From Halomonas getboli (GTDB lineage: Bacteria > Pseudomonadota > Gammaproteobacteria > Pseudomonadales > Halomonadaceae), in contig NZ_JALMEW010000002.1 in the NCBI RefSeq assembly GCF_023094245.1, positions 186,001 through 250,000 on the forward strand: DNA of 64,000 nt, in the 5' to 3' direction. Both the position numbers and the translations under genes were made by a program. Below the pieces are notes generated by a model. It did not search any database. It was not told where the DNA came from and was given only the letters and a program-made list of their open reading frames with translations. Positions 1 through 64,000 of the stretch are shown here, piece by piece (the first letter of the stretch is position 1; each line of letters starts with the position of its first letter).

Positions 1-639
1 GAGCAGCTGGCGCTCGGTCAGCGTCTCGCCGGCCATCACCCGGTTGACCAGGGCCTGATACTCCTTGGCGAACCGGCGCTCCAGGCGCTCGACCCGGCTG
101 GGCTGCACGTGGGTCAGCTCCCACCAGCCCACCGCGTTGCCCGCCATGCGCACGGCCTCGTGGCTCCAGCGGTGGCGGCGCGGCTCGTGGGCGTGGGCCG
201 TCACCTCGCGCCAGGCCTCAGCGACCGCCGGCATACCGAAGTCCTCCGGCGTAGGCGCCAGCAGCCTGATCAGCACAGGGATCGTCGGCGGCCAGGTATT
301 CCCCTCGCGCTTCAGATCGCTCATCGCCCGTTCCACCACCGGACGCGTCGGCAGAGCCACCCATCGGGCCAGCTCCATGGCCATCTCGCGCTTGCTCAGC
401 GCCAGCACGCTCTCGCTCGGGAACGCGCTCTCCCAGGTCCGCGGGTACAGCGCCGCCAGCCGGGTGAACACCTGATTCACCAGCGCCAGCGTCTCCGGCC
501 GGGGCGTCGTCTCCGCCTTCGCTTGGCCACCAGCCGTCGGCCCAGCTGGTGTCGTTCGGGTCGGCGAGCTGTTCGCGCACTCGCCGGCGGCGAGCCGCTG
601 GGTCTGTTGCGCCAGCAGCTCCGGCATCGCTTGAGACAT
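1..639 (-). CDS. Phage replication protein P-like helicase loader, C-terminus cut by window edge
   Basis: The minus-strand frame is open from 639 to the left edge of the window. It encodes about 213 residues, including TLALVNQVFTRLAALYPRTW, a stretch typical of lambda P-like proteins that deliver the host DnaB helicase to the phage origin. The start at 639 is well supported: GGAGGAAA lies about 6 bases upstream of the ATG. The start lies inside the 3' part of the O-like gene in another frame. It would be co-transcribed with cro and O from the promoter region near 1.7 kb. The assignment rests on local motifs and on the O-P gene order. The 3' end is not visible. Confidence 0.7.
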   Translation of the reverse strand, partial: MSQAMPELLAQQTQRLAAGECANSSPTRTTPAGPTAGGQAKAETTPRPETLALVNQVFTRLAALYPRTWESAFPSESVLALSKREMAMELARWVALPTRPVVERAMSDLKREGNTWPPTIPVLIRLLAPTPEDFGMPAVAEAWREVTAHAHEPRRHRWSHEAVRMAGNAVGWWELTHVQPSRVERLERRFAKEYQALVNRVMAGETLTERQLL

Positions 640-1462
640 GGGCGTTTCCTCCGGTGGCAGGCGCCTGGCGGCGCAGGTTCTCCTGCACCCAGCGCGCAAA
701 GCGGCGGGTCCAGTCGGCGGGGGTGGCAGTGCGCCCAGGCAGGGCGGCAAAGTGCTCGCGGAAGTCCAGCAGGGCGTGGTGCACGTCGGCATCGGGGGGC
801 AGCCCACGCTCCCAGCAGGCACGCTGCCAGGTGGGCAGGTCGGGTTCCCAGTCCAGGGTCATCGGTTGCTGGCGCTGGCGATGGCCAGCCAGGGGCGGCT
901 CGGGGTCGGCAGGATCGGCGGGGGCGTTCAGCGGCTGGCCGTCGTCGTCCAGGTCCTGGCCGAACACGCCCGGCGAATCGCTCGCGCCCGCGTCAGAGTG
1001 AGAGGGTGTTTGATTCATAGTGGTAGATTCAAGGGGTGTCACCGGTGACACCCTCCCCCTGTCAGTGGTGACACCCTCCCCTGTCAAATTGACACCCTCG
1101 GGGGGTGTCAATTTGGCACCCTCCCCGGATTGGCCAGACATAGAGGGGGTGTCAGATTGGCACCCTCCCCCGAAGCGCTCGATCACGGCCAGGTGGTAGC
1201 GGTTCGACATTTGCCGACCGTTCGTCGCGTGCCGCACCTCGACCTTCAGCAGGCCATGTTCCTCGAGCAGGTCCACCGCGCGCTGCACGCTGCGAACGCC
1301 GCAGCCCATCTCCAGCGCCATGGTGGAGATCGACGGCCAGCAGGCGTGTTGCTCGTCGGCGTAATCGGCCAGCAGCATCAGCGCCAGGCGGGCCGGCGCC
1401 TTCACCGTGGCGGGCAGCGTCTTGAGCGACTGACGCGCCCAGTGCATCGCAGCCAGGCTCAT
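218..1462 (-). CDS. Phage replication initiator, O-like, N-terminal winged helix
   Basis: The ORF encodes 414 residues. The first 90 or so form a winged-helix/HTH_36-type domain (for example CWPSISTMALEMGCGVRSVQ), which binds origin DNA in lambda O-like initiators. A hydrophilic linker follows, encoded by the repeat array at about 1033-1170, and then a C-terminal part ending in QLADPNDTSWADGWWP, typical of O-like proteins. Beyond about residue 300 the frame runs through the P gene with arginine/glycine-rich, shadow-like sequence, so the last 100 residues may be non-native or the result of a lost stop. GAGGT lies just upstream of the start. Initiation at the internal repeats and recruitment of P are inferred from gene order. 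Confidence 0.75.
   Translation of the reverse strand: MSLAAMHWARQSLKTLPATVKAPARLALMLLADYADEQHACWPSISTMALEMGCGVRSVQRAVDLLEEHGLLKVEVRHATNGRQMSNRYHLAVIERFGGGCQSDTPSMSGQSGEGAKLTPPEGVNLTGEGVTTDRGRVSPVTPLESTTMNQTPSHSDAGASDSPGVFGQDLDDDGQPLNAPADPADPEPPLAGHRQRQQPMTLDWEPDLPTWQRACWERGLPPDADVHHALLDFREHFAALPGRTATPADWTRRFARWVQENLRRQAPATGGNAHVSSDAGAAGATDPAARRRRVREQLADPNDTSWADGWWPSEGGDDAPAGDAGAGESGVHPAGGAVPADLGERVPERERAGAEQARDGHGAGPMGGSADASGGGTGDERSEARGEYLAADDPCADQAAGAYAGGLRYAGGR
1033..1170. repeat. Iteron array inside the O-like gene, candidate phage replication origin
   Basis: Five direct copies of TGRCACCCTCCCC (one with a diverged end) begin at about 1046, 1069, 1090, 1114 and 1158. The spacings are 23, 21, 24 and 44 bases, close to multiples of two helical turns. 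Inverted copies (GGTGTCACCGGTGACACC near 1036 and GGGGGTGTCA at 1101) are interleaved. In lambdoid phages the origin iterons lie within the O gene between the two domains, which is where this array is. The function is inferred from position and periodicity. Confidence 0.6.
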
Positions 1463-1503
1463 GGACGCACCTCGTGTTGTTCATGGATGCCCATACAGCA
1501 ACC

Positions 1504-1707
1504 TCAAGCGCGCTGAGCGCGGGCCGGTTTCGGCTTACGCTTGGAGGTGTCGGCGCGCAGAGCGCCAGCGGTACGGCCCTCGATCTCGAACTGGAGATTC
1601 GCGGGCAGCTGATCGGGCCACTGGCTCACGGCGCCCTTCGAGCGGCCGAGGGCCTTGGCGGCGGCGATGGTGCCGCCGAAGTGGTCGAGAACATCCTGCT
1701 TGGTCAT
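1504..1707 (-). CDS. Cro/DicC-like phage repressor
   Basis: The gene encodes a 67-residue single-domain DNA-binding protein. The helix-turn-helix is VLDHFGGTIAAAKALGRSKG followed by AVSQW, the usual Cro/YdaS/DicC pattern, and the C-terminus is basic (KRKPKPARAQRA). AGGAGG lies upstream of the ATG. It is the first gene of the leftward early operon (cro, O, P) and diverges from the CI-like gene across an 89-base operator region. By analogy with lambda it would repress the repressor gene and favour lytic replication. Confidence 0.8.
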   Translation of the reverse strand: MTKQDVLDHFGGTIAAAKALGRSKGAVSQWPDQLPANLQFEIEGRTAGALRADTSKRKPKPARAQRA

Positions 1708-1796
1708 GGGCGGGCCTCCTGTGTGCCCACCGAGTTTAGGTTTCTATCCACTGTGATGCAAGATTCTAAACACCCACGGGGTTTAATCTACTGAAC
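1708..1796. promoter_or_regulatory. Divergent cro/cI operator-promoter region
   Basis: This gap separates the divergent Cro-like and CI-like genes. It holds several GTTTA half-sites: GAGTTTAGG at 1732-1740, GATTCTAAAC at 1762-1771, and GTTTAATC at 1781-1788. The last two form an inverted pair (GATTnnAAAC...GTTTaATC). This is the layout of a lambdoid switch region. A further GTTTAGG occurs at 3110 in front of the next rightward gene set, consistent with control by the same repressor. Exact promoter boxes are not assigned. Confidence 0.6.
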
Positions 1797-2480
1797 ATGG
1801 ATAATCAAACGATGGGCCAGCGCATCCGAGCATTGCGCTTACAGCAGGGGCTCTCCCAGCAGGCGCTCGGCGACAAGATCGGGCGCTCAAAGGGCACAGT
1901 GAGCCAATGGGAGGCCGGGACAACCCATCCCGGCGGAGAGGTGCTGCTGCGCCTCGCTACGGTCTTGCGGCGGTCACCGCACTATCTGGCGACGGGGGCC
2001 GAGAGGACTGCTGAAACCCCCGCGTCATACCAGGCAGAGAGTCACTCGAATGTGGAAGGCCCCGCCGTGGGCGTCAGCCAAGGGAGGGTGCCTGTGAAGG
2101 GATCGGCGCAGCTCGGCCCATGCGGCTACTTCGAGGCATTGGACTACCCTGTTGAGCAGGGTGACGGCTACGTGATGGTGGAAAGCCAGGACGCCGACGC
2201 TTACGGCCTACGGGTGGTCGGCAACAGCATGATGCCGCGCATCAAGCACCACGAGTACGTCGTCATCGAGCCCAATCACCCCTACGTCAACGGCGACGAG
2301 GTGCTGGTCTGCACGCGCGACGGGCAGTGCATGATCAAGGTGTTCACCTGGCTACGTGACGGCCAGTACCGATTCGACAGCATCAACAACGACTTCGAGC
2401 CGCTGCACGTCTTCGAGGAAGAGGTGATGCGGATTCATTACGTTGGCGCCATCGTGAAGCCCTCTCGCTATATGCCCTGA
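1797..2480 (+). CDS. CI-like prophage repressor, HTH plus S24 self-cleavage domain
   Basis: The gene encodes 227 residues. An HTH_3 domain occupies residues 7-60 (LSQQALGDKIGRSKGTVSQW). A LexA/CI S24 peptidase domain occupies about 100-225. The catalytic serine is Ser144 in VGNSMMPRI and the lysine is Lys181 in MIKVF. The likely cleavage bond is Cys109-Gly110 in GPCGYF, a Cys-Gly bond as in UmuD rather than Ala-Gly as in lambda CI. The protein would maintain lysogeny by binding the adjoining operators and be inactivated through RecA during DNA damage. The gene is intact, so the switch may still work. Confidence 0.88.
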   Translation: MDNQTMGQRIRALRLQQGLSQQALGDKIGRSKGTVSQWEAGTTHPGGEVLLRLATVLRRSPHYLATGAERTAETPASYQAESHSNVEGPAVGVSQGRVPVKGSAQLGPCGYFEALDYPVEQGDGYVMVESQDADAYGLRVVGNSMMPRIKHHEYVVIEPNHPYVNGDEVLVCTRDGQCMIKVFTWLRDGQYRFDSINNDFEPLHVFEEEVMRIHYVGAIVKPSRYMP

Positions 2481-2528
2481 CTCACCGGGGCGGCGCCCGC
2501 TGGAATGCACTCATGACAGGAGGTCACC

Positions 2529-3008
2529 ATGCGAACCGCCCCGATTATCATTGCCGCCGCACTGCTGGCCGGCACCGCTCACGCCCAGGTCAACCGATGC
2601 GAGATCAATGGTCAGCCCACGTGGCAGAGCGCACCCTGCCCGCCCGGCACAGCAGTAGATCACGTCACTGTTCCCGAGCCTGATCCTCAAGCATCTGTCC
2701 CGCCGCGGGCGACGGCACCAGAGCCAGCGGAACCTCCTGCACCAGCCCCTCCCAAGCCCGCCACCGACCATGAGATATGCAGCAGCATCTCGGAAACTGC
2801 TGAGACCGTCATGAGGGCGCGACAGAACGGGGCCTCCATGCGCGAGATGATGGGCCGAGTCGGCGACAATAGCCTGCTCCACACCATGATAATGGAAGCA
2901 TTTCAGGATCCACGGTTCTCGACCGAGCCCATGCAGAATCGCTGGGTGCTGAGGTTCTCCAACAACTACTACCTCCAGTGCATGCAGCAAGCCGAAGCCC
3001 GCCGCTGA
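2529..3008 (+). CDS. Secreted proline-rich protein of unknown function
   Basis: The gene encodes 159 residues with a clear signal peptide (MRTAPIIIAAALLAGTAHA, cleaved before Gln20). A proline/alanine-rich linker (about residues 50-80) and a helical C-terminal domain with two cysteines follow. Two more cysteines sit near the mature N-terminus (NRCEINGQPTWQSAPC). That N-terminal part resembles the DUF4124-like motif of periplasmic proteins, a family guess only. AGGAGGTCACC precedes the ATG. It lies just downstream of the repressor gene, a usual site for lysogenic-conversion genes, and is followed by a strong terminator. Confidence 0.7.
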   Translation: MRTAPIIIAAALLAGTAHAQVNRCEINGQPTWQSAPCPPGTAVDHVTVPEPDPQASVPPRATAPEPAEPPAPAPPKPATDHEICSSISETAETVMRARQNGASMREMMGRVGDNSLLHTMIMEAFQDPRFSTEPMQNRWVLRFSNNYYLQCMQQAEARR

Positions 3009-3010
3009 CC

Positions 3011-3064
3011 GTTATCGGCATACCGATAACGCCCACCTAGCCCGCCCAATGAGGCGGGTTTTTT
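3011..3064 (+). terminator. Inverted repeat followed by a rho-independent terminator
   Basis: Directly after the stop codon lies a perfect inverted repeat, GTTATCGG-CATA-CCGATAAC (3011-3030). It is followed by a terminator hairpin CCCGCC-caatga-GGCGGG (3041-3058) with a T6 tract. The second element is a textbook terminator. The first may be a supporting hairpin or a protein site. Confidence 0.8.
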
Positions 3065-3081
3065 GTTGCCCCGATGTTTGA

Positions 3082-3140
3082 TTTTCTGAACTTTCTTCCT
3101 TGACGCCATGTTTAGGTCGCTATACGCTGAGTTCAGAAAA
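3082..3140 (+). promoter_or_regulatory. Early promoter region framed by an 11-bp inverted repeat
   Basis: TTTTCTGAACT (3082-3092) and AGTTCAGAAAA (3130-3140) are perfect inverted copies. Between them lie TTGACG (3100-3105), the repressor-type half-site GTTTAGG (about 3110) and TATACG (3121-3126). The 15-base spacer between the hexamers is short for sigma-70, so the exact boxes are uncertain. The arrangement suggests operators flanking the promoter of the rightward early operon. Confidence 0.5.
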
Positions 3141-3158
3141 CAAGACAGGGGAACAGCC

Positions 3159-3542
3159 ATGCAACTCACCTTCGGCAATTGGCAGGCCACGGCCAACCCG
3201 GATCGCCACTCCGGCCAGCTCGCCCCACGCGAAGCCCAGCACCTCATGGCCCTGGCCAGCGGCCTCTCCGCCAAGGAGATCGCCCGCGAGTTCGGCATCC
3301 AGCCGGCCACCGTCAAGCACAGCCTGATGCGCGTCTACGGCCGCCTGGGCGTGCACCGCGGCACTGCCGCCGTGGCCGAGGCCATCCGCCGAGGGTGGAT
3401 CGCTCCCCTGGTGCTGGCGCTGATGGTCGCCGACCTCAGCGGCCAGCACATCCAGCGCGTCCGCCAGCCGGCCCGCACGCGCCAGCAAATGTCCGCCACC
3501 AGCCGGGTCGCCCGGCGCGACCTCGGGAGCCTGTTCGCATGA
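3159..3542 (+). CDS. LuxR-type helix-turn-helix phage regulator
   Basis: The gene encodes 127 residues from the ATG at 3159, preceded by a GGGGAA-type ribosome site. An upstream in-frame ATG at 3108 lies within the promoter region and is less likely. The GerE/LuxR HTH is at residues 20-75: LAPREAQHLMALASGLSAKE followed by IAREFGIQPATVKHSLMRVY. No receiver or autoinducer domain precedes it, so it is a bare DNA-binding module. A short hydrophobic stretch (WIAPLVLALMVADLS) follows. It heads a run of ATGA-overlapped early genes and may regulate their promoter. Confidence 0.75.
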   Translation: MQLTFGNWQATANPDRHSGQLAPREAQHLMALASGLSAKEIAREFGIQPATVKHSLMRVYGRLGVHRGTAAVAEAIRRGWIAPLVLALMVADLSGQHIQRVRQPARTRQQMSATSRVARRDLGSLFA

Positions 3543-3859
3543 GCTACGCCACCCCCAACACCCTCAGCGAGCTGTACCGCCGCCACGGTCTAGCCACCGG
3601 CATCAGCGCCACCGTCATGCAGCTTCACGAATACGCCATGGCCGTGAGCCTGATGGGGCGCTACCACGCCGATGCCGATTACCAGGGCGCCAACCACTGC
3701 GTGCGCCTCACCATCCGCACGGCGCCAGCCGGCCGCCTGCTCTCGGTGGACGACATCGTACTGCCCCGCGACGACCGGCCGGCCGCCGAGGCCGTCAACC
3801 AGCTCGGCGCCGCCATCCACCGCCTCACCGGCTACCTGATGGAGGGCCCGCTGTCATGA
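3539..3859 (+). CDS. Small phage protein of unknown function
   Basis: The gene encodes 106 residues. The start ATG overlaps the previous stop (ATGA), which fixes the frame and implies translational coupling. The protein is a mixed alpha/beta sequence (SELYRRHGLATGISATVMQL, then VRLTIRTAPAGRLLSVDDIV) without catalytic or metal motifs that I recognise. It is part of the early operon between the HTH gene and the helicase-methylase genes. Confidence 0.65.
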   Translation: MSYATPNTLSELYRRHGLATGISATVMQLHEYAMAVSLMGRYHADADYQGANHCVRLTIRTAPAGRLLSVDDIVLPRDDRPAAEAVNQLGAAIHRLTGYLMEGPLS

Positions 3860-4167
3860 GCATCGTCGACCAGACCCTGCGCCAGCTCATCCGCAGCCGC
3901 GTCCACGAGATCACCGATCTGGCCGAGGAAATCAGCGATCGCATGATCTACGCCGTGGACGTCGAGCAATCCGGTCAATTCGGCGCCATCGCCATCACGA
4001 TCTTCGAGCTCACCGGGCATGGCGAAGGGCTGAAAGCCCAGGAGCCGATCAGCGTCACGCTGCCCGGCAACTACCACCGCCGCGATGACTGGCTCGACAC
4101 CCTCGACAGGCTCGAAGAAATCGCCCAGCAGCTCCGCACCATCCGCCATGGAGGTCAGCCGTCATGA
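3856..4167 (+). CDS. Small phage protein of unknown function
   Basis: The gene encodes 103 acidic residues. The N-terminal half is helical and charged (LIRSRVHEITDLAEEISDRM) and the C-terminal half is amphipathic with WLDTLDRLEEIAQQL. It overlaps the preceding gene by ATGA and the next gene by 4 bases. I do not recognise a family. Confidence 0.65.
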   Translation: MSIVDQTLRQLIRSRVHEITDLAEEISDRMIYAVDVEQSGQFGAIAITIFELTGHGEGLKAQEPISVTLPGNYHRRDDWLDTLDRLEEIAQQLRTIRHGGQPS

Positions 4168-4481
4168 ACCACGTCATCCCCGCCGCCGCGCTGGTGCTGC
4201 CCGTGCCGGTCCACGACCTCGCCGCCGCCTGGCTGCAACACGCCGAGCGCCACGGCGCCGCCGCGCCCGACACTGAGCTGCTGGCCGTGCCGATCATCGA
4301 CCGCAACAACAACCCGGCCTGGCGCCCCGCCATCCGCGTGCCCAGCACCCGCACGCTGCTGGTCATCCACACCGCCCGGCCGCACGCCACCGAGGCCGCC
4401 GCCACTCAGTGCCTGGCCGACCTGCTGCTGGCCATGGCCCGCGACGGCAGCGTCCGGGTCACCCAGGGAGTCGCCGCATGA
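4164..4481 (+). CDS. Small phage protein of unknown function
   Basis: The gene encodes 105 residues, alanine-rich, with an N-terminal hydrophobic helix (VIPAAALVLPVPVHDLAAAW) that is too interrupted to be a convincing membrane anchor. GGAGG precedes the ATG (GGAGGTCAGCCGTCATG). It is coupled to both neighbours by 4-base overlaps. No family is recognised. Confidence 0.6.
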   Translation: MNHVIPAAALVLPVPVHDLAAAWLQHAERHGAAAPDTELLAVPIIDRNNNPAWRPAIRVPSTRTLLVIHTARPHATEAAATQCLADLLLAMARDGSVRVTQGVAA

Positions 4482-4792
4482 ACCGCCAACCGCACAACAA
4501 CACCGCGGCCACCAGCCTCGGCGGCGGATTCGCCGCCCTGGTGATCGGCGTCGCCCTGGCCACCGGCGTGGCCATCGGCCAGACACCGAGCGCCCCGGTG
4601 AACGACACCGCCCAGCGCCAGTACTGCCAGGACGTCGCCCTCTGGATCGCCGAGGCAGCGCGCAACGTGCCGATCAACCTGCGCGTCGGCCAGCCCGACT
4701 ACCGCGGCACCGCCGCCGAGCAGTGCCCCGCCATCCGCCATTCCCACCTGCTGCACCTGGCCCAGCGCCAGCGCCATCCGGTGCAGTTCTGA
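4478..4792 (+). CDS. Small membrane-anchored phage protein
   Basis: The gene encodes 104 residues from the ATG at 4478, which overlaps the previous stop. One membrane segment, GGGFAALVIGVALATGVAIG, lies at about residues 15-35. A polar outer part with two cysteines (QYCQDVALWI and AEQCPAIRH) follows. The in-frame ATG at 4409 is inside the upstream gene and is not used here. Function unknown. Confidence 0.6.
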   Translation: MNRQPHNNTAATSLGGGFAALVIGVALATGVAIGQTPSAPVNDTAQRQYCQDVALWIAEAARNVPINLRVGQPDYRGTAAEQCPAIRHSHLLHLAQRQRHPVQF

Positions 4793-4802
4793 GGAGAGAT
4801 CA

Positions 4803-5153
4803 ATGGCCAAGCACACCATTAAGGCAATGCAGGTAGGCGTGAACCCGCGGGCAATCCAGCAGGCGTTCACCTCCATCGCCGGCCCGATCATCGAGGCCGG
4901 ATGCTGCGAGAGCGCCTATGGGCTCGATGAAGCGAAGCGCCATTTCGGCAACGAGGACGGTGATCTTCCCAAGGCCGGCGAGGTCATCATTGGGCGCTCG
5001 AAAGGGCTGGTCGTGAAGCTCGTCGTCGAGCCGGAGAGCGGCGGGTACTCGGGCGTGTTCCTCGAGCACGAAGAGGTCGATGGTATCGGCATCAATGCCA
5101 TCCGGCTGGATGACGGAAGTCTGATCGGCCCTCACGGGGAGATTTCGTCATGA
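4803..5153 (+). CDS. Phage protein of unknown function
   Basis: The gene encodes 116 residues with a good ribosome site (GAGGAGAGATCA before ATG). It is acidic, with a central beta-rich part (EVIIGRSKGLVVKLVVEPES) and a cysteine pair GCCES near residue 38. The stop overlaps the next gene's ATG. No family is recognised. Confidence 0.65.
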   Translation: MAKHTIKAMQVGVNPRAIQQAFTSIAGPIIEAGCCESAYGLDEAKRHFGNEDGDLPKAGEVIIGRSKGLVVKLVVEPESGGYSGVFLEHEEVDGIGINAIRLDDGSLIGPHGEISS

Positions 5154-5677
5154 TCCCCACCCCGATCTGGAAGGCCATCGCCCACCTCGCCAGCCGCCCC
5201 GCGGTCACCCGCTGGCTGCTGCGCCGGGCCATGCGCACCCCGTACTCGCACATCGTCAAGAACGGCGAGACGTACATGGAGCGCTACTGGCTGTTCAACC
5301 CCTACGACAACGCCACCCGCGTGGCCCGCCGGCCCTGGTGCCCGGTGTCGGTTCGCCTACACGTCATCCGCAAGCCGGACGAGGACGAGCACCTGCATGA
5401 CCACCCGTGGGACGCCCGCACCCTGATCCTCCGCGGCTGGTACCTCGAGGAACGCCACGGCCAGCACCTGACCTCGCGCCAGCCCGGCGACACCGCCGAG
5501 ATCGGCGTGCGCCGTTACCACCGCATCACCGACGTCTGCCAGGACGGCGCCGTGACGCTGTTCATCACCGGCCGCGAACGCGGCGACGGCTGGGGCTTCC
5601 TGGTCGACGGCCGGCACGTGCCGTGGCGCGAGTACTTCGCCCGCCCCTCCACCAGCCAAGCGGAGCTGTCGTCATGA
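5150..5677 (+). CDS. Cupin-like phage protein
   Basis: The gene encodes 175 residues. A probable cupin core runs from about 70 to 160: HLHDHPWDARTLILRGWYLE carries a histidine cluster of the cupin 1 type, and TLFITGRERGDGWGFLVDGR fits the second half of the barrel. Conserved phage proteins of this kind sit in early regions next to helicase and methylase genes, but their reaction is not known to me. It is coupled to its neighbours at both ends by 4-base overlaps. The cupin call is based on the H-x-H-x pattern and strand layout only. Confidence 0.55.
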   Translation: MIPTPIWKAIAHLASRPAVTRWLLRRAMRTPYSHIVKNGETYMERYWLFNPYDNATRVARRPWCPVSVRLHVIRKPDEDEHLHDHPWDARTLILRGWYLEERHGQHLTSRQPGDTAEIGVRRYHRITDVCQDGAVTLFITGRERGDGWGFLVDGRHVPWREYFARPSTSQAELSS

Positions 5678-7053
5678 ACGTCGAGTACCTCGATTTCGTC
5701 AGGAACAAGACCAAGCAGGATCAGCCGAGCGGCTTCGAGTGTGCCGACTTAGGCTTCGGCGGCCTGCCGCTAAAGGGGTTTCAGGTCCACATCGTGCGCT
5801 GGGCGCTGCGCCGCGGCCGGGCGGCCATCTTCGCCAACACTGGCCTGGGAAAGACGGCCATGCAAGCCACCTGGGCGGGGCATGTCGCCGAGCGTACTGG
5901 CCTGCCCGTGCTGATCGCCGCGCCGCTGTGCGTCGCCCGCCAGACCCAGCAGGAGGCCGCAAAGTTCGGCGTCCATGTCGAGTACGTGCGGGAGATACCG
6001 GCCACGCCGGACGGGGTCTACGTCACCAACTACGAGATGCTCGACAACTTCGCCCCCGAAGCCTTCGCCGGCATCGTGCTGGACGAGTCGAGCATCCTCA
6101 AGAACCGCGACGGTAAGACCCGGCGCAAGATCATCGACGACTGGAAGGCCTGCCCCTACCGGCTTTCGTGCACTGCCACGCCCTCGCCGAACGATCACAT
6201 GGAACTCGGCAACCAGGCAGAGTTCCTGGGGATCATGGGAATGGACGAGATGTTGGCCATGTTCTTCACCCACGACGGTGGCGACACCAGTAAGTGGCGC
6301 CTCAAGGGGCATGGCGCCAAGCGATTCTGGCAGTGGCTGGCGTCATGGGCGGTGACCATCCGCCTGCCGTCGGACATTGGCTTCGAGGACGACGGCTACA
6401 TTCTCCCGACCCTGCACACCCACGAGCACCTGGTAGCCAGCGAGTACGGCGACGACATGTTCACGTCCATCGCGCAGAGCCTCAGCGAGCGACGCCAGGC
6501 GAAGAAAGAGACGCTGGCCGAGCGGGTGGCCAAGGTAGCCGAGACCGTCGCTCAGGAGCCGGGCGAGCCCTGGCTGGTGTGGTGCCACACCAACGACGAG
6601 TCCGACGCGCTGGCCAAGGCGATCCAGGGTGCCGTCGAGGTGCGCGGCAGCGACAGCATCGAGAAGAAGGAGCAAGCCATCAACGGCTTCCTCGACGGCA
6701 GCGTCCGGGTGCTGGTCACCAAGCCGAGTATCGCCGGCATGGGCCTGAACTTGCAGCACTGCGCCCGCATGGCGTTCGTCGGACTGGATGACAGCTTCGA
6801 GCAGATGTATCAGGCCGTCCGCCGCTGCTGGCGATTCGGCCAGGCCCGGGAGGTGCACAGCCACATCGTCAGCGCCGAAAGCCTGGGCGCGATCAAGCAC
6901 AACGTCGAGCGCAAGGAACGCCAGATGGAGGATATGCAGGCCGCCATGGTGGAGCACATGAAGGACGCCATGGATTCCGGCCAGGCTGCCGCCATCGAGA
7001 AAACCGACTACCACCCCACCGTCGATATGGTGCTGCCCGCCTGGGTGGCCTAA
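5674..7053 (+). CDS. Phage SNF2/DEAD-type DNA helicase
   Basis: The gene encodes 459 residues from the ATG at 5674, which overlaps the previous stop (ATGA). Walker A is NTGLGKTA (residues 55-62). The Walker B box is a DESS variant (137-140). Motif III is SCTATPSPND. The C-terminal RecA lobe has RVLVTKPSIAGMGLNLQHC and QMYQAVRRCWRFGQ, the arginine-finger region. This is a compact superfamily 2, SNF2-like ATPase. It is followed by a DNA methyltransferase 9 bases away, a recurring pair in temperate phages. A role in replication, recombination or counter-defence is inferred. Confidence 0.85.
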   Translation: MNVEYLDFVRNKTKQDQPSGFECADLGFGGLPLKGFQVHIVRWALRRGRAAIFANTGLGKTAMQATWAGHVAERTGLPVLIAAPLCVARQTQQEAAKFGVHVEYVREIPATPDGVYVTNYEMLDNFAPEAFAGIVLDESSILKNRDGKTRRKIIDDWKACPYRLSCTATPSPNDHMELGNQAEFLGIMGMDEMLAMFFTHDGGDTSKWRLKGHGAKRFWQWLASWAVTIRLPSDIGFEDDGYILPTLHTHEHLVASEYGDDMFTSIAQSLSERRQAKKETLAERVAKVAETVAQEPGEPWLVWCHTNDESDALAKAIQGAVEVRGSDSIEKKEQAINGFLDGSVRVLVTKPSIAGMGLNLQHCARMAFVGLDDSFEQMYQAVRRCWRFGQAREVHSHIVSAESLGAIKHNVERKERQMEDMQAAMVEHMKDAMDSGQAAAIEKTDYHPTVDMVLPAWVA

Positions 7054-7062
7054 GGAGCGATC

Positions 7063-7977
7063 ATGAAAGGCAAGGTCCTGAACCAGGAGCTCGGCGCCGA
7101 TTGGGCCATGTACCACGGCGACTGCGTGCACGTCATCGGCAACATGCCGGAGGCGTCCATCGACTACACCATCTTCTCGCCGCCGTTCGCGTCGCTCTAC
7201 ACCTACTCGAATAGCGACTTCGACATGGGCAATGTCCAGGACGACGACGAGTTCAGTGCGCAGTTCCAGTACCTCGTGCGTGAGCTGTACCGCGTCACCA
7301 AGCCAGGCCGGCTGCTGTCATTCCATTGCATGAACCTGCCGGCCTCGAAGGTGCGGGACGGCTACATCGGCCTCAAGGACTTCCGCGGCGACCTGATCAA
7401 GGCCTTCATCGCCGAGGGCTGGATCTTTCACTCGGAAGTCTGCATCTGGAAGGACCCGGTGACCGCCATGCAGCGGACCAAGGCGCTCGGCCTACTGCAC
7501 AAGCAGATCAAAAAGGACTCGGCGATGAGCCGCCAGGGCATCCCCGACTACCTGGTCACCATGCGCAAGCCGGGCGAGAACCCCGAGCCGGTCAGCCACA
7601 CCAACGAGACCTTCCCCGTTGAGCGCTGGCAGCGCTACGCCTCGCCGGTGTGGATGGACATCAACCCCAGCCGCACGCTGGCCTATCGCGACGGCCGCGA
7701 CCCGGACGACGAGCGCCACATTTGCCCGCTGCAACTCGACGTGATCGAGCGCGCCATCGATCTCTGGACCAACCCCGGCGACACCGTGCTGAGCCCGTTC
7801 GGCGGCATCGGCAGCGAGCCAGTGAGCGCCATCAAGATGGGCCGCAAGGCCGTGGCCGTCGAGCTCAAGGAGAGCTACTGGCGCCTGGCCCTCAAGAATC
7901 TGCACGACGCCGAGCAGGAGCCGGTCGACATGTTCGCCAGCGCCAGCACATCCACCCCTGCCAGCGCTCAGGCGTAA
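7063..7977 (+). CDS. Phage beta-class DNA methyltransferase (N4-cytosine or N6-adenine)
   Basis: The gene encodes 304 residues. The catalytic motif IV is SPPF (residues 39-42), and the AdoMet-binding motif [11 protein letters not shown], comes later (about 244-253). That order, IV before I, is the beta class. SPP is more usual in N4-cytosine enzymes than in N6-adenine enzymes, so the target base is open. No partner nuclease is seen, so it is an orphan enzyme, probably protecting phage DNA from host restriction. It follows the helicase gene by 9 bases with GGAGCG as ribosome site. Confidence 0.85.
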
Positions 7978-7999
7978 CCACCCGCACAAGGAGGCCCAC

Positions 8000-8425
8000 A
8001 TGGCCCGTGGCATCAACAAGGTCATCCTCATCGGCAACCTCGGGCAAGACCCCGAGGTCCGGTTCACGCCCAGCGGCACCGCGGTGGCCAACCTCAACCT
8101 CGCCACCACCGACACCTGGACCGATCGCCAGAGCGGCCAGCGCCAGGAGCGCACCGAATGGCACCGGGTGGTGATGTTCAACAAGCTCGCCGAGGTCGCC
8201 CAGCAGTACCTGCGCAAGGGCGCGCGCGTCTACGTCGAGGGCCGCCTGCAGACGCGCAAGTGGCAGGACCAGAACGGCGTCGACAAGTACTCCACCGAGA
8301 TCGTCGCCAACGACATGCAAATGCTCGACACCCGCAGCGCCAGCGACACCGGCGCCAGCCAGCCCGGCGGGTTCGACGACGGCTACGGCGCGCCCCACGG
8401 CTACGACCAGGGAGGGTTCCAGTGA
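8000..8425 (+). CDS. ssb: Single-stranded DNA-binding protein of the phage
   Basis: The gene encodes 141 residues. The OB fold occupies residues 1-110 ([60 protein letters not shown]). The tail is glycine-rich. It ends in GYDQGGFQ and lacks the acidic DDDIPF-type tip with which host SSB recruits repair and replication proteins. AAGGAGG precedes the ATG. It fits the replication/recombination part of the early operon. Confidence 0.92.
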
Positions 8426-8658
8426 TGACCCCATTCGTGATTGCCATCGGCGTGGTGCTCGCCGGCATCTGCCTCGCATTCGGCGGCCTGCTCACCTACA
8501 TCGGTGTGGTCATGGGCTACCAGAGCGCCGACTGGCGACGCCTCAGCCCCGGCGGACGCTTCGGCCTGGCCGTGGCCGCCCTGCACGACTGGCTCCAGCG
8601 CGGCGCCATCCAGCCCACCACCACCGCCGGCGAGCTGCCGGCCTATCGGAGAGCGTGA
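8425..8658 (+). CDS. Small membrane protein
   Basis: The gene encodes 77 residues. The ATG at 8425 shares its A with the TGA of ssb. A single long hydrophobic segment (residues 4-30, PFVIAIGVVLAGICLAFGGL onwards) is followed by a short cytoplasmic-like tail. Function unknown. Confidence 0.6.
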   Translation: MTPFVIAIGVVLAGICLAFGGLLTYIGVVMGYQSADWRRLSPGGRFGLAVAALHDWLQRGAIQPTTTAGELPAYRRA

Positions 8659-8660
8659 CG

Positions 8661-9389
8661 ATGACTGAGCAACATATCGCGCAAGAACCGGCACAGGCCG
8701 GCGATTCTGAGCAGCATGAGCACTATGCTGCCGAACTCAGCCCCGGCGTCACCATTGCCAAGCTGGAGAAGCTGGCCCGTGGCGCCGCGCGCGGCACCTG
8801 GCAGCGCAACAAGACCGGCCACATTTTTGCCGGCAACGATCGGGTGGCCGAGTGCCCGCCGTGCCAGGGGCATCGCGGCGAACGTAACGCCAAGTACATC
8901 GCCGCCGCCCGGCCGGAGACCGTGCTCGCGCTGATTGATCGGCTGCGCAAGGCAGAGAGCAGCTACCCGACTCCTCACGCCTACGAGGCCGCCTGCGCCG
9001 CGCTGCACAAACAGCGGGAGCGGGCTGACCAAGCCGAGGCCCGGGAGCAGGCCCTGGCGGCGCATTTGGGCCGTCTGGAGCATGGAGGGCGCGCGCTGTA
9101 TCACGAGCTGGAGCAATGGGCGCTTACCGAGCGTGACCCGGAAACTAGCTCAGCCATGTCGGCATGGATGGCTGTTGCCCGCGACAGGCCCGCCACCTCC
9201 CTCGCCCGCCGGGATGCGGAGAAGCAGGCCGAGGCAATGTCGGAGGCGCTGGATGCCCTCGAGTACATGGATAGAGAGGTTGGCAGCGACCGCGGGGCTC
9301 TCGATGCGACGCGGGACGAGTTGCGCGAGCGCATTCGTGCCTATCGCTGCCAAGCTGAGCAGGCCGACACGGACGGGGAGGAATCATGA
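8661..9389 (+). CDS. Ead/Ea22-like phage protein
   Basis: The gene encodes 242 residues from the ATG at 8661 (GGAGAGCG upstream). An in-frame GTG lies 6 bases earlier. The segment NAKYIAAARPETVLALIDRL is the hallmark of the Ead/Ea22-like family of lambdoid phages, and a long charged helical region (ALHKQRERADQAEAREQALA) follows. Members of the family are early, non-essential proteins without a defined biochemical role. The stop overlaps the next gene's start. Confidence 0.7.
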   Translation: MTEQHIAQEPAQAGDSEQHEHYAAELSPGVTIAKLEKLARGAARGTWQRNKTGHIFAGNDRVAECPPCQGHRGERNAKYIAAARPETVLALIDRLRKAESSYPTPHAYEAACAALHKQRERADQAEAREQALAAHLGRLEHGGRALYHELEQWALTERDPETSSAMSAWMAVARDRPATSLARRDAEKQAEAMSEALDALEYMDREVGSDRGALDATRDELRERIRAYRCQAEQADTDGEES

Positions 9390-9682
9390 AGCGCACCATC
9401 TACGACGAGATCCCGATCGGCCAGGCCAAGGCGGGCTCCGCCCGCCGGGGCTCCGCGCAACGCCATGCGCCCCACGACTGGACCGACGACGAGATCAGCG
9501 ACGCCGAAGCCCTGCGCCGTGCCGGGCTGTCGCCCACCGCCATCAAACAGTTCCGCAAGCGCCACCCGAAGCAGGCCGACTGGAGCCGGACCCGCATGAT
9601 CGAGCAGATGCTCGCGAACAAGAAGCGGCGCGACGATGCCAGCCGCCGGAAGCAGGAGGCCCAGCGGCCCGGGGAGGAATGA
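9386..9682 (+). CDS. Small basic phage protein
   Basis: The gene encodes 98 very basic residues. Its middle part, DAEALRRAGLSPTAIKQFRK, could form a short HTH-like unit, and the tail is lysine/arginine-rich (NKKRRDDASRRKQEAQ). It is coupled by 4-base overlaps on both sides. DNA binding is a guess from charge. Confidence 0.55.
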   Translation: MKRTIYDEIPIGQAKAGSARRGSAQRHAPHDWTDDEISDAEALRRAGLSPTAIKQFRKRHPKQADWSRTRMIEQMLANKKRRDDASRRKQEAQRPGEE

Positions 9683-9921
9683 TGGACTGGAGCAAGCTGA
9701 TCACCCATGACCGCGATGAGCATTCATTCAGCGGCGAGTATCGGGATCACGAGATTGAGATCGAGCGCGAGGACGCCGACGACAGGTGGTACATCATCGT
9801 CACCGCTCCCTGCGGAATGCTCGATTACGACGGCTGGTGGTGGAATCAAGGGGCACCACTGGATGAGGCCATCGCGGAAGCGGTGCGCGGGGCGATGATC
9901 GATGAGGAGACAGCCGAGTGA
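9679..9921 (+). CDS. Small acidic phage protein
   Basis: The gene encodes 80 acidic, tryptophan-rich residues (SGEYRDHEIEIEREDADDRW; DGWWWNQGAPLDEAIAEAV). GGGGAGGA precedes tandem ATG codons at 9679 and 9682. The acidic, DNA-mimic-like composition is noticeable, but no family is recognised. Confidence 0.55.
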   Translation: MMDWSKLITHDRDEHSFSGEYRDHEIEIEREDADDRWYIIVTAPCGMLDYDGWWWNQGAPLDEAIAEAVRGAMIDEETAE

Positions 9922-10427
9922 CCCAGCCCACCCACACCCACCGGCAGCACGGCGGCCGGTTCGCCGAATGTAGCCAGTACGCCGGCGGCGGCGCCCTCGA
10001 GGGCCAGACGCTGGTGGCCTATCGCGACCTCGACAAGGACGTGACCAGCGCCACCACGCTCGACGACTGGCACAAGAACTGGAAGCCGCTCGACGCCGAC
10101 GACTGCACGCTCTGCCTGGGCACGGGGCGCGACGCCATCAAGGGCAACCAGACCAACCCCTGCGGCGGCTGCTACGGGCTCGGGAAAGTGCGGAAAGACG
10201 GCGAGGCGCCGGAGGATCGCTGGCAGCTGGCCGACGTCTCCCTGGGCATCATCCAGCGCCAGCAGCAGGAGCTCGGCCGGCTGCGCCAGATCGCCGCGCT
10301 GCCGGGGGTACAGAAGATCTTGGAGAAGCACCGCGCCGAGAACCGGCAGGCGTGGGTCGAGGAAGAACAGAACTGGCGGGAAGGCCCGGGCCGCGGGCAT
10401 GGCGGCCGCCGGCACACAGGAGACTGA
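9918..10427 (+). CDS. Phage protein with DUF1653-like start and zinc-finger-like CxxC pairs
   Basis: The gene encodes 169 residues. The start is a GTG that overlaps the previous stop. The N-terminus (HRQHGGRFAECSQYAGGGAL, later TLVAYRD) resembles DUF1653-type small proteins. A DnaJ-like zinc-finger pattern follows, CTLCLGTG and CGGCYGLG at about residues 58-82. A helical C-terminus of 70 residues completes it. Function unknown. The cysteine pairs are visible, while the family link is tentative. Confidence 0.55.
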   Translation: MTQPTHTHRQHGGRFAECSQYAGGGALEGQTLVAYRDLDKDVTSATTLDDWHKNWKPLDADDCTLCLGTGRDAIKGNQTNPCGGCYGLGKVRKDGEAPEDRWQLADVSLGIIQRQQQELGRLRQIAALPGVQKILEKHRAENRQAWVEEEQNWREGPGRGHGGRRHTGD

Positions 10428-10428
10428 T

Positions 10429-10656
10429 ATGCAGGACATCAATCAGTGGCTCGATCCCAAGTACGTGCAGATCAGTCGGAAGGAGGCAGCGCGCATCATC
10501 GGCCGCAGCCCCACTGAGTTCGACCGGCTGCGCAAGACGGACTCGGATTGCCCGAAGGGATTCAAGACGGGGGACTCACGCGGGGCCCCGGTGCTCTTTC
10601 GCCTGTCAGAGGTCTACCGCTATAGTGAAGTCCTGATGGAGCGCGCTCAGGCATGA
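10429..10656 (+). CDS. Excisionase-like small DNA-binding protein
   Basis: The gene encodes 75 residues with CAGGAGA upstream of the ATG. The sequence reads as a small winged-helix/MerR-like domain: VQISRKEAARIIGRSPTEFD, then APVLFRLSEVYRYSEVL, as in Xis/AlpA-type proteins that read a DNA site and bend it. Its place as the last gene before the presumed attachment site supports an excision role. No integrase gene follows. Confidence 0.55.
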   Translation: MQDINQWLDPKYVQISRKEAARIIGRSPTEFDRLRKTDSDCPKGFKTGDSRGAPVLFRLSEVYRYSEVLMERAQA

Positions 10657-10817
10657 GCGCGCCGGCGGGGAAGATGAGCCAGCGCCAGCAACGATTTTCT
10701 TGTATGCCTGGCTGTATGCCGATGGGGGTTTTGGCTCATAGTGACTTGATTTATAAAGATACTACGGGTCTCCCCATCCGCACCATTCCAATTTGCCTCA
10801 CTTACTCGTCTTCTTGA
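10653..10817 (+). CDS. Short ORF across the prophage/chromosome junction
   Basis: This 54-codon frame starts with ATGA overlap to the excisionase-like gene (KMSQRQQRFSCMPGCMPMGV). It continues through the presumed attachment core, so its C-terminal half would be chromosomal. It may be the residue of a longer phage gene cut by integration or deletion. Coding is uncertain. Confidence 0.25.
   Translation: MSAPAGKMSQRQQRFSCMPGCMPMGVLAHSDLIYKDTTGLPIRTIPICLTYSSS
10775..10785 (+). other. Possible attR core: tRNA 3'-end fragment
   Basis: CATCCGCACCA has the form of a tRNA acceptor 3' strand, discriminator base and CCA. The matching 5' acceptor GCGGATG would suit a leucine tRNA. No tRNA body precedes it, as expected for the duplicated 3' fragment left at the far end of a prophage inserted in a tRNA gene. 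It lies just after the last phage-like gene and before chromosomal-looking DNA. The intact tRNA would be at the left end, outside the window. Confidence 0.35.
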
Positions 10818-10917
10818 CGACCTCTCCTCGAGGCATTCGATAATCCCCTGTGACCAGATTGTGACTTAGCCGTCGACAATCCTATTGCCATTTCTTCTCG
10901 ATCTTTTCGGCCTCTTA

Positions 10918-11604
10918 TCAATAGGCTTTAAGCCGTCCGATTTTGCCGATAAGCCGTGCGGCCAGCTCATGCTTGCCCACGCCGGCGTGCAACTCACGGT
11001 GGCAGTTCGGACACAGGGCGACGGCATTCTCTACGATATCGGGGCCCCCGTCTGCCAAGCGCCTGAGGTGATGAACCTCCAAGAATGGGGTGCCATCCTC
11101 TCGGATGAAGGGAGCGGAAGAACCGCAGCACTCACAGATACCATCGGCCTGCGTCAGCACCCACGCCACCACATCGGGATCACGCTCATACACCGTCGTA
11201 CCGACCGATGTCTTATCCGGTGCCTGCCGCCCCTTCGGTGGTGTCAACGTATCATGACGATACTGGCTGCGACGTTCGTTGACTTCGGTCGCGAAGCGAG
11301 CCGATGAGGCGATACGCTGCCCTTCCGCCTCGGCGATGAACGCCTCGATCCGGGCGACGATATTGACGCCGACGTTGCACGCCGGCTTCAATCCTTCGAC
11401 CCAGGCTCGCCCCTGCTGCGCGTAGACATAGGAGATGTTCTGGGCCCGATATTCGAAGGCCTTGGCCGTCCTGCCGAACCGCACCTCCAGCGCCCTATAA
11501 TAGTGGGCCTTGACCACTCGTTCACCGCGACGCTGCTTGTCGAGCATCTCGATATAGGCCTCGACGGTAGCCCTGAGCTCTTCATCGCTCCATGACCTCG
11601 ACAT
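10918..11604 (-). CDS. HNH endonuclease, McrA-like
   Basis: The gene encodes 228 residues from the ATG at 11604 (AGGGA upstream). A longer frame to 11670 lacks support. The N-terminal 130 residues are a helical DNA-recognition-like domain (SWSDEELRATVEAYIEMLDK). The C-terminal HNH domain has CECCG, EVHHL and CPNCHRELH, a zinc-bound beta-beta-alpha-metal nuclease. This architecture is common in type IV (modification-dependent) restriction proteins. It sits immediately outside the prophage end on the opposite strand, a typical spot for defence cargo. Restriction of modified DNA is inferred. Confidence 0.8.
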   Translation of the reverse strand: MSRSWSDEELRATVEAYIEMLDKQRRGERVVKAHYYRALEVRFGRTAKAFEYRAQNISYVYAQQGRAWVEGLKPACNVGVNIVARIEAFIAEAEGQRIASSARFATEVNERRSQYRHDTLTPPKGRQAPDKTSVGTTVYERDPDVVAWVLTQADGICECCGSSAPFIREDGTPFLEVHHLRRLADGGPDIVENAVALCPNCHRELHAGVGKHELAARLIGKIGRLKAY

Positions 11605-11787
11605 CGCGCTTTGCTTCCCTGTGGCGGAGATACCATCACAGAATAAGAGATAGCTAATAAAGTGTGCCAACGCTTACATGGCATGCCCCGACCGGTGCAC
11701 CACACGATCGCTCCTTCGCCGTCATTGCCTTCTCGTTGCCGAGCCCTGCGATAGACTCGCGGAATATGCCACCACCGTGAGGTTGCC

Positions 11788-11889
11788 ATGCCTGCCGAAG
11801 TTACCCTTTCACCAGGGATACTCGTCGCCACGTTAACGCTGTTCGCGGCAGGACTCGCCTGGACGATAGGGAAAGATCACCGCCAATAG
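11788..11889 (+). CDS. Candidate 33-residue membrane protein
   Basis: A short frame with a good ribosome site (GTGAGGTTGCC before ATG). It encodes one hydrophobic helix (GILVATLTLFAAGLAWTIG) and a short charged tail (KDHRQ). Size and layout match many small inner-membrane proteins. It lies in an otherwise gene-free stretch between the HNH gene and 12.0 kb. Confidence 0.4.
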   Translation: MPAEVTLSPGILVATLTLFAAGLAWTIGKDHRQ

Positions 11890-12034
11890 TGCCCTCGTCG
11901 CTCACCGTCTCCTGATACTCCGTCGCGGAAGGGGCGATGAGATACCTCTCCCTAACTGTCGGCGATTTCCTATACCCCGCGCCTCCCCCTGCGCCTAGCC
12001 TGAGTGGGCATAGCGATGCAACGAGGACGGATGG

Positions 12035-12259
12035 ATGCTGGAGATCACCATGATGCCCATGCTCCGCGGCAGCTGGGCGATGATCTGCCCCTGCGGCGCG
12101 ACCGAGATCCGCGCCCCGCAGGGACCGCGCTGGGCCAGTTTCACGCTACGACGAGTGGATGCCTATCGCTACCGTGTCACCTGCCAGGCCTGCGGCCACA
12201 CCACCGAGCACGCCACCAGCCCCCGTGTCGCCGGTGCCGGTCACGGCGCACAGCGCTGA
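12035..12259 (+). CDS. Small zinc-ribbon-like protein
   Basis: The gene encodes 74 residues. Two cysteine pairs, CPCGATE and CQACGHTTEH, separated by about 30 residues look like a zinc ribbon. The arginine-rich middle (WASFTLRRVDAYRYRVT) could contact nucleic acid. GAGGACGG precedes the ATG. No family is recognised. Confidence 0.5.
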   Translation: MLEITMMPMLRGSWAMICPCGATEIRAPQGPRWASFTLRRVDAYRYRVTCQACGHTTEHATSPRVAGAGHGAQR

Positions 12260-12368
12260 TTACGCCCGCCGAGCTCCCTCTTTCGCTATTCTCCACCCTC
12301 TTCTTCTCCTTGCTGTCGGCCCTATTCACTATGGCCCGCCGCCACAGTCAACATCTTCATAACCCCAG

Positions 12369-12424
12369 GGTTTACATGTAAGGTATGGGTCATCCGACCG
12401 CCGGCGCCCGCACGCGCCGGCGGT
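12369..12424 (+). promoter_or_regulatory. bioA leader: BirA-like half-site and stable hairpin
   Basis: GGTTTACAT (12369-12377) matches 8 of 9 bases of the BirA operator half-site GGTTTACAA, but no convincing second half-site is present. Downstream, ACCGCCGGCGC and GCGCCGGCGGT (12397-12424) form a perfect 11-bp hairpin in the presumed 5' leader of the aminotransferase gene. Biotin control is only a possibility. Confidence 0.3.
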
Positions 12425-12451
12425 GCCGTTCACGCCTGCCCAGGAGGCCCG

Positions 12452-13729
12452 ATGACATCCCCCGTCTGGCACCCCTACGCCCATCTCAAGACCCAGACCC
12501 CGTCGCCCAAGGTGGTCGGCGGCGACGGCCCGCGCTTCACCCTCGATACCGGCGAGTCGCTGCTCGACGCCACCTGCTCCTGGTGGTGCATGATCCACGG
12601 CTATCGCCATCCGCGGCTGGTCGAGGCCATCCAGCGCCAGGCCGACCAGCTGTGCCACGTGATGCTGGGCGGGCTGACCCACGAGCCGGCCGACCGCCTG
12701 GCCCGCGAGCTGGTGCGCATCACGCCGGAAGGCCTGAATCACGTGTTCTTCTCCGACAGCGGCTCGGTGGGCATGGAGGTGGCGATGAAGATGGCCGTGC
12801 AGTATCACTACCTGCGCGGCAAGCCGGCCAAGCACCGCATGCTGACGCTGATGAAGGCCTACCACGGCGATACCGCCGGCTGCATGGCGGTGTGCGATCC
12901 CGAGGAAGGCATGCACTCGCTGTTCTCCGGTTTCTTGCCGCAGCACCACTTCGCGCCCGCTCCCACCGCCGGCTTCGACGCCACCCGCGAGGAGGTGCAG
13001 GCCGATCTCGACGCCCTGCGCGGCGTGCTGGAAGCCCATCACCACGAGATCGGCGCGCTGCTGATGGAGCCGCTGCTGCAGGCGGCCGGCGGGCTCAACA
13101 TGACCTCGCCCCACTACCTGCGGGGCGCCCGCGAGCTGTGCGACGAGTTCGACGTGCTGCTGATCTTCGACGAGGTCGCCACCGGCTTCGGCCGCACCGG
13201 CCGGATGTTCGCCGCCGACCATGCCGACGTGACGCCGGACATCATGGTGCTGTCCAAGGGCCTGACCGGCGGCTATCTGGGCCACGCCGCGACACTGGCC
13301 ACCGACCGCGTCCACGACACCTTCATCGGCGACAGCGAGCTGCATGCCTTCATGCACGGGCCCACCTTCATGGGCAATCCGCTGGCCTGCACCGTGGCGC
13401 TGGAGAGCCTGGCGGTGTTCGAGGAGGACGACTACCTCGGCCGCATCGAGGCGCTGAACGGCGTGCTGCGCGAGGAGCTGGTGGATGACGCGGCGCTGCG
13501 CGCCCACCCGGACGTGGCCGACGTGCGCGTGCTCGGCGCCACCGCGGTGATCGAGGTCCACGACGCCGAATCGCTCAAGGGCGCGGCCGACTTCGCCCGC
13601 ACCCAGGGCGTGTGGCTGCGCTCCTTCGGCCGCTGGCTGTACACCATGCCGGCCTACATCACCCCCCACGACGACATGCGCCGCATCACCGGCGCGATGA
13701 AGGGCTGGTTCCTGTCACAGGCGCGCTGA
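12452..13729 (+). CDS. bioA: Adenosylmethionine-8-amino-7-oxononanoate aminotransferase
   Basis: The gene encodes 425 residues, the usual length for BioA. This PLP-dependent class III aminotransferase converts 7-keto-8-aminopelargonate to 7,8-diaminopelargonate with S-adenosylmethionine as amino donor, in biotin synthesis. Motifs seen are WWCMIHGYRHP, FFSDSGSVGMEVAMKMA, IFDEVATGFGRTG and the PLP lysine in MVLSKGLTGG (Lys269). AGGAGG precedes the ATG. It stands alone, without bioB, F, C or D beside it, which is common in gammaproteobacteria where bioA diverges or is separate. Confidence 0.92.
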   Translation: MTSPVWHPYAHLKTQTPSPKVVGGDGPRFTLDTGESLLDATCSWWCMIHGYRHPRLVEAIQRQADQLCHVMLGGLTHEPADRLARELVRITPEGLNHVFFSDSGSVGMEVAMKMAVQYHYLRGKPAKHRMLTLMKAYHGDTAGCMAVCDPEEGMHSLFSGFLPQHHFAPAPTAGFDATREEVQADLDALRGVLEAHHHEIGALLMEPLLQAAGGLNMTSPHYLRGARELCDEFDVLLIFDEVATGFGRTGRMFAADHADVTPDIMVLSKGLTGGYLGHAATLATDRVHDTFIGDSELHAFMHGPTFMGNPLACTVALESLAVFEEDDYLGRIEALNGVLREELVDDAALRAHPDVADVRVLGATAVIEVHDAESLKGAADFARTQGVWLRSFGRWLYTMPAYITPHDDMRRITGAMKGWFLSQAR

Positions 13730-13809
13730 GGCGCGTCGCTCACCCTCGGGCTGGCACTCGCCGCGGCGGCGTGTCAGCCTTGGGCAAACCTTCAGGGACG
13801 ACGACCGCC

Positions 13810-14118
13810 ATGAGCCTGAGCAAGACCCGCACCAGCTTCTATCGCCGCCTCTACGTGGCCCACCTGGTCGCCACCGGCACCGCCAGCGTGCCGGCGATAA
13901 TGGAGGCCACGGGCATGCCGCGACGCACCGCCCAGGACACCATCACCGCGCTGGCCGAACTGGACATCCACTGCGAGTTCGCGCCAGAACCCGGTCAGCG
14001 CCACAACATCGGCCACTACGTCATCCGCGACTGGGGCCCCATCGCTCCCGACTGGGTGACCGACCACGCCGAGATGCTGCGCCGGGCTCTCGGTTATCCC
14101 CCGCGGGACACCGCCTGA
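13810..14118 (+). CDS. Small winged-helix DNA-binding protein
   Basis: The gene encodes 102 residues from the ATG at 13810. The winged-helix domain (TSFYRRLYVAHLVATGTASV; MEATGMPRRTAQDTITALAE) covers almost all of the protein. It resembles small conserved HTH proteins of Halomonas and Pseudomonas with unknown targets. It lies 81 bases after bioA and just upstream of an inverted repeat that precedes the SDR gene. Confidence 0.65.
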   Translation: MSLSKTRTSFYRRLYVAHLVATGTASVPAIMEATGMPRRTAQDTITALAELDIHCEFAPEPGQRHNIGHYVIRDWGPIAPDWVTDHAEMLRRALGYPPRDTA

Positions 14119-14155
14119 GCCGCGCGACCGGCGATTCCCATCGCGCGAGCCACTT

Positions 14156-14192
14156 GTTAGGGTGCTAGTGACACAAGGACATACACCCTAAC
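14156..14192 (+). promoter_or_regulatory. 9-bp inverted repeat in front of the SDR gene
   Basis: GTTAGGGTG (14156-14164) and CACCCTAAC (14184-14192) are perfect inverted copies with a 19-base spacer. The second arm is 14 bases from the SDR start codon and next to its AGGAGG site. This may be an operator or a leader hairpin. No terminator-like T tract follows. Confidence 0.45.
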
Positions 14193-14206
14193 GCCAGGAG
14201 GCTTCC

Positions 14207-15001
14207 ATGCAGATCGAACTGACCGGCAAGACCGCCATCGTCACCGGCTCCACCGCAGGCATCGGCTTCGCCATCGCCAAGGGGCTGGCCGACAGCGGCG
14301 CCAGCGTGGTGGTCAACGGTCGCCAGCAGGCCGCCGTCGACGAGGCGCTGGAACGGCTGCGCCGGCAGGTGGCGGGGGCCGACGTGCGCGGCGTGGCGGC
14401 GGATCTGGGCACCGCCGAAGGCTGCGACGCCCTGTTGGCCGCCGAGCCCACCGCCGACATCCTGGTCAACAACGTCGGCATCTTCGGCCCGCAGGACTTC
14501 TTCGAGACCCCGGACGACGAGTGGCAGCGTTTCTTCGACGTCAACGTGATGTCCGGCGTACGCCTGTCGCGGGCCTACGCCGGCGGCATGGTCGAGCGCG
14601 GCTGGGGCCGTATTCTGTTCCTGTCCTCGGAGTCGGCGCTGAACATCCCCGACGACATGATCCACTACGGCGTCACCAAGACCGCCTACCTGTCGCTGTC
14701 CCGCGGCCTGGCCAAGCGCCTGGCCGGCACCGGCGTCACGGTCAACGCGGTGCTACCGGGGCCGACGCTGTCCGAGGGCGTACAGGCGATGCTCGCCGAA
14801 CAGCAGAAGGAGAGCGGCAAGTCGATGGAGGAAACCGCCAGGGAGTTCGTGATGGCCCAGCGCCCGAGCTCGGTCATCCAGCGCGCGGCCACCGTCGAGG
14901 AAGTCGCCAACATGGTGGTCTACGCCGCCTCGCCCCAGGCCTCGGCCACCAGCGGCGCGGCCCTGCGCGTTGACGGTGGCGTGGTCGACACCATCGCCTG
15001 A
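14207..15001 (+). CDS. Short-chain dehydrogenase/reductase
   Basis: The gene encodes 264 residues of a classical SDR. The NAD(P) site is TGSTAGIGFAIAKGL (residues 13-27), followed by NNVG and the catalytic Ser-Tyr-Lys set in LFLSSESALNIPDDMIHYGV followed by TKTAY. The GPTLSEG and VDGG elements complete the fold. An arginine is absent in the TGxxxGIG loop, so NAD or NADP preference is not clear. AGGAGG precedes the ATG. The substrate is unknown. It converges with the acyl-CoA gene pair and shares a bidirectional terminator with it. Confidence 0.85.
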   Translation: MQIELTGKTAIVTGSTAGIGFAIAKGLADSGASVVVNGRQQAAVDEALERLRRQVAGADVRGVAADLGTAEGCDALLAAEPTADILVNNVGIFGPQDFFETPDDEWQRFFDVNVMSGVRLSRAYAGGMVERGWGRILFLSSESALNIPDDMIHYGVTKTAYLSLSRGLAKRLAGTGVTVNAVLPGPTLSEGVQAMLAEQQKESGKSMEETAREFVMAQRPSSVIQRAATVEEVANMVVYAASPQASATSGAALRVDGGVVDTIA

Positions 15002-15036
15002 CGCTCTCGCTCGAACCTCGAACCTCAGCATAAAGC

Positions 15037-15068
15037 GCACCGCCCCCGGCAAATGCCGGGGGCGGTGC
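15037..15068. terminator. Bidirectional terminator hairpin between convergent genes
   Basis: Perfect 15-bp arms GCACCGCCCCCGGCA and TGCCGGGGGCGGTGC with a two-base centre (15037-15068) lie between the SDR gene (+) and the 3-hydroxyacyl-CoA dehydrogenase gene (-). There is no long T tract on either side, but the stem is very stable and the position fits. Confidence 0.75.
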
Positions 15069-15096
15069 TGTCTTCACGCGCCAGCGCCAGGCCGCG

Positions 15097-15870
<774 letters not shown>

Positions 15871-15880
15871 GTCTCCACGG

Positions 15881-17560
<1,680 letters not shown>

Positions 17561-17666
17561 GAAAGGCCTCCGTGGCGGGCACCCGGCGTCGAGGCCGGAA
17601 CGCCCGCGGATTGTTGTTATGCGTCTGCGGGTCGCGGCGACACGGCCGGAAAGTTATTTTTATTCC

Positions 17667-17684
17667 GTTGACGTAAACGTCAAC
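17667..17684. promoter_or_regulatory. Perfect palindromic operator upstream of the acyl-CoA operon
   Basis: GTTGACGT-AA-ACGTCAAC is an 8+2+8 perfect palindrome, 107 bases upstream of the acyl-CoA synthetase start, in an AT-rich patch (TTATTTTTATTCC). It resembles the operator class reported for acyl-CoA and branched-chain catabolism regulators such as LiuR. The gene for its regulator could be the adjacent TetR gene or lie elsewhere. The rest of the 17561-17799 gap holds no ORF that I would support. Confidence 0.6.
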
Positions 17685-17799
17685 ATGAACCGTGCTCGAC
17701 TCAAGCTAGAGGTTTCGCCATGGCGGAGCAAGGCATATGAACGTTCGAGCGGCTAGACCATGGTCGAGCCCACCGTGCGACGGGCTCGACGTTGGTGGG

Positions 17800-18384
17800 T
17801 CAGACGCGCGGCACCATCAGCATGGCCACCAGCTCGCGGCCCAGCTCCTCGGGGGAGCGCTCGCCCTCGGGGTCGTACCAGCGCACCGTCCAGTTCAGCG
17901 CGCCCATCACGAAGCGCGAGACCAGGAAACGGTCGCCTTGAATCAGCCCGGCGGCCAGGGCCTCGTCGATGACCGTCTCCCACAGCGCCTCGTAGGCGTC
18001 GCGCAGATGGCCGAGGTGGGCACGGGCGTCGTCGTCCAGGCGGCGCCATTCGTAGAGCGCGACGACGTGGGCGTTGCGATCGGTGAGCAGGGTCTCCAGG
18101 TGGGCACGGGCCATGGCCTGCAACCTTGCCTCCGGGTCGCGGTCACACGCCTCGAGGGCCGCATGGGCGATCGCCAGGGCGTTGCGGGTGCCCTCCTCGA
18201 TCACCGCGGCCAGGATCTCCTGCTTGTCGCGGAAGTGATGGAACAGGCTCCCCGACTTGATGCCCATCTCCTCGGCCAGCATGCGCACCGTGGTCCGGTC
18301 GAAGCCCTCCTGCACGAACAGCTGGGCGGCCTGGCGGGTGAGCTCCTTGCGACGCGGGGAGTCATTCATTACATTCATCGACAT
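17800..18384 (-). CDS. TetR/AcrR-family repressor
   Basis: The gene encodes 194 residues. The N-terminal TetR HTH (residues 12-60) has AAQLFVQEGFDRTTVRMLAE and GIKSGSLFHHFRDKQEILAA. The C-terminal all-helical ligand domain is similar to regulators of acyl-CoA metabolism. Its weak ribosome site leaves the start open between 18384 and the ATG six codons later. It diverges from the thiolase gene across a 104-base promoter region, so auto- and thiolase control is likely, with an acyl-CoA as plausible ligand. Confidence 0.85.
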   Translation of the reverse strand: MSMNVMNDSPRRKELTRQAAQLFVQEGFDRTTVRMLAEEMGIKSGSLFHHFRDKQEILAAVIEEGTRNALAIAHAALEACDRDPEARLQAMARAHLETLLTDRNAHVVALYEWRRLDDDARAHLGHLRDAYEALWETVIDEALAAGLIQGDRFLVSRFVMGALNWTVRWYDPEGERSPEELGRELVAMLMVPRV

Positions 18385-18488
18385 TCACACTAGCGCTTGC
18401 TTGGTTAGCCTGAGAGAACCATAGCCCCTTCGGCGGGTCAACGCGCCCGCCGCCCTCCCTCATAACAATCCGTATCGGGAGCCACGCC
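18385..18488. promoter_or_regulatory. Divergent TetR/thiolase promoter with probable operator
   Basis: CTAGCGCTTGCTTGGTTAG (18390-18408) contains the AGCGCT palindrome and two tandem CTTG units, a composition common in operators of TetR-type acyl-CoA regulators. It is centred close to the TetR start codon. Promoter hexamers are not clear. Confidence 0.4.
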
Positions 18489-19676
18489 ATGAGTGATTCA
18501 CGGGAGATCGTCTTCCTTTCCGCCGCCCGCACGCCGATGGGCGGCCTGCTGGGCAGCCTCGCCCGCCTGAGCGCGCCGGAGCTCGCCGCCACCGCGATCA
18601 GGGCCGTCATCGAGCGCGCCGGCATCGACGCCGCGGCCATCGACGAGGGCTTCATGGGCTGCGTGCTGCCGGCCGGCGTCAAGCAGGGCCCGGCCCGCCA
18701 GGCCATGCGCCAGGCCGGCATTCCGGACGCGGTCGGCGCCACCACCGTCAACAAGCTGTGCGGCTCCGGCATGAAGGCCACCATGCTGGCCCACGACCTG
18801 ATCCGCGCCGGCTCCGGCGAGGTGATGCTGGCCGGCGGCATGGAGTCGATGTCCAACGCGCCCCACGTGCTGCCCAAGGCGCGCTCGGGCTATCGCCTGG
18901 GCCACGGCGAGCTCAAGGATCACATGTTCCTCGACGGCCTGGAGGACGCCGAGACCGGCCAGCTGATGGGCGGCTTCGCCCAGCAGATCGCCGACGCCCG
19001 GGGCTATTCCCGCGAGCGCCTGGACGACTTCGCCATCGCCTCGCTGGAGCGCGCCATGGAGGCCACCAACGCCGGCCACCTCGACGCGGAAATGGCGCCG
19101 GTCACCGTCACCAGCCGCCACGGCGAGAGCGTGGTCGAGCACGACGAGCAGCCCTTTCAGGCCAAGCTCGACAGGATCCGCGCGCTGCGCCCGGCCTTCG
19201 CCCAGGACGGCACCATCACCGCGGCCAACTCGAGCTCGATCTCCGACGGCGCCTCGGCGCTGCTGCTGGCCAGCGGCGACGCGGCCAGCCGCCTGGGCGC
19301 GCGGCCGATCGCCCGCATGATCGGCCACAGCACCCACTCGCGCCACCCCAGCGAATTCACCATCGCCCCGGTGGGCGCCATCGAGACGCTGATGAAGCGG
19401 CTCGGCTGGGACGTGGACGACGTCGACCTGTTCGAGATCAACGAGGCCTTCGCCGTGGTCACCCTGATCGCCATGGACGATCTCGGCCTGCCCCACGACA
19501 AGGTCAACGTCTTCGGCGGCGCCTGCGCCCAGGGCCACCCCATCGGCTCCACCGGCTCACGCATCCTCGCCACCCTGATTCACGCCCTGCGCACCACCGG
19601 CGGCCGGCGCGGCATCGCCAGCCTGTGCATCGGCGGCGGGGAGGCCACCGCAGTGGCCGTGGAACTGATCGACTGA
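18489..19676 (+). CDS. Acetyl-CoA acetyltransferase (thiolase)
   Basis: The gene encodes 395 residues, the usual length. It catalyses condensation of two acetyl-CoA or thiolysis of 3-ketoacyl-CoA. The acyl-accepting Cys91 lies in VNKLCGSGMKA. The other active-site elements are NEAFAV, GGACAQGHPIGSTGSR (His) and CIGGGEA (second Cys). It is divergent from the TetR gene and followed by a strong terminator, so it is monocistronic. Biosynthetic (polyhydroxybutyrate, ketone) versus degradative use cannot be told from sequence, but the acyl-CoA genes next door favour degradation. Confidence 0.92.
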   Translation: MSDSREIVFLSAARTPMGGLLGSLARLSAPELAATAIRAVIERAGIDAAAIDEGFMGCVLPAGVKQGPARQAMRQAGIPDAVGATTVNKLCGSGMKATMLAHDLIRAGSGEVMLAGGMESMSNAPHVLPKARSGYRLGHGELKDHMFLDGLEDAETGQLMGGFAQQIADARGYSRERLDDFAIASLERAMEATNAGHLDAEMAPVTVTSRHGESVVEHDEQPFQAKLDRIRALRPAFAQDGTITAANSSSISDGASALLLASGDAASRLGARPIARMIGHSTHSRHPSEFTIAPVGAIETLMKRLGWDVDDVDLFEINEAFAVVTLIAMDDLGLPHDKVNVFGGACAQGHPIGSTGSRILATLIHALRTTGGRRGIASLCIGGGEATAVAVELID

Positions 19677-19699
19677 CGATCTCCGTCGCCCGCCATATG

Positions 19700-19724
19700 C
19701 GCCCGCCTCCATGGCGGGCGTTTT
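19700..19724 (+). terminator. Rho-independent terminator after the thiolase gene
   Basis: CGCCCGCC-tccat-GGCGGGCG (19700-19720) is followed directly by TTTT. An extra copy of CGCCCGCC lies 14 bases upstream and could pair alternatively. It lies against the 3' end of the convergent fetB-like gene. Confidence 0.85.
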
Positions 19725-20527
19725 CATTGGCTCGAGGAGGAAAGCCGCTCCAGCCGCAGCCGCTCGCGGGCGTCGAACAGCCGCCGGCTGGCGAGTGACA
19801 CGGCCACCAGGGTACCGAAGCCGGTACCGAGGGTGATGGCAAACATGATCAGGATCTGATACTTGACCGCCAGGGCCGGCGCGGTGCCGGCCAGGATCTG
19901 GCCGGTCATCATGCCCGGCAGGCTGACCACCCCGGCGGCGGCCATGGCGTTGATCGTCGGCATCAGGCCGCTGCGCATGGCCTCGCGACGCAGATCGCCG
20001 ATCGCCTCCTGCCAGGGCTGGCCGAGCATCAGCCGGTTCTCGATCACCGCGCGCTGCCGCCAGGCGCCGTCGGTCAGCCGGTCCAGCGCCAGGGCCACGC
20101 CGGTCATGGTGTTGCCGAGCATCATGCCCAGCAGCGGGATGGCGTACTGGGGGCGATACCAGGGCTCGGGGCCGATGATCACCGTCAGGCTGAGCACTGC
20201 GACGCTGAATGACGACAGAAACATCGCCAGGGTGCCGATGCCGAAGCCCCAGCCGCCGGTCAGCCGGCGCGTCTGGCGTGCCACCACCTCGCGCCCGGCG
20301 ATCAGCAGCATGCCGGTCGCCATCAGCGCCACCCAGTGAAAGCGCGCCGAGGCGAACAGCGCCTCCAGCACCAATCCGACCAGCGTCAGCTGGATGGCGG
20401 TGCGGGCCGCGGCGATCAGCAGGCTGCGCCCCACCCCCAGGCGGGCGGCCATGGTGCAGCCGGCCAGCGCCACCACCAACAGCGCCGCCAGCGCCAGCTG
20501 CCACCAGGCCAGTTCGATTACGCCCAT
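19724..20527 (-). CDS. fetB: FetB/YbbM-type ABC permease
   Basis: The gene encodes 267 residues with about seven membrane segments. RSLLIAAARTAIQLTLVGLV near the N-terminus and IGPEPWYRPQYAIPLLGMML followed by GNTMTGVALALDRL are characteristic of the UPF0014/FetB family, the membrane part of an iron exporter that protects E. coli from oxidative stress. It overlaps the ATPase gene by 10 bases, so the two are coupled. Confidence 0.9.
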   Translation of the reverse strand: MGVIELAWWQLALAALLVVALAGCTMAARLGVGRSLLIAAARTAIQLTLVGLVLEALFASARFHWVALMATGMLLIAGREVVARQTRRLTGGWGFGIGTLAMFLSSFSVAVLSLTVIIGPEPWYRPQYAIPLLGMMLGNTMTGVALALDRLTDGAWRQRAVIENRLMLGQPWQEAIGDLRREAMRSGLMPTINAMAAAGVVSLPGMMTGQILAGTAPALAVKYQILIMFAITLGTGFGTLVAVSLASRRLFDARERLRLERLSSSSQ

Positions 20528-21183
20528 GCCGGATCTCCCGCCTCGGTCAGCCGCCCCGCCTCGAGCCTGAGATGCCGATCGGCGACCCGGGCGATCTGGG
20601 CGATGTCATGGGCCACCCAGATCGTCGGCCAGCCGGCCTCGCGGATACGCGCACACAGCCAGTCCTCGACCCGACGCGCGGTCTCGGCGTCGAGGTTGGC
20701 GGTGGGCTCGTCCAGCAGCAGCGCCGCGGGCGCGGGCGTCACCGCCCGCAGCAGCGCCAGCCGCTGCCGCTCGCCCGAGGACAGCCGCTCCACCGGCCAA
20801 TCGAGGGTGGCGGACTCGAAGCCCAGCGCCGCGAGCCCCGCGACCTCCGCGGAGGGGAAGTGGTCGCCGACGCGCTCGGCCCACCAGCGGCTCTCGGCCG
20901 GCACCAGCCGCACCCGGCGACGCCACTCGTGGCCGGCGAGCGACGCGCGTGCGGTCGCGCCCAGCCAGGCCTCGCCTTCGTGCGGGTCGAGGTCTGCCAC
21001 CGCGCGCAGCAGCCGGCTCTTGCCGCTACCGCTGACCCCGGAGAGGCACAGCACCTCTCCGGCGGCGACTGTCAGCGCAACGTCCTGAAGCTCGCCGACG
21101 GCGAGACCTTCGAGACGCAGCGCTCCGGACGCGCATCCGCCGCCTCGACCCATGGCGCATTGCCGGGGTGCTTCTTCTTCCAT
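20518..21183 (-). CDS. fetA: FetA/YbbL-type ABC ATPase
   Basis: The gene encodes 221 residues from the ATG at 21183, which fits the short FetA family. A long frame upstream is a shadow of the divergent MFS gene. Walker A is GVSGSGKSRLLRAV, the signature is LSSGERQRLALLRAV, Walker B is LLLDEPTANLD, and the switch histidine is in WVAHD. It pairs with the FetB-like permease. It diverges from the MFS gene with only 37 bases between starts. Confidence 0.88.
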   Translation of the reverse strand: MEEEAPRQCAMGRGGGCASGALRLEGLAVGELQDVALTVAAGEVLCLSGVSGSGKSRLLRAVADLDPHEGEAWLGATARASLAGHEWRRRVRLVPAESRWWAERVGDHFPSAEVAGLAALGFESATLDWPVERLSSGERQRLALLRAVTPAPAALLLDEPTANLDAETARRVEDWLCARIREAGWPTIWVAHDIAQIARVADRHLRLEAGRLTEAGDPAWA

Positions 21184-21220
21184 AGCCTGATCTCTCCCGT
21201 TCTCGACACCGGCGACTGCC

Positions 21221-22429
21221 ATGCGTCCATCCTCGCTCTCCCGCCATCCGCTGGCTACCATCGTCATCGCCCAGCTGTTCGGCACCTCGCTGTGGTTCAG
21301 CGTCAACGGCGTGGGGCTGTCGCTGACCGCCGAGCTCGGCCTCACCGATACCGACCTCGGCCGGCTGACGCTGGCGGTGCAGGCCGGCTTCATCCTCGGC
21401 GCTCTGGGGCTCGCCGTCAGCGGGCTCACCGACCGCTTCCGCGCCAGCCATGTGTTCGCCGCGGCGAGCCTGGCCGGCGCGCTGGTCAACGCCGGCTTCG
21501 TGCTGGCCGCGCCGTCTCCCGTCCCGGCGCTCGCGCTGCGTTTTCTCACCGGCGTCTGCCTGGCCGGCATCTACCCGCTGGGCATGAAGCTGGTGATCGG
21601 CTGGACGCCGAGGCACACCGGGGCGGCGCTGGCCTGGCTGGTGGGCATGCTGACGCTGGGCACCGCCCTGCCCCATCTGCTGCGCGGCGCTACCCTCGGG
21701 CTGCCCTGGCAGTGGCCGCTGCTCGGCGCCTCGGGGCTCGCGCTGCTCGGAGGCGCCCTGGTGCTTCTGCTGGGCGACGGCCCGCACCTGCCGCCGCCGG
21801 GGGGCCGGGCGCGGCTGCGAGAGGGGCTCGCCGCGCTGCGCGACGCCCGCTTCCGCGCCGTGGCCGGCGGCTACTTCGGCCACTGCTGGGAGCTCTACGC
21901 GATGTGGACGCTGACGCCCTTCCTGGTCGGCCGCGAGCTGGCACGGCTCTCGGCGTCACCGGCGCTGGTGCCGTGGCTGGCCTTCGGCGTGATCGCACTG
22001 GGCGCGGCCGGCTGCGTGCTGGGCGGCCGGCTGAGCCGGCGCCACGGCAGCCTGCCGGTGGCCCGCGGGGCGCTGGCCGCCTCGGGACTGATCTGCCTCG
22101 GCTATCCCGTGCTCGCCGAGGCCACGCCCTGGCTGCCGCTCGCGCTGCTGGCCGTCTGGGGGCTGACGGTGATCGCCGACTCGCCGCAGTTCTCGGCCCT
22201 GGCCGCCGCCAACGCCCCGCAAGACCACGTCGGCTCGACGCTGGCGGTGATGAACGCCATCGGCTTCGGCCTGACGCTGCCCGGCATCTGGCTGACCACC
22301 ACGCTGTGGGCCTCGCTGGGGCCCTGGGCGGTGTGGTGGCTGCTGCCGGGGCCCGCGCTGGGGCTGTGGGTGCTGCGTGGCGCGAGCGTCGTCTTGCCCG
22401 TCGACCCCGAGGACGACGGGCGGAATTGA
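21221..22429 (+). CDS. MFS transporter
   Basis: The gene encodes 402 residues with about 12 membrane helices. The N-terminus (TIVIAQLFGTSLWFSVNGVG) and SGLTDRFRASHVFAAASLAG between helices 2 and 3 fit the major facilitator fold. The middle loop is short and arginine-rich (PPPGGRARLREGLAALRDAR). The substrate cannot be predicted. A promoter must lie in the 37-base gap with fetA or overlap the fetA start. Confidence 0.85.
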   Translation: MRPSSLSRHPLATIVIAQLFGTSLWFSVNGVGLSLTAELGLTDTDLGRLTLAVQAGFILGALGLAVSGLTDRFRASHVFAAASLAGALVNAGFVLAAPSPVPALALRFLTGVCLAGIYPLGMKLVIGWTPRHTGAALAWLVGMLTLGTALPHLLRGATLGLPWQWPLLGASGLALLGGALVLLLGDGPHLPPPGGRARLREGLAALRDARFRAVAGGYFGHCWELYAMWTLTPFLVGRELARLSASPALVPWLAFGVIALGAAGCVLGGRLSRRHGSLPVARGALAASGLICLGYPVLAEATPWLPLALLAVWGLTVIADSPQFSALAAANAPQDHVGSTLAVMNAIGFGLTLPGIWLTTTLWASLGPWAVWWLLPGPALGLWVLRGASVVLPVDPEDDGRN

Positions 22430-22521
22430 CGTCGATCAAGGCCACGCCGGAAAGCCGCCCGCGTGCGACATGCCCCCCGATATAGTGACGTAATTCTCGG
22501 TCGTCGCGAGGCCTCGCTCGC

Positions 22522-23874
22522 ATGTCGGACTCCCGCCCCGTCGCTCTCCCCTTCATGGCCCGCCTGCTGACGCTGGCGCGGCAGAATCCCGACCAGCTGC
22601 GCTGGATCGCCGCGGTGGTCGGGGTCTTCCTGCTGATCTATTTCCTGCCCGCCGGGGCCGAGCGCTTCGACAACGCCGTGCTGGAGGGCGTCCGGCTGAC
22701 GCACTGGTACGCCCAGGAGCACGTCATCCTGTGCCTGCTGCCGGCGTTCCTGATCGCCGGCGCCATGGCCGCCTACCTGAGCCAGGGCGCGGTGATGCGC
22801 TACCTGGGGCCCTCGGCGCCCAAGCCAGTGGCCTTCGGCATGGCCTCGGTGTCGGGCATGCTGCTGGCCGTCTGCTCCTGCACGGTGCTGCCGCTGTTCG
22901 GCGGCATCTACCGGCGCGGCGCGGGCCTGGGGCCGGCCGTGGCCTTCCTCTACTCGGGGCCGGCGATCAACGTGATGGCGGTAGTGGTCACCGCCAAGGT
23001 GCTGGGGCCGGAGCTGGGGCTGGCGCGGGCCGTCGGCGCGATCCTGTTCGCCGTGGTGATCGGCCTGATCATGCACCTGATCTATCGCCGCGAGGAGCGG
23101 GAACGCCGGCCGAGCGGAGCCCGAGGCTTCGGCGGCGACGACGACGGCCGCCCGCTGGGCCAGGTGACGGCCTTCTTCGGCCTGATGGTGGGCATCCTGG
23201 TGTTCGCCAACTGGGCCGCCGCCGACAGCGCGACCTGGATGGCCGTGTACGCCTGGAAGTGGCCGATCACCGCGGCGCTCGGCGGGCTGTTCGCCCTGCT
23301 GCTGATCCGCCGCTGGGGCTGGCCACCGCGCCAGGTCGCCGGGCTGGCCGGCGCCGTGACGCTGGCCTCGCTGCTGGCGCCCGGGGTGCCGGAGCTGGCC
23401 TTCGCCGTGGGCATCGTCGGGCTGATGCTGGTCGCCACGCTGCGCGACGACGACCGCGAATGGGCCCGGCAGAGCTGGGACTTCACCCGGCAGATCGTGC
23501 CGCTGCTGCTGGCCGGGGTGTTCATCGCCGGGCTGCTGCTGGGGCGCCCGGGCGAGGAAGGGCTGATTCCCTCCGACTGGGTGGCGCTGGCGGTGGGCGA
23601 CAACGGCTTCCGCTCGACCTTCCTGGCCTCACTGCTGGGCGGATTCATGTACTTCTCCACCCTCACCGAGGTGCCCATCGTCCAGGGCCTGATCGGCAAC
23701 GGCATGGGCAAGGGGCCGGCGCTGGCGCTGCTGCTGGCGGGGCCGGCGCTGTCGCTGCCGAACATGCTGGTCATCCGCACCATCCTCGGCACCGGCAAGA
23801 CCCTCGTCTACTGCGCGCTGGTGGTGGTCATGGCGACCCTGTCCGGCTACCTCTACGGCCAGCTATGGCCGTGA
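22522..23874 (+). CDS. ArsP/DUF318-type permease
   Basis: The gene encodes 450 residues with two permease repeats. SVSGMLLAVCSCTVLPLFGG carries the SCT/VLPLF signature of the PF03773 family. FLYSGPAINVMAVVVTAK and LTEVPIVQGLIGNGMGKGPA are the other conserved blocks. Known members export organoarsenicals (ArsP) or act with thioredoxin-like partners. The next gene encodes exactly such a partner and the arsR-arsJ-gapdh operon follows, so an arsenic role is plausible. Confidence 0.82.
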   Translation: MSDSRPVALPFMARLLTLARQNPDQLRWIAAVVGVFLLIYFLPAGAERFDNAVLEGVRLTHWYAQEHVILCLLPAFLIAGAMAAYLSQGAVMRYLGPSAPKPVAFGMASVSGMLLAVCSCTVLPLFGGIYRRGAGLGPAVAFLYSGPAINVMAVVVTAKVLGPELGLARAVGAILFAVVIGLIMHLIYRREERERRPSGARGFGGDDDGRPLGQVTAFFGLMVGILVFANWAAADSATWMAVYAWKWPITAALGGLFALLLIRRWGWPPRQVAGLAGAVTLASLLAPGVPELAFAVGIVGLMLVATLRDDDREWARQSWDFTRQIVPLLLAGVFIAGLLLGRPGEEGLIPSDWVALAVGDNGFRSTFLASLLGGFMYFSTLTEVPIVQGLIGNGMGKGPALALLLAGPALSLPNMLVIRTILGTGKTLVYCALVVVMATLSGYLYGQLWP

Positions 23875-23896
23875 TACTCGCCCGAAGGAGGGCTGC

Positions 23897-24127
23897 ATGA
23901 AACTGAGCATCTACGGCAGCGGCTGTCGCAAGTGTCAGCAGCTGGAAGCCAACGCCCGCGAGGCCGCCGAGGCCAAGGGCCTGACGGTAGAGATCGAGAA
24001 GGTCACCGACATGAATGCCATCATCGATCAGGGGGTGATGCGCACCCCGGCGCTGGGCATCGACGGCGAGATCGCGCTCGAGGGCAAGGTGGCCAGCCGC
24101 GAGGAGATCGAGGCGCTGCTGGGCTGA
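23897..24127 (+). CDS. Small redox-active disulfide (thioredoxin-like) protein
   Basis: The gene encodes 76 residues. The sequence MKLSIYGSGCRKCQQLE has a CxxC active site at residues 10-13, and MRTPALGIDGEIALEGKV has the cis-proline loop of thioredoxin folds. Members of this family (often called small redox-active disulfide protein 2) are found next to DUF318 permeases. AAGGAGG precedes the ATG, 22 bases after the permease. It ends 4 bases from the convergent ArsR gene. Confidence 0.85.
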   Translation: MKLSIYGSGCRKCQQLEANAREAAEAKGLTVEIEKVTDMNAIIDQGVMRTPALGIDGEIALEGKVASREEIEALLG

Positions 24128-24131
24128 GCCC

Positions 24132-24503
24132 TCAGCACAGCGCCCGGCGCCGCTCGGGCCCCTCGCCCAGTCCTTCCAGCCGCGCGGCCAGGGCGGCGAG
24201 CCGGTCGGCCTCACCCTCGGCGGCGGCCTCGAGCGTCGCGCCGACCCAGCCGGGCAGCCCGGGGGCGATGGCGTAGTGGACCCACTGCCCCTCGCGGCGG
24301 CCGACCAGCAGGCCGGCGCGGCGCAGCTGCGCCAGGTGCCGCGAGATCTTGGGCTGGGAGAGCTCGAGCACGCCGCTCAGCTCGCACACGCAGAGCTCGC
24401 CCTGGCGGCGGATCAGCAGCGTCAGCCTCAGCCGGGTTTCGTCGGCCAGGCACTTGAAGAACATCACCGGCGCCAGCAATGCGCCGTCGTGCGCCTCGCT
24501 CAT
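24132..24503 (-). CDS. arsR: ArsR-family arsenic-responsive repressor
   Basis: The gene encodes 123 residues. The metalloid site of classical ArsR is present: GELCVCELSGVLELSQPKIS, with Cys38 and Cys40 at the start of the recognition region, followed by RHLAQLRRAGLLVGRREGQW. It releases DNA when it binds As(III). It is the last gene of the gapdh-arsJ-arsR operon and overlaps arsJ by ATGA. The palindrome at 26853-26874 upstream of the operon is its likely operator. Confidence 0.9.
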   Translation of the reverse strand: MSEAHDGALLAPVMFFKCLADETRLRLTLLIRRQGELCVCELSGVLELSQPKISRHLAQLRRAGLLVGRREGQWVHYAIAPGLPGWVGATLEAAAEGEADRLAALAARLEGLGEGPERRRALC

Positions 24504-25747
24504 GGCGTCGCTCCCCGTTCGCTCGACCGGGATTCGCCGGGCAGCGCCAGGGCCATCAGCGCGCTGGCGGCCACCAGCGCCGCCGAGACCCACAGGCAGG
24601 CGGCCAGCCCCTGGACCTGGTAGAGCCAGCCCGAGAGCAGCGTGCCGGCCAGCCGGCCCATGGCATTGGCCATGTAGTAGAAACCCACGTCCATGGACAC
24701 GCCGTCGGCCCGGGCGAAGCGCACGATCAAATAGCTGTGCCAGCTGGAGTTGACCGCGAACAGCACGCCGAAGGCCAGCAGCCCCGCCACCAGCCAGCCC
24801 ACCTGGGCCAGCGGCAGCAGCGCCAGCAGCGCCGGCAGCCCGGCCAGCAGCAGCGCCAGCGTCACGGTGACGGCCCGCGGGCTCGCGCCGAGGCGCGCGG
24901 TCAGCCGCGGCGCCTGGGTCTGCACCCCGCCGTAGCCGATCACCCACACGGCCAGCAGGCCGCCCACCGTCCAGTGGCTCCAGCCGTGCTGGTCATAGAG
25001 GAACACCGGCAGTGCCACCACGAACCACACGTCCCGGGCGGCGAACAGGCACAGTCGGGCCGCCGACAGCACGTTGACCGCCCTGGAGGACGAGAACACC
25101 TCGGTGAACGTCGGCTTGCGCTTGCCGCGCCCCAGGTCGGCCCTGAGCCGCCACAGCGAGAGCGCCAGCACGGCGGCGAGCAGAACCGCCATGACGCTCA
25201 CCGCACCACGGAAGCCGATCAGCGTCAGCAGCGCCCCGCCGAGGAAGAAGCCCGCGCCCTTGAGTGCGTTCTTCGAGCCGGTAAGGATCGCCACCCAGCG
25301 ATAGAGCGCGCCCTGGGCGTTGGCGCCGTCCTTCGGCACCAGCACCTTGACCGCGCTCTTGGCGCTCATCTTGTTGAGGTCCTTGGCGATGCCGGAGAGC
25401 GCCTGGGCGGCCATCACCCAGGGCACGCTCAGCGCTGCGGCGGGCACCATCAGCATGGCCAGCGCCACGATCTGCAGGCCGAGCCCGACGTTCATGGTGC
25501 GATTGAGCCCCAGGCGCGCCCCCAGCCAGCCGCCCACCAGATTGGTGACCACGCCGAAGGCCTCGTAGAACAGGAACAGCAGCGCCACCTCCAGCGGCGA
25601 GTAGCCCAGCCGGTGGAAGTGCAGCACCACCAGCATGCGCAGCGCGCCGTCGGTCAGCGTGAAGGCCCAGTAGTTGCCGGTGATCAGCAGATACTGGCGG
25701 ATCTCGAAGGGCAGGCCCCGCAGGCGCGCGACAAGCGATTCAGCCAC
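24500..25747 (-). CDS. arsJ: ArsJ, 1-arseno-3-phosphoglycerate exporter
   Basis: The gene encodes 415 residues, an MFS protein with about 11-12 helices. The N-terminus (QYLLITGNYWAFTLTDGALR MLVV) and LNKMSAKSAVKVLVPKDG are characteristic of ArsJ. In the known pathway an ArsJ-associated GAPDH makes 1-arseno-3-phosphoglycerate from arsenate and ArsJ exports it, giving arsenate resistance. The GAPDH gene is 3 bases upstream. It overlaps arsR by 4 bases. Confidence 0.9.
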   Translation of the reverse strand: MAESLVARLRGLPFEIRQYLLITGNYWAFTLTDGALRMLVVLHFHRLGYSPLEVALLFLFYEAFGVVTNLVGGWLGARLGLNRTMNVGLGLQIVALAMLMVPAAALSVPWVMAAQALSGIAKDLNKMSAKSAVKVLVPKDGANAQGALYRWVAILTGSKNALKGAGFFLGGALLTLIGFRGAVSVMAVLLAAVLALSLWRLRADLGRGKRKPTFTEVFSSSRAVNVLSAARLCLFAARDVWFVVALPVFLYDQHGWSHWTVGGLLAVWVIGYGGVQTQAPRLTARLGASPRAVTVTLALLLAGLPALLALLPLAQVGWLVAGLLAFGVLFAVNSSWHSYLIVRFARADGVSMDVGFYYMANAMGRLAGTLLSGWLYQVQGLAACLWVSAALVAASALMALALPGESRSSERGATP

Positions 25748-25750
25748 GAC

Positions 25751-26797
25751 TCACCCCGCGCTGCCCGCCGATGCGCGCCCCACCTTGAGCGCCAGCTCGG
25801 CGGTGCGGTTGGCGTAGCCCCACTCGTTGTCGTACCAGGCGTAGAGCTTCAGCTGGGTGCCGTTGACCACCATGGTGGACGGCGCGTCGACGATGGCGCT
25901 GCGCGGGTCGGTGCGATAGTCGATGGAGACCAGCGGGCGCTCCTCGTAGCCGAGGATGCCGGCCAGTTCGCCCTCTGCCGCCGCCTTCAGCGCCGCGTTG
26001 ACCGCCTCCACCGTGGTCTCACGTTCGAGCTCGAAGACCATGTCGGTCAGCGAGGCGTTGGCCAGCGGCACGCGCACGGCGTGGCCGTTCAGCCTGCCCT
26101 CGAGCTCGGGGAAGATGGCGGTGATCGCCCTGGCCGAGCCGGTGGTGGTGGGGATCAGGCTCATGCCGCAGGCCCGCGAGCGGCGCAGGTCCGGCTTCTG
26201 TGGCGAGCTAGGGGCATCGAGGATCACCTGGGTGTTGGTGATGTCATGCACCGTGGTCATCGAGCCGTGGCGGATGCCGAAGGTCTCGAGGATCACCTTG
26301 ACCACCGGGGCCAGGCAGTTGGTGGTGCAGCTCGCGGCGGTGACGATGCGATGCCGGGCGGGGTCGAAGGCGTCGTCGTTGACGCCCATCACCACGTTGA
26401 GCACGCCCTCCTCCTTGACCGGCGCGCTGACCACCACCCGGCCCACGCCCTGGTCCAGATAGGCCTGAAGCCTGTCGGTGGACGTCATGTGGCCGGAGCA
26501 TTCGAGGGCCACGTCACAGCCGGACCAGTCGGCGGCGGCGATGGTGTCGTGGCCGCTGAAGGCAATCCGCCGACCGTCGATGATCAGGGCGCCGTCATCC
26601 GCCTGGATGCCCTGCCCCGGCGACCAGTGCCCGTGCACCGAGTCGAACTCCAGCAGGTGGGCGAAGGTGGCGGCATCGCCGCCGGGGTCGTTGATACGCG
26701 CGATGGCGACCTCGCCGGCCTCGACGCGCGGCCACAGACTACGCAGCGCGAGGCGTCCGATGCGGCCGAAGCCGTTGATGCCGAGGGTCAGGGTCAT
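25751..26797 (-). CDS. ArsJ-associated glyceraldehyde-3-phosphate dehydrogenase
   Basis: The gene encodes 348 residues from the ATG at 26797 (CGGGAG upstream). Longer in-frame starts lie in the operator region and are unlikely. The NAD site is [13 protein letters not shown], and the catalytic Cys157 is in [26 protein letters not shown] and [10 protein letters not shown] are the usual GAPDH blocks. In this operon it probably uses arsenate in place of phosphate to form 1-arseno-3-phosphoglycerate for ArsJ, and it is not the main glycolytic enzyme. Confidence 0.9.
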
Positions 26798-26852
26798 GGG
26801 GGCTCTCCCGGTCGCGGACGCTGTGATGGCACTCAATATATACGCCACCCTG

Positions 26853-26874
26853 TATATATGGAAACCCATATATA
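26853..26874. promoter_or_regulatory. ArsR-type palindromic operator
   Basis: TATATATGG-AAAC-CCATATATA has perfect 9-bp arms in an AT-rich patch that contrasts with the flanking GC-rich DNA. A further partial copy (AATATATACGCC) lies at about 26835. The palindrome is 56 bases upstream of the GAPDH start, where an ArsR repressor would block the promoter. Confidence 0.65.
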
Positions 26875-26925
26875 TCCGGCACTCGTGACGATCCGGTGAC
26901 ACCACGGAATGCAGGCCCGAAACGA

Positions 26926-26954
26926 CGACGGGGAGGCCTGTGGCCTCCCCGTCG
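26926..26954 (-). terminator. Hairpin after pstB
   Basis: CGACGGGGAGGCC-tgt-GGCCTCCCCGTCG has perfect 13-bp arms, 22 bases past the pstB stop. On the minus strand it is followed by TCGTTTCG, a weak T tract. It probably ends the pst operon. Confidence 0.7.
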
Positions 26955-26976
26955 CAGCATCACACGAGCACGGCGC

Positions 26977-27822
26977 TTAACCGTAGCGACCGGTGATGTA
27001 GTCCTCGGCCTTCTTGGTGGCCGGGTTGGAGAACATGGTCTGGGTGTCGTTGTACTCGATCAGCTCGCCCAGGTGGAAGAAGGCGGTGTAGTCGGCGACC
27101 CGCGCGGCCTGCTGCATGTTGTGGGTCACGGTGATGATGGTGAACTGCTGCTTCAGCTTGTCCATCAGGTCCTCGATGGTCGCCGTGGAGATCGGGTCCA
27201 GGGCCGAGGTCGGCTCGTCCATCAGGATGACCTCGGGTTGCACCGCGATGGCCCGGGCGATGCACAGGCGCTGCTGCTGGCCGCCGGACAGCGAGGTGCC
27301 GGGCTCCTGCAGCTTGTCCTTGACCTCTTCCCACAGGCCGGCGTCGCGCAGCGCGCGCTCCACCAGCTCGTCGACGTCGGCCTTGCGGCTCACCAGGTCG
27401 TGCATGCGCGGCGCATAGGCGACGTTGTCGTAGATCGACTTGGGGAAGGGATTCGGCTTCTGGAACACCATCCCCACGCGGCGGCGCAGGGCCACCTCGT
27501 CCATCCTGGCCTCGTTGACGTCGCGGCCGTCCATCGAGATCAGGCCCTCGAGGCGTACGTTGGGGATCAGGTCGTTCATGCGGTTGAGGCAGCGCAGGAA
27601 GGTCGACTTGCCGCAGCCAGACGGGCCGATCAGCGCCGTGACGTTCTTCTGGAAGACGTCGACGTTGATGTTCTTGAGCGCCTGATTCTGGCCATACCAC
27701 AGGTTGAGGTCGCGCACCCGCACGCTCAGCTCGTGATTGGCGTTGTCGTTGCGTACCACCGGCTCGCCGGCACTGTGTCCGCTCATGGGGCCCATCTTCC
27801 GCTCGGAAATTTGAATGTTCAT
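26977..27822 (-). CDS. pstB: Phosphate ABC transporter ATPase
   Basis: The gene encodes 281 residues. Walker A is [39 protein letters not shown] is the PstB-specific Q-loop block, the signature is [15 protein letters not shown], and Walker B is [13 protein letters not shown]. The N-terminal extension of about 30 residues before [14 protein letters not shown] is longer than in E. coli, and an internal ATG (MSGHSAG) is an alternative start. It powers high-affinity phosphate uptake with PstS, C and A. No phoU gene follows. Confidence 0.95.
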
Positions 27823-27852
27823 CTTGGCATATCCTGTGTCTGGCCGCGGGAT

Positions 27853-29019
27853 TTACCAGCGACGCTCGAATTTCTTGCGCAGCACCACGGCGGTGGCGTT
27901 GAGCGTGATCAGCACGGCCAGCAGCACCAGGATGCCCCCGGAGGTCTTCTCGATGAAGGCCCGTTCGGGCTCGCCCGCCCAGGTGAAGATCTGCGCCGGC
28001 AGCACCGTGGCCGCATCGCTGAAGGAAGCGGTGACGTCGGGAATGAAGGCCACCATGCCGACGATGATCAGCGGCGCGGTCTCGCCCATGGCCTGGGCCA
28101 GGCCGATGATCGAGCCGGTCATGATGCCGGGCAGGGCCAGCGGCAGCACGTGGTCGCGCACCACCTGCCAGCGCGAGCAGCCGACGCCGAAGGCGGCGTG
28201 GCGGATGGCGTCCGGTACGCTGCGCAGCGCCGTGCGGGTGGCGATGATGATCACCGGCAGGGTCATCAGCGCCAGCGTCAGGCCGCCGACCAGCGGCGAG
28301 GAGCGCGGCACGCCGAAGAAGTTGATGAAGATCGCCAGGCCCAGCAGACCGAACAGGATCGAGGGAATCGCCGCCAGGTTGTTGATGTTGATCTCGATCA
28401 GCTGGGTAAAGCGGTTGTCCGGGGCGAACTCCTCGAGGTACACCGCTGTCATCACGCCGATCGGGAAGGCCACCGCCAGCGTCACCAGCAGGGTCATCAC
28501 CGTGCCCATGGCCGCCGAGGCGATGCCGGCGAGCTCGGGCATCTTGGAATCGCCGCTGGTGAAGAAGGTGGTGTTGAAACGCAGCTCTGCCCGGCCCTCG
28601 GCCTTCAGCTCGTCGACCACCGCCTTCTCCTTGTCATGCAGGCGGGTGTAGTGCCCCTTGAGGTACTGGTCGACCTCGGCATCGGCCAGCACCCATTCCA
28701 TGCGCTTGGTGCCGAGCAGCTCGGGATTGTCTTCCATGCGCCCGGGAATCAGGCGCAGGTAGCCGCGGCTGACCAGCGGGCGCACGTCTTCCTGCACGGC
28801 GGCCAGGGGCAGCTCGGCGGCGCGCTCGCTGTAGTCGACCTGGACCTGGATCTGGGTCTGCTGGAAGGCCGGCAGACCCTTGACCAGCATGTCGGCGAAG
28901 AACAGCACCAGGAACAGGCCGGCCAGCCCCAGGGCGCCCATGGACACCCACTTGAGGCGGGCGGACTTGCGGTGACGACGCCGGAGCTGGGCGCTGATCT
29001 CGTCGAAGGATTGGCTCAT
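27853..29019 (-). CDS. pstA: Phosphate ABC transporter permease PstA
   Basis: The gene encodes 388 residues, longer than E. coli PstA (about 296). The difference is a periplasmic insert between the first and second membrane helices (about residues 50-160, including RFNTTFFTSGDSKMPELAGI). The core carries the binding-protein-dependent transport loop (QAMGETAPLIIVG). The large loop is typical of the PstA forms of marine and halophilic gammaproteobacteria. The gene lies 30 bases upstream of pstB. Confidence 0.93.
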   Translation of the reverse strand: MSQSFDEISAQLRRRHRKSARLKWVSMGALGLAGLFLVLFFADMLVKGLPAFQQTQIQVQVDYSERAAELPLAAVQEDVRPLVSRGYLRLIPGRMEDNPELLGTKRMEWVLADAEVDQYLKGHYTRLHDKEKAVVDELKAEGRAELRFNTTFFTSGDSKMPELAGIASAAMGTVMTLLVTLAVAFPIGVMTAVYLEEFAPDNRFTQLIEININNLAAIPSILFGLLGLAIFINFFGVPRSSPLVGGLTLALMTLPVIIIATRTALRSVPDAIRHAAFGVGCSRWQVVRDHVLPLALPGIMTGSIIGLAQAMGETAPLIIVGMVAFIPDVTASFSDAATVLPAQIFTWAGEPERAFIEKTSGGILVLLAVLITLNATAVVLRKKFERRW

Positions 29020-29038
29020 CGGAAAAAAGCTCCCAGCG

Positions 29039-30295
29039 TTAGAGGTTGTTGATCCGGTACTTCTCGCGGAACCGGCGGATCATGATCACCGAGACCAGGT
29101 TCAGCGACAGGGTGACCACGAACAGCACCAGGCCCAGGGCGAAGGCCGAGAGCGTCTCGGCGCTGGCGAACTCCTGGTCACCGGTCAGGGCGGCGACGAT
29201 GCGCACCGTCACCGTGGTCATGTCCTCGAACGGATTGGCCGTGAGGTTGGGCCGCATGCCGGCGGCCATGACCACGATCATGGTCTCGCCCATCGCCCGG
29301 GACACCGCCAGCAGCGAGGCCGAAATGATGCCCGGCAGCGCCGCCGGCACCACCACGTCGCGGATGGTCTCGCCCTTGGTCATGCCCAGCGCCAGCGAGC
29401 CCTGGCGCATGCTGTCCGGCACCGAGTTGATGACGTCGTCGGACAGCGAGGAGATGAAGGGAATGATCATGATGCCCATCACGATGCCGGGCGCCAGGGC
29501 GTTGTTGAACGAGGCATCGATGCCGAAGAAGCCGGCCGCGTCGACGATCAGCGGCGCCACGGTGATGGCGGCGAAGAAGCCGTAGACCACGGTGGGAATG
29601 CCGGCCAGCACCTCGAGCACCGGCTTGGCCAGGGTGCGCACCTTCTGCGGCGCGAACTCGGCCATGTAGATGGCCGACAGCAGGCCCACCGGAATCGCCA
29701 CCAGCATGGCCAGGGCGGTGATCATGAAGGTGCCGGCGAACAGCGGGATCGAGCCGAACTGGGCGGCGCTGGCGCCCTCCTCGGCCCGGCCGGCGGCGGC
29801 GAGGAAGCTCGCGCCCGGGTTCCAGGTGGTGCCGGTGATGAAGTCCCAGAAGCTCTGCATCTGGAAGAAGCGGATGGCCTCTCCCACGATGGAGATCAGG
29901 ATCCCGAAGGTGGTGAAGATCGAGATCAGGGCGGCGCCGGCCAGGAAGAAGCGAATCACGCTCTCGATGGCCTTGCGCGCATGGAAGTCGGGGCGAACCA
30001 GATACACGCCCATGGCCAGGCCGGCGCAGCCAACGACCAGGCTGGCGGCAAGCAGATACAGCGTCGGGATCTCGGCGCCCAGCAGCAGCATGACGAAGGC
30101 GCCCACGGCACCGACGAGGATCGCCGGACCGGCGGTGGAGAGCACGCTGAACCAGGCGTACTGGTCCGGCTGCGCATGCATGGACACGCCGGCGGCACGC
30201 ACCCGGGCGGCCTTGGCGCGCCCCAGGAAGAAGGCTATCAGACCCAGCACCAACAGGGTGCCGCAGAACAGCGCGAGGATTTGATTGGTCTGCAT
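29039..30295 (-). CDS. pstC: Phosphate ABC transporter permease PstC
   Basis: The gene encodes 418 residues, also longer than the E. coli protein, with extra N-terminal membrane helices. ALFCGTLLVLGLIAFFLGRA and a second block around FVMLLLGAEIPTLYLLAASL precede the conserved core. The EAA-like loop is SRAMGETMIVVMAAGMRPNL. It lies 19 bases from pstA, in the pstSCAB operon. Confidence 0.93.
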   Translation of the reverse strand: MQTNQILALFCGTLLVLGLIAFFLGRAKAARVRAAGVSMHAQPDQYAWFSVLSTAGPAILVGAVGAFVMLLLGAEIPTLYLLAASLVVGCAGLAMGVYLVRPDFHARKAIESVIRFFLAGAALISIFTTFGILISIVGEAIRFFQMQSFWDFITGTTWNPGASFLAAAGRAEEGASAAQFGSIPLFAGTFMITALAMLVAIPVGLLSAIYMAEFAPQKVRTLAKPVLEVLAGIPTVVYGFFAAITVAPLIVDAAGFFGIDASFNNALAPGIVMGIMIIPFISSLSDDVINSVPDSMRQGSLALGMTKGETIRDVVVPAALPGIISASLLAVSRAMGETMIVVMAAGMRPNLTANPFEDMTTVTVRIVAALTGDQEFASAETLSAFALGLVLFVVTLSLNLVSVIMIRRFREKYRINNL

Positions 30296-30410
30296 AGGTG
30301 TCTCTCGGCGGAATGGATCCGCGGGGCTGGCAGGGCTCTGCCCCCGGCGGAACGTATGTCAGCCGGCAGCCCCAGGCTGCCGGCTGATGCAGCGCGAGTA
30401 CCGGGCCTCG

Positions 30411-31424
30411 TTACTTGAGGTCGGCCAGCTCGAGCGGCTCGTGGCTCTCGACGGCGCTGCGAGCCTCGGCGCGCAGGTCCTGCGGCGCCGGGATCAGGCC
30501 GATGCCCTTCAGATAGCCCATGTCGCTGATCATCTGCTCACTCATGAACATCTTGGCGTAGGCATCCATCGCCGGCACGTCGTCGGCGTGCTGATTCTTC
30601 AGGTAGAAGTACAGCGAGCGAGACACCGGATACTCGCCGCTGCCGATGGCTTCCGGCGTCGGCTCGACGCCATCGATGCTGGCACCGATGATGCTGTCGC
30701 TGTTCTCTTCCAGGAAGGAGTAGCCGAAGATGCCGAAGGCGTCGGTGTCCTCGGCCAGGCGCTGAACGAGCAGGTTGTCGTTCTCGCCGCCTTCGATGTA
30801 GACGCCGTCGGCGCGGATGTCGGTATAGCCTTCACCGCCGTAGACGTCCATGTCCTCGGAGGCGGCTTCCATCACCAGCTCCTCGAAGGCGTCGCGGGTG
30901 CCGGAGGTGGTGGGCGGACCGTAGACGGAGATCTCGCGATCCGGCAGCGAGGCATCGATCTCGCTCCAGTTGGTGTAGGGATTGTCGACCAGCTTGCCGT
31001 CGACCGGCACCTGGGCGGCCAGGGCCAGGAACAGCTGCTTGCGCGTCAGGTTGATCGGATCGTTCTCGCTGGACTCGGCGAAGGCGATACCGTCATAGCC
31101 GATGAAGGCCTCGGTGATGTCGGTCACGCCGTTCTCGGCGCAGCGCTCGAACTCGGAGGGCTTCATGCGACGCGAGGCGTTGGTGATGTCCGGAGTGTCA
31201 TCGCCGACGCCGTTGCAGAACAGGCGCAGGCCGCCACCAGAACCCGTGGACTCGATGACCGGCGTCGGGTAGTCGGTGGTGGCGCCGAACTCTTCGGCCA
31301 CGTAGCTGGCAAACGGATAGACGGTGCTGGAGCCGACGATACGCAGCTGGTCGCGGGCCTGGGCGACACCGGCGACGCCCATGACGGCGGCAGCGATGGC
31401 GGTGGTCTTGAGGATGCGGTTCAT
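30411..31424 (-). CDS. pstS: Phosphate-binding periplasmic protein
   Basis: The gene encodes 337 residues with a signal peptide (MNRILKTTAIAAAVMGVAGVAQA). The phosphate-site loops are GSSTVYPFA, STGSGGGLRLF and YGPPTTSGTRDAFEELVME. It is the first gene of the pst operon. A 115-base gap separates it from pstC, without a clear attenuator. Expression is expected from the Pho box at 31487-31504. Confidence 0.95.
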   Translation of the reverse strand: MNRILKTTAIAAAVMGVAGVAQARDQLRIVGSSTVYPFASYVAEEFGATTDYPTPVIESTGSGGGLRLFCNGVGDDTPDITNASRRMKPSEFERCAENGVTDITEAFIGYDGIAFAESSENDPINLTRKQLFLALAAQVPVDGKLVDNPYTNWSEIDASLPDREISVYGPPTTSGTRDAFEELVMEAASEDMDVYGGEGYTDIRADGVYIEGGENDNLLVQRLAEDTDAFGIFGYSFLEENSDSIIGASIDGVEPTPEAIGSGEYPVSRSLYFYLKNQHADDVPAMDAYAKMFMSEQMISDMGYLKGIGLIPAPQDLRAEARSAVESHEPLELADLK

Positions 31425-31486
31425 GGAGAGAGCTCCTGTTCGGGGAAGTGATCATCCTTTCGCGACACACACGATGCCCCACGAAA

Positions 31487-31504
31487 ATGACAGCTTCATG
31501 ACAT
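31487..31504 (-). promoter_or_regulatory. Pho box upstream of pstS
   Basis: Read on the minus strand, ATGTCATGAAGCTGTCAT holds two TGTCAT units 11 bases apart, matching the PhoB site (CTGTCAT-4-CTGTCAT) except for the first base. It is centred about 70 bases upstream of the pstS start, which places it where PhoB would activate in phosphate starvation. Confidence 0.8.
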
Positions 31505-31569
31505 CCAAACTCTCGAACCACATTCCTCGTCGTCGCAGGAAGACAGGGCACCGCGAGCGGGCCCATCGG

Positions 31570-31593
31570 GCTCCGGCCCGAGCGGGCCGGAGC
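31570..31593 (-). terminator. Hairpin after the Bcr-type exporter gene
   Basis: GCTCCGGCCCG-ag-CGGGCCGGAGC has perfect 11-bp arms just past the exporter stop codon. No T tract follows on the minus strand, so it may act with Rho or only stabilise the 3' end. Confidence 0.5.
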
Positions 31594-31610
31594 GACGGTC
31601 AAGCGTCCAC

Positions 31611-32795
31611 TCAGTGCAGGGCGGCTCGTCCCGCCAGCACGCGCAGCGCCAGATTGCCGAGCAGCGACACCATCAGCATGGTCAGCACCATGGGCCAGGC
31701 GCTGTCGACCTCGATGGCGCTGACCACCACCCCGGCCAGGGCACCACAGGTGAACTGGGTGCAGCCCAGCAGCGCCGTGGCCGTCGCGCTCATGTGGCTG
31801 AAATGCTCCAGCAGCGAGGCCATGGCGTTGGGCGTGATCAGCCCGACCATGCCCATGAACAGCATGATCAGCGGCACCACCGTGACCAGCGAATCGAGAC
31901 CGGTGGCCACCAGCGCCACCAGCATGACGGCCACGCAGAACTGCACGCCGAGTCCCAGGCGCATGTTCTGCTGCGGGGTGCGATGGCGCAGCAGACGGAT
32001 ATTGACGCGATTGGACAGCGCCATGACCACCACGTTGGCGCCGAACACCAGCGGATAGACCGCCGGCGAGATGCCGTAATGGCTCATGTACAGAAACGGC
32101 GACGAGGTGATGAAGGCGAACATCCCGGAGAAGGTCGAGGCCACCGCCAGCACATAGCCCATCGCCTCGCGATGGCGCAGCACGCTGGCATAGTTGCGCA
32201 GCACCTGGCGCCCAGAGGCGACCGGCGCATCGGCCGGCCGGGTCTCCGGCAGGCGGGTGCCCATCAGCCACAGCAGGAAGGCCGCATAGGCCGCCAGGAA
32301 GGCGAAGATCAGCCACCAGTCGGCCAGGTAGAACAGCCCGCTGCCCACCGCCGGGGCCACCAGCGGCGCCAGCATCAGGATCATGGCCATGGTCGACATC
32401 ACCTTGGCCGCCTCGCGCCCGCTGAAGCAGTCGCGCACGATGGCCGCCGAGTTGACCACGCAGGCGCCGCCGCCGAGGGCCTGAACGAAGCGCCAGGTCA
32501 GAAGCTCGCCGAGGCTGTCGACGCGCATGATCATCAGGCTGGCCAGCAGGAAGATCACCAGCCCGGAGAGCAGTACCGGGCGACGCCCCAGACGGTCGGA
32601 CATCGGCCCGCCGACCAGCTGCCCGATGGCGAAGCCGAACAGGAACAGGCTGATCGACAGCTGGGTATGATGGACGCTCGCGCCCACCGATGCGGCCAGC
32701 GACGGCATGGCCGGCAGATAGGCGTCGATGGCGAAGGGCGCCAGGGCGGTATTGGTGGCCACCAGCAGGGCCACGCGTCGTGCGCTGAGGGTCAA
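31611..32795 (-). CDS. Bcr/CflA-type multidrug exporter (MFS)
   Basis: The gene encodes 394 residues with 12 membrane helices. The N-terminus ([20 protein letters not shown]) and [18 protein letters not shown] are the DHA1 Bcr/CflA pattern. The start is a TTG at 32795 supported by AGGAGG four bases upstream, and no ATG or GTG fits as well. It is divergent from the transaldolase gene. The drug range cannot be predicted. Confidence 0.88.
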
Positions 32796-32926
32796 GCGAC
32801 CTCCTACGAGAATGCCGAAAGGGCGCTAATGATAACGCACCTCACTGGTGGATGTCGGACGCGCCTGTTTTCCCTCGGGCACGCTTGTTAGAGTTGAAGG
32901 ACCGATACACGGAGGACTCAGGACCC

Positions 32927-33865
32927 ATGGCAGACGACCTGCTGACGCAACTCAAAGGCATGACCACGGTGGTCGCCGACACCGGCGACATCGAGGCGAT
33001 TCGTCGCTTCCAGCCCACCGATGCGACCACCAACCCCTCGCTGATCCTGCAGGCCGCCCAGCAGGAGGGCCGCCGCGCCCGCCTGGCGGAGATCGCCCGC
33101 CAGGCCACCGACATCGACGACGCCATGGACGCCGTGGCGGTCGAGATCGGCAGCGAGATCAGTGCCCTGGTGCCGGGCTACGTGTCCACCGAAGTCAGCG
33201 CGCGCCTCTCCTTCGACACCCAGGCATCGCTGGACAAGGCTCGCTCGCTGATCGATCGCTACCAGCGCGCCGGCGTCGACCCGTCGCGGATCCTGATCAA
33301 GCTCGCCGCCACCTGGGAAGGCATTCGCGCCGCCCAGGTGCTGGAGCGCGAAGGCATCCACACCAACCTGACGCTGATGTTCAACGTCGACCAGGCCCGG
33401 GCCTGCGCCGATGCCGGCGTGACCCTGGTGTCGCCCTTCGTCGGCCGCATCCTCGACTGGCACAAGGCCCAGGACCCGGAGGCCGACTTCGCCGGCGACC
33501 GCGACCCGGGCGTGCAGTCGGTCAAGCGCATCTATGAGCACTTCAAGGGCCACGGCTACGAGACCATCGTGATGGGCGCCAGCTTCCGCAACAGCGGCGA
33601 GATCACCGCCCTCGCCGGCTGCGACCGGCTGACCATCTCCCCGGCCCTGCTCGGCGAACTGGCCGAGACCCGGGGCACGCTGGAGCGTCGCCTCGCGCCG
33701 CTGGATGCCGAGACCCGCGCGCCGGAACCGCAGACCGAGGCCGACTTCCGCTGGGCGATGAACGAGGATCCCATGGCCACCGAGAAGCTGGCCGAGGGCA
33801 TCCGCAAGTTCATGGCCGACCAGCGCAAGCTGGAGACGCTGCTGGGCGAGCTGCGCCAGGGCTGA
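32927..33865 (+). CDS. tal: Transaldolase
   Basis: The gene encodes 312 residues from the ATG at 32927 (GGAGGACTCAGGACCC). The in-frame ATG at 32852 is too far upstream. It is a class 1 transaldolase of the pentose phosphate pathway, transferring dihydroxyacetone units between sedoheptulose-7-phosphate and glyceraldehyde-3-phosphate. The Schiff-base Lys125 lies in [11 protein letters not shown], the N-terminal [10 protein letters not shown] and the [11 protein letters not shown] block are family markers, and the length matches E. coli TalB. It is monocistronic with its own terminator. Confidence 0.95.
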
Positions 33866-33908
33866 TCACGCCGGGCCGCGACGCCCGCATGATCGCCTGA
33901 AACGACGA

Positions 33909-33949
33909 GAGGGGGAGACGCCGGCCGGCGTCTCCCCCTCTTTCATTTT
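33909..33949 (+). terminator. Strong rho-independent terminator after tal
   Basis: GAGGGGGAGACGCCGG (33909-33924) and CCGGCGTCTCCCCCTC (33925-33940) form a 16-bp self-complementary stem, followed by TTTCATTTT. Confidence 0.9.
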
Positions 33950-34000
33950 GCCCTGCCTTCTTCCGCAGCGTCTGGCATCGAGCCCCACCGAAGCGGCAAC

Positions 34001-34510
34001 TCACTCCCGGCCGGCGGGGCTCTTCTGCTCCTCGAGCATCTCGACCAGCGGCTGGAACTGCTCGCGGTTATGGTCGTTCATGTGCATCAGGATGCGGTGC
34101 GCCTCGAGGATACGCTCGCGCATGCCCTCCTCGTCGGCGGGCACCTCGGGCAGGTCGCGCAGCTCGTGGGGCTCGGTGATCGGCGACTCCAGCAGAGTGA
34201 AGTAGCGGGCGAAGCCCATCACGTCGAGCATGCGCCGCACGTCAGGGTTGTCGACGACGATGGTGGGCGGCTGCTTCAGGCGTCCCTGCAGCGCCATGGC
34301 CACCTTGGCCAGGAAACCGAGCGCCGTGGAGTCGACGTTGGTGGCCTCGCGCAGGTCCACCATCACCGCCTCCAGCCCGGGCGTTTCGGCCAGGCGCTGG
34401 GCCTGGGTGTCGAGCGTCGCGCAGAGCGTCAGCCGAACGTCGCCGCACAGCTTGAGCACGAACACCCCGGAATCGAACGCCGCCTTGAGGCGGCCTTCAT
34501 GCATCATCAT
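34001..34510 (-). CDS. STAS-domain anti-anti-sigma-type protein
   Basis: The gene encodes 169 residues from the ATG at 34510. The STAS domain (residues 5-105) keeps the phospho-acceptor serine in ATNVDSTALGFLAKVAM. A 60-residue acidic C-terminal extension follows (EVPADEEGMRERILEAHRIL). Such proteins switch by serine phosphorylation, and the adjacent SpoIIE-type phosphatase, whose gene overlaps this one, is the obvious partner. The kinase is not in view. The pair resembles HsbR-HsbA-type partner switches of Pseudomonas. Confidence 0.85.
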   Translation of the reverse strand: MMMHEGRLKAAFDSGVFVLKLCGDVRLTLCATLDTQAQRLAETPGLEAVMVDLREATNVDSTALGFLAKVAMALQGRLKQPPTIVVDNPDVRRMLDVMGFARYFTLLESPITEPHELRDLPEVPADEEGMRERILEAHRILMHMNDHNREQFQPLVEMLEEQKSPAGRE

Positions 34511-35693
34511 TGCCAAATCCGCTCAACATCATGATCGTCAGGTCATCGGGAAGTTCGTCCTGACAGGGGGCGCGATCGGCGTCCTCGCTATCAGCGTCGA
34601 CGATGTCGTCGCCCAGGGCAAGACCCCGGCGCAGGGCCGCCAGCGACTCGCTGGCCTCGGCGCGAGCGCGCAGCTCCTCGAGCCGTGCCTCCAGGGTCTC
34701 GCCAGGCAGGCACTCGAGGATACCGTCGGAGCACAGCCACAGCCGGAAGTTCGCCGGCAGCGCGCAGCCCAGCGGCGGATACTCGACGTCCGGGAACAGC
34801 CCCACCGGCATGCCCTCCCCTTCCAGGTAGCGCGCCTCGCCGTCGGCCACCAGCAGCGGCATCGGCAGCTGCGCGCCGAGCGAATAGTGAAGATAGCGAC
34901 GCTCGCGGTCAATCACGCCGACGAACAGGGTGGCGTGCTTGCCGATGCCGGTATCGAGCAGCTCGCGATTGAGCCCGGCCAGCCAGCGCGGCGCCAGCTG
35001 CTCCGGATGCTGTCCGTCCCACTCGTGCTGCCAGCGATGGGAGAGCGACTTGAGCAGCACCGTGACGAAGGCCGACGAGGCCCCATGGCCCGAGACATCG
35101 GCGAAGTAGAACAGGGTGTAGCGGTCGTCGAAGCGCTGGAAGTCGAGGAAGTCGCCGGACAGATACAGCGACGGCACCAGCCAGTAATCGCCGTTCACGC
35201 CGTTGATGCTCTGCGGGCGCGGCGGCAGCAGCTTGCGCTGGATCTGGCCGCCGGCCTGCTGATCGAGGCGCAGCATCGCCAGGTGCGTCTCCAGGCGCTC
35301 GTTGAGCTCGGCCAGGCGCGCCCGGTCGTGCTCCCGCTCCTGAGCCAGACGATTGAGATCGATCACCCGACGGATCATGCGCCGCAGCAGGTGGCCGTGG
35401 CGGCGCGGCTCGATCACATAGTCGACCAGCCCGGCGTCCACCGCCTGCAGCAGATCGCTGTCCTGACGGTCGTCGCTGACCACCAGGGTCGGCAGCCGCT
35501 CGGCCAGCGCCTGCCAGGCCTCGCGGGGCACCGCCCGGGCGTGCGCCACCACCAGCACCGTATCGTCCGGCAGCTGCTCGAGGCGCTCCACGGCGGCAAC
35601 CGCCAGGCCGTCCCCGGCGATGATCTCGGCCAGGGCATCGCGCTCGTCCCCGGCAACGTCGATCAGGCCGACCAGCTCATTGACTCCAGGCAT
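34497..35693 (-). CDS. Response-regulator-like SpoIIE/PP2C serine phosphatase
   Basis: The gene encodes 398 residues. A receiver-like domain (1-120) is followed by a short coiled coil (about 125-160, AQEREHDRARLAELNERLET) and a PP2C/SpoIIE phosphatase domain with SLYLSGDFLDF, FADVSGHGASSAFVTVLLKS and LPDDLTIMMLSGFG. The receiver seems unable to be phosphorylated: where the acceptor aspartate should follow the third strand the sequence is TVLVVAHARA, and the usual KP is EP. The enzyme probably dephosphorylates the STAS protein encoded next. Confidence 0.85.
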   Translation of the reverse strand: MPGVNELVGLIDVAGDERDALAEIIAGDGLAVAAVERLEQLPDDTVLVVAHARAVPREAWQALAERLPTLVVSDDRQDSDLLQAVDAGLVDYVIEPRRHGHLLRRMIRRVIDLNRLAQEREHDRARLAELNERLETHLAMLRLDQQAGGQIQRKLLPPRPQSINGVNGDYWLVPSLYLSGDFLDFQRFDDRYTLFYFADVSGHGASSAFVTVLLKSLSHRWQHEWDGQHPEQLAPRWLAGLNRELLDTGIGKHATLFVGVIDRERRYLHYSLGAQLPMPLLVADGEARYLEGEGMPVGLFPDVEYPPLGCALPANFRLWLCSDGILECLPGETLEARLEELRARAEASESLAALRRGLALGDDIVDADSEDADRAPCQDELPDDLTIMMLSGFGNDDA

Positions 35694-35702
35694 CCCGTGG
35701 CC

Positions 35703-36473
35703 TCACTCGGCGAAGGCATCATCGAAGTCGGCGTCATCGAAATCGAAGTCGTCGCTGGCGAAGGGGTCCGCGCCCATCTCGCCGTCGTTGACCTCGAAGC
35801 GCCGACGCTGCAGCCAGCTGTCGCGGATGAAGCTGTAGCGGTCACCGCGAATCAGCTTTTCCTGATCGAGCAGCCCGGCCCGAGTGTCGATCACGTCCAG
35901 ACCGCGCAGCCCGTAGCGCACCTTGTCCTCTTCGACATAGGTCAGCGGGTCGGTGTACCAGTCCACCGGCAGGCCGGCGGTATCGCGTACGGTGCTCGGA
36001 CCCAGCAGCGGCAGCACCAGATAGGGCCCCGAGCCCACGCCCCAGGCGGCCAGGGTCTGGCCGAAGTCTTCCTCGCGCCCGACCAGATCCATATGGGACG
36101 CCACGTCGAAGATGCCGAGCACGCCCGCGGTGGAGTTGATCAGGAAGCGTCCGGTGGCGATGCCGGCATTGCCCGGCTTGCCCTGCAGCAGGCTGTTGAG
36201 CGTGGTGCCGATCTCGCCGAGGTTCGAGAAGAAATTGCCGACGCCGGTCTGCACCGGGTCGGGCGTCACGTAGCGATAGCCCTGGGCCACCGGCTTGAGC
36301 GCATAGCGATCGACCGTCTCGTTGAAGGCGAACACCCCGCGGTTGAAGCCTTCCCAGGGGTCCGCCGGATTGGCGTCGTCGACGCCGGAGGTGGTCGCGC
36401 AGCCCGTCAGCAGTGACAGGGCGCACAGCGCCGCCAGGCCTTGGCCGGCCCGGCGGATGGATATCGGAGTCAT
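35703..36473 (-). CDS. mlaA: MlaA/VacJ outer-membrane lipoprotein
   Basis: The gene encodes 256 residues from the ATG at 36473 (AGGGAG upstream), giving a normal lipoprotein signal ending in LLTGC (Cys25). Longer starts exist at 36500 and 36512. The core has PADPWEGFNRGVFAFNETVD, NNLxEI-like FFSNLGEIGTTLNSLLQGK and GPYLVLPLLGPSTVRD, all typical of MlaA, which removes phospholipids from the outer leaflet with the Mla system. The C-terminus ends in a long acidic tail (DDFDFDDADFDDAFAE), in keeping with a halophile. The other mla genes are elsewhere. Confidence 0.92.
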   Translation of the reverse strand: MTPISIRRAGQGLAALCALSLLTGCATTSGVDDANPADPWEGFNRGVFAFNETVDRYALKPVAQGYRYVTPDPVQTGVGNFFSNLGEIGTTLNSLLQGKPGNAGIATGRFLINSTAGVLGIFDVASHMDLVGREEDFGQTLAAWGVGSGPYLVLPLLGPSTVRDTAGLPVDWYTDPLTYVEEDKVRYGLRGLDVIDTRAGLLDQEKLIRGDRYSFIRDSWLQRRRFEVNDGEMGADPFASDDFDFDDADFDDAFAE

Positions 36474-36589
36474 GGCTCGAACGGTCTCCCTACGCGTCAT
36501 TCTGGTGTCCATCGTCGATCGGTATTGCGGGTCACGACGCTGCCGGCACTGTAGCCCGCGGCGCCGCAACACTCCAGTCCGGGGCCCGC

Positions 36590-39500
36590 TCAGGCGCGCC
36601 CGGTGAGTTCCTTCCAGCGCTTCTCGAGGCGCTTCTCCGAGACCGGCAGCGCCGTGCCCAGCTGCTGGGCGAACAGCGACACGCGTAGTTCCTCGATCCA
36701 CCAGCCGAACTCGACCAGCGCCGGGTCCTCGACGCCGCCGCGGCGCTCGCTCTCGCGCCGCGCGGCCAGCCGCGCCTCGAAGTCCTGCACCGCCTGCATG
36801 TGCATCTGATCGCGCATGCGCTCGCGGGGCGCCTTCTCCAGGCGGATCTGCGCGGCCTCCATGTAGCGCGGGTACTCCGCCAGCCAGTCGCCGGCCTCGG
36901 TGACGAAACCGGGATGCACCAGGCGCTGCATATGGGCCTTGAGGTCACTGTATACCAGCGCCAGCGAGAGGTTGAGATTGCCCTTCAACGCCTTGGTCAC
37001 CGCCAGATGGCCCTCCAGCGCCTGCTTGAGGATGCCGAGGCGTTCCTCGGCGTGGGGCACCAGGGCGTCGCGGGTCTCGGCCAGCCGCGCCTCGAGTTCG
37101 TCGCGGGAGCGCGGCAGCGGATCGACCGCCACCACCTGCTGGAAGACGGCGCTGACCAGGTCCTCGGCCAGCTGGCGCTTGCTGCCGACCTTGGCGAACA
37201 ACAGCGCGCAGGGCTGCAGGCCGGGCAGGCGCTCGATGGCACGCACCTGGTCCGGCAGCCGCGCCATGGCGGCGCGCACCACGCCGCGGCGATGGGCCTC
37301 GCGGGCCTTGTCGGGATGGTCGAACAGCTCGACCCTGAGGCTGTCGTCCTCCGGCACCACCGCCGGATAGGCCTCGACGCGGATGCCGGCCTGGGTGGTG
37401 ACCCGGGACTCCGGCAGCGGCGCCTCGGGCAGGGTCTCGAGCGCCTCCGCCTCGCTGGCTTCGCTCGCCAGCGCGCGGGCGCCCTCCCCGGCCGCGGCCT
37501 CGAAGCGCCGCTCCAGGGCGCGGATGTCTCGCCCCTGGCCGAGCTCGCGGCCCTCGTGGTCGACCACACGCAGGTTCATGATCAGGTGTGGCTCGAGCGC
37601 CTCGACCCGCCAGTCGTCGGGCGCGAGCCGCACGCCGGTCTTGACCCGCAGGAACTCGCCCAGCGACTCGGTGAGCGGCACGTCGTCCGGTGTCATGGCC
37701 TGCAGGGCAGCATCGACCCAGTCGGGAATCGGCACCACCTGGCGGCGGATCGCCTTGGGCAGCGACTTGAGCAGCGCGATGCACTTCTCGCGCAGCAGGC
37801 CAGGCACCAGCCATTCCAGTCGGCCCTCGGGCAGCTGCGGCAGCATCGCCGCCGGCACCGTCAGGGTCACGCCGTCGTCTTCTGCGCCGGGGGCGAAATG
37901 GTAGCTCAGCGGATAGCGCACGCCGTTCAGCGCCAGCTCGTCCGGGTAGTCGGCCTGGGTGACCTCCTCGGCCTCCCGGGCCAGCAGCGCGGCGCGGTCG
38001 AACTTGAGCACGTCCGGATCGTCGCGCTCGGCCTGCTTGCGCCAGGCCTCGAAGCCCTTGCCGTTGACGATGTCCTCGGGGATGCGCGCGTCGTAGTAGT
38101 CGAACAGCGCCTCCTCGTCGACCAGGATATCGCGCTTGCGGGCGCGATCCTCGAGGTTCTCGACCTCCTCGACCAGCGCGCGGTTGTGGGCGAAGAACTC
38201 GCCCCGGGTCTTGAACTCGCCCTCCACCAGGGCCCGGCGGATAAACAGCTCTCTCGACTGAACGGGATCAATCGGCCCGAAATGCACCCGGCGGCGGCTG
38301 ACGATCGCCAGGCCAAACAGCGTGACCTGCTCGAAGGCCACCACCTGGGCGCGCTTCATCTCCCAGTGCGGCTCGCTGTAGCTGCGCTTGACCAAGTGGC
38401 CGGCCAGCGGCTCGATCCAGGCCGGATCGATCTTGGCCACGGTGCGGGCGAACAGCTTCGAGGTCTCGACCAGCTCGAAGGCCATCACCCACTTGGGCGT
38501 CTTCTTGGCCAGCCCCGAGCCGGGATGAATCATGAACTTGCGGTTGCGCGCCCCCTGGTACTCGCGGTTCTCCAGCAGCTGGCCGAGGTGCGACAGCAGC
38601 CCCGGCAGCAGCGCCTTGTGAAGCCGCACGGCGCTCTCGCGGCGGGCCTTCCTGGCGGCCTCGCCGTCGTCGTCCTCGGCCGGCAGCGGGGCCGGTGCGG
38701 GCACGTCGATGTCCATGTCGCGCAGCAGCTGGCGCAGCTGGCGGAAGGTATCGTGCCACTCGCGCAGGCGCAGGTAGTTGAGGTAGTGGTCCTTGCACCA
38801 GCGGCGCAGGCGGTTGCCGGAGAGCTCCTCGCGGGCGGCCTCGAAGCCGTGCCACAGGTTGAGCAGCGCCACGAAATCGGAGTCCGGGTCCTGCCAGCGG
38901 CGATGGGCCTGGTCGGCGGCCTGGCGCTTCTCGGCCGGACGATCCCGCGGGTCCTGGATGGCCAGCGCCGAGACCACCACCAGCACCTCGCGCAGGCCGC
39001 CCTGCTCGGCGCCGGCCAGCAGCATGCGGGCCAGGCGCGGGTCGATGGGCAGCCGGGAGAGTTTGCGCCCGAGCGGGGTGATGCGCTGGCCCTCGTCCAC
39101 CGCGCCGAGCTCGAACAGCAGGCGGAAGCCGTCGGTGACGAAGCGCGAGTCGGGCGGATCGACGAAGGGAAAGGCCTCGATGCTGCCGAGCTTGAGCGAC
39201 AGCATCGACAGGATCACCGAGGCCAGGTTGGTGCGCCGGATCTCGGGATCGGTGAATTCGGGGCGGCCGAGGTAGTCTTCCTCATCAAAGAGGCGGATGC
39301 ACAGGCCCTCGGCCACGCGGCCGCAGCGGCCCTTGCGCTGGTCGGCGCTGGCCTGGCTGACCGCCTCCACCGGCAGGCGCTGGATCTTGGCCCGGTAGCT
39401 GTAGCGGCTGATGCGCACCAGGCCCGGGTCGATCACGTAGCGGATGCCGGGCACGGTGAGCGAGGTCTCGGCGACGTTGGTCGAGAGCACGACGCGCCGC

Positions 39501-40606
39501 CCGCGGTGCGGGGCGAAGACGCGGTTCTGCTCGGCGTTGGAGAGCCGGGCGTAGAGCGGCAGTATCTCGGTGTCGCGCAGCTCGGCGCGGCGCAGGGTGT
39601 CGGCGGCCTCGCGGATCTCGCGCTCGCCGGGCAGGAACACCAGGATGTCGCGGGGCCCGTGCAGCCAGCCCTTCTCGCGCTCGGCGGCCTGGATCTCCTC
39701 CACCGCGTGCAGGATGCCCTCCTGCAGGGTGCGGTCCTCCTCGTCCTCGGCCTCGCGGGTCAGCGGCCGGTAGCGCACCTCCACCGGGTAGGTGCGCCCG
39801 GAGACCTCGACCACCGGCGCCGGGCGCTTGGTGCCGTCCTCGCCCGCCAGGGCGAAGTGCTCGGAAAAGCGCTCCACGTCGATGGTCGCCGAGGTGATGA
39901 TCACCTTGAGGTCGGGGCGACGGTCGAGCAAGCGCTTGAGGTAGCCGAGCAGGAAGTCGATGTTGAGGCTGCGCTCGTGGGCCTCGTCGATGATGATCGC
40001 CTCGTAGCGCGTGAGGTCGGGATCGTGCCGGGTCTCGGCCAGCAGGATACCGTCGGTCATCAGCTTGACCAGGGTGGCGTCGTCGGTGTGATCGGTGAAG
40101 CGCACCTGGTAGCCGACCTGTTCGCCCAGCGGCACCTCCATCTCCTCGGCCAGGCGCGTGGCCACCGAGCGGGCCGCCAGCCGGCGCGGCTGGGTATGGC
40201 CGATCAGCCCGCGCCGGCCGAGCCCGAGCTCCAGGCACAGCTTGGGGAGCTGGGTGGTCTTGCCCGAGCCGGTCTCGCCGGCCACCACCACCACCTGATG
40301 ATCACGCAGGGCCTCGAGGATGTCCTCGCGGCGCTCGGCGACCGGCAGCTCCTCGGGGTAGGACAGTTTTACCGGGCGCGAGGCGCGAGCCTCGACCCGG
40401 GCGCGGGAGCGCTCGACCTCGCGGCGCAGCTCGGCGAGCCCACGGTCCACCGGTTTGCCCTGGCGGCAGCGCCGGGTCAGGCCGGCGAGGCGCTTGCCCA
40501 GGCGGGGCGCGTCGCGCAGCTGCACGCCGTCGAGTTCGCCCCTGAGGGCTTCCAGGGCGGCGGCATCGGATTCGGGCGCGTCGGGGGCTGGGGTCAAGGT
40601 ACTCAC
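36590..40606 (-). CDS. hrpA: ATP-dependent RNA helicase HrpA
   Basis: The gene encodes about 1338 residues from a GTG at 40606. ATG codons at 40660 and 40726 would add 18 and 40 residues, and none has a good ribosome site. DEAH-box motifs are GETGSGKTTQLPKLCLELG (Walker A), IIIDEAHERSLN, IITSATID, VVLSTNVAETSLTVPGIRYV and QRKGRCGR. The C-terminal DUF3418 half is present (LPVSEKRLEKRWKELTGRA at the end). The length matches E. coli HrpA (1300). It acts on stalled ribosomes and mRNA processing in known cases. A 1296-codon open frame on the other strand is a shadow. Confidence 0.95.
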   Translation of the reverse strand: MSTLTPAPDAPESDAAALEALRGELDGVQLRDAPRLGKRLAGLTRRCRQGKPVDRGLAELRREVERSRARVEARASRPVKLSYPEELPVAERREDILEALRDHQVVVVAGETGSGKTTQLPKLCLELGLGRRGLIGHTQPRRLAARSVATRLAEEMEVPLGEQVGYQVRFTDHTDDATLVKLMTDGILLAETRHDPDLTRYEAIIIDEAHERSLNIDFLLGYLKRLLDRRPDLKVIITSATIDVERFSEHFALAGEDGTKRPAPVVEVSGRTYPVEVRYRPLTREAEDEEDRTLQEGILHAVEEIQAAEREKGWLHGPRDILVFLPGEREIREAADTLRRAELRDTEILPLYARLSNAEQNRVFAPHRGRRVVLSTNVAETSLTVPGIRYVIDPGLVRISRYSYRAKIQRLPVEAVSQASADQRKGRCGRVAEGLCIRLFDEEDYLGRPEFTDPEIRRTNLASVILSMLSLKLGSIEAFPFVDPPDSRFVTDGFRLLFELGAVDEGQRITPLGRKLSRLPIDPRLARMLLAGAEQGGLREVLVVVSALAIQDPRDRPAEKRQAADQAHRRWQDPDSDFVALLNLWHGFEAAREELSGNRLRRWCKDHYLNYLRLREWHDTFRQLRQLLRDMDIDVPAPAPLPAEDDDGEAARKARRESAVRLHKALLPGLLSHLGQLLENREYQGARNRKFMIHPGSGLAKKTPKWVMAFELVETSKLFARTVAKIDPAWIEPLAGHLVKRSYSEPHWEMKRAQVVAFEQVTLFGLAIVSRRRVHFGPIDPVQSRELFIRRALVEGEFKTRGEFFAHNRALVEEVENLEDRARKRDILVDEEALFDYYDARIPEDIVNGKGFEAWRKQAERDDPDVLKFDRAALLAREAEEVTQADYPDELALNGVRYPLSYHFAPGAEDDGVTLTVPAAMLPQLPEGRLEWLVPGLLREKCIALLKSLPKAIRRQVVPIPDWVDAALQAMTPDDVPLTESLGEFLRVKTGVRLAPDDWRVEALEPHLIMNLRVVDHEGRELGQGRDIRALERRFEAAAGEGARALASEASEAEALETLPEAPLPESRVTTQAGIRVEAYPAVVPEDDSLRVELFDHPDKAREAHRRGVVRAAMARLPDQVRAIERLPGLQPCALLFAKVGSKRQLAEDLVSAVFQQVVAVDPLPRSRDELEARLAETRDALVPHAEERLGILKQALEGHLAVTKALKGNLNLSLALVYSDLKAHMQRLVHPGFVTEAGDWLAEYPRYMEAAQIRLEKAPRERMRDQMHMQAVQDFEARLAARRESERRGGVEDPALVEFGWWIEELRVSLFAQQLGTALPVSEKRLEKRWKELTGRA

Positions 40607-40726
40607 GATGACTCGAGGGCTCCGGTGATCGAACGGGCGGGACGACAGAACGGCTCGCATCGGTCGGGCGATGCGAGCCGGCCATTGTAACGCCGCGAAC
40701 CAGTCGGGGGCTAATCGACCCTCCAT

Positions 40727-40951
40727 GCGCCCCTCATATCAGTATCGGAGCACTCCCGCAGGCGACAGGTCTGCGAGGGGCGCTGTGAACCCATCCCTGG
40801 GCGCTACTTTGGCCCGGCTTCGCTCTCGCATCCTGCTCCGCTCGCCGGACCGGTGCTGGCCTTCCATGGCCAGCCCGTTCGGAGAAGTTCTCCTTACCCA
40901 TGGCCAAAAACCCCCTCTTCGACCTGTCCCCGGCTCGCGATCAGTGCTGAC
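40727..40951. repeat. Intergenic region with repeat-like composition
   Basis: No convincing gene lies here. The stretch from about 40735 to 40860 (including CGACAGGTCTGCGAGGGGCG and ACCCATCCCTGGGCGCTACT) has the look of a dispersed intergenic repeat of Halomonas-type genomes, and it contains short inverted repeats such as GGAGAAgTTCTCC near 40879 and two copies of CATGGCC. Copy number cannot be checked from one window. Confidence 0.3.
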
Positions 40952-42643
<1,692 letters not shown>

Positions 42644-42762
42644 GGCATTCTCCAGGCTGTGGTCGACCCTGCGGGATCGTGCCCTGTTGTTATTCAGCGT
42701 TGTCATGGCATTGCGGCTATGCCCCACCCTATCCCAGTCGCTCCTTCTCAGGGAATACGCAA

Positions 42763-42780
42763 TTAAAACTTCTGTTTGAA
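42763..42780. promoter_or_regulatory. PsrA-like operator upstream of fadD
   Basis: TTAAAACTTCTGTTTGAA contains AAAC-4-GTTT with extended dyad symmetry, close to the PsrA consensus (GAAAC-4-GTTTC) of fatty-acid regulators in Pseudomonas and relatives. The patch is AT-rich and lies just downstream of the amidotransferase stop, 120 bases from the fadD start. Confidence 0.5.
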
Positions 42781-42788
42781 ACTTTTGT

Positions 42789-43574
42789 TCAACCCTGCGC
42801 CACGAAGCGACCCTGAATCTCGCCGTCCCGCCACACCAGCAGCTCGCCGGGCACCATGCGCACCCACTCCTCATTGTCGGTCAGCGGCTCGGTGGCGATC
42901 ACCGAGACCACGTCATCGGGGGTGGTGTGCTCGGCGAAGTTCACCGCCATCTCGGCATCAGAGAGGCTGGCCTGGCCGAATGGCGCCCGACGGGTGATAT
43001 GCGCCAGCCTGGTGGTGCAGTAGGTGTAGAGGTACTCGCCGTCGGCCAGCAGCAGGTTGAAGACACCGAGCCCGCGCAACCGCTCGCAAAGATTGTGCAG
43101 ATGCGCCCACAGTGCCCGGCGGTCGTCCGGCGGCGCGGGGAAGGCGCGGCGCAGCTCGCCCATCAGCCAGCAGAAGGCATGCTCGCTGTCGGTGCCGCCC
43201 ACGGGCCGGTAGAACGACAGCGGCAGCGCCTCCCAGCCGGCGAGCTGGCCGTTGTGGGCATAGCACCAGGGCTGGCCCCACATCTCCCGGGTGAAGGGAT
43301 GGGTGTTGGCCAGGCGCACCTGGCCGACGTTGGCCTGGCGGATGTGGCTGATCACGATGTGCGACTTGATCGGGTAGTCGCAGATCAGCCGGGCGATGGG
43401 CGAATGGACCGAGGGATGCGGGTCGCGGAAGTCGCGATAGCCGCCGGCCTCGTAGAAGGCGATGCCCCAGCCGTCGCGATGCGGACCGGTGCCGCCGCCG
43501 CGGGTCAGGAAGCCGGTGAAGCTGAAGCAGATATCGGTCGGCACGTTGGCGCTCATGCCCAGCAATTCACACAT
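42789..43574 (-). CDS. Class II glutamine amidotransferase, YafJ-like
   Basis: The gene encodes 261 residues starting at 43574, so that Cys2 (MCELLGMSAN) becomes the N-terminal nucleophile after removal of Met. DGWGIAFYE, HIRQANVG, NTHPFTREMWG and YAHNGQL are the Ntn-hydrolase GATase II elements. Its family (YafJ) is a putative gamma-glutamyl hydrolase or amidotransferase without a defined acceptor domain. It overlaps the VWA gene end by 8 bases. Confidence 0.88.
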   Translation of the reverse strand: MCELLGMSANVPTDICFSFTGFLTRGGGTGPHRDGWGIAFYEAGGYRDFRDPHPSVHSPIARLICDYPIKSHIVISHIRQANVGQVRLANTHPFTREMWGQPWCYAHNGQLAGWEALPLSFYRPVGGTDSEHAFCWLMGELRRAFPAPPDDRRALWAHLHNLCERLRGLGVFNLLLADGEYLYTYCTTRLAHITRRAPFGQASLSDAEMAVNFAEHTTPDDVVSVIATEPLTDNEEWVRMVPGELLVWRDGEIQGRFVAQG

Positions 43575-45402
43575 ACGGGTCCCTGCGCTCATGGGAACGG
43601 GAGCGGCTGGTGTGGCGCCAGAGCAAGCGCAGCAGCGTCAGGCCGATCACCAGCATCAGCAGGATCCAGAACATCGGCGAGTCGGTCCAGCCGCGGGCCC
43701 GCTCGACCAGCCCCGGCCAGCCCTCCTGCCACACCAGACGCAGCTTGGCCGGCACCGCATTGACGCCCTCGACGAAGCGGTCGGCGAGGCTAGGCTCGGC
43801 CTCGGTCGCCGCGGCCTCGTCGGCATCGGCGAAGCGCTCGGCGGCCAGGGTCGGCCCGGCGCCGGCACCGGCGATGCCGACCCGCGCGTCGGGATTGAGC
43901 ATCAGCCGGGGGAGGCGCAGCTCGCGGGTCTCGCCGTCCAGGGTGACGCGGGCGGTCAGGGTCAGCGGCTGACGCAGGTCCGGGTCGAGCTCGGGCAGCG
44001 CCAGCGTCCAGCGGGTCTCGCCGACCGGCTCGGCCTCGAGCGTCTCGCCGCCGAGTTCGCCACCAATCTCGGTATTGTCGCGATTCAGGCGCGGATGCTC
44101 GGCGGCCAGCACCACGCGGCCCTCGGCCGGATCGTGCAACGCACCGATCGCCGGCAGCACGTTGACCGCCTGGCGGCGCTGGCGAGTGAAGCCGTCTCCG
44201 GAGGCGCGCACCACCAGCTGGGCGTTGCCGGTGAGCGCCGGCGCCGGCAGCTCGCCACGGAAGCGGCCCTGGTCGTCGGCGTCGAGGGTCACCGAGGACT
44301 GCACCTCGCCATCGGCGTCCTCGAGGGAGACCTCCAGCGTCAGGTTGCCCGGCAGGGGGCGTTCCTCGCTCTGGGCCACCAGCCAGGCCTCGACCGGCAC
44401 CGGGAAGCCGCGATAGAGGGTCGCCGGCAGCGTGGCGGTATGCAGCTGCCAGGGGCCGCTGATGCTGATGCGGCTGCCCTCGCCCACCGGCCCCTCGAGG
44501 CGCCACTGCCCGGCTTCGGGGTCGGGCACGCGAATCAGGTCGAAGCGCGGCTCGACCTGCCAGTTAGCGCCGTCCGGGGCGGAATCGGCGCGATAGCGGG
44601 TGCCATCGGGGCCGACCAGCGTCAGCGGCTCGGCCTCGGGATCGTGGAACACCAGCGCCGAGAGACGATCCACGCCCTCGTCGACCGTGAAGCCACCGTC
44701 GTCGTCCAGCGGCAGACGATCGGCCGGGAAGATGCGCTCGAAGATATCGAGGAAGGCGCCCATCAGCCCTTCGGGCGAATCCACCCGCGCGGCCAACCCG
44801 CCGGTGCGCTGGGCCAGGCGTTCGACCAGCGCCAGGTCGGCCTCGTCGGAGAAGGCGATGGCATGCACCGTCGCGCCCCGGTCGGCCAGTTCGGGCGCCA
44901 GCTCGTCGACGATCCGTTCCCGCGAGGCGCGGTCGACGGCCGGCTTGTTGCCGCGGGCCGGCGGCAGATCGATGACGCCGTCGGTCATCAGGATCAGCTG
45001 CTGGCGACCGTTGGCCTCGGCATCGATCGCCCGGCGCAGGGCCGTTTCGATATCGGTGTATTGCTGATCCCGCGACGACGGCGGCAGCGACAGCGCGCGC
45101 TGGCGCCAGTCGGCCTCGACGCGGCCCAGCGGCAGCGGATTGTCGACCCGCTCGCCGAAGGTCCAGACGCCGGCGCTGGCGCTCTCCGGCAGCAGCGACA
45201 CCAGCAGCCCCATGGCGCTCTCCGCCAGGCGGTCGGGATCGTGCGCCTTCATGCTGCCCGATACGTCGACCACGGCCCGCACGTCGGCGCTCTTCTCCTC
45301 GGCCCACGCCGGCGAGACGGCGACCGCCCATGCCACCAGGCACAGCGCCAGCAACCTGGCCAGGCAAGGCCGGACGACACGGCCGCGAGCTCCTTCAGAC
45401 AT
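43567..45402 (-). CDS. Periplasmic VWA-domain protein with C-terminal membrane anchor
   Basis: The gene encodes 611 residues. A signal peptide (ending AVSPAWA, cut near residue 34) is followed by a von Willebrand A domain with an intact MIDAS, DVSGSM (46-51), and MTDGVIDLPPA. Beta-rich repeats of the periplasmic MG2/macroglobulin type fill residues 300-500 (GNLTLEVSLEDADGEVQSSV). A membrane helix near the C-terminus (FWILLMLVIGLTLLRLLW) ends it. It is in one operon with the small membrane protein upstream and the amidotransferase downstream. Role unknown, probably adhesion or envelope assembly. Confidence 0.8.
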   Translation of the reverse strand: MSEGARGRVVRPCLARLLALCLVAWAVAVSPAWAEEKSADVRAVVDVSGSMKAHDPDRLAESAMGLLVSLLPESASAGVWTFGERVDNPLPLGRVEADWRQRALSLPPSSRDQQYTDIETALRRAIDAEANGRQQLILMTDGVIDLPPARGNKPAVDRASRERIVDELAPELADRGATVHAIAFSDEADLALVERLAQRTGGLAARVDSPEGLMGAFLDIFERIFPADRLPLDDDGGFTVDEGVDRLSALVFHDPEAEPLTLVGPDGTRYRADSAPDGANWQVEPRFDLIRVPDPEAGQWRLEGPVGEGSRISISGPWQLHTATLPATLYRGFPVPVEAWLVAQSEERPLPGNLTLEVSLEDADGEVQSSVTLDADDQGRFRGELPAPALTGNAQLVVRASGDGFTRQRRQAVNVLPAIGALHDPAEGRVVLAAEHPRLNRDNTEIGGELGGETLEAEPVGETRWTLALPELDPDLRQPLTLTARVTLDGETRELRLPRLMLNPDARVGIAGAGAGPTLAAERFADADEAAATEAEPSLADRFVEGVNAVPAKLRLVWQEGWPGLVERARGWTDSPMFWILLMLVIGLTLLRLLWRHTSRSRSHERRDPYV

Positions 45403-45411
45403 CCCGATTCC

Positions 45412-45843
45412 TTAGCCGATCACCGGCTCTCGTCGCGCTTCGCCGCCTTCCTGGCGGCCCTGTTCGGCGCTCTCGCGCTGCTGTGCCTGGCGAGCGGCGG
45501 CGCGATGGCCGCGCCGCCACAGCAGCAGGCCGACCACGGCGCCCAGGCCGGCGGCGACCGCCACCAGCAGCAGCGCCGGCATCATGGTGCCGGCATCGCC
45601 CTTGAGAAACGCCAGACCGGCGACGACCACCGCCGGTGCAACACCGTGATAGGTGCCCTCATCAGTGGTCAGCGCCAGCTCGAAGGTGGCCGGCACCCAC
45701 ATCACCCCGCCCACGGCCCAGGTGATCACCAGCCGCGGCAGGCGCGGCAGAAAGGCCAGCCCCAGGTAGCCGGTGCCGAGCACTACCAGCGACAGCGCGG
45801 CGTAGGTCAGCCATAGTAGGGACATCGAATCCGAAAGTAGCAT
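45412..45843 (-). CDS. Inner-membrane protein of unknown function
   Basis: The gene encodes 143 residues from the ATG at 45843 (GACGAGGTACCG). It has about four hydrophobic segments (SLLWLTYAALSLVVLGTGYL; LVITWAVGGVMWVPATFELA; VAPAVVVAGLAFL; MPALLLVAVAAGLGAVVGLL) and a glutamine/arginine-rich tail. An upstream in-frame extension runs into the divergent gene and is not real. It ends 9 bases before the VWA gene, so both are co-transcribed. Confidence 0.75.
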   Translation of the reverse strand: MLLSDSMSLLWLTYAALSLVVLGTGYLGLAFLPRLPRLVITWAVGGVMWVPATFELALTTDEGTYHGVAPAVVVAGLAFLKGDAGTMMPALLLVAVAAGLGAVVGLLLWRRGHRAAARQAQQRESAEQGRQEGGEARREPVIG

Positions 45844-45914
45844 CGGTACCTCGTCATTACGCGTCGCGAGACGCATTTCGTTGAATTCACTCCGAGTATG
45901 GTACATCCCGCACC

Positions 45915-48026
45915 ATGAAAGCACAGCCGCCACGTGTCCCCGGCCAGACGAACATGACCGACGCCCCCCACCCGACCGCCGCGTTCCGGCGCGCCGACGA
46001 CCCCGACTGGCACTGGCTGGAGCAGCGCGACGACCCGCAGGTGACGGCCTTCCTCGAGGCCGCCAATGCCCATTCACAGGCCTGGTTCGCGCCCCTGGAC
46101 GATCTCACCGAACGCCTCTACCACGGCCATCTGGCGCGCCGCGAGCTGGCCGTTCACGGCCTGCCCACGGCGCTCGACCACTTCACGGTGTGGAGCGAGA
46201 CCGCCGTGGACGCCGACCATCCGGTCTGGTGGCGCCATCCCAACGGCGAGCCCGAGCGCCGCGAGCCCTTCTTCGACCTGCAGCGCCGCGCCGCCGACCA
46301 CGCCTTCTTCGAGATCGGCGACATGTCGCTGTCGCCGGACGAGGCCTGGATGGCCTGGAGCGAGGACACCCAGGGCGACGAGATCTTCACCCTGTGGCTC
46401 AAACGCCTGCCGGACGGCGAGCCGCTGGCGCTGCTCGAGGAGATCGGCCCCGAGCTGTGCTGGGCCGAGGACGGCGCCACCCTGCTGTTCACCCGCTATG
46501 ACGCCACCCAGCGCCCCGAGAGCATCTGGCGGCTGCCGCTGACCCTCGGTGCGACGCCGAACGCCGGCGAGCCGTCGCTGATGCTGCGCGAGGACGACCC
46601 GGAGTTCTGGCTGGGACTCGGCAAGACCCGCTCGCGCGAGTGGCTGGTGCTGGAGTCCGCCTCCAAGGACACCAGCGAGGTGCACCTGGTTCCGGCGTCC
46701 TCGCCGGCCACGGCGCCTGCGCTGTTCCGTCCCCGCGAGCGCGGCGTGGAGTACGGCGTGGATCACCGCCCCGGCCACTTCTACGTGCTGCACAACCGCC
46801 AGGCGCCCCACTTCTGCCTCGACCGGGTCGACGAGAGCGACCCGCAGGGCGAGCCCGAGCGCCTGATCGGGCACCGCCAGGACACCACCCTCGAGGGTAT
46901 CGATGCCTTCAGCTGGGGGCTGGTGGCCAGCGAGCGCGACCATCAGCAGGCCCAGGTCCACCTGCGGGTGATCGAGCTCGACGCCGACCACGCCTTCCAC
47001 CGCGACGAGCGCCTGCCGCTGCCCGAGACGCCCTGCAGCCTGGGCCTGGCCGACGCCCCGCACTTCGACGAGCGGCGCCTGCGGCTGCGCGAGGAATCCT
47101 TCACCCTGCCGGCGACCTGGACCGAGCTGGACCTGGACAGCGGCGAGCGCCGCCGCCTCAAGCAGCAGCCGGTGCACGGCGACCTGCGCCCCGACCAGCT
47201 GGCCTGCGAGCGACTGTGGGCGACCTCCCACGACGGCGAGCGCGTGCCGGTCTCGGTGGTGATGCGCGCCGACCTGGTCGGCCATCCACTGCCCACCCTG
47301 CTCTACGGCTACGGCGCCTACGGCGAGACTCTCGATCCCTGGTTCTCGGTGGCACGCCTGGAGCTGCTGGCCCGCGGCGCGGCCTTCGCCGTGGCCCACG
47401 TGCGCGGCGGCGGCGACCGCGGCGAGCCCTGGTACCTGAGCGGCAAGCTCGAGCACAAGACCAACAGCTTCCATGACTTCCTGGCCGCCCGCGACGCCCT
47501 GGTCGAACAGGGCGTCAGTGACGGCGGGCGCATCGTCGCCTACGGCGCCAGCGCCGGCGGGCTGCTGGTCGGCGCCAGCCTCAACCTGTCACCGGAGCGC
47601 TTCCGCGCCGCGGTGCTCGACGTGCCCTTCGTCGACGTGCTGCGCACCATGGAGAATCCCGACCTGCCGCTGACCACCGCCGAGTACAGCGAATGGGGCG
47701 ACCCGCGCGAGCCTGCCGCCCGCAGCCGCATCCGCGACTACTCGCCGCTGGACAACCTGCCTGACCGGCCCTGGCCGCCGGTGTTCCTGCAGGGCAGCTG
47801 GCACGACACCCGGGTGCCCTACTGGGAACCGGCCAAGCTCTACGCCCGCCTCACTGAGCTGGCCGAGGGCCACGGCGTGGACGGCAGCGACCACCCCACG
47901 CTGCTGCGCACCGACCTGGAGGCCGGCCACGGCGGCGCCTCGGGGCGCTTCAAGGGCTGGCACGACAACGCCCGCCAGGACGCCTTCATCCTGTGGGCGC
48001 TGGGGCTGGAGACGCGGGAGGCCTGA
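45915..48026 (+). CDS. ptrB: Oligopeptidase B (S9 prolyl oligopeptidase family)
   Basis: The gene encodes 703 residues. A beta-propeller (1-430) is followed by an alpha/beta-hydrolase domain. The catalytic serine is Ser546 in YGASAGGLLVGASLN, the aspartate is in WHDTRVPYWEPAKL, and the histidine is in AGHGGASGRF. AHVRGGGDRGEPWYLSGKLE is typical of oligopeptidase B, which cuts after Arg or Lys in short peptides. An alternative start at 45954 (MTDAPHP) would remove 13 residues. Neither start has a clear ribosome site, so leaderless translation from a start near 45954 is possible. Confidence 0.92.
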   Translation: MKAQPPRVPGQTNMTDAPHPTAAFRRADDPDWHWLEQRDDPQVTAFLEAANAHSQAWFAPLDDLTERLYHGHLARRELAVHGLPTALDHFTVWSETAVDADHPVWWRHPNGEPERREPFFDLQRRAADHAFFEIGDMSLSPDEAWMAWSEDTQGDEIFTLWLKRLPDGEPLALLEEIGPELCWAEDGATLLFTRYDATQRPESIWRLPLTLGATPNAGEPSLMLREDDPEFWLGLGKTRSREWLVLESASKDTSEVHLVPASSPATAPALFRPRERGVEYGVDHRPGHFYVLHNRQAPHFCLDRVDESDPQGEPERLIGHRQDTTLEGIDAFSWGLVASERDHQQAQVHLRVIELDADHAFHRDERLPLPETPCSLGLADAPHFDERRLRLREESFTLPATWTELDLDSGERRRLKQQPVHGDLRPDQLACERLWATSHDGERVPVSVVMRADLVGHPLPTLLYGYGAYGETLDPWFSVARLELLARGAAFAVAHVRGGGDRGEPWYLSGKLEHKTNSFHDFLAARDALVEQGVSDGGRIVAYGASAGGLLVGASLNLSPERFRAAVLDVPFVDVLRTMENPDLPLTTAEYSEWGDPREPAARSRIRDYSPLDNLPDRPWPPVFLQGSWHDTRVPYWEPAKLYARLTELAEGHGVDGSDHPTLLRTDLEAGHGGASGRFKGWHDNARQDAFILWALGLETREA

Positions 48027-48041
48027 GCGGCGCAGAAATGC

Positions 48042-48069
48042 AAGAGGCGGCCCCCTGGCCGCCTCTTTT
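48042..48069. terminator. Bidirectional terminator between ptrB and ycgN
   Basis: AAGAGGCGGCC-ccct-GGCCGCCTCTT followed by TTC on the plus strand and preceded by CGCAGAAATGC on the other. It separates convergent ptrB and ycgN. Confidence 0.85.
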
Positions 48070-48092
48070 CGTCATGCCCCTTGTCGGGAGAC

Positions 48093-48539
48093 CTAACCGT
48101 CGATCGGCAAGATCGCGATGATATGGTCCTCCAGCTCCTCCTCGGGCACCTCGGACTGGGACACCGCGAAGCTGCGCACGCTGATGCCCTTGCGATGCAC
48201 CCGCTCGGGATCGCCGGAGATCAGCGGGTGCCAGCCGGCGAGCTTGCGCCCCTCGGCCAGGCGCCGATAGGCGCAGGACTTGGGCAGCCAGCGGAACTCC
48301 TCGATGCGCGCTACGGTGAGCTGCTGGCAGTCCGGCACCTTCGCGAAGCGATTGGCATAGTCGCTGCAGCGACAGCCCTCGATGTCGAGCAGCTCGCAGG
48401 CCACGTTGAGCACCGCCAGGTCGCCCTCGTCGTCCTGGAACTTGAGCAGGCAGCACTGGCCACAGCCGTCGCAAAGCGCCTCCCACTCCTCATCGGTCAG
48501 CTCTTCCAGCGGGAAGCGCTCCCAGAATTTCTCTCTCAT
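48093..48539 (-). CDS. ycgN: YcgN-family (UPF0260) cysteine-cluster protein
   Basis: The gene encodes 148 residues from the ATG at 48539 (AGGAGAGAAC). LCDGCGQCCLLKFQDDEGDL has the CxxCxxCC cluster of the YkgJ/YcgN zinc- or iron-binding family. RCSDYANR and PKSCAYRRLAEGRKLAGWHP are further family marks. It is the last of the dnaX-ybaB-recR-rnd-ycgL-ycgN series. Biochemical function is unknown. Confidence 0.9.
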   Translation of the reverse strand: MREKFWERFPLEELTDEEWEALCDGCGQCCLLKFQDDEGDLAVLNVACELLDIEGCRCSDYANRFAKVPDCQQLTVARIEEFRWLPKSCAYRRLAEGRKLAGWHPLISGDPERVHRKGISVRSFAVSQSEVPEEELEDHIIAILPIDG

Positions 48540-48570
48540 GTTCTCTCCTGCGCGAGGCCGGATCATGCCC

Positions 48571-48632
48571 GGGGTCAGACCCTTCAGCAGCCTTAGGAGC
48601 TTGCTCCTAAGGTTGCTGAAGGGTCTGACCCC
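48571..48632. repeat. 62-base near-perfect palindrome, REP-like
   Basis: Two 30-base arms (48571-48600 and 48603-48632) differ from perfect inverted symmetry at a single base, with a TT centre. The outer part reads GGGGTCAGACCC and the inner part CCTTAGGAGC. GGGTCTGACCCC-type ends are typical of REP elements spread by RAYT transposases. It lies in the 183-base gap between ycgN and ycgL. Confidence 0.75.
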
Positions 48633-48653
48633 ATGTGCGCATCTCATAGCCGA

Positions 48654-48718
<65 letters not shown>

Positions 48719-48722
48719 AAGC

Positions 48723-49025
48723 CTAGTATTTCGCTTCGGTGGGCGTTCTATAAAGATCCAGCAGATAATCCTCCTTGGCCGGCGGCATCTGCAGGTAGAA
48801 CCCCTTTTCCTCGATGGCGGCCATCACCTCGGCGCCGCGGGTGCGGGCCAGCGGCTTGTCCGGCGTGAGGATCAGCGTCAGCGCCGAGACCGGCTTGCCG
48901 AAGCGCTCGAGCAGCGCCTCGGGCACGTCCTCGAGCCCCCGGCGCTTGTCCACGTAAAGGTACATCTCATCCTTGCGCGGACTCTTGAACACCTCGCACA
49001 AGAGCTTGCCGTTCATGGTGGTCAT
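48723..49025 (-). CDS. ycgL: YcgL-domain protein
   Basis: The gene encodes 100 residues (MNGKLLCEVFKSPRKDEMYL; YVDKRRGLEDVPEALLERFG), the whole of the YcgL domain known only from gammaproteobacteria. The start at 49025 overlaps the rnd stop by 4 bases, with an alternative ATG three codons later. It is coupled to rnd as in most relatives. Function unknown. Confidence 0.92.
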   Translation of the reverse strand: MTTMNGKLLCEVFKSPRKDEMYLYVDKRRGLEDVPEALLERFGKPVSALTLILTPDKPLARTRGAEVMAAIEEKGFYLQMPPAKEDYLLDLYRTPTEAKY

Positions 49026-50149
49026 GCGGGGACCTCGTTCAGGGCATCTTCCAGGGCATCGGCCAGGCGCTCACCGCGCCAGCCGACGGGCAGCGGCAGC
49101 GGGCGGCCGCGCAGCCGGGCGCTGGCCAGGGCCTCCAGGTCACGGCGGCGCATCAGCGTCTCGGGGGCCAGACCCAAGGACTCGGCCTCGAGGTTCACCA
49201 CCTTCTTCATCGCCTTCAGGCAGCGCTTGAAGGCCGGCGACAGCGGCGACAGCGGCACCGAGGGCAGCTCGGCCTCATCGAGGAGGCGCGCCTCCTTGAT
49301 CAGCGCCAGCAGAGTGTCGCCCTCACGCTTGACCAGCGGCGGCTTGACGCCCTCCACCGAGGCCAGCTCATAGCGGTTCTCGGGCAGACGCTCGGCGATG
49401 GCGAACAGCAGCTTGTCGCTGACCAGCCAGCTGCGCGGCAGGTCGCGGCGACGCACCTCGCCCTCGCGCCAGGTGGTCATCAGGCGATAGGCCTCGATCT
49501 GACGCGGCCCCAGCCGCCACAGGTTGCGCTGGCGCAGGTACCACTGGCCGTCCGCCTCGTCGCTGCGCGAGGCCTGATCCACCAAGGCGGCGCAGTCCTC
49601 CTCGAGCCATTCCAGGCGGCCGTGGCGCACCAGGGACTCGTGCTGATGCGCCCAGACGTCCAGCAGGTAGACCACGTCCAGCGCGGCGTAGGTCTTCTGG
49701 GCGTCGGAGAGCGGGCGTTCGAGCCAGTTGGAGCGGGTCTCGTCCTTGGGCAGGGTCTCGCCCACCCAATATTCGACCAGCTTCTGGTAGCCCATGGAGG
49801 GCACCTCACCGAGCAGCGCCTGGGCGATCTGGGTGTCCACCAGCGGCGCGATGGGCACGCCGGCCCAATGGGCGAAGACCTCCAGGTCCTCGCTGGAGGC
49901 ATGCAGCAGCTTCAACGGCCCCTCGGCGAGCAGGCGACGGAAACGCTCGGTACATTTCACCTCCTGCGGGTCGACCAGATAGGCCGGCCCGCCGGCGCAG
50001 AACTGGATCAGCGCCGGCACCGGGTGGAAGGTGCGCTCGCGGAAGAATTCGGTATCCAGGGCCAGGACGTCGGCCTCGGCCACCTCGGCGCAGGCGGCGT
50101 CCAGCGCCTCGGGGGTGTCGATCCAGCGGATCTCGGGTGTCAGGGACAT
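49022..50149 (-). CDS. rnd: Ribonuclease D
   Basis: The gene encodes 375 residues from the ATG at 50149 (MSLTPEIRW). A start at 50164 would add five residues. The DEDD exonuclease motifs are LALDTEFFRERTFHP, LLHASSEDLEVFAH and YAALDVVYLLDVW, and HRDC domains follow in the C-terminal half (KLLFAIAERLPENRYELAS). It trims 3' ends of tRNA precursors and other stable RNAs. Confidence 0.94.
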   Translation of the reverse strand: MSLTPEIRWIDTPEALDAACAEVAEADVLALDTEFFRERTFHPVPALIQFCAGGPAYLVDPQEVKCTERFRRLLAEGPLKLLHASSEDLEVFAHWAGVPIAPLVDTQIAQALLGEVPSMGYQKLVEYWVGETLPKDETRSNWLERPLSDAQKTYAALDVVYLLDVWAHQHESLVRHGRLEWLEEDCAALVDQASRSDEADGQWYLRQRNLWRLGPRQIEAYRLMTTWREGEVRRRDLPRSWLVSDKLLFAIAERLPENRYELASVEGVKPPLVKREGDTLLALIKEARLLDEAELPSVPLSPLSPAFKRCLKAMKKVVNLEAESLGLAPETLMRRRDLEALASARLRGRPLPLPVGWRGERLADALEDALNEVPA

Positions 50150-50183
50150 GCGGTCATCCGGCATGGCAGGGATGGGACGGCGA

Positions 50184-50789
50184 TCATTCGCCCTGGAAAG
50201 GCAACCGGCCGTTGAAGGCCCGGCTCAGGGTACCGCCGTCGACGTATTCGAGCTCGCCGCCCATGGGCACGCCATAGGCCAGGCGCGAGAGCTTGAGCCC
50301 CTGCGGGGCGAGCTGGGAGGCGATGTAGTGGGCCGTGGCCTCCCCTTCCACCGTGGGATTGGTGGCCAGGATCACCTCCTCGACGCCGGCCTCGGCGACC
50401 CGCGCCTCCAACTGGTCGAGGCCGATGTCCTCGGGCCCGACGCCGTCCAGCGGCGACAGGTGGCCGTGCAGCACGAAGTAGCGGCCCTGATAGCCGCCGG
50501 CCTCCTCGATGGCCAGCTGGTCGGCCGGGGACTCCACCACGCACAGCACGCCGTCGTCGCGGCGCGGGCTGGCGCAGATGCCGCACAGCTCCTCCTCGGT
50601 GAGGGTGCGGCAGCGCCGGCAGTAGCCGACCGCCTCGAGGGCCGTGCCGAGGGACTCCACCAGCCGCCGGCCGCCGTCGCGGTCGCGCTCGAGCAGGTGC
50701 ATGGCCATGCGCTGGGCGGTCTTGGGGCCGACGCCGGGCAGCACCCGGAAGGCCTCCATCAGCCGTTCGACCAGGGGAGAAAAACTCAT
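50184..50789 (-). CDS. recR: Recombination protein RecR
   Basis: The gene encodes 201 residues, normal length. The helix-hairpin-helix at the N-terminus ([20 protein letters not shown]), the four-cysteine zinc finger ([20 protein letters not shown]) and a Toprim domain ([20 protein letters not shown]) are all present. It acts with RecF and RecO in gap repair. It lies between ybaB and rnd. Confidence 0.96.
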
Positions 50790-50876
50790 GGGTCGGGGGA
50801 CTCGCGTCTCGTCATGGGGCTAGACGAGCGCCACGCGGGCGCCCGTCTCTCGTGCCTTGCGTTCCGGCGAGATGCC

Positions 50877-51203
50877 TCAGAACGGCATCTTGAAGCCCGG
50901 CGGCAGGTTCAGGCCGGAGGTGGCGCCTTCCATCAGCTCCTTGGAGTTGGCCTCGACCTTGCGCACGGCGTCGTTCACGGCGGCGGCCAGCAGGTCCTCG
51001 AGCAGCTCCTTGTCCTCTTCCATGACGCTCGGGTCGATGTCGACCTTGAGCACGTCATGGCGGCCGTTCATGGTGATCTTGATCATGCCGGCACCGGCCT
51101 CGCCGTGAACCTCGGCCTTGGCGACCTCTTCCTGGGCCTTCTGCATCTTCTCCTGCATTTCCTGGGCCTGCTTCATCAGGTTGCCCATTCCACCTTTCAT
51201 CAT
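50877..51203 (-). CDS. ybaB: YbaB/EbfC nucleoid-associated protein
   Basis: The gene encodes 108 residues. [20 protein letters not shown] at the N-terminus and [20 protein letters not shown] are the family blocks. The protein dimerises and binds DNA. It sits between dnaX and recR, the universal order. AGAGGACGTCACC precedes the ATG. Confidence 0.95.
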
Positions 51204-51302
51204 GGTGACGTCCTCTCGATGGGATGTTCTGTCCGACCGCCCGGGCGGCCGGTGTCGTGTATGGTCGGCGTTACCCTTACGACGCGTGTCGTTCGCGTCC
51301 GT

Positions 51303-53360
51303 TCAGTGACGCGCCGCCTCGGCGGGCTTCACCGTGGTCTCGATCAGCCGGGCGCCGAAGGCCTGCTGGATCTTCTGCACCTGGGGGTCCGCCTGCAGCG
51401 CGGCCACCGCCTCGGCGTGGCGCTCGGCGGCCAGGCGGTCGGCGCGCTGGCGCGGCGTCTCGACGCCCTCGGGCAGCGGCCCGTCGGCGATGGTCAGGCG
51501 CCGCGCGAAACCGGCCCCGGCCAGCGCCTCGCGGATGCGCTCGACGTGAACGTCGGCCTGCATCGCCGCCTGGGACGGATCCAGCCGCAGCGTCAGGGCG
51601 TTGCCGTCATCGGCTTCGACCACGCAATGGGCCGCCAGGTTGCGCGTCAGCCCGGACAGGCCCAGGGCGTCGAAGCGCGTCAGCCATTCGGCATGACTCA
51701 GCTCGCCCGGGGCGGCGTCGGCGGCGTGTGCCTCGGCCGGCACCTCGACAGGTGCGGACTGCGGCTCGGGCTCCGGCTCGGGAGCCGCCGCGACCGAAGC
51801 GGGCTCAGGGGCCGGCTCGGGCCGTGGTTCAGGCTGCGGTTCAGGCCGAGGCGCTGGCGCCTCGGCCACGGGGGCCGGTTCGGGCTCGACCGGCGCCGAC
51901 GCGGCCGACTCGTCCAGGATCCACGGCGGCGGTTCGGCTGCCGCGACCGCGGACGGCGCGGGTTCCGGCGCGGCCTCGGGAGCCGGCTGCGGATCAGCGG
52001 GGGCCTCGGCCGGTGCCGGCGACGCGGCGGACTCGACCGGCGCTGGCGCCGGAGCCGGTTCAGGCGTCGGCTCAGTGGCCGGGGCGGCTTCGGCCGCCGG
52101 CTGCGATACCGCAGCGCCAGGCGCCGCACTCGACGCTTGAGCGGCGCTGGCGGCTTGATCGCTGCCACCCGACTGCCCGGTGCCGCCTCCGGCCGCGGGC
52201 GAGCCGCCGTCACCGCTTCCGCGCATGGGCAGCGGCGTCTGGGCCGGCTTCGGTACGCCCTGGGGACGGAAGGCCAGCATGCGCAGCAGGGTCATCTCCA
52301 GGGCGGTGCGCAGGTCCGGCGCGTGGGCCATGTCGCCGCGGCCCTGGATGCCGATCTGGTAGTAGAGCTGGATGTCCTCGGCGGTGAAACGCGCGGCCAG
52401 CGCCAGCAGCGTGTCGCGGTCGCCGTGGCCGTTGTCCAGGGCGTCGGGCACCATCTGCGCCACGGCCAGGCGGTGCAGCACGCCGGTGACGTCGTCAAGC
52501 ACGCCGGCGAAGTCCGGGCCCTGCTCGGCCAGGGCGGCGACCTCGGACAGCACCCGGGCGGCGTCGACCTCGGCCATGGCCTCGAGCAGCGCCAGCACGT
52601 GGCGATGGTCGAGGGTGCCGAGCATCGCCGCCACGTCGGCGTGGCGCACCTCGCCCTGGCCGAAGGCGATCGCCTGGTCAGTCAGACTCATGGCGTCGCG
52701 CATGGAGCCCTCGGCGGCCTTGCCGAGCAGCCACAGCGCGCTCTCCTCGAAGGAGACCGACTCGGCCTCGAGCACCTTGGAGAGGTGGCCGACGATGCGC
52801 TCCGGCGGCATGTGCTTGAGGGTGAACTGCAAGCAGCGCGACAGCACCGTGGGCGGCAGCTTCTGCGGGTCGGTGGTGGCCAGCAGGAACTTCACGTGGG
52901 GCGGCGGCTCTTCCAGGGTCTTCAGCAGCGCGTTGAAGCTGCTGGTGGAGAGCATGTGCACCTCGTCGATGAGGTACACCTTGTAGCGGCCCTGGGTCGG
53001 AGCGTACTGCACGTTGTCGAGCAGCTCGCGGGTGTCCTCGACCTTGGTGCGCGAGGCGGCATCGACCTCGATCAGATCGACAAAGCGACCGTCATCGATG
53101 GCCTCGCAGCTGGGACACTGGCCGCAGGGCGTGGAGGTCACGCCCTCGTCGCCCTGCCCGTTCGCGGTGCAGTTCAGGCACTTGGCCAGAATGCGCGCCA
53201 GCGTGGTCTTGCCGACCCCGCGGGTACCGGTGAACAGGTAGGCGTGGTGCAGCCGGCCCTGGTCCAGGGCATTGACCAGCGCGCGCTGGACATGCTCCTG
53301 GCCGACCAGTTCATGGAAGGTACGCGGCCGCCACTTGCGGGCCAGAACCTGATAGCTCAT
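51303..53360 (-). CDS. dnaX: DNA polymerase III subunits tau/gamma
   Basis: The gene encodes 685 residues. Domain I has Walker A GTRGVGKT (45-52), a zinc site (CLNCTANG...CGQCPSC) and LIDEVHMLSTSSFNALLKTL followed by EEPP. A long alanine/proline/glutamate-rich linker occupies about 370-540. Domain V starts near GELSHAEWLTRFDALGLSG. No A-rich slippery heptamer like the E. coli gamma frameshift site is visible, so only tau may be made. It starts the replication-repair operon with ybaB and recR. Confidence 0.95.
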   Translation of the reverse strand: MSYQVLARKWRPRTFHELVGQEHVQRALVNALDQGRLHHAYLFTGTRGVGKTTLARILAKCLNCTANGQGDEGVTSTPCGQCPSCEAIDDGRFVDLIEVDAASRTKVEDTRELLDNVQYAPTQGRYKVYLIDEVHMLSTSSFNALLKTLEEPPPHVKFLLATTDPQKLPPTVLSRCLQFTLKHMPPERIVGHLSKVLEAESVSFEESALWLLGKAAEGSMRDAMSLTDQAIAFGQGEVRHADVAAMLGTLDHRHVLALLEAMAEVDAARVLSEVAALAEQGPDFAGVLDDVTGVLHRLAVAQMVPDALDNGHGDRDTLLALAARFTAEDIQLYYQIGIQGRGDMAHAPDLRTALEMTLLRMLAFRPQGVPKPAQTPLPMRGSGDGGSPAAGGGTGQSGGSDQAASAAQASSAAPGAAVSQPAAEAAPATEPTPEPAPAPAPVESAASPAPAEAPADPQPAPEAAPEPAPSAVAAAEPPPWILDESAASAPVEPEPAPVAEAPAPRPEPQPEPRPEPAPEPASVAAAPEPEPEPQSAPVEVPAEAHAADAAPGELSHAEWLTRFDALGLSGLTRNLAAHCVVEADDGNALTLRLDPSQAAMQADVHVERIREALAGAGFARRLTIADGPLPEGVETPRQRADRLAAERHAEAVAALQADPQVQKIQQAFGARLIETTVKPAEAARH

Positions 53361-53749
53361 GCAGCTCGGAATCCTTGCGGCTGGGCTGGCTGGCAGCCGA
53401 ACACGAAAGCCCCGCCGATGCGAAGATCGCCGACCGACGGGCTTGAAGAGATGCCACGTATTCTACCGGGTGGCGGCCCAGGCGCAAAGCGTGGGCCGGG
53501 GGCGCCGGTGCACTTCGCCTGTCCCCCATGAAGCCTACCCTCGACCGGGCTGAAAAAGTGCCTGGATGCATCCACAGGCTTGTACATACGCACAGAGATC
53601 CCCCACCTTCAGGGGAAAGGAAGCAGACGTCGCAATCTTGCCTTTGATAAGCTAATCAAACATTAATCAGAACACCTAAAGAGACCGGGACGTGCCCCGC
53701 GCCAGGGGAGAGGACACCGCGTCACCAACGCAGGAAGCAAAGGGGAAAC
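53361..53749. promoter_or_regulatory. Divergent intergenic region dnaX / helicase gene
   Basis: No gene is supported in these 389 bases. A short AT-rich patch at 53638-53680 contains the inverted repeat TTTGAT-aagcta-ATCAAA (53643-53660) and ATTAATCAGAACA, the most likely promoter for the defence genes. The rest is GC-rich upstream sequence of dnaX. The bacterial SRP RNA signature was looked for and not found. Confidence 0.45.
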
Positions 53750-56671
53750 ATGGGCCAGCAGCTTGCTCCGGGAATGCGCCTGGAAATCCGCGATGCCGAA
53801 TGGCGTCTTACCCGCCTCGACCAGACCAGCGATGGAGGGCAGCAGCTCAGCTGCACGGGCCTGTCGGAACTGGTGCGCGGCCGCGAGGCAAAGTTCCTGA
53901 CGCGCCTTGAGGATGACATCCGCATTCTCGACCCGGCGACCACTGAACTGGTGGACGATCTCTCACAGGGCCACCGTGCCGGCCTTTTGACCCTGGCCAC
54001 CCAGCTACGCGACACCACGCCGACGGATGACCGCATCCACATGGGCCACCACGCAGCCATGGACGCCCTGCCCTTCCAGCTCGAACCCACGCGTCAGGCA
54101 CTGGCCCAGCCTCGGGCACGAATGCTGATCGCCGATGCCGTCGGCCTGGGTAAGACGCTTGAAGCCGGCATTCTCACCAGCGAGCTGATCGCCCGCGGAC
54201 GCGGCAAACGCATCCTGGTACTGGCCGTCAAATCCATGCTCGGCCAGTTCCAGCAGGAATTCTGGAACCGCTTCACCATCCCGCTGACACGCCTCGACTC
54301 CCAGGGCCTGGCCCGGGTACGCAATCGCATCCCGGCCAACCACAACCCCTTTCACTACTTCGATCGGTCGATCATTTCCATCGACACCCTCAAGCAGGAC
54401 ATCGAGTACCGCCACTACCTCGAACAGGCTCACTGGGACATCATCATCATCGATGAGGCCCACAACGTCGCCGAACGCGCCGGCGGCCAGGGTGCCTCAC
54501 AACGCGCACGCCTGGCCCGACTGCTGGCCACTCGCTCCGACACCCTGATCATGCTCTCGGCCACGCCCCACGACGGCAAACCGGAAAGCTTCGCCAGCCT
54601 GATGAACATGCTGGACCCCACGGCCATCACCAACCCCAGCCAGTACGCCCACGAAGACTTCCGCGACAAGGGCCTGGTGATTCGCCGCTTCAAGAAGGAC
54701 GTGCGCGACCAGCTCGGGGACTTCCCCGACCGCCAGATCGACCGCCACTACGCCACCGCCAGCGCGCACGAAGAGCACGCCTTCGAGCAGCTGATGGACG
54801 TCACCTTTCACACCCTGGACGGCCAGCGCACCGCCGGCAGCGGCCTGTTCCGCACACGGCTGGAAAAGACGCTGTTCTCCAGCCCGGCAGCGTGTCTCTC
54901 AACCATCGAAAACCGCCTGGCCAAGCTGCAGAAACAAGCACACACCCCCGAGCGCAGTGCCGATATCGACAGCCTGGAAGGCCTGGCGCTGGCCGTGCGC
55001 GCCATCACCCCCGAGCATTTCAGCAAGTACCAGAGCCTGCTCGAGTTGCTGGGCAAAAAGCCCGGCCAGGGCGAAATGGGCTGGCAACGAGACGCCGACG
55101 ACCGCCTGGTGATCTTCACCGAAAGTCTCACCACCCTGGCCTTTCTCGAAGCGCATCTGCCTGGTGACATCGGCCTCAAGGCCAAACAGGTCGGCGTGCT
55201 GCGCGGCACCGATCGCGACCGAGACATCATGGCCACCGTCGAGGCCTTCAATCGCGGAGACAGCCCACTGCGCCTGCTACTCTGCTCAGACGTCGCCGCC
55301 GAAGGCATCAACCTACACCACCGCGCCCACCGCATGGTGCACTTCGACATTCCCTGGTCGCTGATGGTCTTCCAGCAGCGTAACGGCCGCATCGACCGCT
55401 ACGGCCAGACACAACCGCCGCAGATTCGCTACCTGATCACCGAATCCGAGCATCCCAAGGTACGCGGCGACCAGCGCGTGCTCGAGGTACTGATCGACAA
55501 GGATGACCAGGCCAGCCGCAATATCGGCGATCCGTCCGAGTTTACCGCCGGCCGCACACAGGAAGAACAGGAAGCGCAGGTCACCGAAGTGCTCGAGCGC
55601 GACGACGACCCCGACGACCTCTCGGCACTTTTCGCCGGCCTGCTCGACGACCAGCTCAACGACAGCGAATCACCACTCGACGCCTTTATTCCCGACACCC
55701 GACCGGCCACCACTCTCGACGAGTTGACCACCCAACCGCCCCGGCTCTATCCCAGCACCCTGGCCTGGTCCCGCGCCGCCATCGACTGGCTGCGCCAGGC
55801 CATGCGCGAACAGGGGCAGGAGCTCCAGGCCAGCGTCGACGAGCAGGCCCAGCGCCTGGAACTGACCGCGCCCGAAGACCTGCGCCAGCGGCTTACCTAT
55901 CTGCCCCGCGAGATTCGTCCCGAACACGACCGCTTCATTCTCACCGCCGATGCGCAGCGCATGCAGCAGGCCCTCGACCAGGCACGCCAGGAAGACGATC
56001 CCTGGCCCGTCGTGCAGTACCTCTGGCCTCTGCACCCGGTGCTCGAATGGCTTCGCGACCGCATCCTCAACGCCTTCGGCCGGCACACCGCCCCGGTCAT
56101 CCGCGTGCCCGCCGCCCTGCCCGAAGGCCAGGCCCGCGTACTGCTGCATGGCGGCTACCCCAACCGTCGCGGCCAGGCTCTGATCCAGTCCTGGTGTGCC
56201 GTCCCCATCGACACCAGCGACGGCAGCGTCGGCGAACCGATGTCGCTCGATGATGCCCTGAGCGAACTGGCGCTTGACCCCGAATCATTGCCCAACCCCG
56301 GCATCCCGGGCGACAACAGCCTGCTTCAGGCCACCCTGCCCGACGCCGTCAAGGCCGCGAAACGCTATCTGCACGAAGTCCGCGTACAGCGTGAAGGCGA
56401 GATCAACGACCGCCTCAACGCCCAGATGAACGCCATGGATGCCTTGAAGACGCGGCACCAGCAACAGATCGAGCTCGACCTCAGCAGCAGCCGCGAACAG
56501 GAGAGCCGCAAGCAACGCCGCCGTGACGAGCGCACCGCACGGCTCGAGCACATCTTCAAGGACTACGAGAACTGGCTGGAAGCCACCCAGCAGATCGAAA
56601 ACCAGCCCTGGCTCCAGGTCGCCGCCGTTTTCACCGGCGACCCGGCCACATCGGCGGTCCCCGGAACATGA
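53750..56671 (+). CDS. SNF2-type helicase, DrmD-like (DISARM class 1)
   Basis: The gene encodes 973 residues with AGGGGAAAC before the ATG. It is a superfamily 2 SNF2 ATPase. Walker A is ADAVGLGKTLEAG (128-140), Walker B is IIIDEAHNVAERA (DEAH 235-238), motif III is MLSATPHDGKPES, motif V is LLLCSDVAAEGINLHHRAHR, and motif VI is QQRNGRIDRYGQ (542-553). A C-terminal region of about 400 residues with a coiled coil (about 875-930, MNAMDALKTRHQQQIELDLS) has no known enzymatic motif. The length and the following adenine-methylase gene match DrmD of class 1 DISARM. Its function in restricting phage DNA is inferred. Confidence 0.8.
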   Translation: MGQQLAPGMRLEIRDAEWRLTRLDQTSDGGQQLSCTGLSELVRGREAKFLTRLEDDIRILDPATTELVDDLSQGHRAGLLTLATQLRDTTPTDDRIHMGHHAAMDALPFQLEPTRQALAQPRARMLIADAVGLGKTLEAGILTSELIARGRGKRILVLAVKSMLGQFQQEFWNRFTIPLTRLDSQGLARVRNRIPANHNPFHYFDRSIISIDTLKQDIEYRHYLEQAHWDIIIIDEAHNVAERAGGQGASQRARLARLLATRSDTLIMLSATPHDGKPESFASLMNMLDPTAITNPSQYAHEDFRDKGLVIRRFKKDVRDQLGDFPDRQIDRHYATASAHEEHAFEQLMDVTFHTLDGQRTAGSGLFRTRLEKTLFSSPAACLSTIENRLAKLQKQAHTPERSADIDSLEGLALAVRAITPEHFSKYQSLLELLGKKPGQGEMGWQRDADDRLVIFTESLTTLAFLEAHLPGDIGLKAKQVGVLRGTDRDRDIMATVEAFNRGDSPLRLLLCSDVAAEGINLHHRAHRMVHFDIPWSLMVFQQRNGRIDRYGQTQPPQIRYLITESEHPKVRGDQRVLEVLIDKDDQASRNIGDPSEFTAGRTQEEQEAQVTEVLERDDDPDDLSALFAGLLDDQLNDSESPLDAFIPDTRPATTLDELTTQPPRLYPSTLAWSRAAIDWLRQAMREQGQELQASVDEQAQRLELTAPEDLRQRLTYLPREIRPEHDRFILTADAQRMQQALDQARQEDDPWPVVQYLWPLHPVLEWLRDRILNAFGRHTAPVIRVPAALPEGQARVLLHGGYPNRRGQALIQSWCAVPIDTSDGSVGEPMSLDDALSELALDPESLPNPGIPGDNSLLQATLPDAVKAAKRYLHEVRVQREGEINDRLNAQMNAMDALKTRHQQQIELDLSSSREQESRKQRRRDERTARLEHIFKDYENWLEATQQIENQPWLQVAAVFTGDPATSAVPGT

Positions 56672-56748
56672 CGAGCATGACGCAACAAGCGCGCACCTGG
56701 ATGCCGTCTGCCCTGACGCCCTATCGTGCCCGGATAGCGGCAGCCACC

Positions 56749-56777
56749 TTGCGGGCCGATATCGGCGTACCTATAAT
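56749..56777 (+). promoter_or_regulatory. Sigma-70 promoter for the AbiF-associated RNA
   Basis: TTGCGG (56749-56754), a 17-base spacer and a consensus TATAAT (56772-56777). Transcription would start near 56784, at the left end of the structured RNA. It is the best-matching promoter in the right part of the window. Confidence 0.75.
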
Positions 56778-56783
56778 ACTCGG

Positions 56784-56844
56784 CAACACACCCGCCAAGC
56801 CTATGGCTGCTCCGGCAGTTACGCTTAAATCGCGCGGGTTTTTT
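56784..56844 (+). ncRNA. Small structured RNA upstream of the AbiF gene (abiF-type RNA candidate)
   Basis: A compact element of about 60 bases. ACCCGC (56790-56795) can pair with GCGGGT (56834-56839), which is followed by a TTTTTT tract (56839-56844), as in an intrinsic terminator. Inside lie AGCC-tat-GGCT (56798-56808) and the alternative CTGC-tccg-GCAG (56807-56818). A structured RNA motif named abiF has been described upstream of abiF genes in several bacterial phyla. This element has the expected position, size and a consensus promoter. Identity with that family is inferred from context, not from a covariance search. Confidence 0.65.
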
Positions 56845-56891
56845 ATTGCCTATCACAAGGGCCACGGCCACCCCAAGCAGGAGGTGGCCAC

Positions 56892-57917
56892 ATGACACGC
56901 TTCGCCAAGCCTGCCCTCACCGCCCGTGAACAGCTCGACCTGCTGATCGAACGCGGCCTCCAGGTAGAGAATGCAGAACGAGCCCTCCGTCTGCTGGAAG
57001 TCACCACGCTGTTCAGGCTCAGCCCTTATATGCGGCCTTTCCAGTTTCCCGAGGATAGCGAGCACGCCTTCAAGCCCGGTAGCAGGCTCGCCGATATCGT
57101 TCGGGTCTATCGCTTCGACAGCGACCTGCGGCAGCTGCTGATGACGGCGCTGGAAAGAGTCGAGATCGCCGTGCGCGCCTGCATCAGCCACCATATGGCA
57201 CCAGCTTATGGGGCTCACTGGTATCTGGACCGACAGCAGTTCGTACACCACTACCGTTTCGGCCGCATGATCGGTGATATCGAGAACACGCTGGCATCGG
57301 AACGGAAGAAGTTTCAGCGCGAACAGCAGCAGATCCAGAAGAGCCGCGTATCCGACGAGATAAAGCGTCAGCGCATCGAAAGTCGCAAACGCGACAACTA
57401 TCCACGCTTCTATGCAGAAACCTACTCCGACCCCTGCCTGCCACCCTCCTGGGCGGCACTCGAGGAGATGAGCCTGGGCAGCATTTCGCATCTGTATCAG
57501 GGGCTGGCCCGGGACCGTGACCGCAAGGCCATCGCGACGCGCTTCGGCCTTCATCAGAAGGTCCTGGGCAGCTGGCTGCATACCCTGACCTTCGTACGCA
57601 ACATCTGCGCCCACCACGCCCGGTTATGGAATCGTGAGCTAGGGATACCGCCCAGATGGGATGACAACATTTCCACCCCCGACGGCCGCCCGGGGCGCGA
57701 TGTACCACGTCGCCTGTTCACCGTGCTGGCCATGCTGACGTATCTCACCACCCAGATCAGCCCGGACACCCGTTGGCCCGGCCGCCTGCAGACGTTGCTG
57801 GCGGAGTATCCCGATATCCCGCGCCAGCCCATGGGGTTTCCCGACGACTGGCAGCAACGACTCGCATCGCTACACACACAGCCACCGGCCACGGCAGGCA
57901 AGGCAAAGACGCGTTAA
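56892..57917 (+). CDS. AbiF/Abi_2-type HEPN protein (abortive infection)
   Basis: The gene encodes 341 residues with AGGAGGTGGCC ahead of the ATG. The Abi_2 (AbiD/AbiF) family pattern is clear: LTAREQLDLLIERGLQVENA, then FRLSPYMRPFQ, YRFDSDLRQLLMTALERVEI and RNICAHHARLWNRELGIPP. The last holds the HEPN ribonuclease motif R-x4-H (Arg236, His241). Proteins of this family are phage-exclusion toxins, most likely RNases. A structured RNA with its own promoter lies just upstream, so the pair looks like an RNA-regulated toxin unit placed between the helicase and methylase genes. It ends 13 bases before the methylase. Confidence 0.85.
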   Translation: MTRFAKPALTAREQLDLLIERGLQVENAERALRLLEVTTLFRLSPYMRPFQFPEDSEHAFKPGSRLADIVRVYRFDSDLRQLLMTALERVEIAVRACISHHMAPAYGAHWYLDRQQFVHHYRFGRMIGDIENTLASERKKFQREQQQIQKSRVSDEIKRQRIESRKRDNYPRFYAETYSDPCLPPSWAALEEMSLGSISHLYQGLARDRDRKAIATRFGLHQKVLGSWLHTLTFVRNICAHHARLWNRELGIPPRWDDNISTPDGRPGRDVPRRLFTVLAMLTYLTTQISPDTRWPGRLQTLLAEYPDIPRQPMGFPDDWQQRLASLHTQPPATAGKAKTR

Positions 57918-57930
57918 GGCAAGGAAGGCT

Positions 57931-60900
57931 ATGGCACACGCAGGCATCATCAACGACAACGAGTTCTACAGCGAGCACTACCTCGCCGATATCTTCGAAG
58001 GCGACATTCGCGGCGTCATCGAGGCCTGGCAGCAGCAGGCCAACGACACCGGCGGCGACACGCCCTGGGCCGGGCTTCGCCGTGGCGCACACGAGCGCCT
58101 GCGCGAGATCGAGGCCACCCAGACGCTGATCCGTCGTGGCCGCCGCCACGAGGTCATCGAAGCCGCCCGCGAGCTGGCCCGCCCTATGCTCGAACGCTTC
58201 GGCTACGCGGTCCAGCCGGAACGCCGTGCGCTGAGCGACGACGCCGAAGTGCCGCTGCTCGCCGAACTTAACGACACCCAGGGCGCGCCGCTGTTGTGGG
58301 TCATCGAATCGCTGCCCTTCGACGAGCCCCAGGGCGACCCCTTGGCCGCCGCGCCCCTGCCGGCCCAGTACCTCAGCTTCGACGAGACCCCGCTACCCGG
58401 CGCCTTCCAGCGCGAACTCGAAAGCGAAACGCCGCCAAGCTGGCAAAGCCTGCTCTCCCGCCTGGTCTTCGCCCAGGAGCGCCCGCCGCGCTGGGTGCTG
58501 CTGGTGGCCCCGCACCAATGGGTGCTCATCGACCGCAGCCGCTTCGCCCGCGGCCAGTTGCTGCGCTTCGACTGGGTCGAACTGCTCACACGCCGCGACA
58601 CCGATGCCCTCAAGGCCGCCAGCGTGCTGCTCGGCCGCGAGTCGCTGCTCGACGCCAACGGCCAGAGCCTGCTCGACACCCTCGACGAAAACGCCCACAA
58701 GCACGCCTACGGCGTCAGCGAGGACCTCAAGTACGCCCTGCGCGAAGGCATCGAGCTGCTTGGCAACGAAGCCGCCCGCCAGCTCATCGAGCGCGCCCGA
58801 AGCCGCAAGGAAGGCATCTACTCCGGCCAGCTCGACCCCGACCAGCTCTCCCGCGAATGCCTGCGTACCATGTACCGCCTGCTGTTCCTGTTCTACATCG
58901 AGGCTCGCCCCGAGCTCGGCTACGCCCCGGTGGACAGCGCCACCTACCTCAGCGGCTATTCTCTGGAGGGCCTGCGCCAGCTGGAACTCACACCGATGAC
59001 CAGCGAGCGCGAACGCCAGGGCAGTTTCCTGCACCACTCCATCACCCGGCTCTTCCGCCTGGTGCATGAAGGCGTCGAAGCGCCCAGCAACGAACAGCTC
59101 GACTTCGAGGACATCGGCGGCACGGACGACGACGCCTTCACCTTGCCGGCGCTCAAGAGCCACCTCTTCGACCCTCAGCGCACCAAGCTGCTCGACAAGG
59201 TGGTCTTCCCCAACGTCATCTTGCAGCAGATCATCCAGCTGATGTCGCTCTCGCGCCCCGCCAAGGGCCGCGGCAAGCGCCGCCGCGGGCGCATCAGCTA
59301 CGCCCGGCTGGGCATCAACCAGCTCGGCGCCGTCTACGAGGCCCTGCTCAGCTATCGCGGCTTCTTCGCCGAGCAGGACCTCTTCGAGGTCAAGCGCGCC
59401 GGCGAGGCCAACCCCGACCCGCTGGACACCGGCTACTTCGTCACCGCCGAGCAGCTCGAACAGTTCAGCGACGCCGAGCGCGTCTTCGACCGCGACGAAG
59501 ACGGCTACCAGCAGCTGCGCCGCCACCCGCGTGGGCGCTTTCTCTACCGCCTGGCCGGGCGCGACCGCGAAAAGAGCGCCTCCTACTACACCCCGGAGGT
59601 GCTGACCCGGTCACTTGTCAAGTACGCCCTCAAGGAGGTCTACGCCGAGCAGCTCGACCCGCTGCCCGACGACGCCACCCGCGCCGAGCGCCTGCTCAGC
59701 CTGACCCTCTGCGAGCCAGCCATGGGCAGCGCCGCCTTCCTGAACGAGGCCATCGACCAGCTCGCCGACAAGTACCTGGCCCTGGCTCAGAGCGCCAAAC
59801 AGCAGCACGACCCCAGCGCCGAGCGCATTCCCCAGGCCGAATACGCCGCCGAGAAGCAGCGCGTCAAGATGTACCTGGCCGACCACAGCGTCTTCGGCGT
59901 CGACCTGAACCCCGTGGCCGTGGAGCTCGCCGAGGTCTCGCTATGGCTCGGCGCCCTCTCATCCGACCGCTTCGTGCCCTGGTTCGGCTTTCAGCTGCGC
60001 ACCGGCAACTCGCTGATCGGCGCCCGCCGCGAGGCCTACCCGGCCAGCGCCCTCGGCCTCAAGCCCAAGGACCCCGCCGCCTGGCTCAACCGCGCCGGCG
60101 ACGCCATCCCGCTGGTGGTCGAGGACGCCAAGGACGGAGCCGGGACCGTGGCCGGTGACAACAAGGCGGAGAACACCGCGCAACAAAGTGATGGTCATGC
60201 GCCCGATCAGAAGTTGGGCGAGAGCCGGATCTGGCACTTCCTGCTGCCCTTCACCGGCATGGCCGACTACACCGACAAGGTCGCCAAGCAGCTGTTCGGC
60301 GATGAACTGGCTGCCATCAAGCAGTGGAAGAAGGGCTTCACCGCGCCCTTCAATCCCGAAGAGCGCCAGCGCCTGGAACGCCTCAGCCAGCAGGTCGAGG
60401 CGCTGTGGGTCGAGCACGCCCGCGAGCTGGCCCGCATTCGCGCCCGCACCAGCGACCCCTACCCCATCTACGGCCGCGAGGCCAACGGCGAGCCCACCAG
60501 CCTGGCCTTCAAGGACGCCATGGAAGCCTCGCTCACCGAGCGCTACCAGCAGAGCGCCCCGGCCTACCGCCGCCTCAAGCTGGCCATGGATTACTGGTGT
60601 GCGCTGTGGTTCTGGCCCATCGACCGCGCCGAGGAACTGCCCAGCCGCGAGGAATGGCTTTGGGACCTGGAAACCCTGCTGCTCGGCGACACCATCGGCG
60701 CCGGCCCCAGCCACGACATCCCCGACCTCTTCCAGCAGGAGCCCGAGGGCATCGAGGAAGGCCGGCGCTTCGTCGACCGCTTCGGCGTGGTCAAGCTGGC
60801 CACCCTGTTCCGCGCCTGCCCGCGCTTGAAGCTCGCCGACGAGCTGGCCGAGGCCCGTCGCTTCTTCCACTGGGAGCTGGAATACGCCGATGTGTTCTCC

Positions 60901-62937
60901 GGCGCCGTCAGCGGCCGCCGCGGCTTCGACCTGGTGCTGGGTAACCCGCCCTGGCTCAAGGTGGAATGGCAGGAAGGCGGCATCATGGGCGACCACCAGC
61001 CCGCCTTCGCCCTGCGCAAGACCTCCGCCAGCCAGCTCGCCACCCTGCGCGAACAGGCCTTTCACGACCACCCCGGCCTGCTCGGCGCCTGGCGCCGCGA
61101 ATACGAGGAAAGCGAAGGCACCCAGGCCTTTCTCAACAGCGCCGCCAACTACCCGCTGCTCAAGGGCGTGCAGACCAACCTCTACAAGTGCTTTCTGCCC
61201 ACCGCCTGGCGACTGGGTTGCGAACAGGGTGTGGCAGGCTTCCTGCACCCGGAGGGGATCTATGACGACCCCAAAGGAGGTAGCTTCCGGGAGATAGTCT
61301 ATCCCCGACTGCGAGCACATTTTCAGTTCGAGAATGAGCTTCTTTTATTTCCGATCGGAGGCACACGCCGTTACGGCATCAACATTTACTCGCGGCCTCA
61401 GCCAGAACCTTCATTTAAGGCTATAGCTAACGTCTTTCATCCCAAAGTCATCGACTTTTCGCATACCTCACTGCCAGAGAAAGAAGCACCTGGCATCAAG
61501 GATGAAACTTGGGATGGCAGCAAATTTAATTTCACGTGGAGTACCAAAGGGCACCCCGACCGAATCATTGAGATTAACAAACAATCTTTAGAACTTTTCG
61601 CTTCGTTATATGACGAGGTGGGCACACAGCCACTGCAGGCGCGACTACCTGCCCTACATATACGACAGTTGATTCGTGTTCTGGAGCGCTTCGCCGCACA
61701 GCCTACCCGCCTGGCGGACATGACTGGAGACTATGTGTCTCTAGAAATGTGGCACGAGACCAATGCCCAGAAAGACGGCACCATCCAGCGGAAAACATGC
61801 TTTCCCAAAAGCTCCAGCGAGTGGATCCTTAGCGGCCCACATTTCTATATTGGCTTACCTATGTACAAGACGCCTCGCTCGGTCTGCACTGAAAAGGGGC
61901 ACTACGATATCTTGGATCTAGAAACCCTCCCCGACGACTACCTGCCGCGCACAAACTATGTCCCCGCCTGCGATGCGGATACCTACGCAGGCCGAACACC
62001 CCGTGTCAGCTGGATTGAGGAAGGAAAAACACAACCGAACAAGGTCACGGACTATTATCGATTAGCATACCGTGGAATGCTTTCACAGTCCGGAGAAAGA
62101 ACCTTAATCCCTTCTATCCTTCCGAAAGGCTGCGGACATATTCATGGTGCGCAAACAACAGCATTCAAGAACAATCTGACCTTAATTAAGCAAGCTTTAT
62201 TTTGTACTTCTCTGGCAGGAGATTTTTACACAAAGACAACGGGAAGGAGCAACCTAATGGCCACTTGGTCTGCATTCCCGTTACTAGAAAAAGTTCCTCA
62301 GGCCTCAACGAGGCTATTATCATTAAACTGTCTAACCAACCATTATTCAGAACTCTGGCAGTCCTGCTGGCAGGACGCTTTTAAGCAAGCCCAATGGGCC
62401 AGCGATAGCCCGCTGCTGGATCATGACTTCTTTGCCAATCTGACGCCGGAGTGGCAGCGACATTGCGCGCTACGCAACGACTACGCCCGCCGTCAGGCCC
62501 TGGTGGAAATCGACGTATTGGTCGCCCAGACACTGGGCATGACCCTGGAAGAACTCAAGACCATTTATCGCGTGCAGTTCTACGTCATGCGCCAAAATGA
62601 AGCCGACACCTGGTATGACGCCCGCGGCCGCATCATCTTCACCCCCAGCAAGGGCCTCGCCGGCGTCGGCCTGCCCCGCAAGGCCAACAAGAAGGAACTG
62701 GAGCAGGACATTCACTACTCCATCGAATCCCCGGAGCGCACCGACTACAACATCGCCCTCGGCTGGGAAGACGTGAAAGACATGCAGGAAGGCGTCGTCC
62801 GTAAGACCTGGCTCGACGACACCCTCCCCGACGGCCCCTGGGAAACCACCATCGAATACCACGCTCCCTTCACCCGCCCGGATCGGGAGAAGGACTATGA
62901 AAAAGCGTGGGAAATCTTTGAGCAATCCAAGGCATGA
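57931..62937 (+). CDS. Large Eco57I/DrmMI-like adenine DNA methyltransferase
   Basis: The gene encodes 1668 residues. An N-terminal helical region of about 540 residues precedes the methylase core: SYYTPEVLTRSLVKYAL (551-567), motif I CEPAMGSAAFLNEA (594-607), VFGVDLNPVAVELAEVSLWL (654-673) and motif IV NPPW (1005-1008), the gamma-type N6-adenine order. A target-recognition region follows (about 1110-1490), encoded by conspicuously AT-richer DNA than the rest. No PD-(D/E)xK or HNH nuclease motif is evident, which suits a methylase such as DrmMI better than a type IIG enzyme. AAGGAAGGCT precedes the ATG. BREX PglX is an alternative but PglZ and BrxC are absent here. Confidence 0.8.
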   Translation: MAHAGIINDNEFYSEHYLADIFEGDIRGVIEAWQQQANDTGGDTPWAGLRRGAHERLREIEATQTLIRRGRRHEVIEAARELARPMLERFGYAVQPERRALSDDAEVPLLAELNDTQGAPLLWVIESLPFDEPQGDPLAAAPLPAQYLSFDETPLPGAFQRELESETPPSWQSLLSRLVFAQERPPRWVLLVAPHQWVLIDRSRFARGQLLRFDWVELLTRRDTDALKAASVLLGRESLLDANGQSLLDTLDENAHKHAYGVSEDLKYALREGIELLGNEAARQLIERARSRKEGIYSGQLDPDQLSRECLRTMYRLLFLFYIEARPELGYAPVDSATYLSGYSLEGLRQLELTPMTSERERQGSFLHHSITRLFRLVHEGVEAPSNEQLDFEDIGGTDDDAFTLPALKSHLFDPQRTKLLDKVVFPNVILQQIIQLMSLSRPAKGRGKRRRGRISYARLGINQLGAVYEALLSYRGFFAEQDLFEVKRAGEANPDPLDTGYFVTAEQLEQFSDAERVFDRDEDGYQQLRRHPRGRFLYRLAGRDREKSASYYTPEVLTRSLVKYALKEVYAEQLDPLPDDATRAERLLSLTLCEPAMGSAAFLNEAIDQLADKYLALAQSAKQQHDPSAERIPQAEYAAEKQRVKMYLADHSVFGVDLNPVAVELAEVSLWLGALSSDRFVPWFGFQLRTGNSLIGARREAYPASALGLKPKDPAAWLNRAGDAIPLVVEDAKDGAGTVAGDNKAENTAQQSDGHAPDQKLGESRIWHFLLPFTGMADYTDKVAKQLFGDELAAIKQWKKGFTAPFNPEERQRLERLSQQVEALWVEHARELARIRARTSDPYPIYGREANGEPTSLAFKDAMEASLTERYQQSAPAYRRLKLAMDYWCALWFWPIDRAEELPSREEWLWDLETLLLGDTIGAGPSHDIPDLFQQEPEGIEEGRRFVDRFGVVKLATLFRACPRLKLADELAEARRFFHWELEYADVFSGAVSGRRGFDLVLGNPPWLKVEWQEGGIMGDHQPAFALRKTSASQLATLREQAFHDHPGLLGAWRREYEESEGTQAFLNSAANYPLLKGVQTNLYKCFLPTAWRLGCEQGVAGFLHPEGIYDDPKGGSFREIVYPRLRAHFQFENELLLFPIGGTRRYGINIYSRPQPEPSFKAIANVFHPKVIDFSHTSLPEKEAPGIKDETWDGSKFNFTWSTKGHPDRIIEINKQSLELFASLYDEVGTQPLQARLPALHIRQLIRVLERFAAQPTRLADMTGDYVSLEMWHETNAQKDGTIQRKTCFPKSSSEWILSGPHFYIGLPMYKTPRSVCTEKGHYDILDLETLPDDYLPRTNYVPACDADTYAGRTPRVSWIEEGKTQPNKVTDYYRLAYRGMLSQSGERTLIPSILPKGCGHIHGAQTTAFKNNLTLIKQALFCTSLAGDFYTKTTGRSNLMATWSAFPLLEKVPQASTRLLSLNCLTNHYSELWQSCWQDAFKQAQWASDSPLLDHDFFANLTPEWQRHCALRNDYARRQALVEIDVLVAQTLGMTLEELKTIYRVQFYVMRQNEADTWYDARGRIIFTPSKGLAGVGLPRKANKKELEQDIHYSIESPERTDYNIALGWEDVKDMQEGVVRKTWLDDTLPDGPWETTIEYHAPFTRPDREKDYEKAWEIFEQSKA

Positions 62938-62999
62938 TCTTGGAACATCGAGCATAGGAAACCATTCCCAACTGTCTCCAATGGAGGAGAGGGGATAAG

Positions 63000-64000
63000 A
63001 TGACGATCAAGAAAACCTTCCGCTGGGCAGCCAGAAAATCCAGCTATCGCGGGACCAGTAATCGCAGGATTTCCGGGCGCCCCGAGCGGGAGACACCGCC
63101 GGGGACCGCCAAACGGTTTCCGGATGCAGAAGCTGACCGAGATGAGGCTTTCCTCCTCGATGAGAGTGCCGAGTACGAGATGCTTGACGAAGATCAGATC
63201 GACGAGGATGACGATGGTACGCATGACAGAGATACCTGCGGCCTGAATACAAGGGCTACCCCTGACAGCCACCCTGTGGACCGGCCCCCTGGACGTACCA
63301 CCCTTCACCTGCCAGACAAGGCCAGGCGGAGGAAACCCGAAACATGTGCGGCGCCAGGGGAAAGTCAGGATAGTCGTCATCGCATTCATCCTCCCCACAA
63401 GACACCCACTAATGAAGCTTCCATGGTGCTTCATTCTCAAGAGGCCAGGGAAGGATCCGCTCGCCCTTCTTTGCAGCGGCCGGCGAAAGACATTCATCGT
63501 GTCAGCCATAACGACAAGAGCTACAAGCACGCCACGCAGGAGAATCCATCAGAGGTGAGTCAGAAGGCGCCGGATACAGAGGCCGATTCGGATGAAGACG
63601 AAATCCTCAATAACAGTGTCGAACATGGGGCTCTTGGCGACACGGATGTCGACAAGGACGGTGCCGAAAACCCCTCTAGGCTTGGCCGCAGCGCTCGCGC
63701 CCCAAAACGCACTATTCTTCACCTTCCCGATAAGACGCAAAGGAGTGCCACGGAAACAGAGACACAACCTTCACAAGCTCCGGAGCCCCCGCCCTACGCC
63801 AATGAGTCATCCAGTCCCAGTAGCTCATGGCAGGCTCACTCCGAAGAAGCCCTCTCTATGTCTCACTACGAGGCGGAAATCGAGCCTGAGGAAAGCGAAC
63901 CGTCAAGCCTCTTGGACGATCTCTTCGAGGACAACGACATCGTAGAGCCGGATATATATGAGGATTCGCTGGAGGAGTTAGACGACAGGCTCCACGAAAA
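63000..64000 (+). CDS. Acidic repeat-containing protein, unrecognised, open at the right edge
   Basis: An uninterrupted frame begins at an ATG (63000) with a strong ribosome site (GGAGGAGAGGGGATAAG) 62 bases after the methylase and runs past the window end (at least 333 residues). The N-terminus is basic (MTIKKTFRWAARKSSYRGTS). The rest is acidic, Ser/Pro-rich and probably disordered. An internal duplication of about 140-150 residues is visible: PDAEADRDEA (41) matches PDTEADSDED (191), and RTTLHLPDK (99) matches RTILHLPDK (237). GC content is lower than in the flanking housekeeping genes. No family is recognised. Position suggests a part of the defence locus. Confidence 0.65.
   Translation, partial: MTIKKTFRWAARKSSYRGTSNRRISGRPERETPPGTAKRFPDAEADRDEAFLLDESAEYEMLDEDQIDEDDDGTHDRDTCGLNTRATPDSHPVDRPPGRTTLHLPDKARRRKPETCAAPGESQDSRHRIHPPHKTPTNEASMVLHSQEAREGSARPSLQRPAKDIHRVSHNDKSYKHATQENPSEVSQKAPDTEADSDEDEILNNSVEHGALGDTDVDKDGAENPSRLGRSARAPKRTILHLPDKTQRSATETETQPSQAPEPPPYANESSSPSSSWQAHSEEALSMSHYEAEIEPEESEPSSLLDDLFEDNDIVEPDIYEDSLEELDDRLHE

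Follow-up and report, generated by a model that had tools for sequence, protein, structure and literature searches.

Within the 64,000-nucleotide stretch analysed here (the window) of the genome of Halomonas getboli, a salt-loving bacterium, a gene for a HEPN protein of the AbiF family and a small structured RNA predicted directly upstream of it very probably form a toxin–antitoxin cassette that works in a type III-like manner, the RNA blocking AbiF, and that has its place inside an anti-phage operon of ARMADA type II-like make-up. Family membership by homology, a conserved anatomy, covarying RNA structure, a protein fold match and the nesting itself are the observations made here; that the RNA acts as antitoxin is the leading reading, carried over from work on two other AbiF systems (PMC12373285, PMC12737573). 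Judged by sequence, the pair is a further member of the published AbiF toxin–antitoxin family, and an RNA-controlled HEPN toxin, of a family proposed to be ancestral to Cas13, would thus sit inside a recently described defence operon. The features of the cassette, in window coordinates, are as follows.

56749–56777, + strand: promoter-like site, with a −35 element TTGCGG (56749–56754), a 17-nt spacer and a −10 element TATAAT (56772–56777)
56784–56845, + strand: predicted RNA antitoxin of ~60 nt, its presumed start about 7 nt past the −10 element and its presumed end in the T tract
56791–56839, + strand: abiF RNA core, from the cmscan match to RF03085, the fold and the pair counts
56791–56796 with 56832 and 56834–56838, + strand: outer stem of the abiF RNA
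56798–56800 with 56823–56825, + strand: middle stem of the abiF RNA
56804–56810 with 56815–56821, + strand: inner hairpin of the abiF RNA
56839–56844, + strand: T6 tract after the closing stem, terminator-like in sequence and presumed to terminate
56866–56889, + strand: predicted hairpin over the AbiF ribosome-binding site, a weak lead, predicted in the eight leaders folded
56892–57917, + strand: abiF gene (341 aa), Abi_2/HEPN toxin by PF07751 and by profile and fold matches to 8vz6

A cmscan of positions 56650–56950 (301 bases) returned one match up to an E-value of 5, to the abiF RNA family RF03085; window positions 56791–56839 (+) align to the full model (1–37) with 32.5 bits and an E-value of 2.8e-4. 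In a scan of the whole 3.66-Mb genome the same interval is the only RF03085 match at E ≤ 1e-3 (E 8.1e-4). The score lies below the Rfam gathering score of 37, an annotation cut-off rather than a biological feature, and a default Rfam scan of the window is empty for this reason; the other abiF RNAs of the ARMADA clade, in the same listing of relatives' genomes, also score 32.4–34.6 bits. All Rfam core pairs are formed in the window RNA, no non-standard pair is marked, and the inner hairpin is longer than that of the model (20 bases versus 9 model positions in the cmscan alignment). The locus holds one copy of the RNA, the core of which ends 52 nt 5′ of abiF on the same strand. A preceding sequence-only reading had described a roughly 60-base element of nested hairpins running into a T6 tract directly 5′ of an AbiF/HEPN gene, which the letters confirm (the AbiF frame opens at ATG 56892); it had also named the abiF RNA motif and proposed the covariance model as a check, and the model does match, over its full length albeit under the cut-off. 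The ARMADA-like operon around the cassette had escaped that reading. At 56904–56912 the abiF coding start repeats GCCAAGCCT, a sequence that also occurs within the core of the upstream RNA; CCAAGC occurs at the equivalent coding position in several homologues and probably derives from Ala-Lys-Pro codons.

The promoter-like site has a perfect −10 element and a 17-nt spacer, whereas its −35 element agrees with the consensus at only three of six positions; the initial description as a 'near-perfect' sigma-70 promoter was too strong. Because of this −35 element, a consensus promoter scan of 55500–58500 found no promoters; the sole terminator-like site found in that region lies elsewhere, with none at the T6 tract. 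The promoter call gains support from a comparison of spacing across loci: at all 13 loci with AbiF just downstream (which include the window, near-identical relatives, and two loci, L097 and L099, with identical upstream sequence) the top-scoring promoter-like sequence shows a 17-nt spacer and a distance of 13–14 nt from its end to the RNA, an arrangement found at 6 of the 17 loci without an adjacent AbiF. The T6 tract probably attenuates readthrough into abiF and, since armB begins 13 nt after abiF, probably limits readthrough into armB as well.

Folding energy alone is modest evidence for the structure; positions 56780–56847 fold with −22.0 kcal/mol, while shuffled sequences average −16.99 (z −1.86), and 13 of 200 shuffles were as good. 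Comparative evidence comes from an alignment of nine RNAs upstream of AbiF homologues (eight distinct), each found through the protein or its leader. Across the eight distinct sequences 96.1% of cells are paired on the named structure, compared with at most 48.4% when the structure is slid along the alignment. In the inner hairpin nine cells show two-sided change, where shuffles average 3.4 and none of 500 reaches nine; counted as pairs with two-sided change, the value of three is no excess over shuffles (2.5; 296/500). The outer and middle helices are invariant in this protein-anchored set, and are therefore silent on covariation there. Among 27 RNAs, mostly recovered with the covariance model, which itself favours pairing, outer pair 4 covaries (GC 17, CG 9, TA 1), as does the first middle pair (AT 14, CG 9, TA 3, other 1). 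Covarying pairs, for which the sequence-only reading had suggested looking in homologues, hence exist in the inner hairpin, at outer pair 4 and at the first middle pair.

The unpaired segments AAG, CCT and AAAT are conserved across genera as strongly as the stems. This bears on the possibility that the element is only a cis-acting terminator or attenuator between armA and abiF-armB, which would set expression without any binding to AbiF. Such a role would fit the stem and T6 tract placed directly 5′ of abiF with armB 13 nt behind that gene, and the abiF RNAs that relatives carry at a distance from AbiF within type I R-M operons, several of these RNAs lacking the usual promoter spacing. A terminator needs no conserved unpaired letters, however, so the conservation of AAG, CCT and AAAT speaks against a pure terminator, as do the dedicated promoter at fixed spacing and the C. 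difficile abiF RNA, which binds AbiF and acts in trans (PMC12373285). We therefore consider a purely cis-acting element unlikely, and favour an RNA that binds AbiF.

A further hairpin, predicted over the AbiF ribosome-binding site, was considered and rejected as anything beyond a weak lead. Its fold z-scores range from −0.10 to −6.65 across eight leaders; in the eight-row count, of which one row (L039) is probably misaligned, no pair changed on both sides and pairing was 91.1% versus 91.7% in shuffles, giving neither compensatory change nor an excess over shuffles. Accessibility at this hairpin is 0.23–0.36, compared with a median of 0.39 for 14 other window genes.

The AbiF protein matches PF07751 (Abi_2) with an E-value of 1.7e-46 and 159.3 bits (curated cut-off 25.6), and no other gene of the genome matches Abi_2 at E ≤ 1e-3; NCBIfam has no family for it. 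The HEPN motif RNICAH, of the R-polar-x3-H type, occupies residues 236–241 (57597–57614), with R236, N237 and H241 invariant in 20 aligned sequences. When 50 AbiF homologues were scanned by script, L050 (271 aa) had no motif in the scanned stretch and L055 a deviant one. A search of the PDB with the AbiF profile gave a single distinct sequence at E ≤ 0.01, that of 8vz6 (1.3e-83). The AlphaFold2 model (pLDDT 90.1, pTM 0.85) has, by Foldseek, 8vz6 as its only PDB match at E ≤ 0.001, an entry titled 'PbAbiF dimer bound to ncRNA' (E 9.1e-18).

AbiF has been proposed as an ancestor of Cas13 (PMC12737573, PMC12948488), which lends some appeal to the idea that the RNA is a guide directing AbiF to target RNAs in the manner of a crRNA; the sequence-only reading had raised a guide-like regulator as one option. 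The structured core takes up almost the whole of the predicted RNA, with no spacer or repeat array visible in the sequence, its unpaired segments are conserved between genera, and a review describes AbiF as having no RNA-targeting specificity (PMC12948488). A guide function is accordingly highly improbable, and that suggestion is not upheld; an RNA that blocks the nuclease remains our preferred reading.

The cassette lies between two genes, which are followed by a third at the window's end.

53750–56671, + strand: armA-like SNF2/RapA helicase gene (Pfam SNF2-rel_dom, Helicase_C), start codon uncertain
57931–62937, + strand: armB-like DNA methyltransferase gene (Pfam Eco57I), 13 nt after abiF
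63000–64000, + strand: first part of a 557-aa gene in this operon, which continues past the window (L003 3000–4673)

The armA-like product is 52% identical to an ArmA-like protein of E. coli EC1515 over residues 3–963, and the armB-like product 52% identical to the ArmB-like protein over its full length. In the window and beyond its end (L003), homologues of ArmA, ArmB, ArmC and ArmD follow in order, with 52, 52, 40 and 50% identity to the EC1515 proteins; the gene content of the EC1515 operon fits the description of ARMADA type II in a 2025 preprint (PMC12458937). The arrangement of a BrxHII/RapA-like helicase, a PglX-like methylase, a YprA-like helicase and a GajB-like helicase, in this order, is present. 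ArmD of ARMADA type II carries a RelE-like domain at its N-terminus; the ArmD homologue here has no Pfam match in its first 250 aa, but aligns nearly end to end with the E. coli ArmD-like protein. For the helicase, NCBIfam offers DrmD below its cut-off (339.8 versus 610 bits), and the methyltransferase match is also only sub-cut-off; PADLOC labels the locus AbiD, DrmD and type IIG, a looser assignment than comparison with the ArmA–D proteins themselves provides. In EC1515 armA and armB are separated by 2 nt, whereas the window has the RNA and AbiF at this place. The stretch from the armB-like to the armC-like gene (L003 3000–7666) contains a second RapA-like helicase gene and the 557-aa gene, for which neither Pfam nor PADLOC gives a match. 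The strict ARMADA gene order, as we understand it, is thus departed from by AbiF between A and B and two genes between B and C, and because of these extra genes within the arm order we call the operon 'ARMADA type II-like'.

The main text of PMC12458937 contains neither 'HEPN' nor any word starting with 'abi', and no paper describing AbiF nested in ARMADA was found in the open-access literature searched. Abi2/AbiF/AbiD genes were, however, tabulated in 2013 as embedded in R-M operons (PMC3710099), so that the nested position adds one more case to a habit already known; judged from the sequence, it is a new setting for a published family.

The operon adjoins dnaX, named by eye, in the window (51303–53750) and in the relative G035 (L120 14964–16328), where dnaX is the same gene as the window's and 83.5% identical to it. 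This neighbourhood is absent from five other loci checked; it is a possible integration site.

Among relatives the armA–armB slot varies in content, holding AbiF, an 873-aa gene, both, or nothing. An ArmA match at E ≤ 1e-60 is present in 9 of 90 genomes of the genus. In G016 and G074 AbiF comes after a full-length ArmA at least 85% identical to that of the window; behind such an ArmA in G035 lies the unrelated 873-aa gene (L120 9101–11722), for the product of which Pfam gives only a sub-threshold PD-(D/E)XK match. In Aidingimonas (L038) AbiF comes first and is followed by a homologue (8953–11502) 71% identical to the G035 gene. In more distant operons (G063, two in G008, and G019) armB follows armA without AbiF, and a degraded second armA-like copy in G016 (L075) has no AbiF on the piece examined. 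The Aidingimonas ArmA is 90% identical to that of the window and its AbiF only 65%, with two tandem abiF RNAs (L038 7765–7933) before AbiF, each with its own promoter-like site; the first is of the window's hairpin type and the second, next to AbiF, of the other type. From this combination we infer a probable exchange of cassettes. Downstream of the armB-like gene, G035 (L120 1–2009) and G009 (L121 7412–9993) have genes that by eye resemble Zorya ZorA/ZorB.

In two genomes AbiF and its RNA are intact although the flanking genes are truncated: G006 lacks ArmA residues 108–894 and ArmB residues 72–1565, and the ArmA and ArmB genes of G009 are likewise truncated. Neither genome has an ArmC match at E ≤ 1e-30; a short ArmC fragment is still present in the NO4 contig. 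A third genome, G031, carries AbiF and the RNA with no match to ArmA (E ≤ 1e-60), ArmB (1e-20) or ArmC (1e-30); its AbiF match crosses a TGA close to its end.

These genomes bear on an arrangement in which ARMADA proteins would keep AbiF inactive, releasing it when a phage disables ARMADA, with the RNA in a secondary role. The nesting of the cassette between armA and armB would suit such control, for which PrrC, held by the R-M enzyme PrrI, and the Abi2 genes in R-M operons offer precedent (PMC3710099). A toxin held only by ARMADA would, however, be lethal in G006, G009 and G031, which argues against it, as does the fixed pairing of RNA and AbiF; we regard control by ARMADA proteins as quite improbable, and control by the RNA as the better account. 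The apparent outlasting of the arm genes by AbiF is a pattern of two genomes, and two observations count against reading it as addiction: in G032 (L072) a deletion seems to span the slot, an armB fragment coming immediately after an armA fragment so that AbiF is missing from the slot, and the AbiF of G008 is interrupted. Since the content of the site differs among relatives, the question of whether a nested toxin–antitoxin pair keeps or backs up its host operon is directly testable.

RF03085 matches at E ≤ 0.1 were found in 31 of 195 genomes (the window's own and relatives), 13 of them over the cut-off. The search yielded 30 loci; with a profile of 50 AbiF homologues, an AbiF homologue was detected starting 17–53 nt downstream at 13 of them, and the other 17 had none on the piece examined. 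The abiF RNA, as judged from these loci, is not strictly tied to the toxin. Type I R-M-like operons of relatives from the Halomonas group (L105–L109, L111–L113, L115) also contain abiF RNAs, placed shortly before a gene of ~1070 codons that Pfam identifies as HsdR in L109 and in the cut L105 copy; AbiF is elsewhere in the operon or absent, and several of these RNAs lack the usual promoter spacing. A further abiF RNA (L116 near 4860, G048) has no AbiF on its 9-kb piece, with surroundings prophage-like by eye, and an identical RNA occurs in a virus contig (L132).

Solitary abiF RNAs are also found in viruses. A strict core pattern matched 82 IMG/VR contigs, compared with one for a control in which each block was letter-reversed, and the closing stem is also present in 70 of the 82. 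An AbiF homologue lies within 400 nt downstream at 8 of 80 loci examined. Fifty whole records, hand-chosen from the 82 and possibly fragments, all have an RF03085 match at E ≤ 0.01, with scores of up to 62.9 bits that pass the gathering score in 30 of them, and PF07751 is found in four. A second pattern gave 99 loci: AbiF is present at 11, nine lie too close to a contig end to judge, and the RNA stands alone at 79 (56 distinct sequences). Of the solitary RNAs, 25 lie outside any called frame and at most 60 nt after a same-strand stop codon, and 30 overlap a reading frame called mechanically with a minimum of 50 codons. In the strict-pattern set, 16 of the 70 RNAs with the closing stem have a promoter-like site at roughly the usual distance. 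The IMG/VR pieces with abiF RNAs are L125–L244.

Against a phage collection neither the window RNA nor one viral RNA gave a match. Of five queries made of viral RNAs with their surroundings, two found nothing, two hit the collection only outside the RNA (capsid genes; a hypothetical protein) and one matched through the RNA. This last query matched Acinetobacter phage Acj61 (Straboviridae; L246 2501–2541) and Roseobacter phage CRP-143 (Autographiviridae; L247 2501–2545) over 41–44 nt, that is, the RNA alone. The RNA lies 7 nt after a hypothetical gene in Acj61 and 12 nt after the scaffolding gene in CRP-143. The complete genomes match RF03085 with 58 and 50.8 bits, respectively, and have no Abi_2 match at E ≤ 0.1. 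Relative to the viral query the stem has a paired change at pair 3 in Acj61 (C-G to A-U) and at pair 4 in CRP-143 (G-C to A-U), with the unpaired segments conserved in both.

The viral and phage abiF RNAs that lack an AbiF gene may be antitoxin decoys, with a terminator or a remnant as alternatives. The phage PhiTE pseudo-ToxI escape locus is a precedent for RNA decoys (PMC5449768); an abiF RNA of cyanophage S-CREM1 is in print, the passages on it in PMC9964418 and PMC12197685 making no decoy proposal, and no paper on abiF decoys was found in the open-access literature searched. Taken further, AbiF and its RNA could be arms-race currency, nested in exchangeable slots of defence operons, whilst unrelated phages, Acj61 and CRP-143 among them, carry the RNA alone, in some instances right behind a phage gene, as a decoy that disarms AbiF during infection; we put this wider proposal at a little short of an even chance. 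If true, the solitary phage RNAs would be natural AbiF inhibitors, the counterpart of the PhiTE pseudo-ToxI (PMC5449768), and the phage decoy would matter more than the nested cassette.

For the window cassette, the proposed mechanism is that the promoter makes an RNA of ~60 nt and that the closing stem and T6 tract end most transcripts, which would make the RNA more abundant than the readthrough mRNA that encodes AbiF and the armB-like protein. The RNA would bind AbiF and block its HEPN RNase. Should the RNA be lost faster than the protein, whether because a phage shuts off host transcription or because the locus is lost, the freed AbiF would cut RNA and growth would stop. Expression, attenuation, binding, toxicity, trigger and any benefit to the operon are the proposed parts of this account. 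Counting against it are the sub-cut-off score, the single RNA copy and the relatives' RNA loci that lack AbiF, and, for the structure, the invariant outer and middle helices of the protein-anchored set, a number of two-sided pairs no higher than in shuffles, and the recovery of most of the 27 RNAs with the covariance model.

The closest analogues are two AbiF systems. In C. difficile the abiF RNA RCd22, which has a promoter and terminator, counters AbiF_Cd in two ways, through premature termination in cis and through binding of the AbiF protein in trans; toxicity requires the arginine and histidine of the HEPN motif (PMC12373285). AbiF_Cd/RCd22, from C. difficile phi027, resembles the window cassette in that an Abi_2 gene is immediately preceded by an abiF RNA, there with a sigma-A promoter and a terminator; it differs in carrying two abiF motifs in one RNA and in lying in a prophage lysis module, whereas the window RNA has one motif, a longer inner hairpin and a chromosomal ARMADA-like operon around it. 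PbAbiF is reported to have RNase activity that its RNA inhibits (review PMC12737573); PbAbiF/AbiFr (8vz6; Zilberzwige-Tal 2025, via PMC12737573 and PMC12373285) has the same protein fold and likewise an RNA partner, with a sequence identity of 27% in the structural alignment. Repeats in the antitoxin are described as a key feature of type III toxin–antitoxin systems (PMC12373285), and the window locus has a single RNA copy; what we claim is therefore a system that works like type III and belongs with the AbiF systems, not with the ToxIN-like repeat class. The RNA has all the core pairs and conserved unpaired letters of RF03085, and departs from it in score (32.5 versus 37 bits) and in its longer inner hairpin. 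The operon agrees with ARMADA type II (PMC12458937) in its armA-armB-armC-armD homologues in order, but adds the AbiF cassette, the 557-aa gene and the second RapA-like helicase. With the HEPN genes of R-M operons the cassette shares its nested position, although the parts of PMC3710099 that treat those genes mention neither an RNA nor ARMADA.
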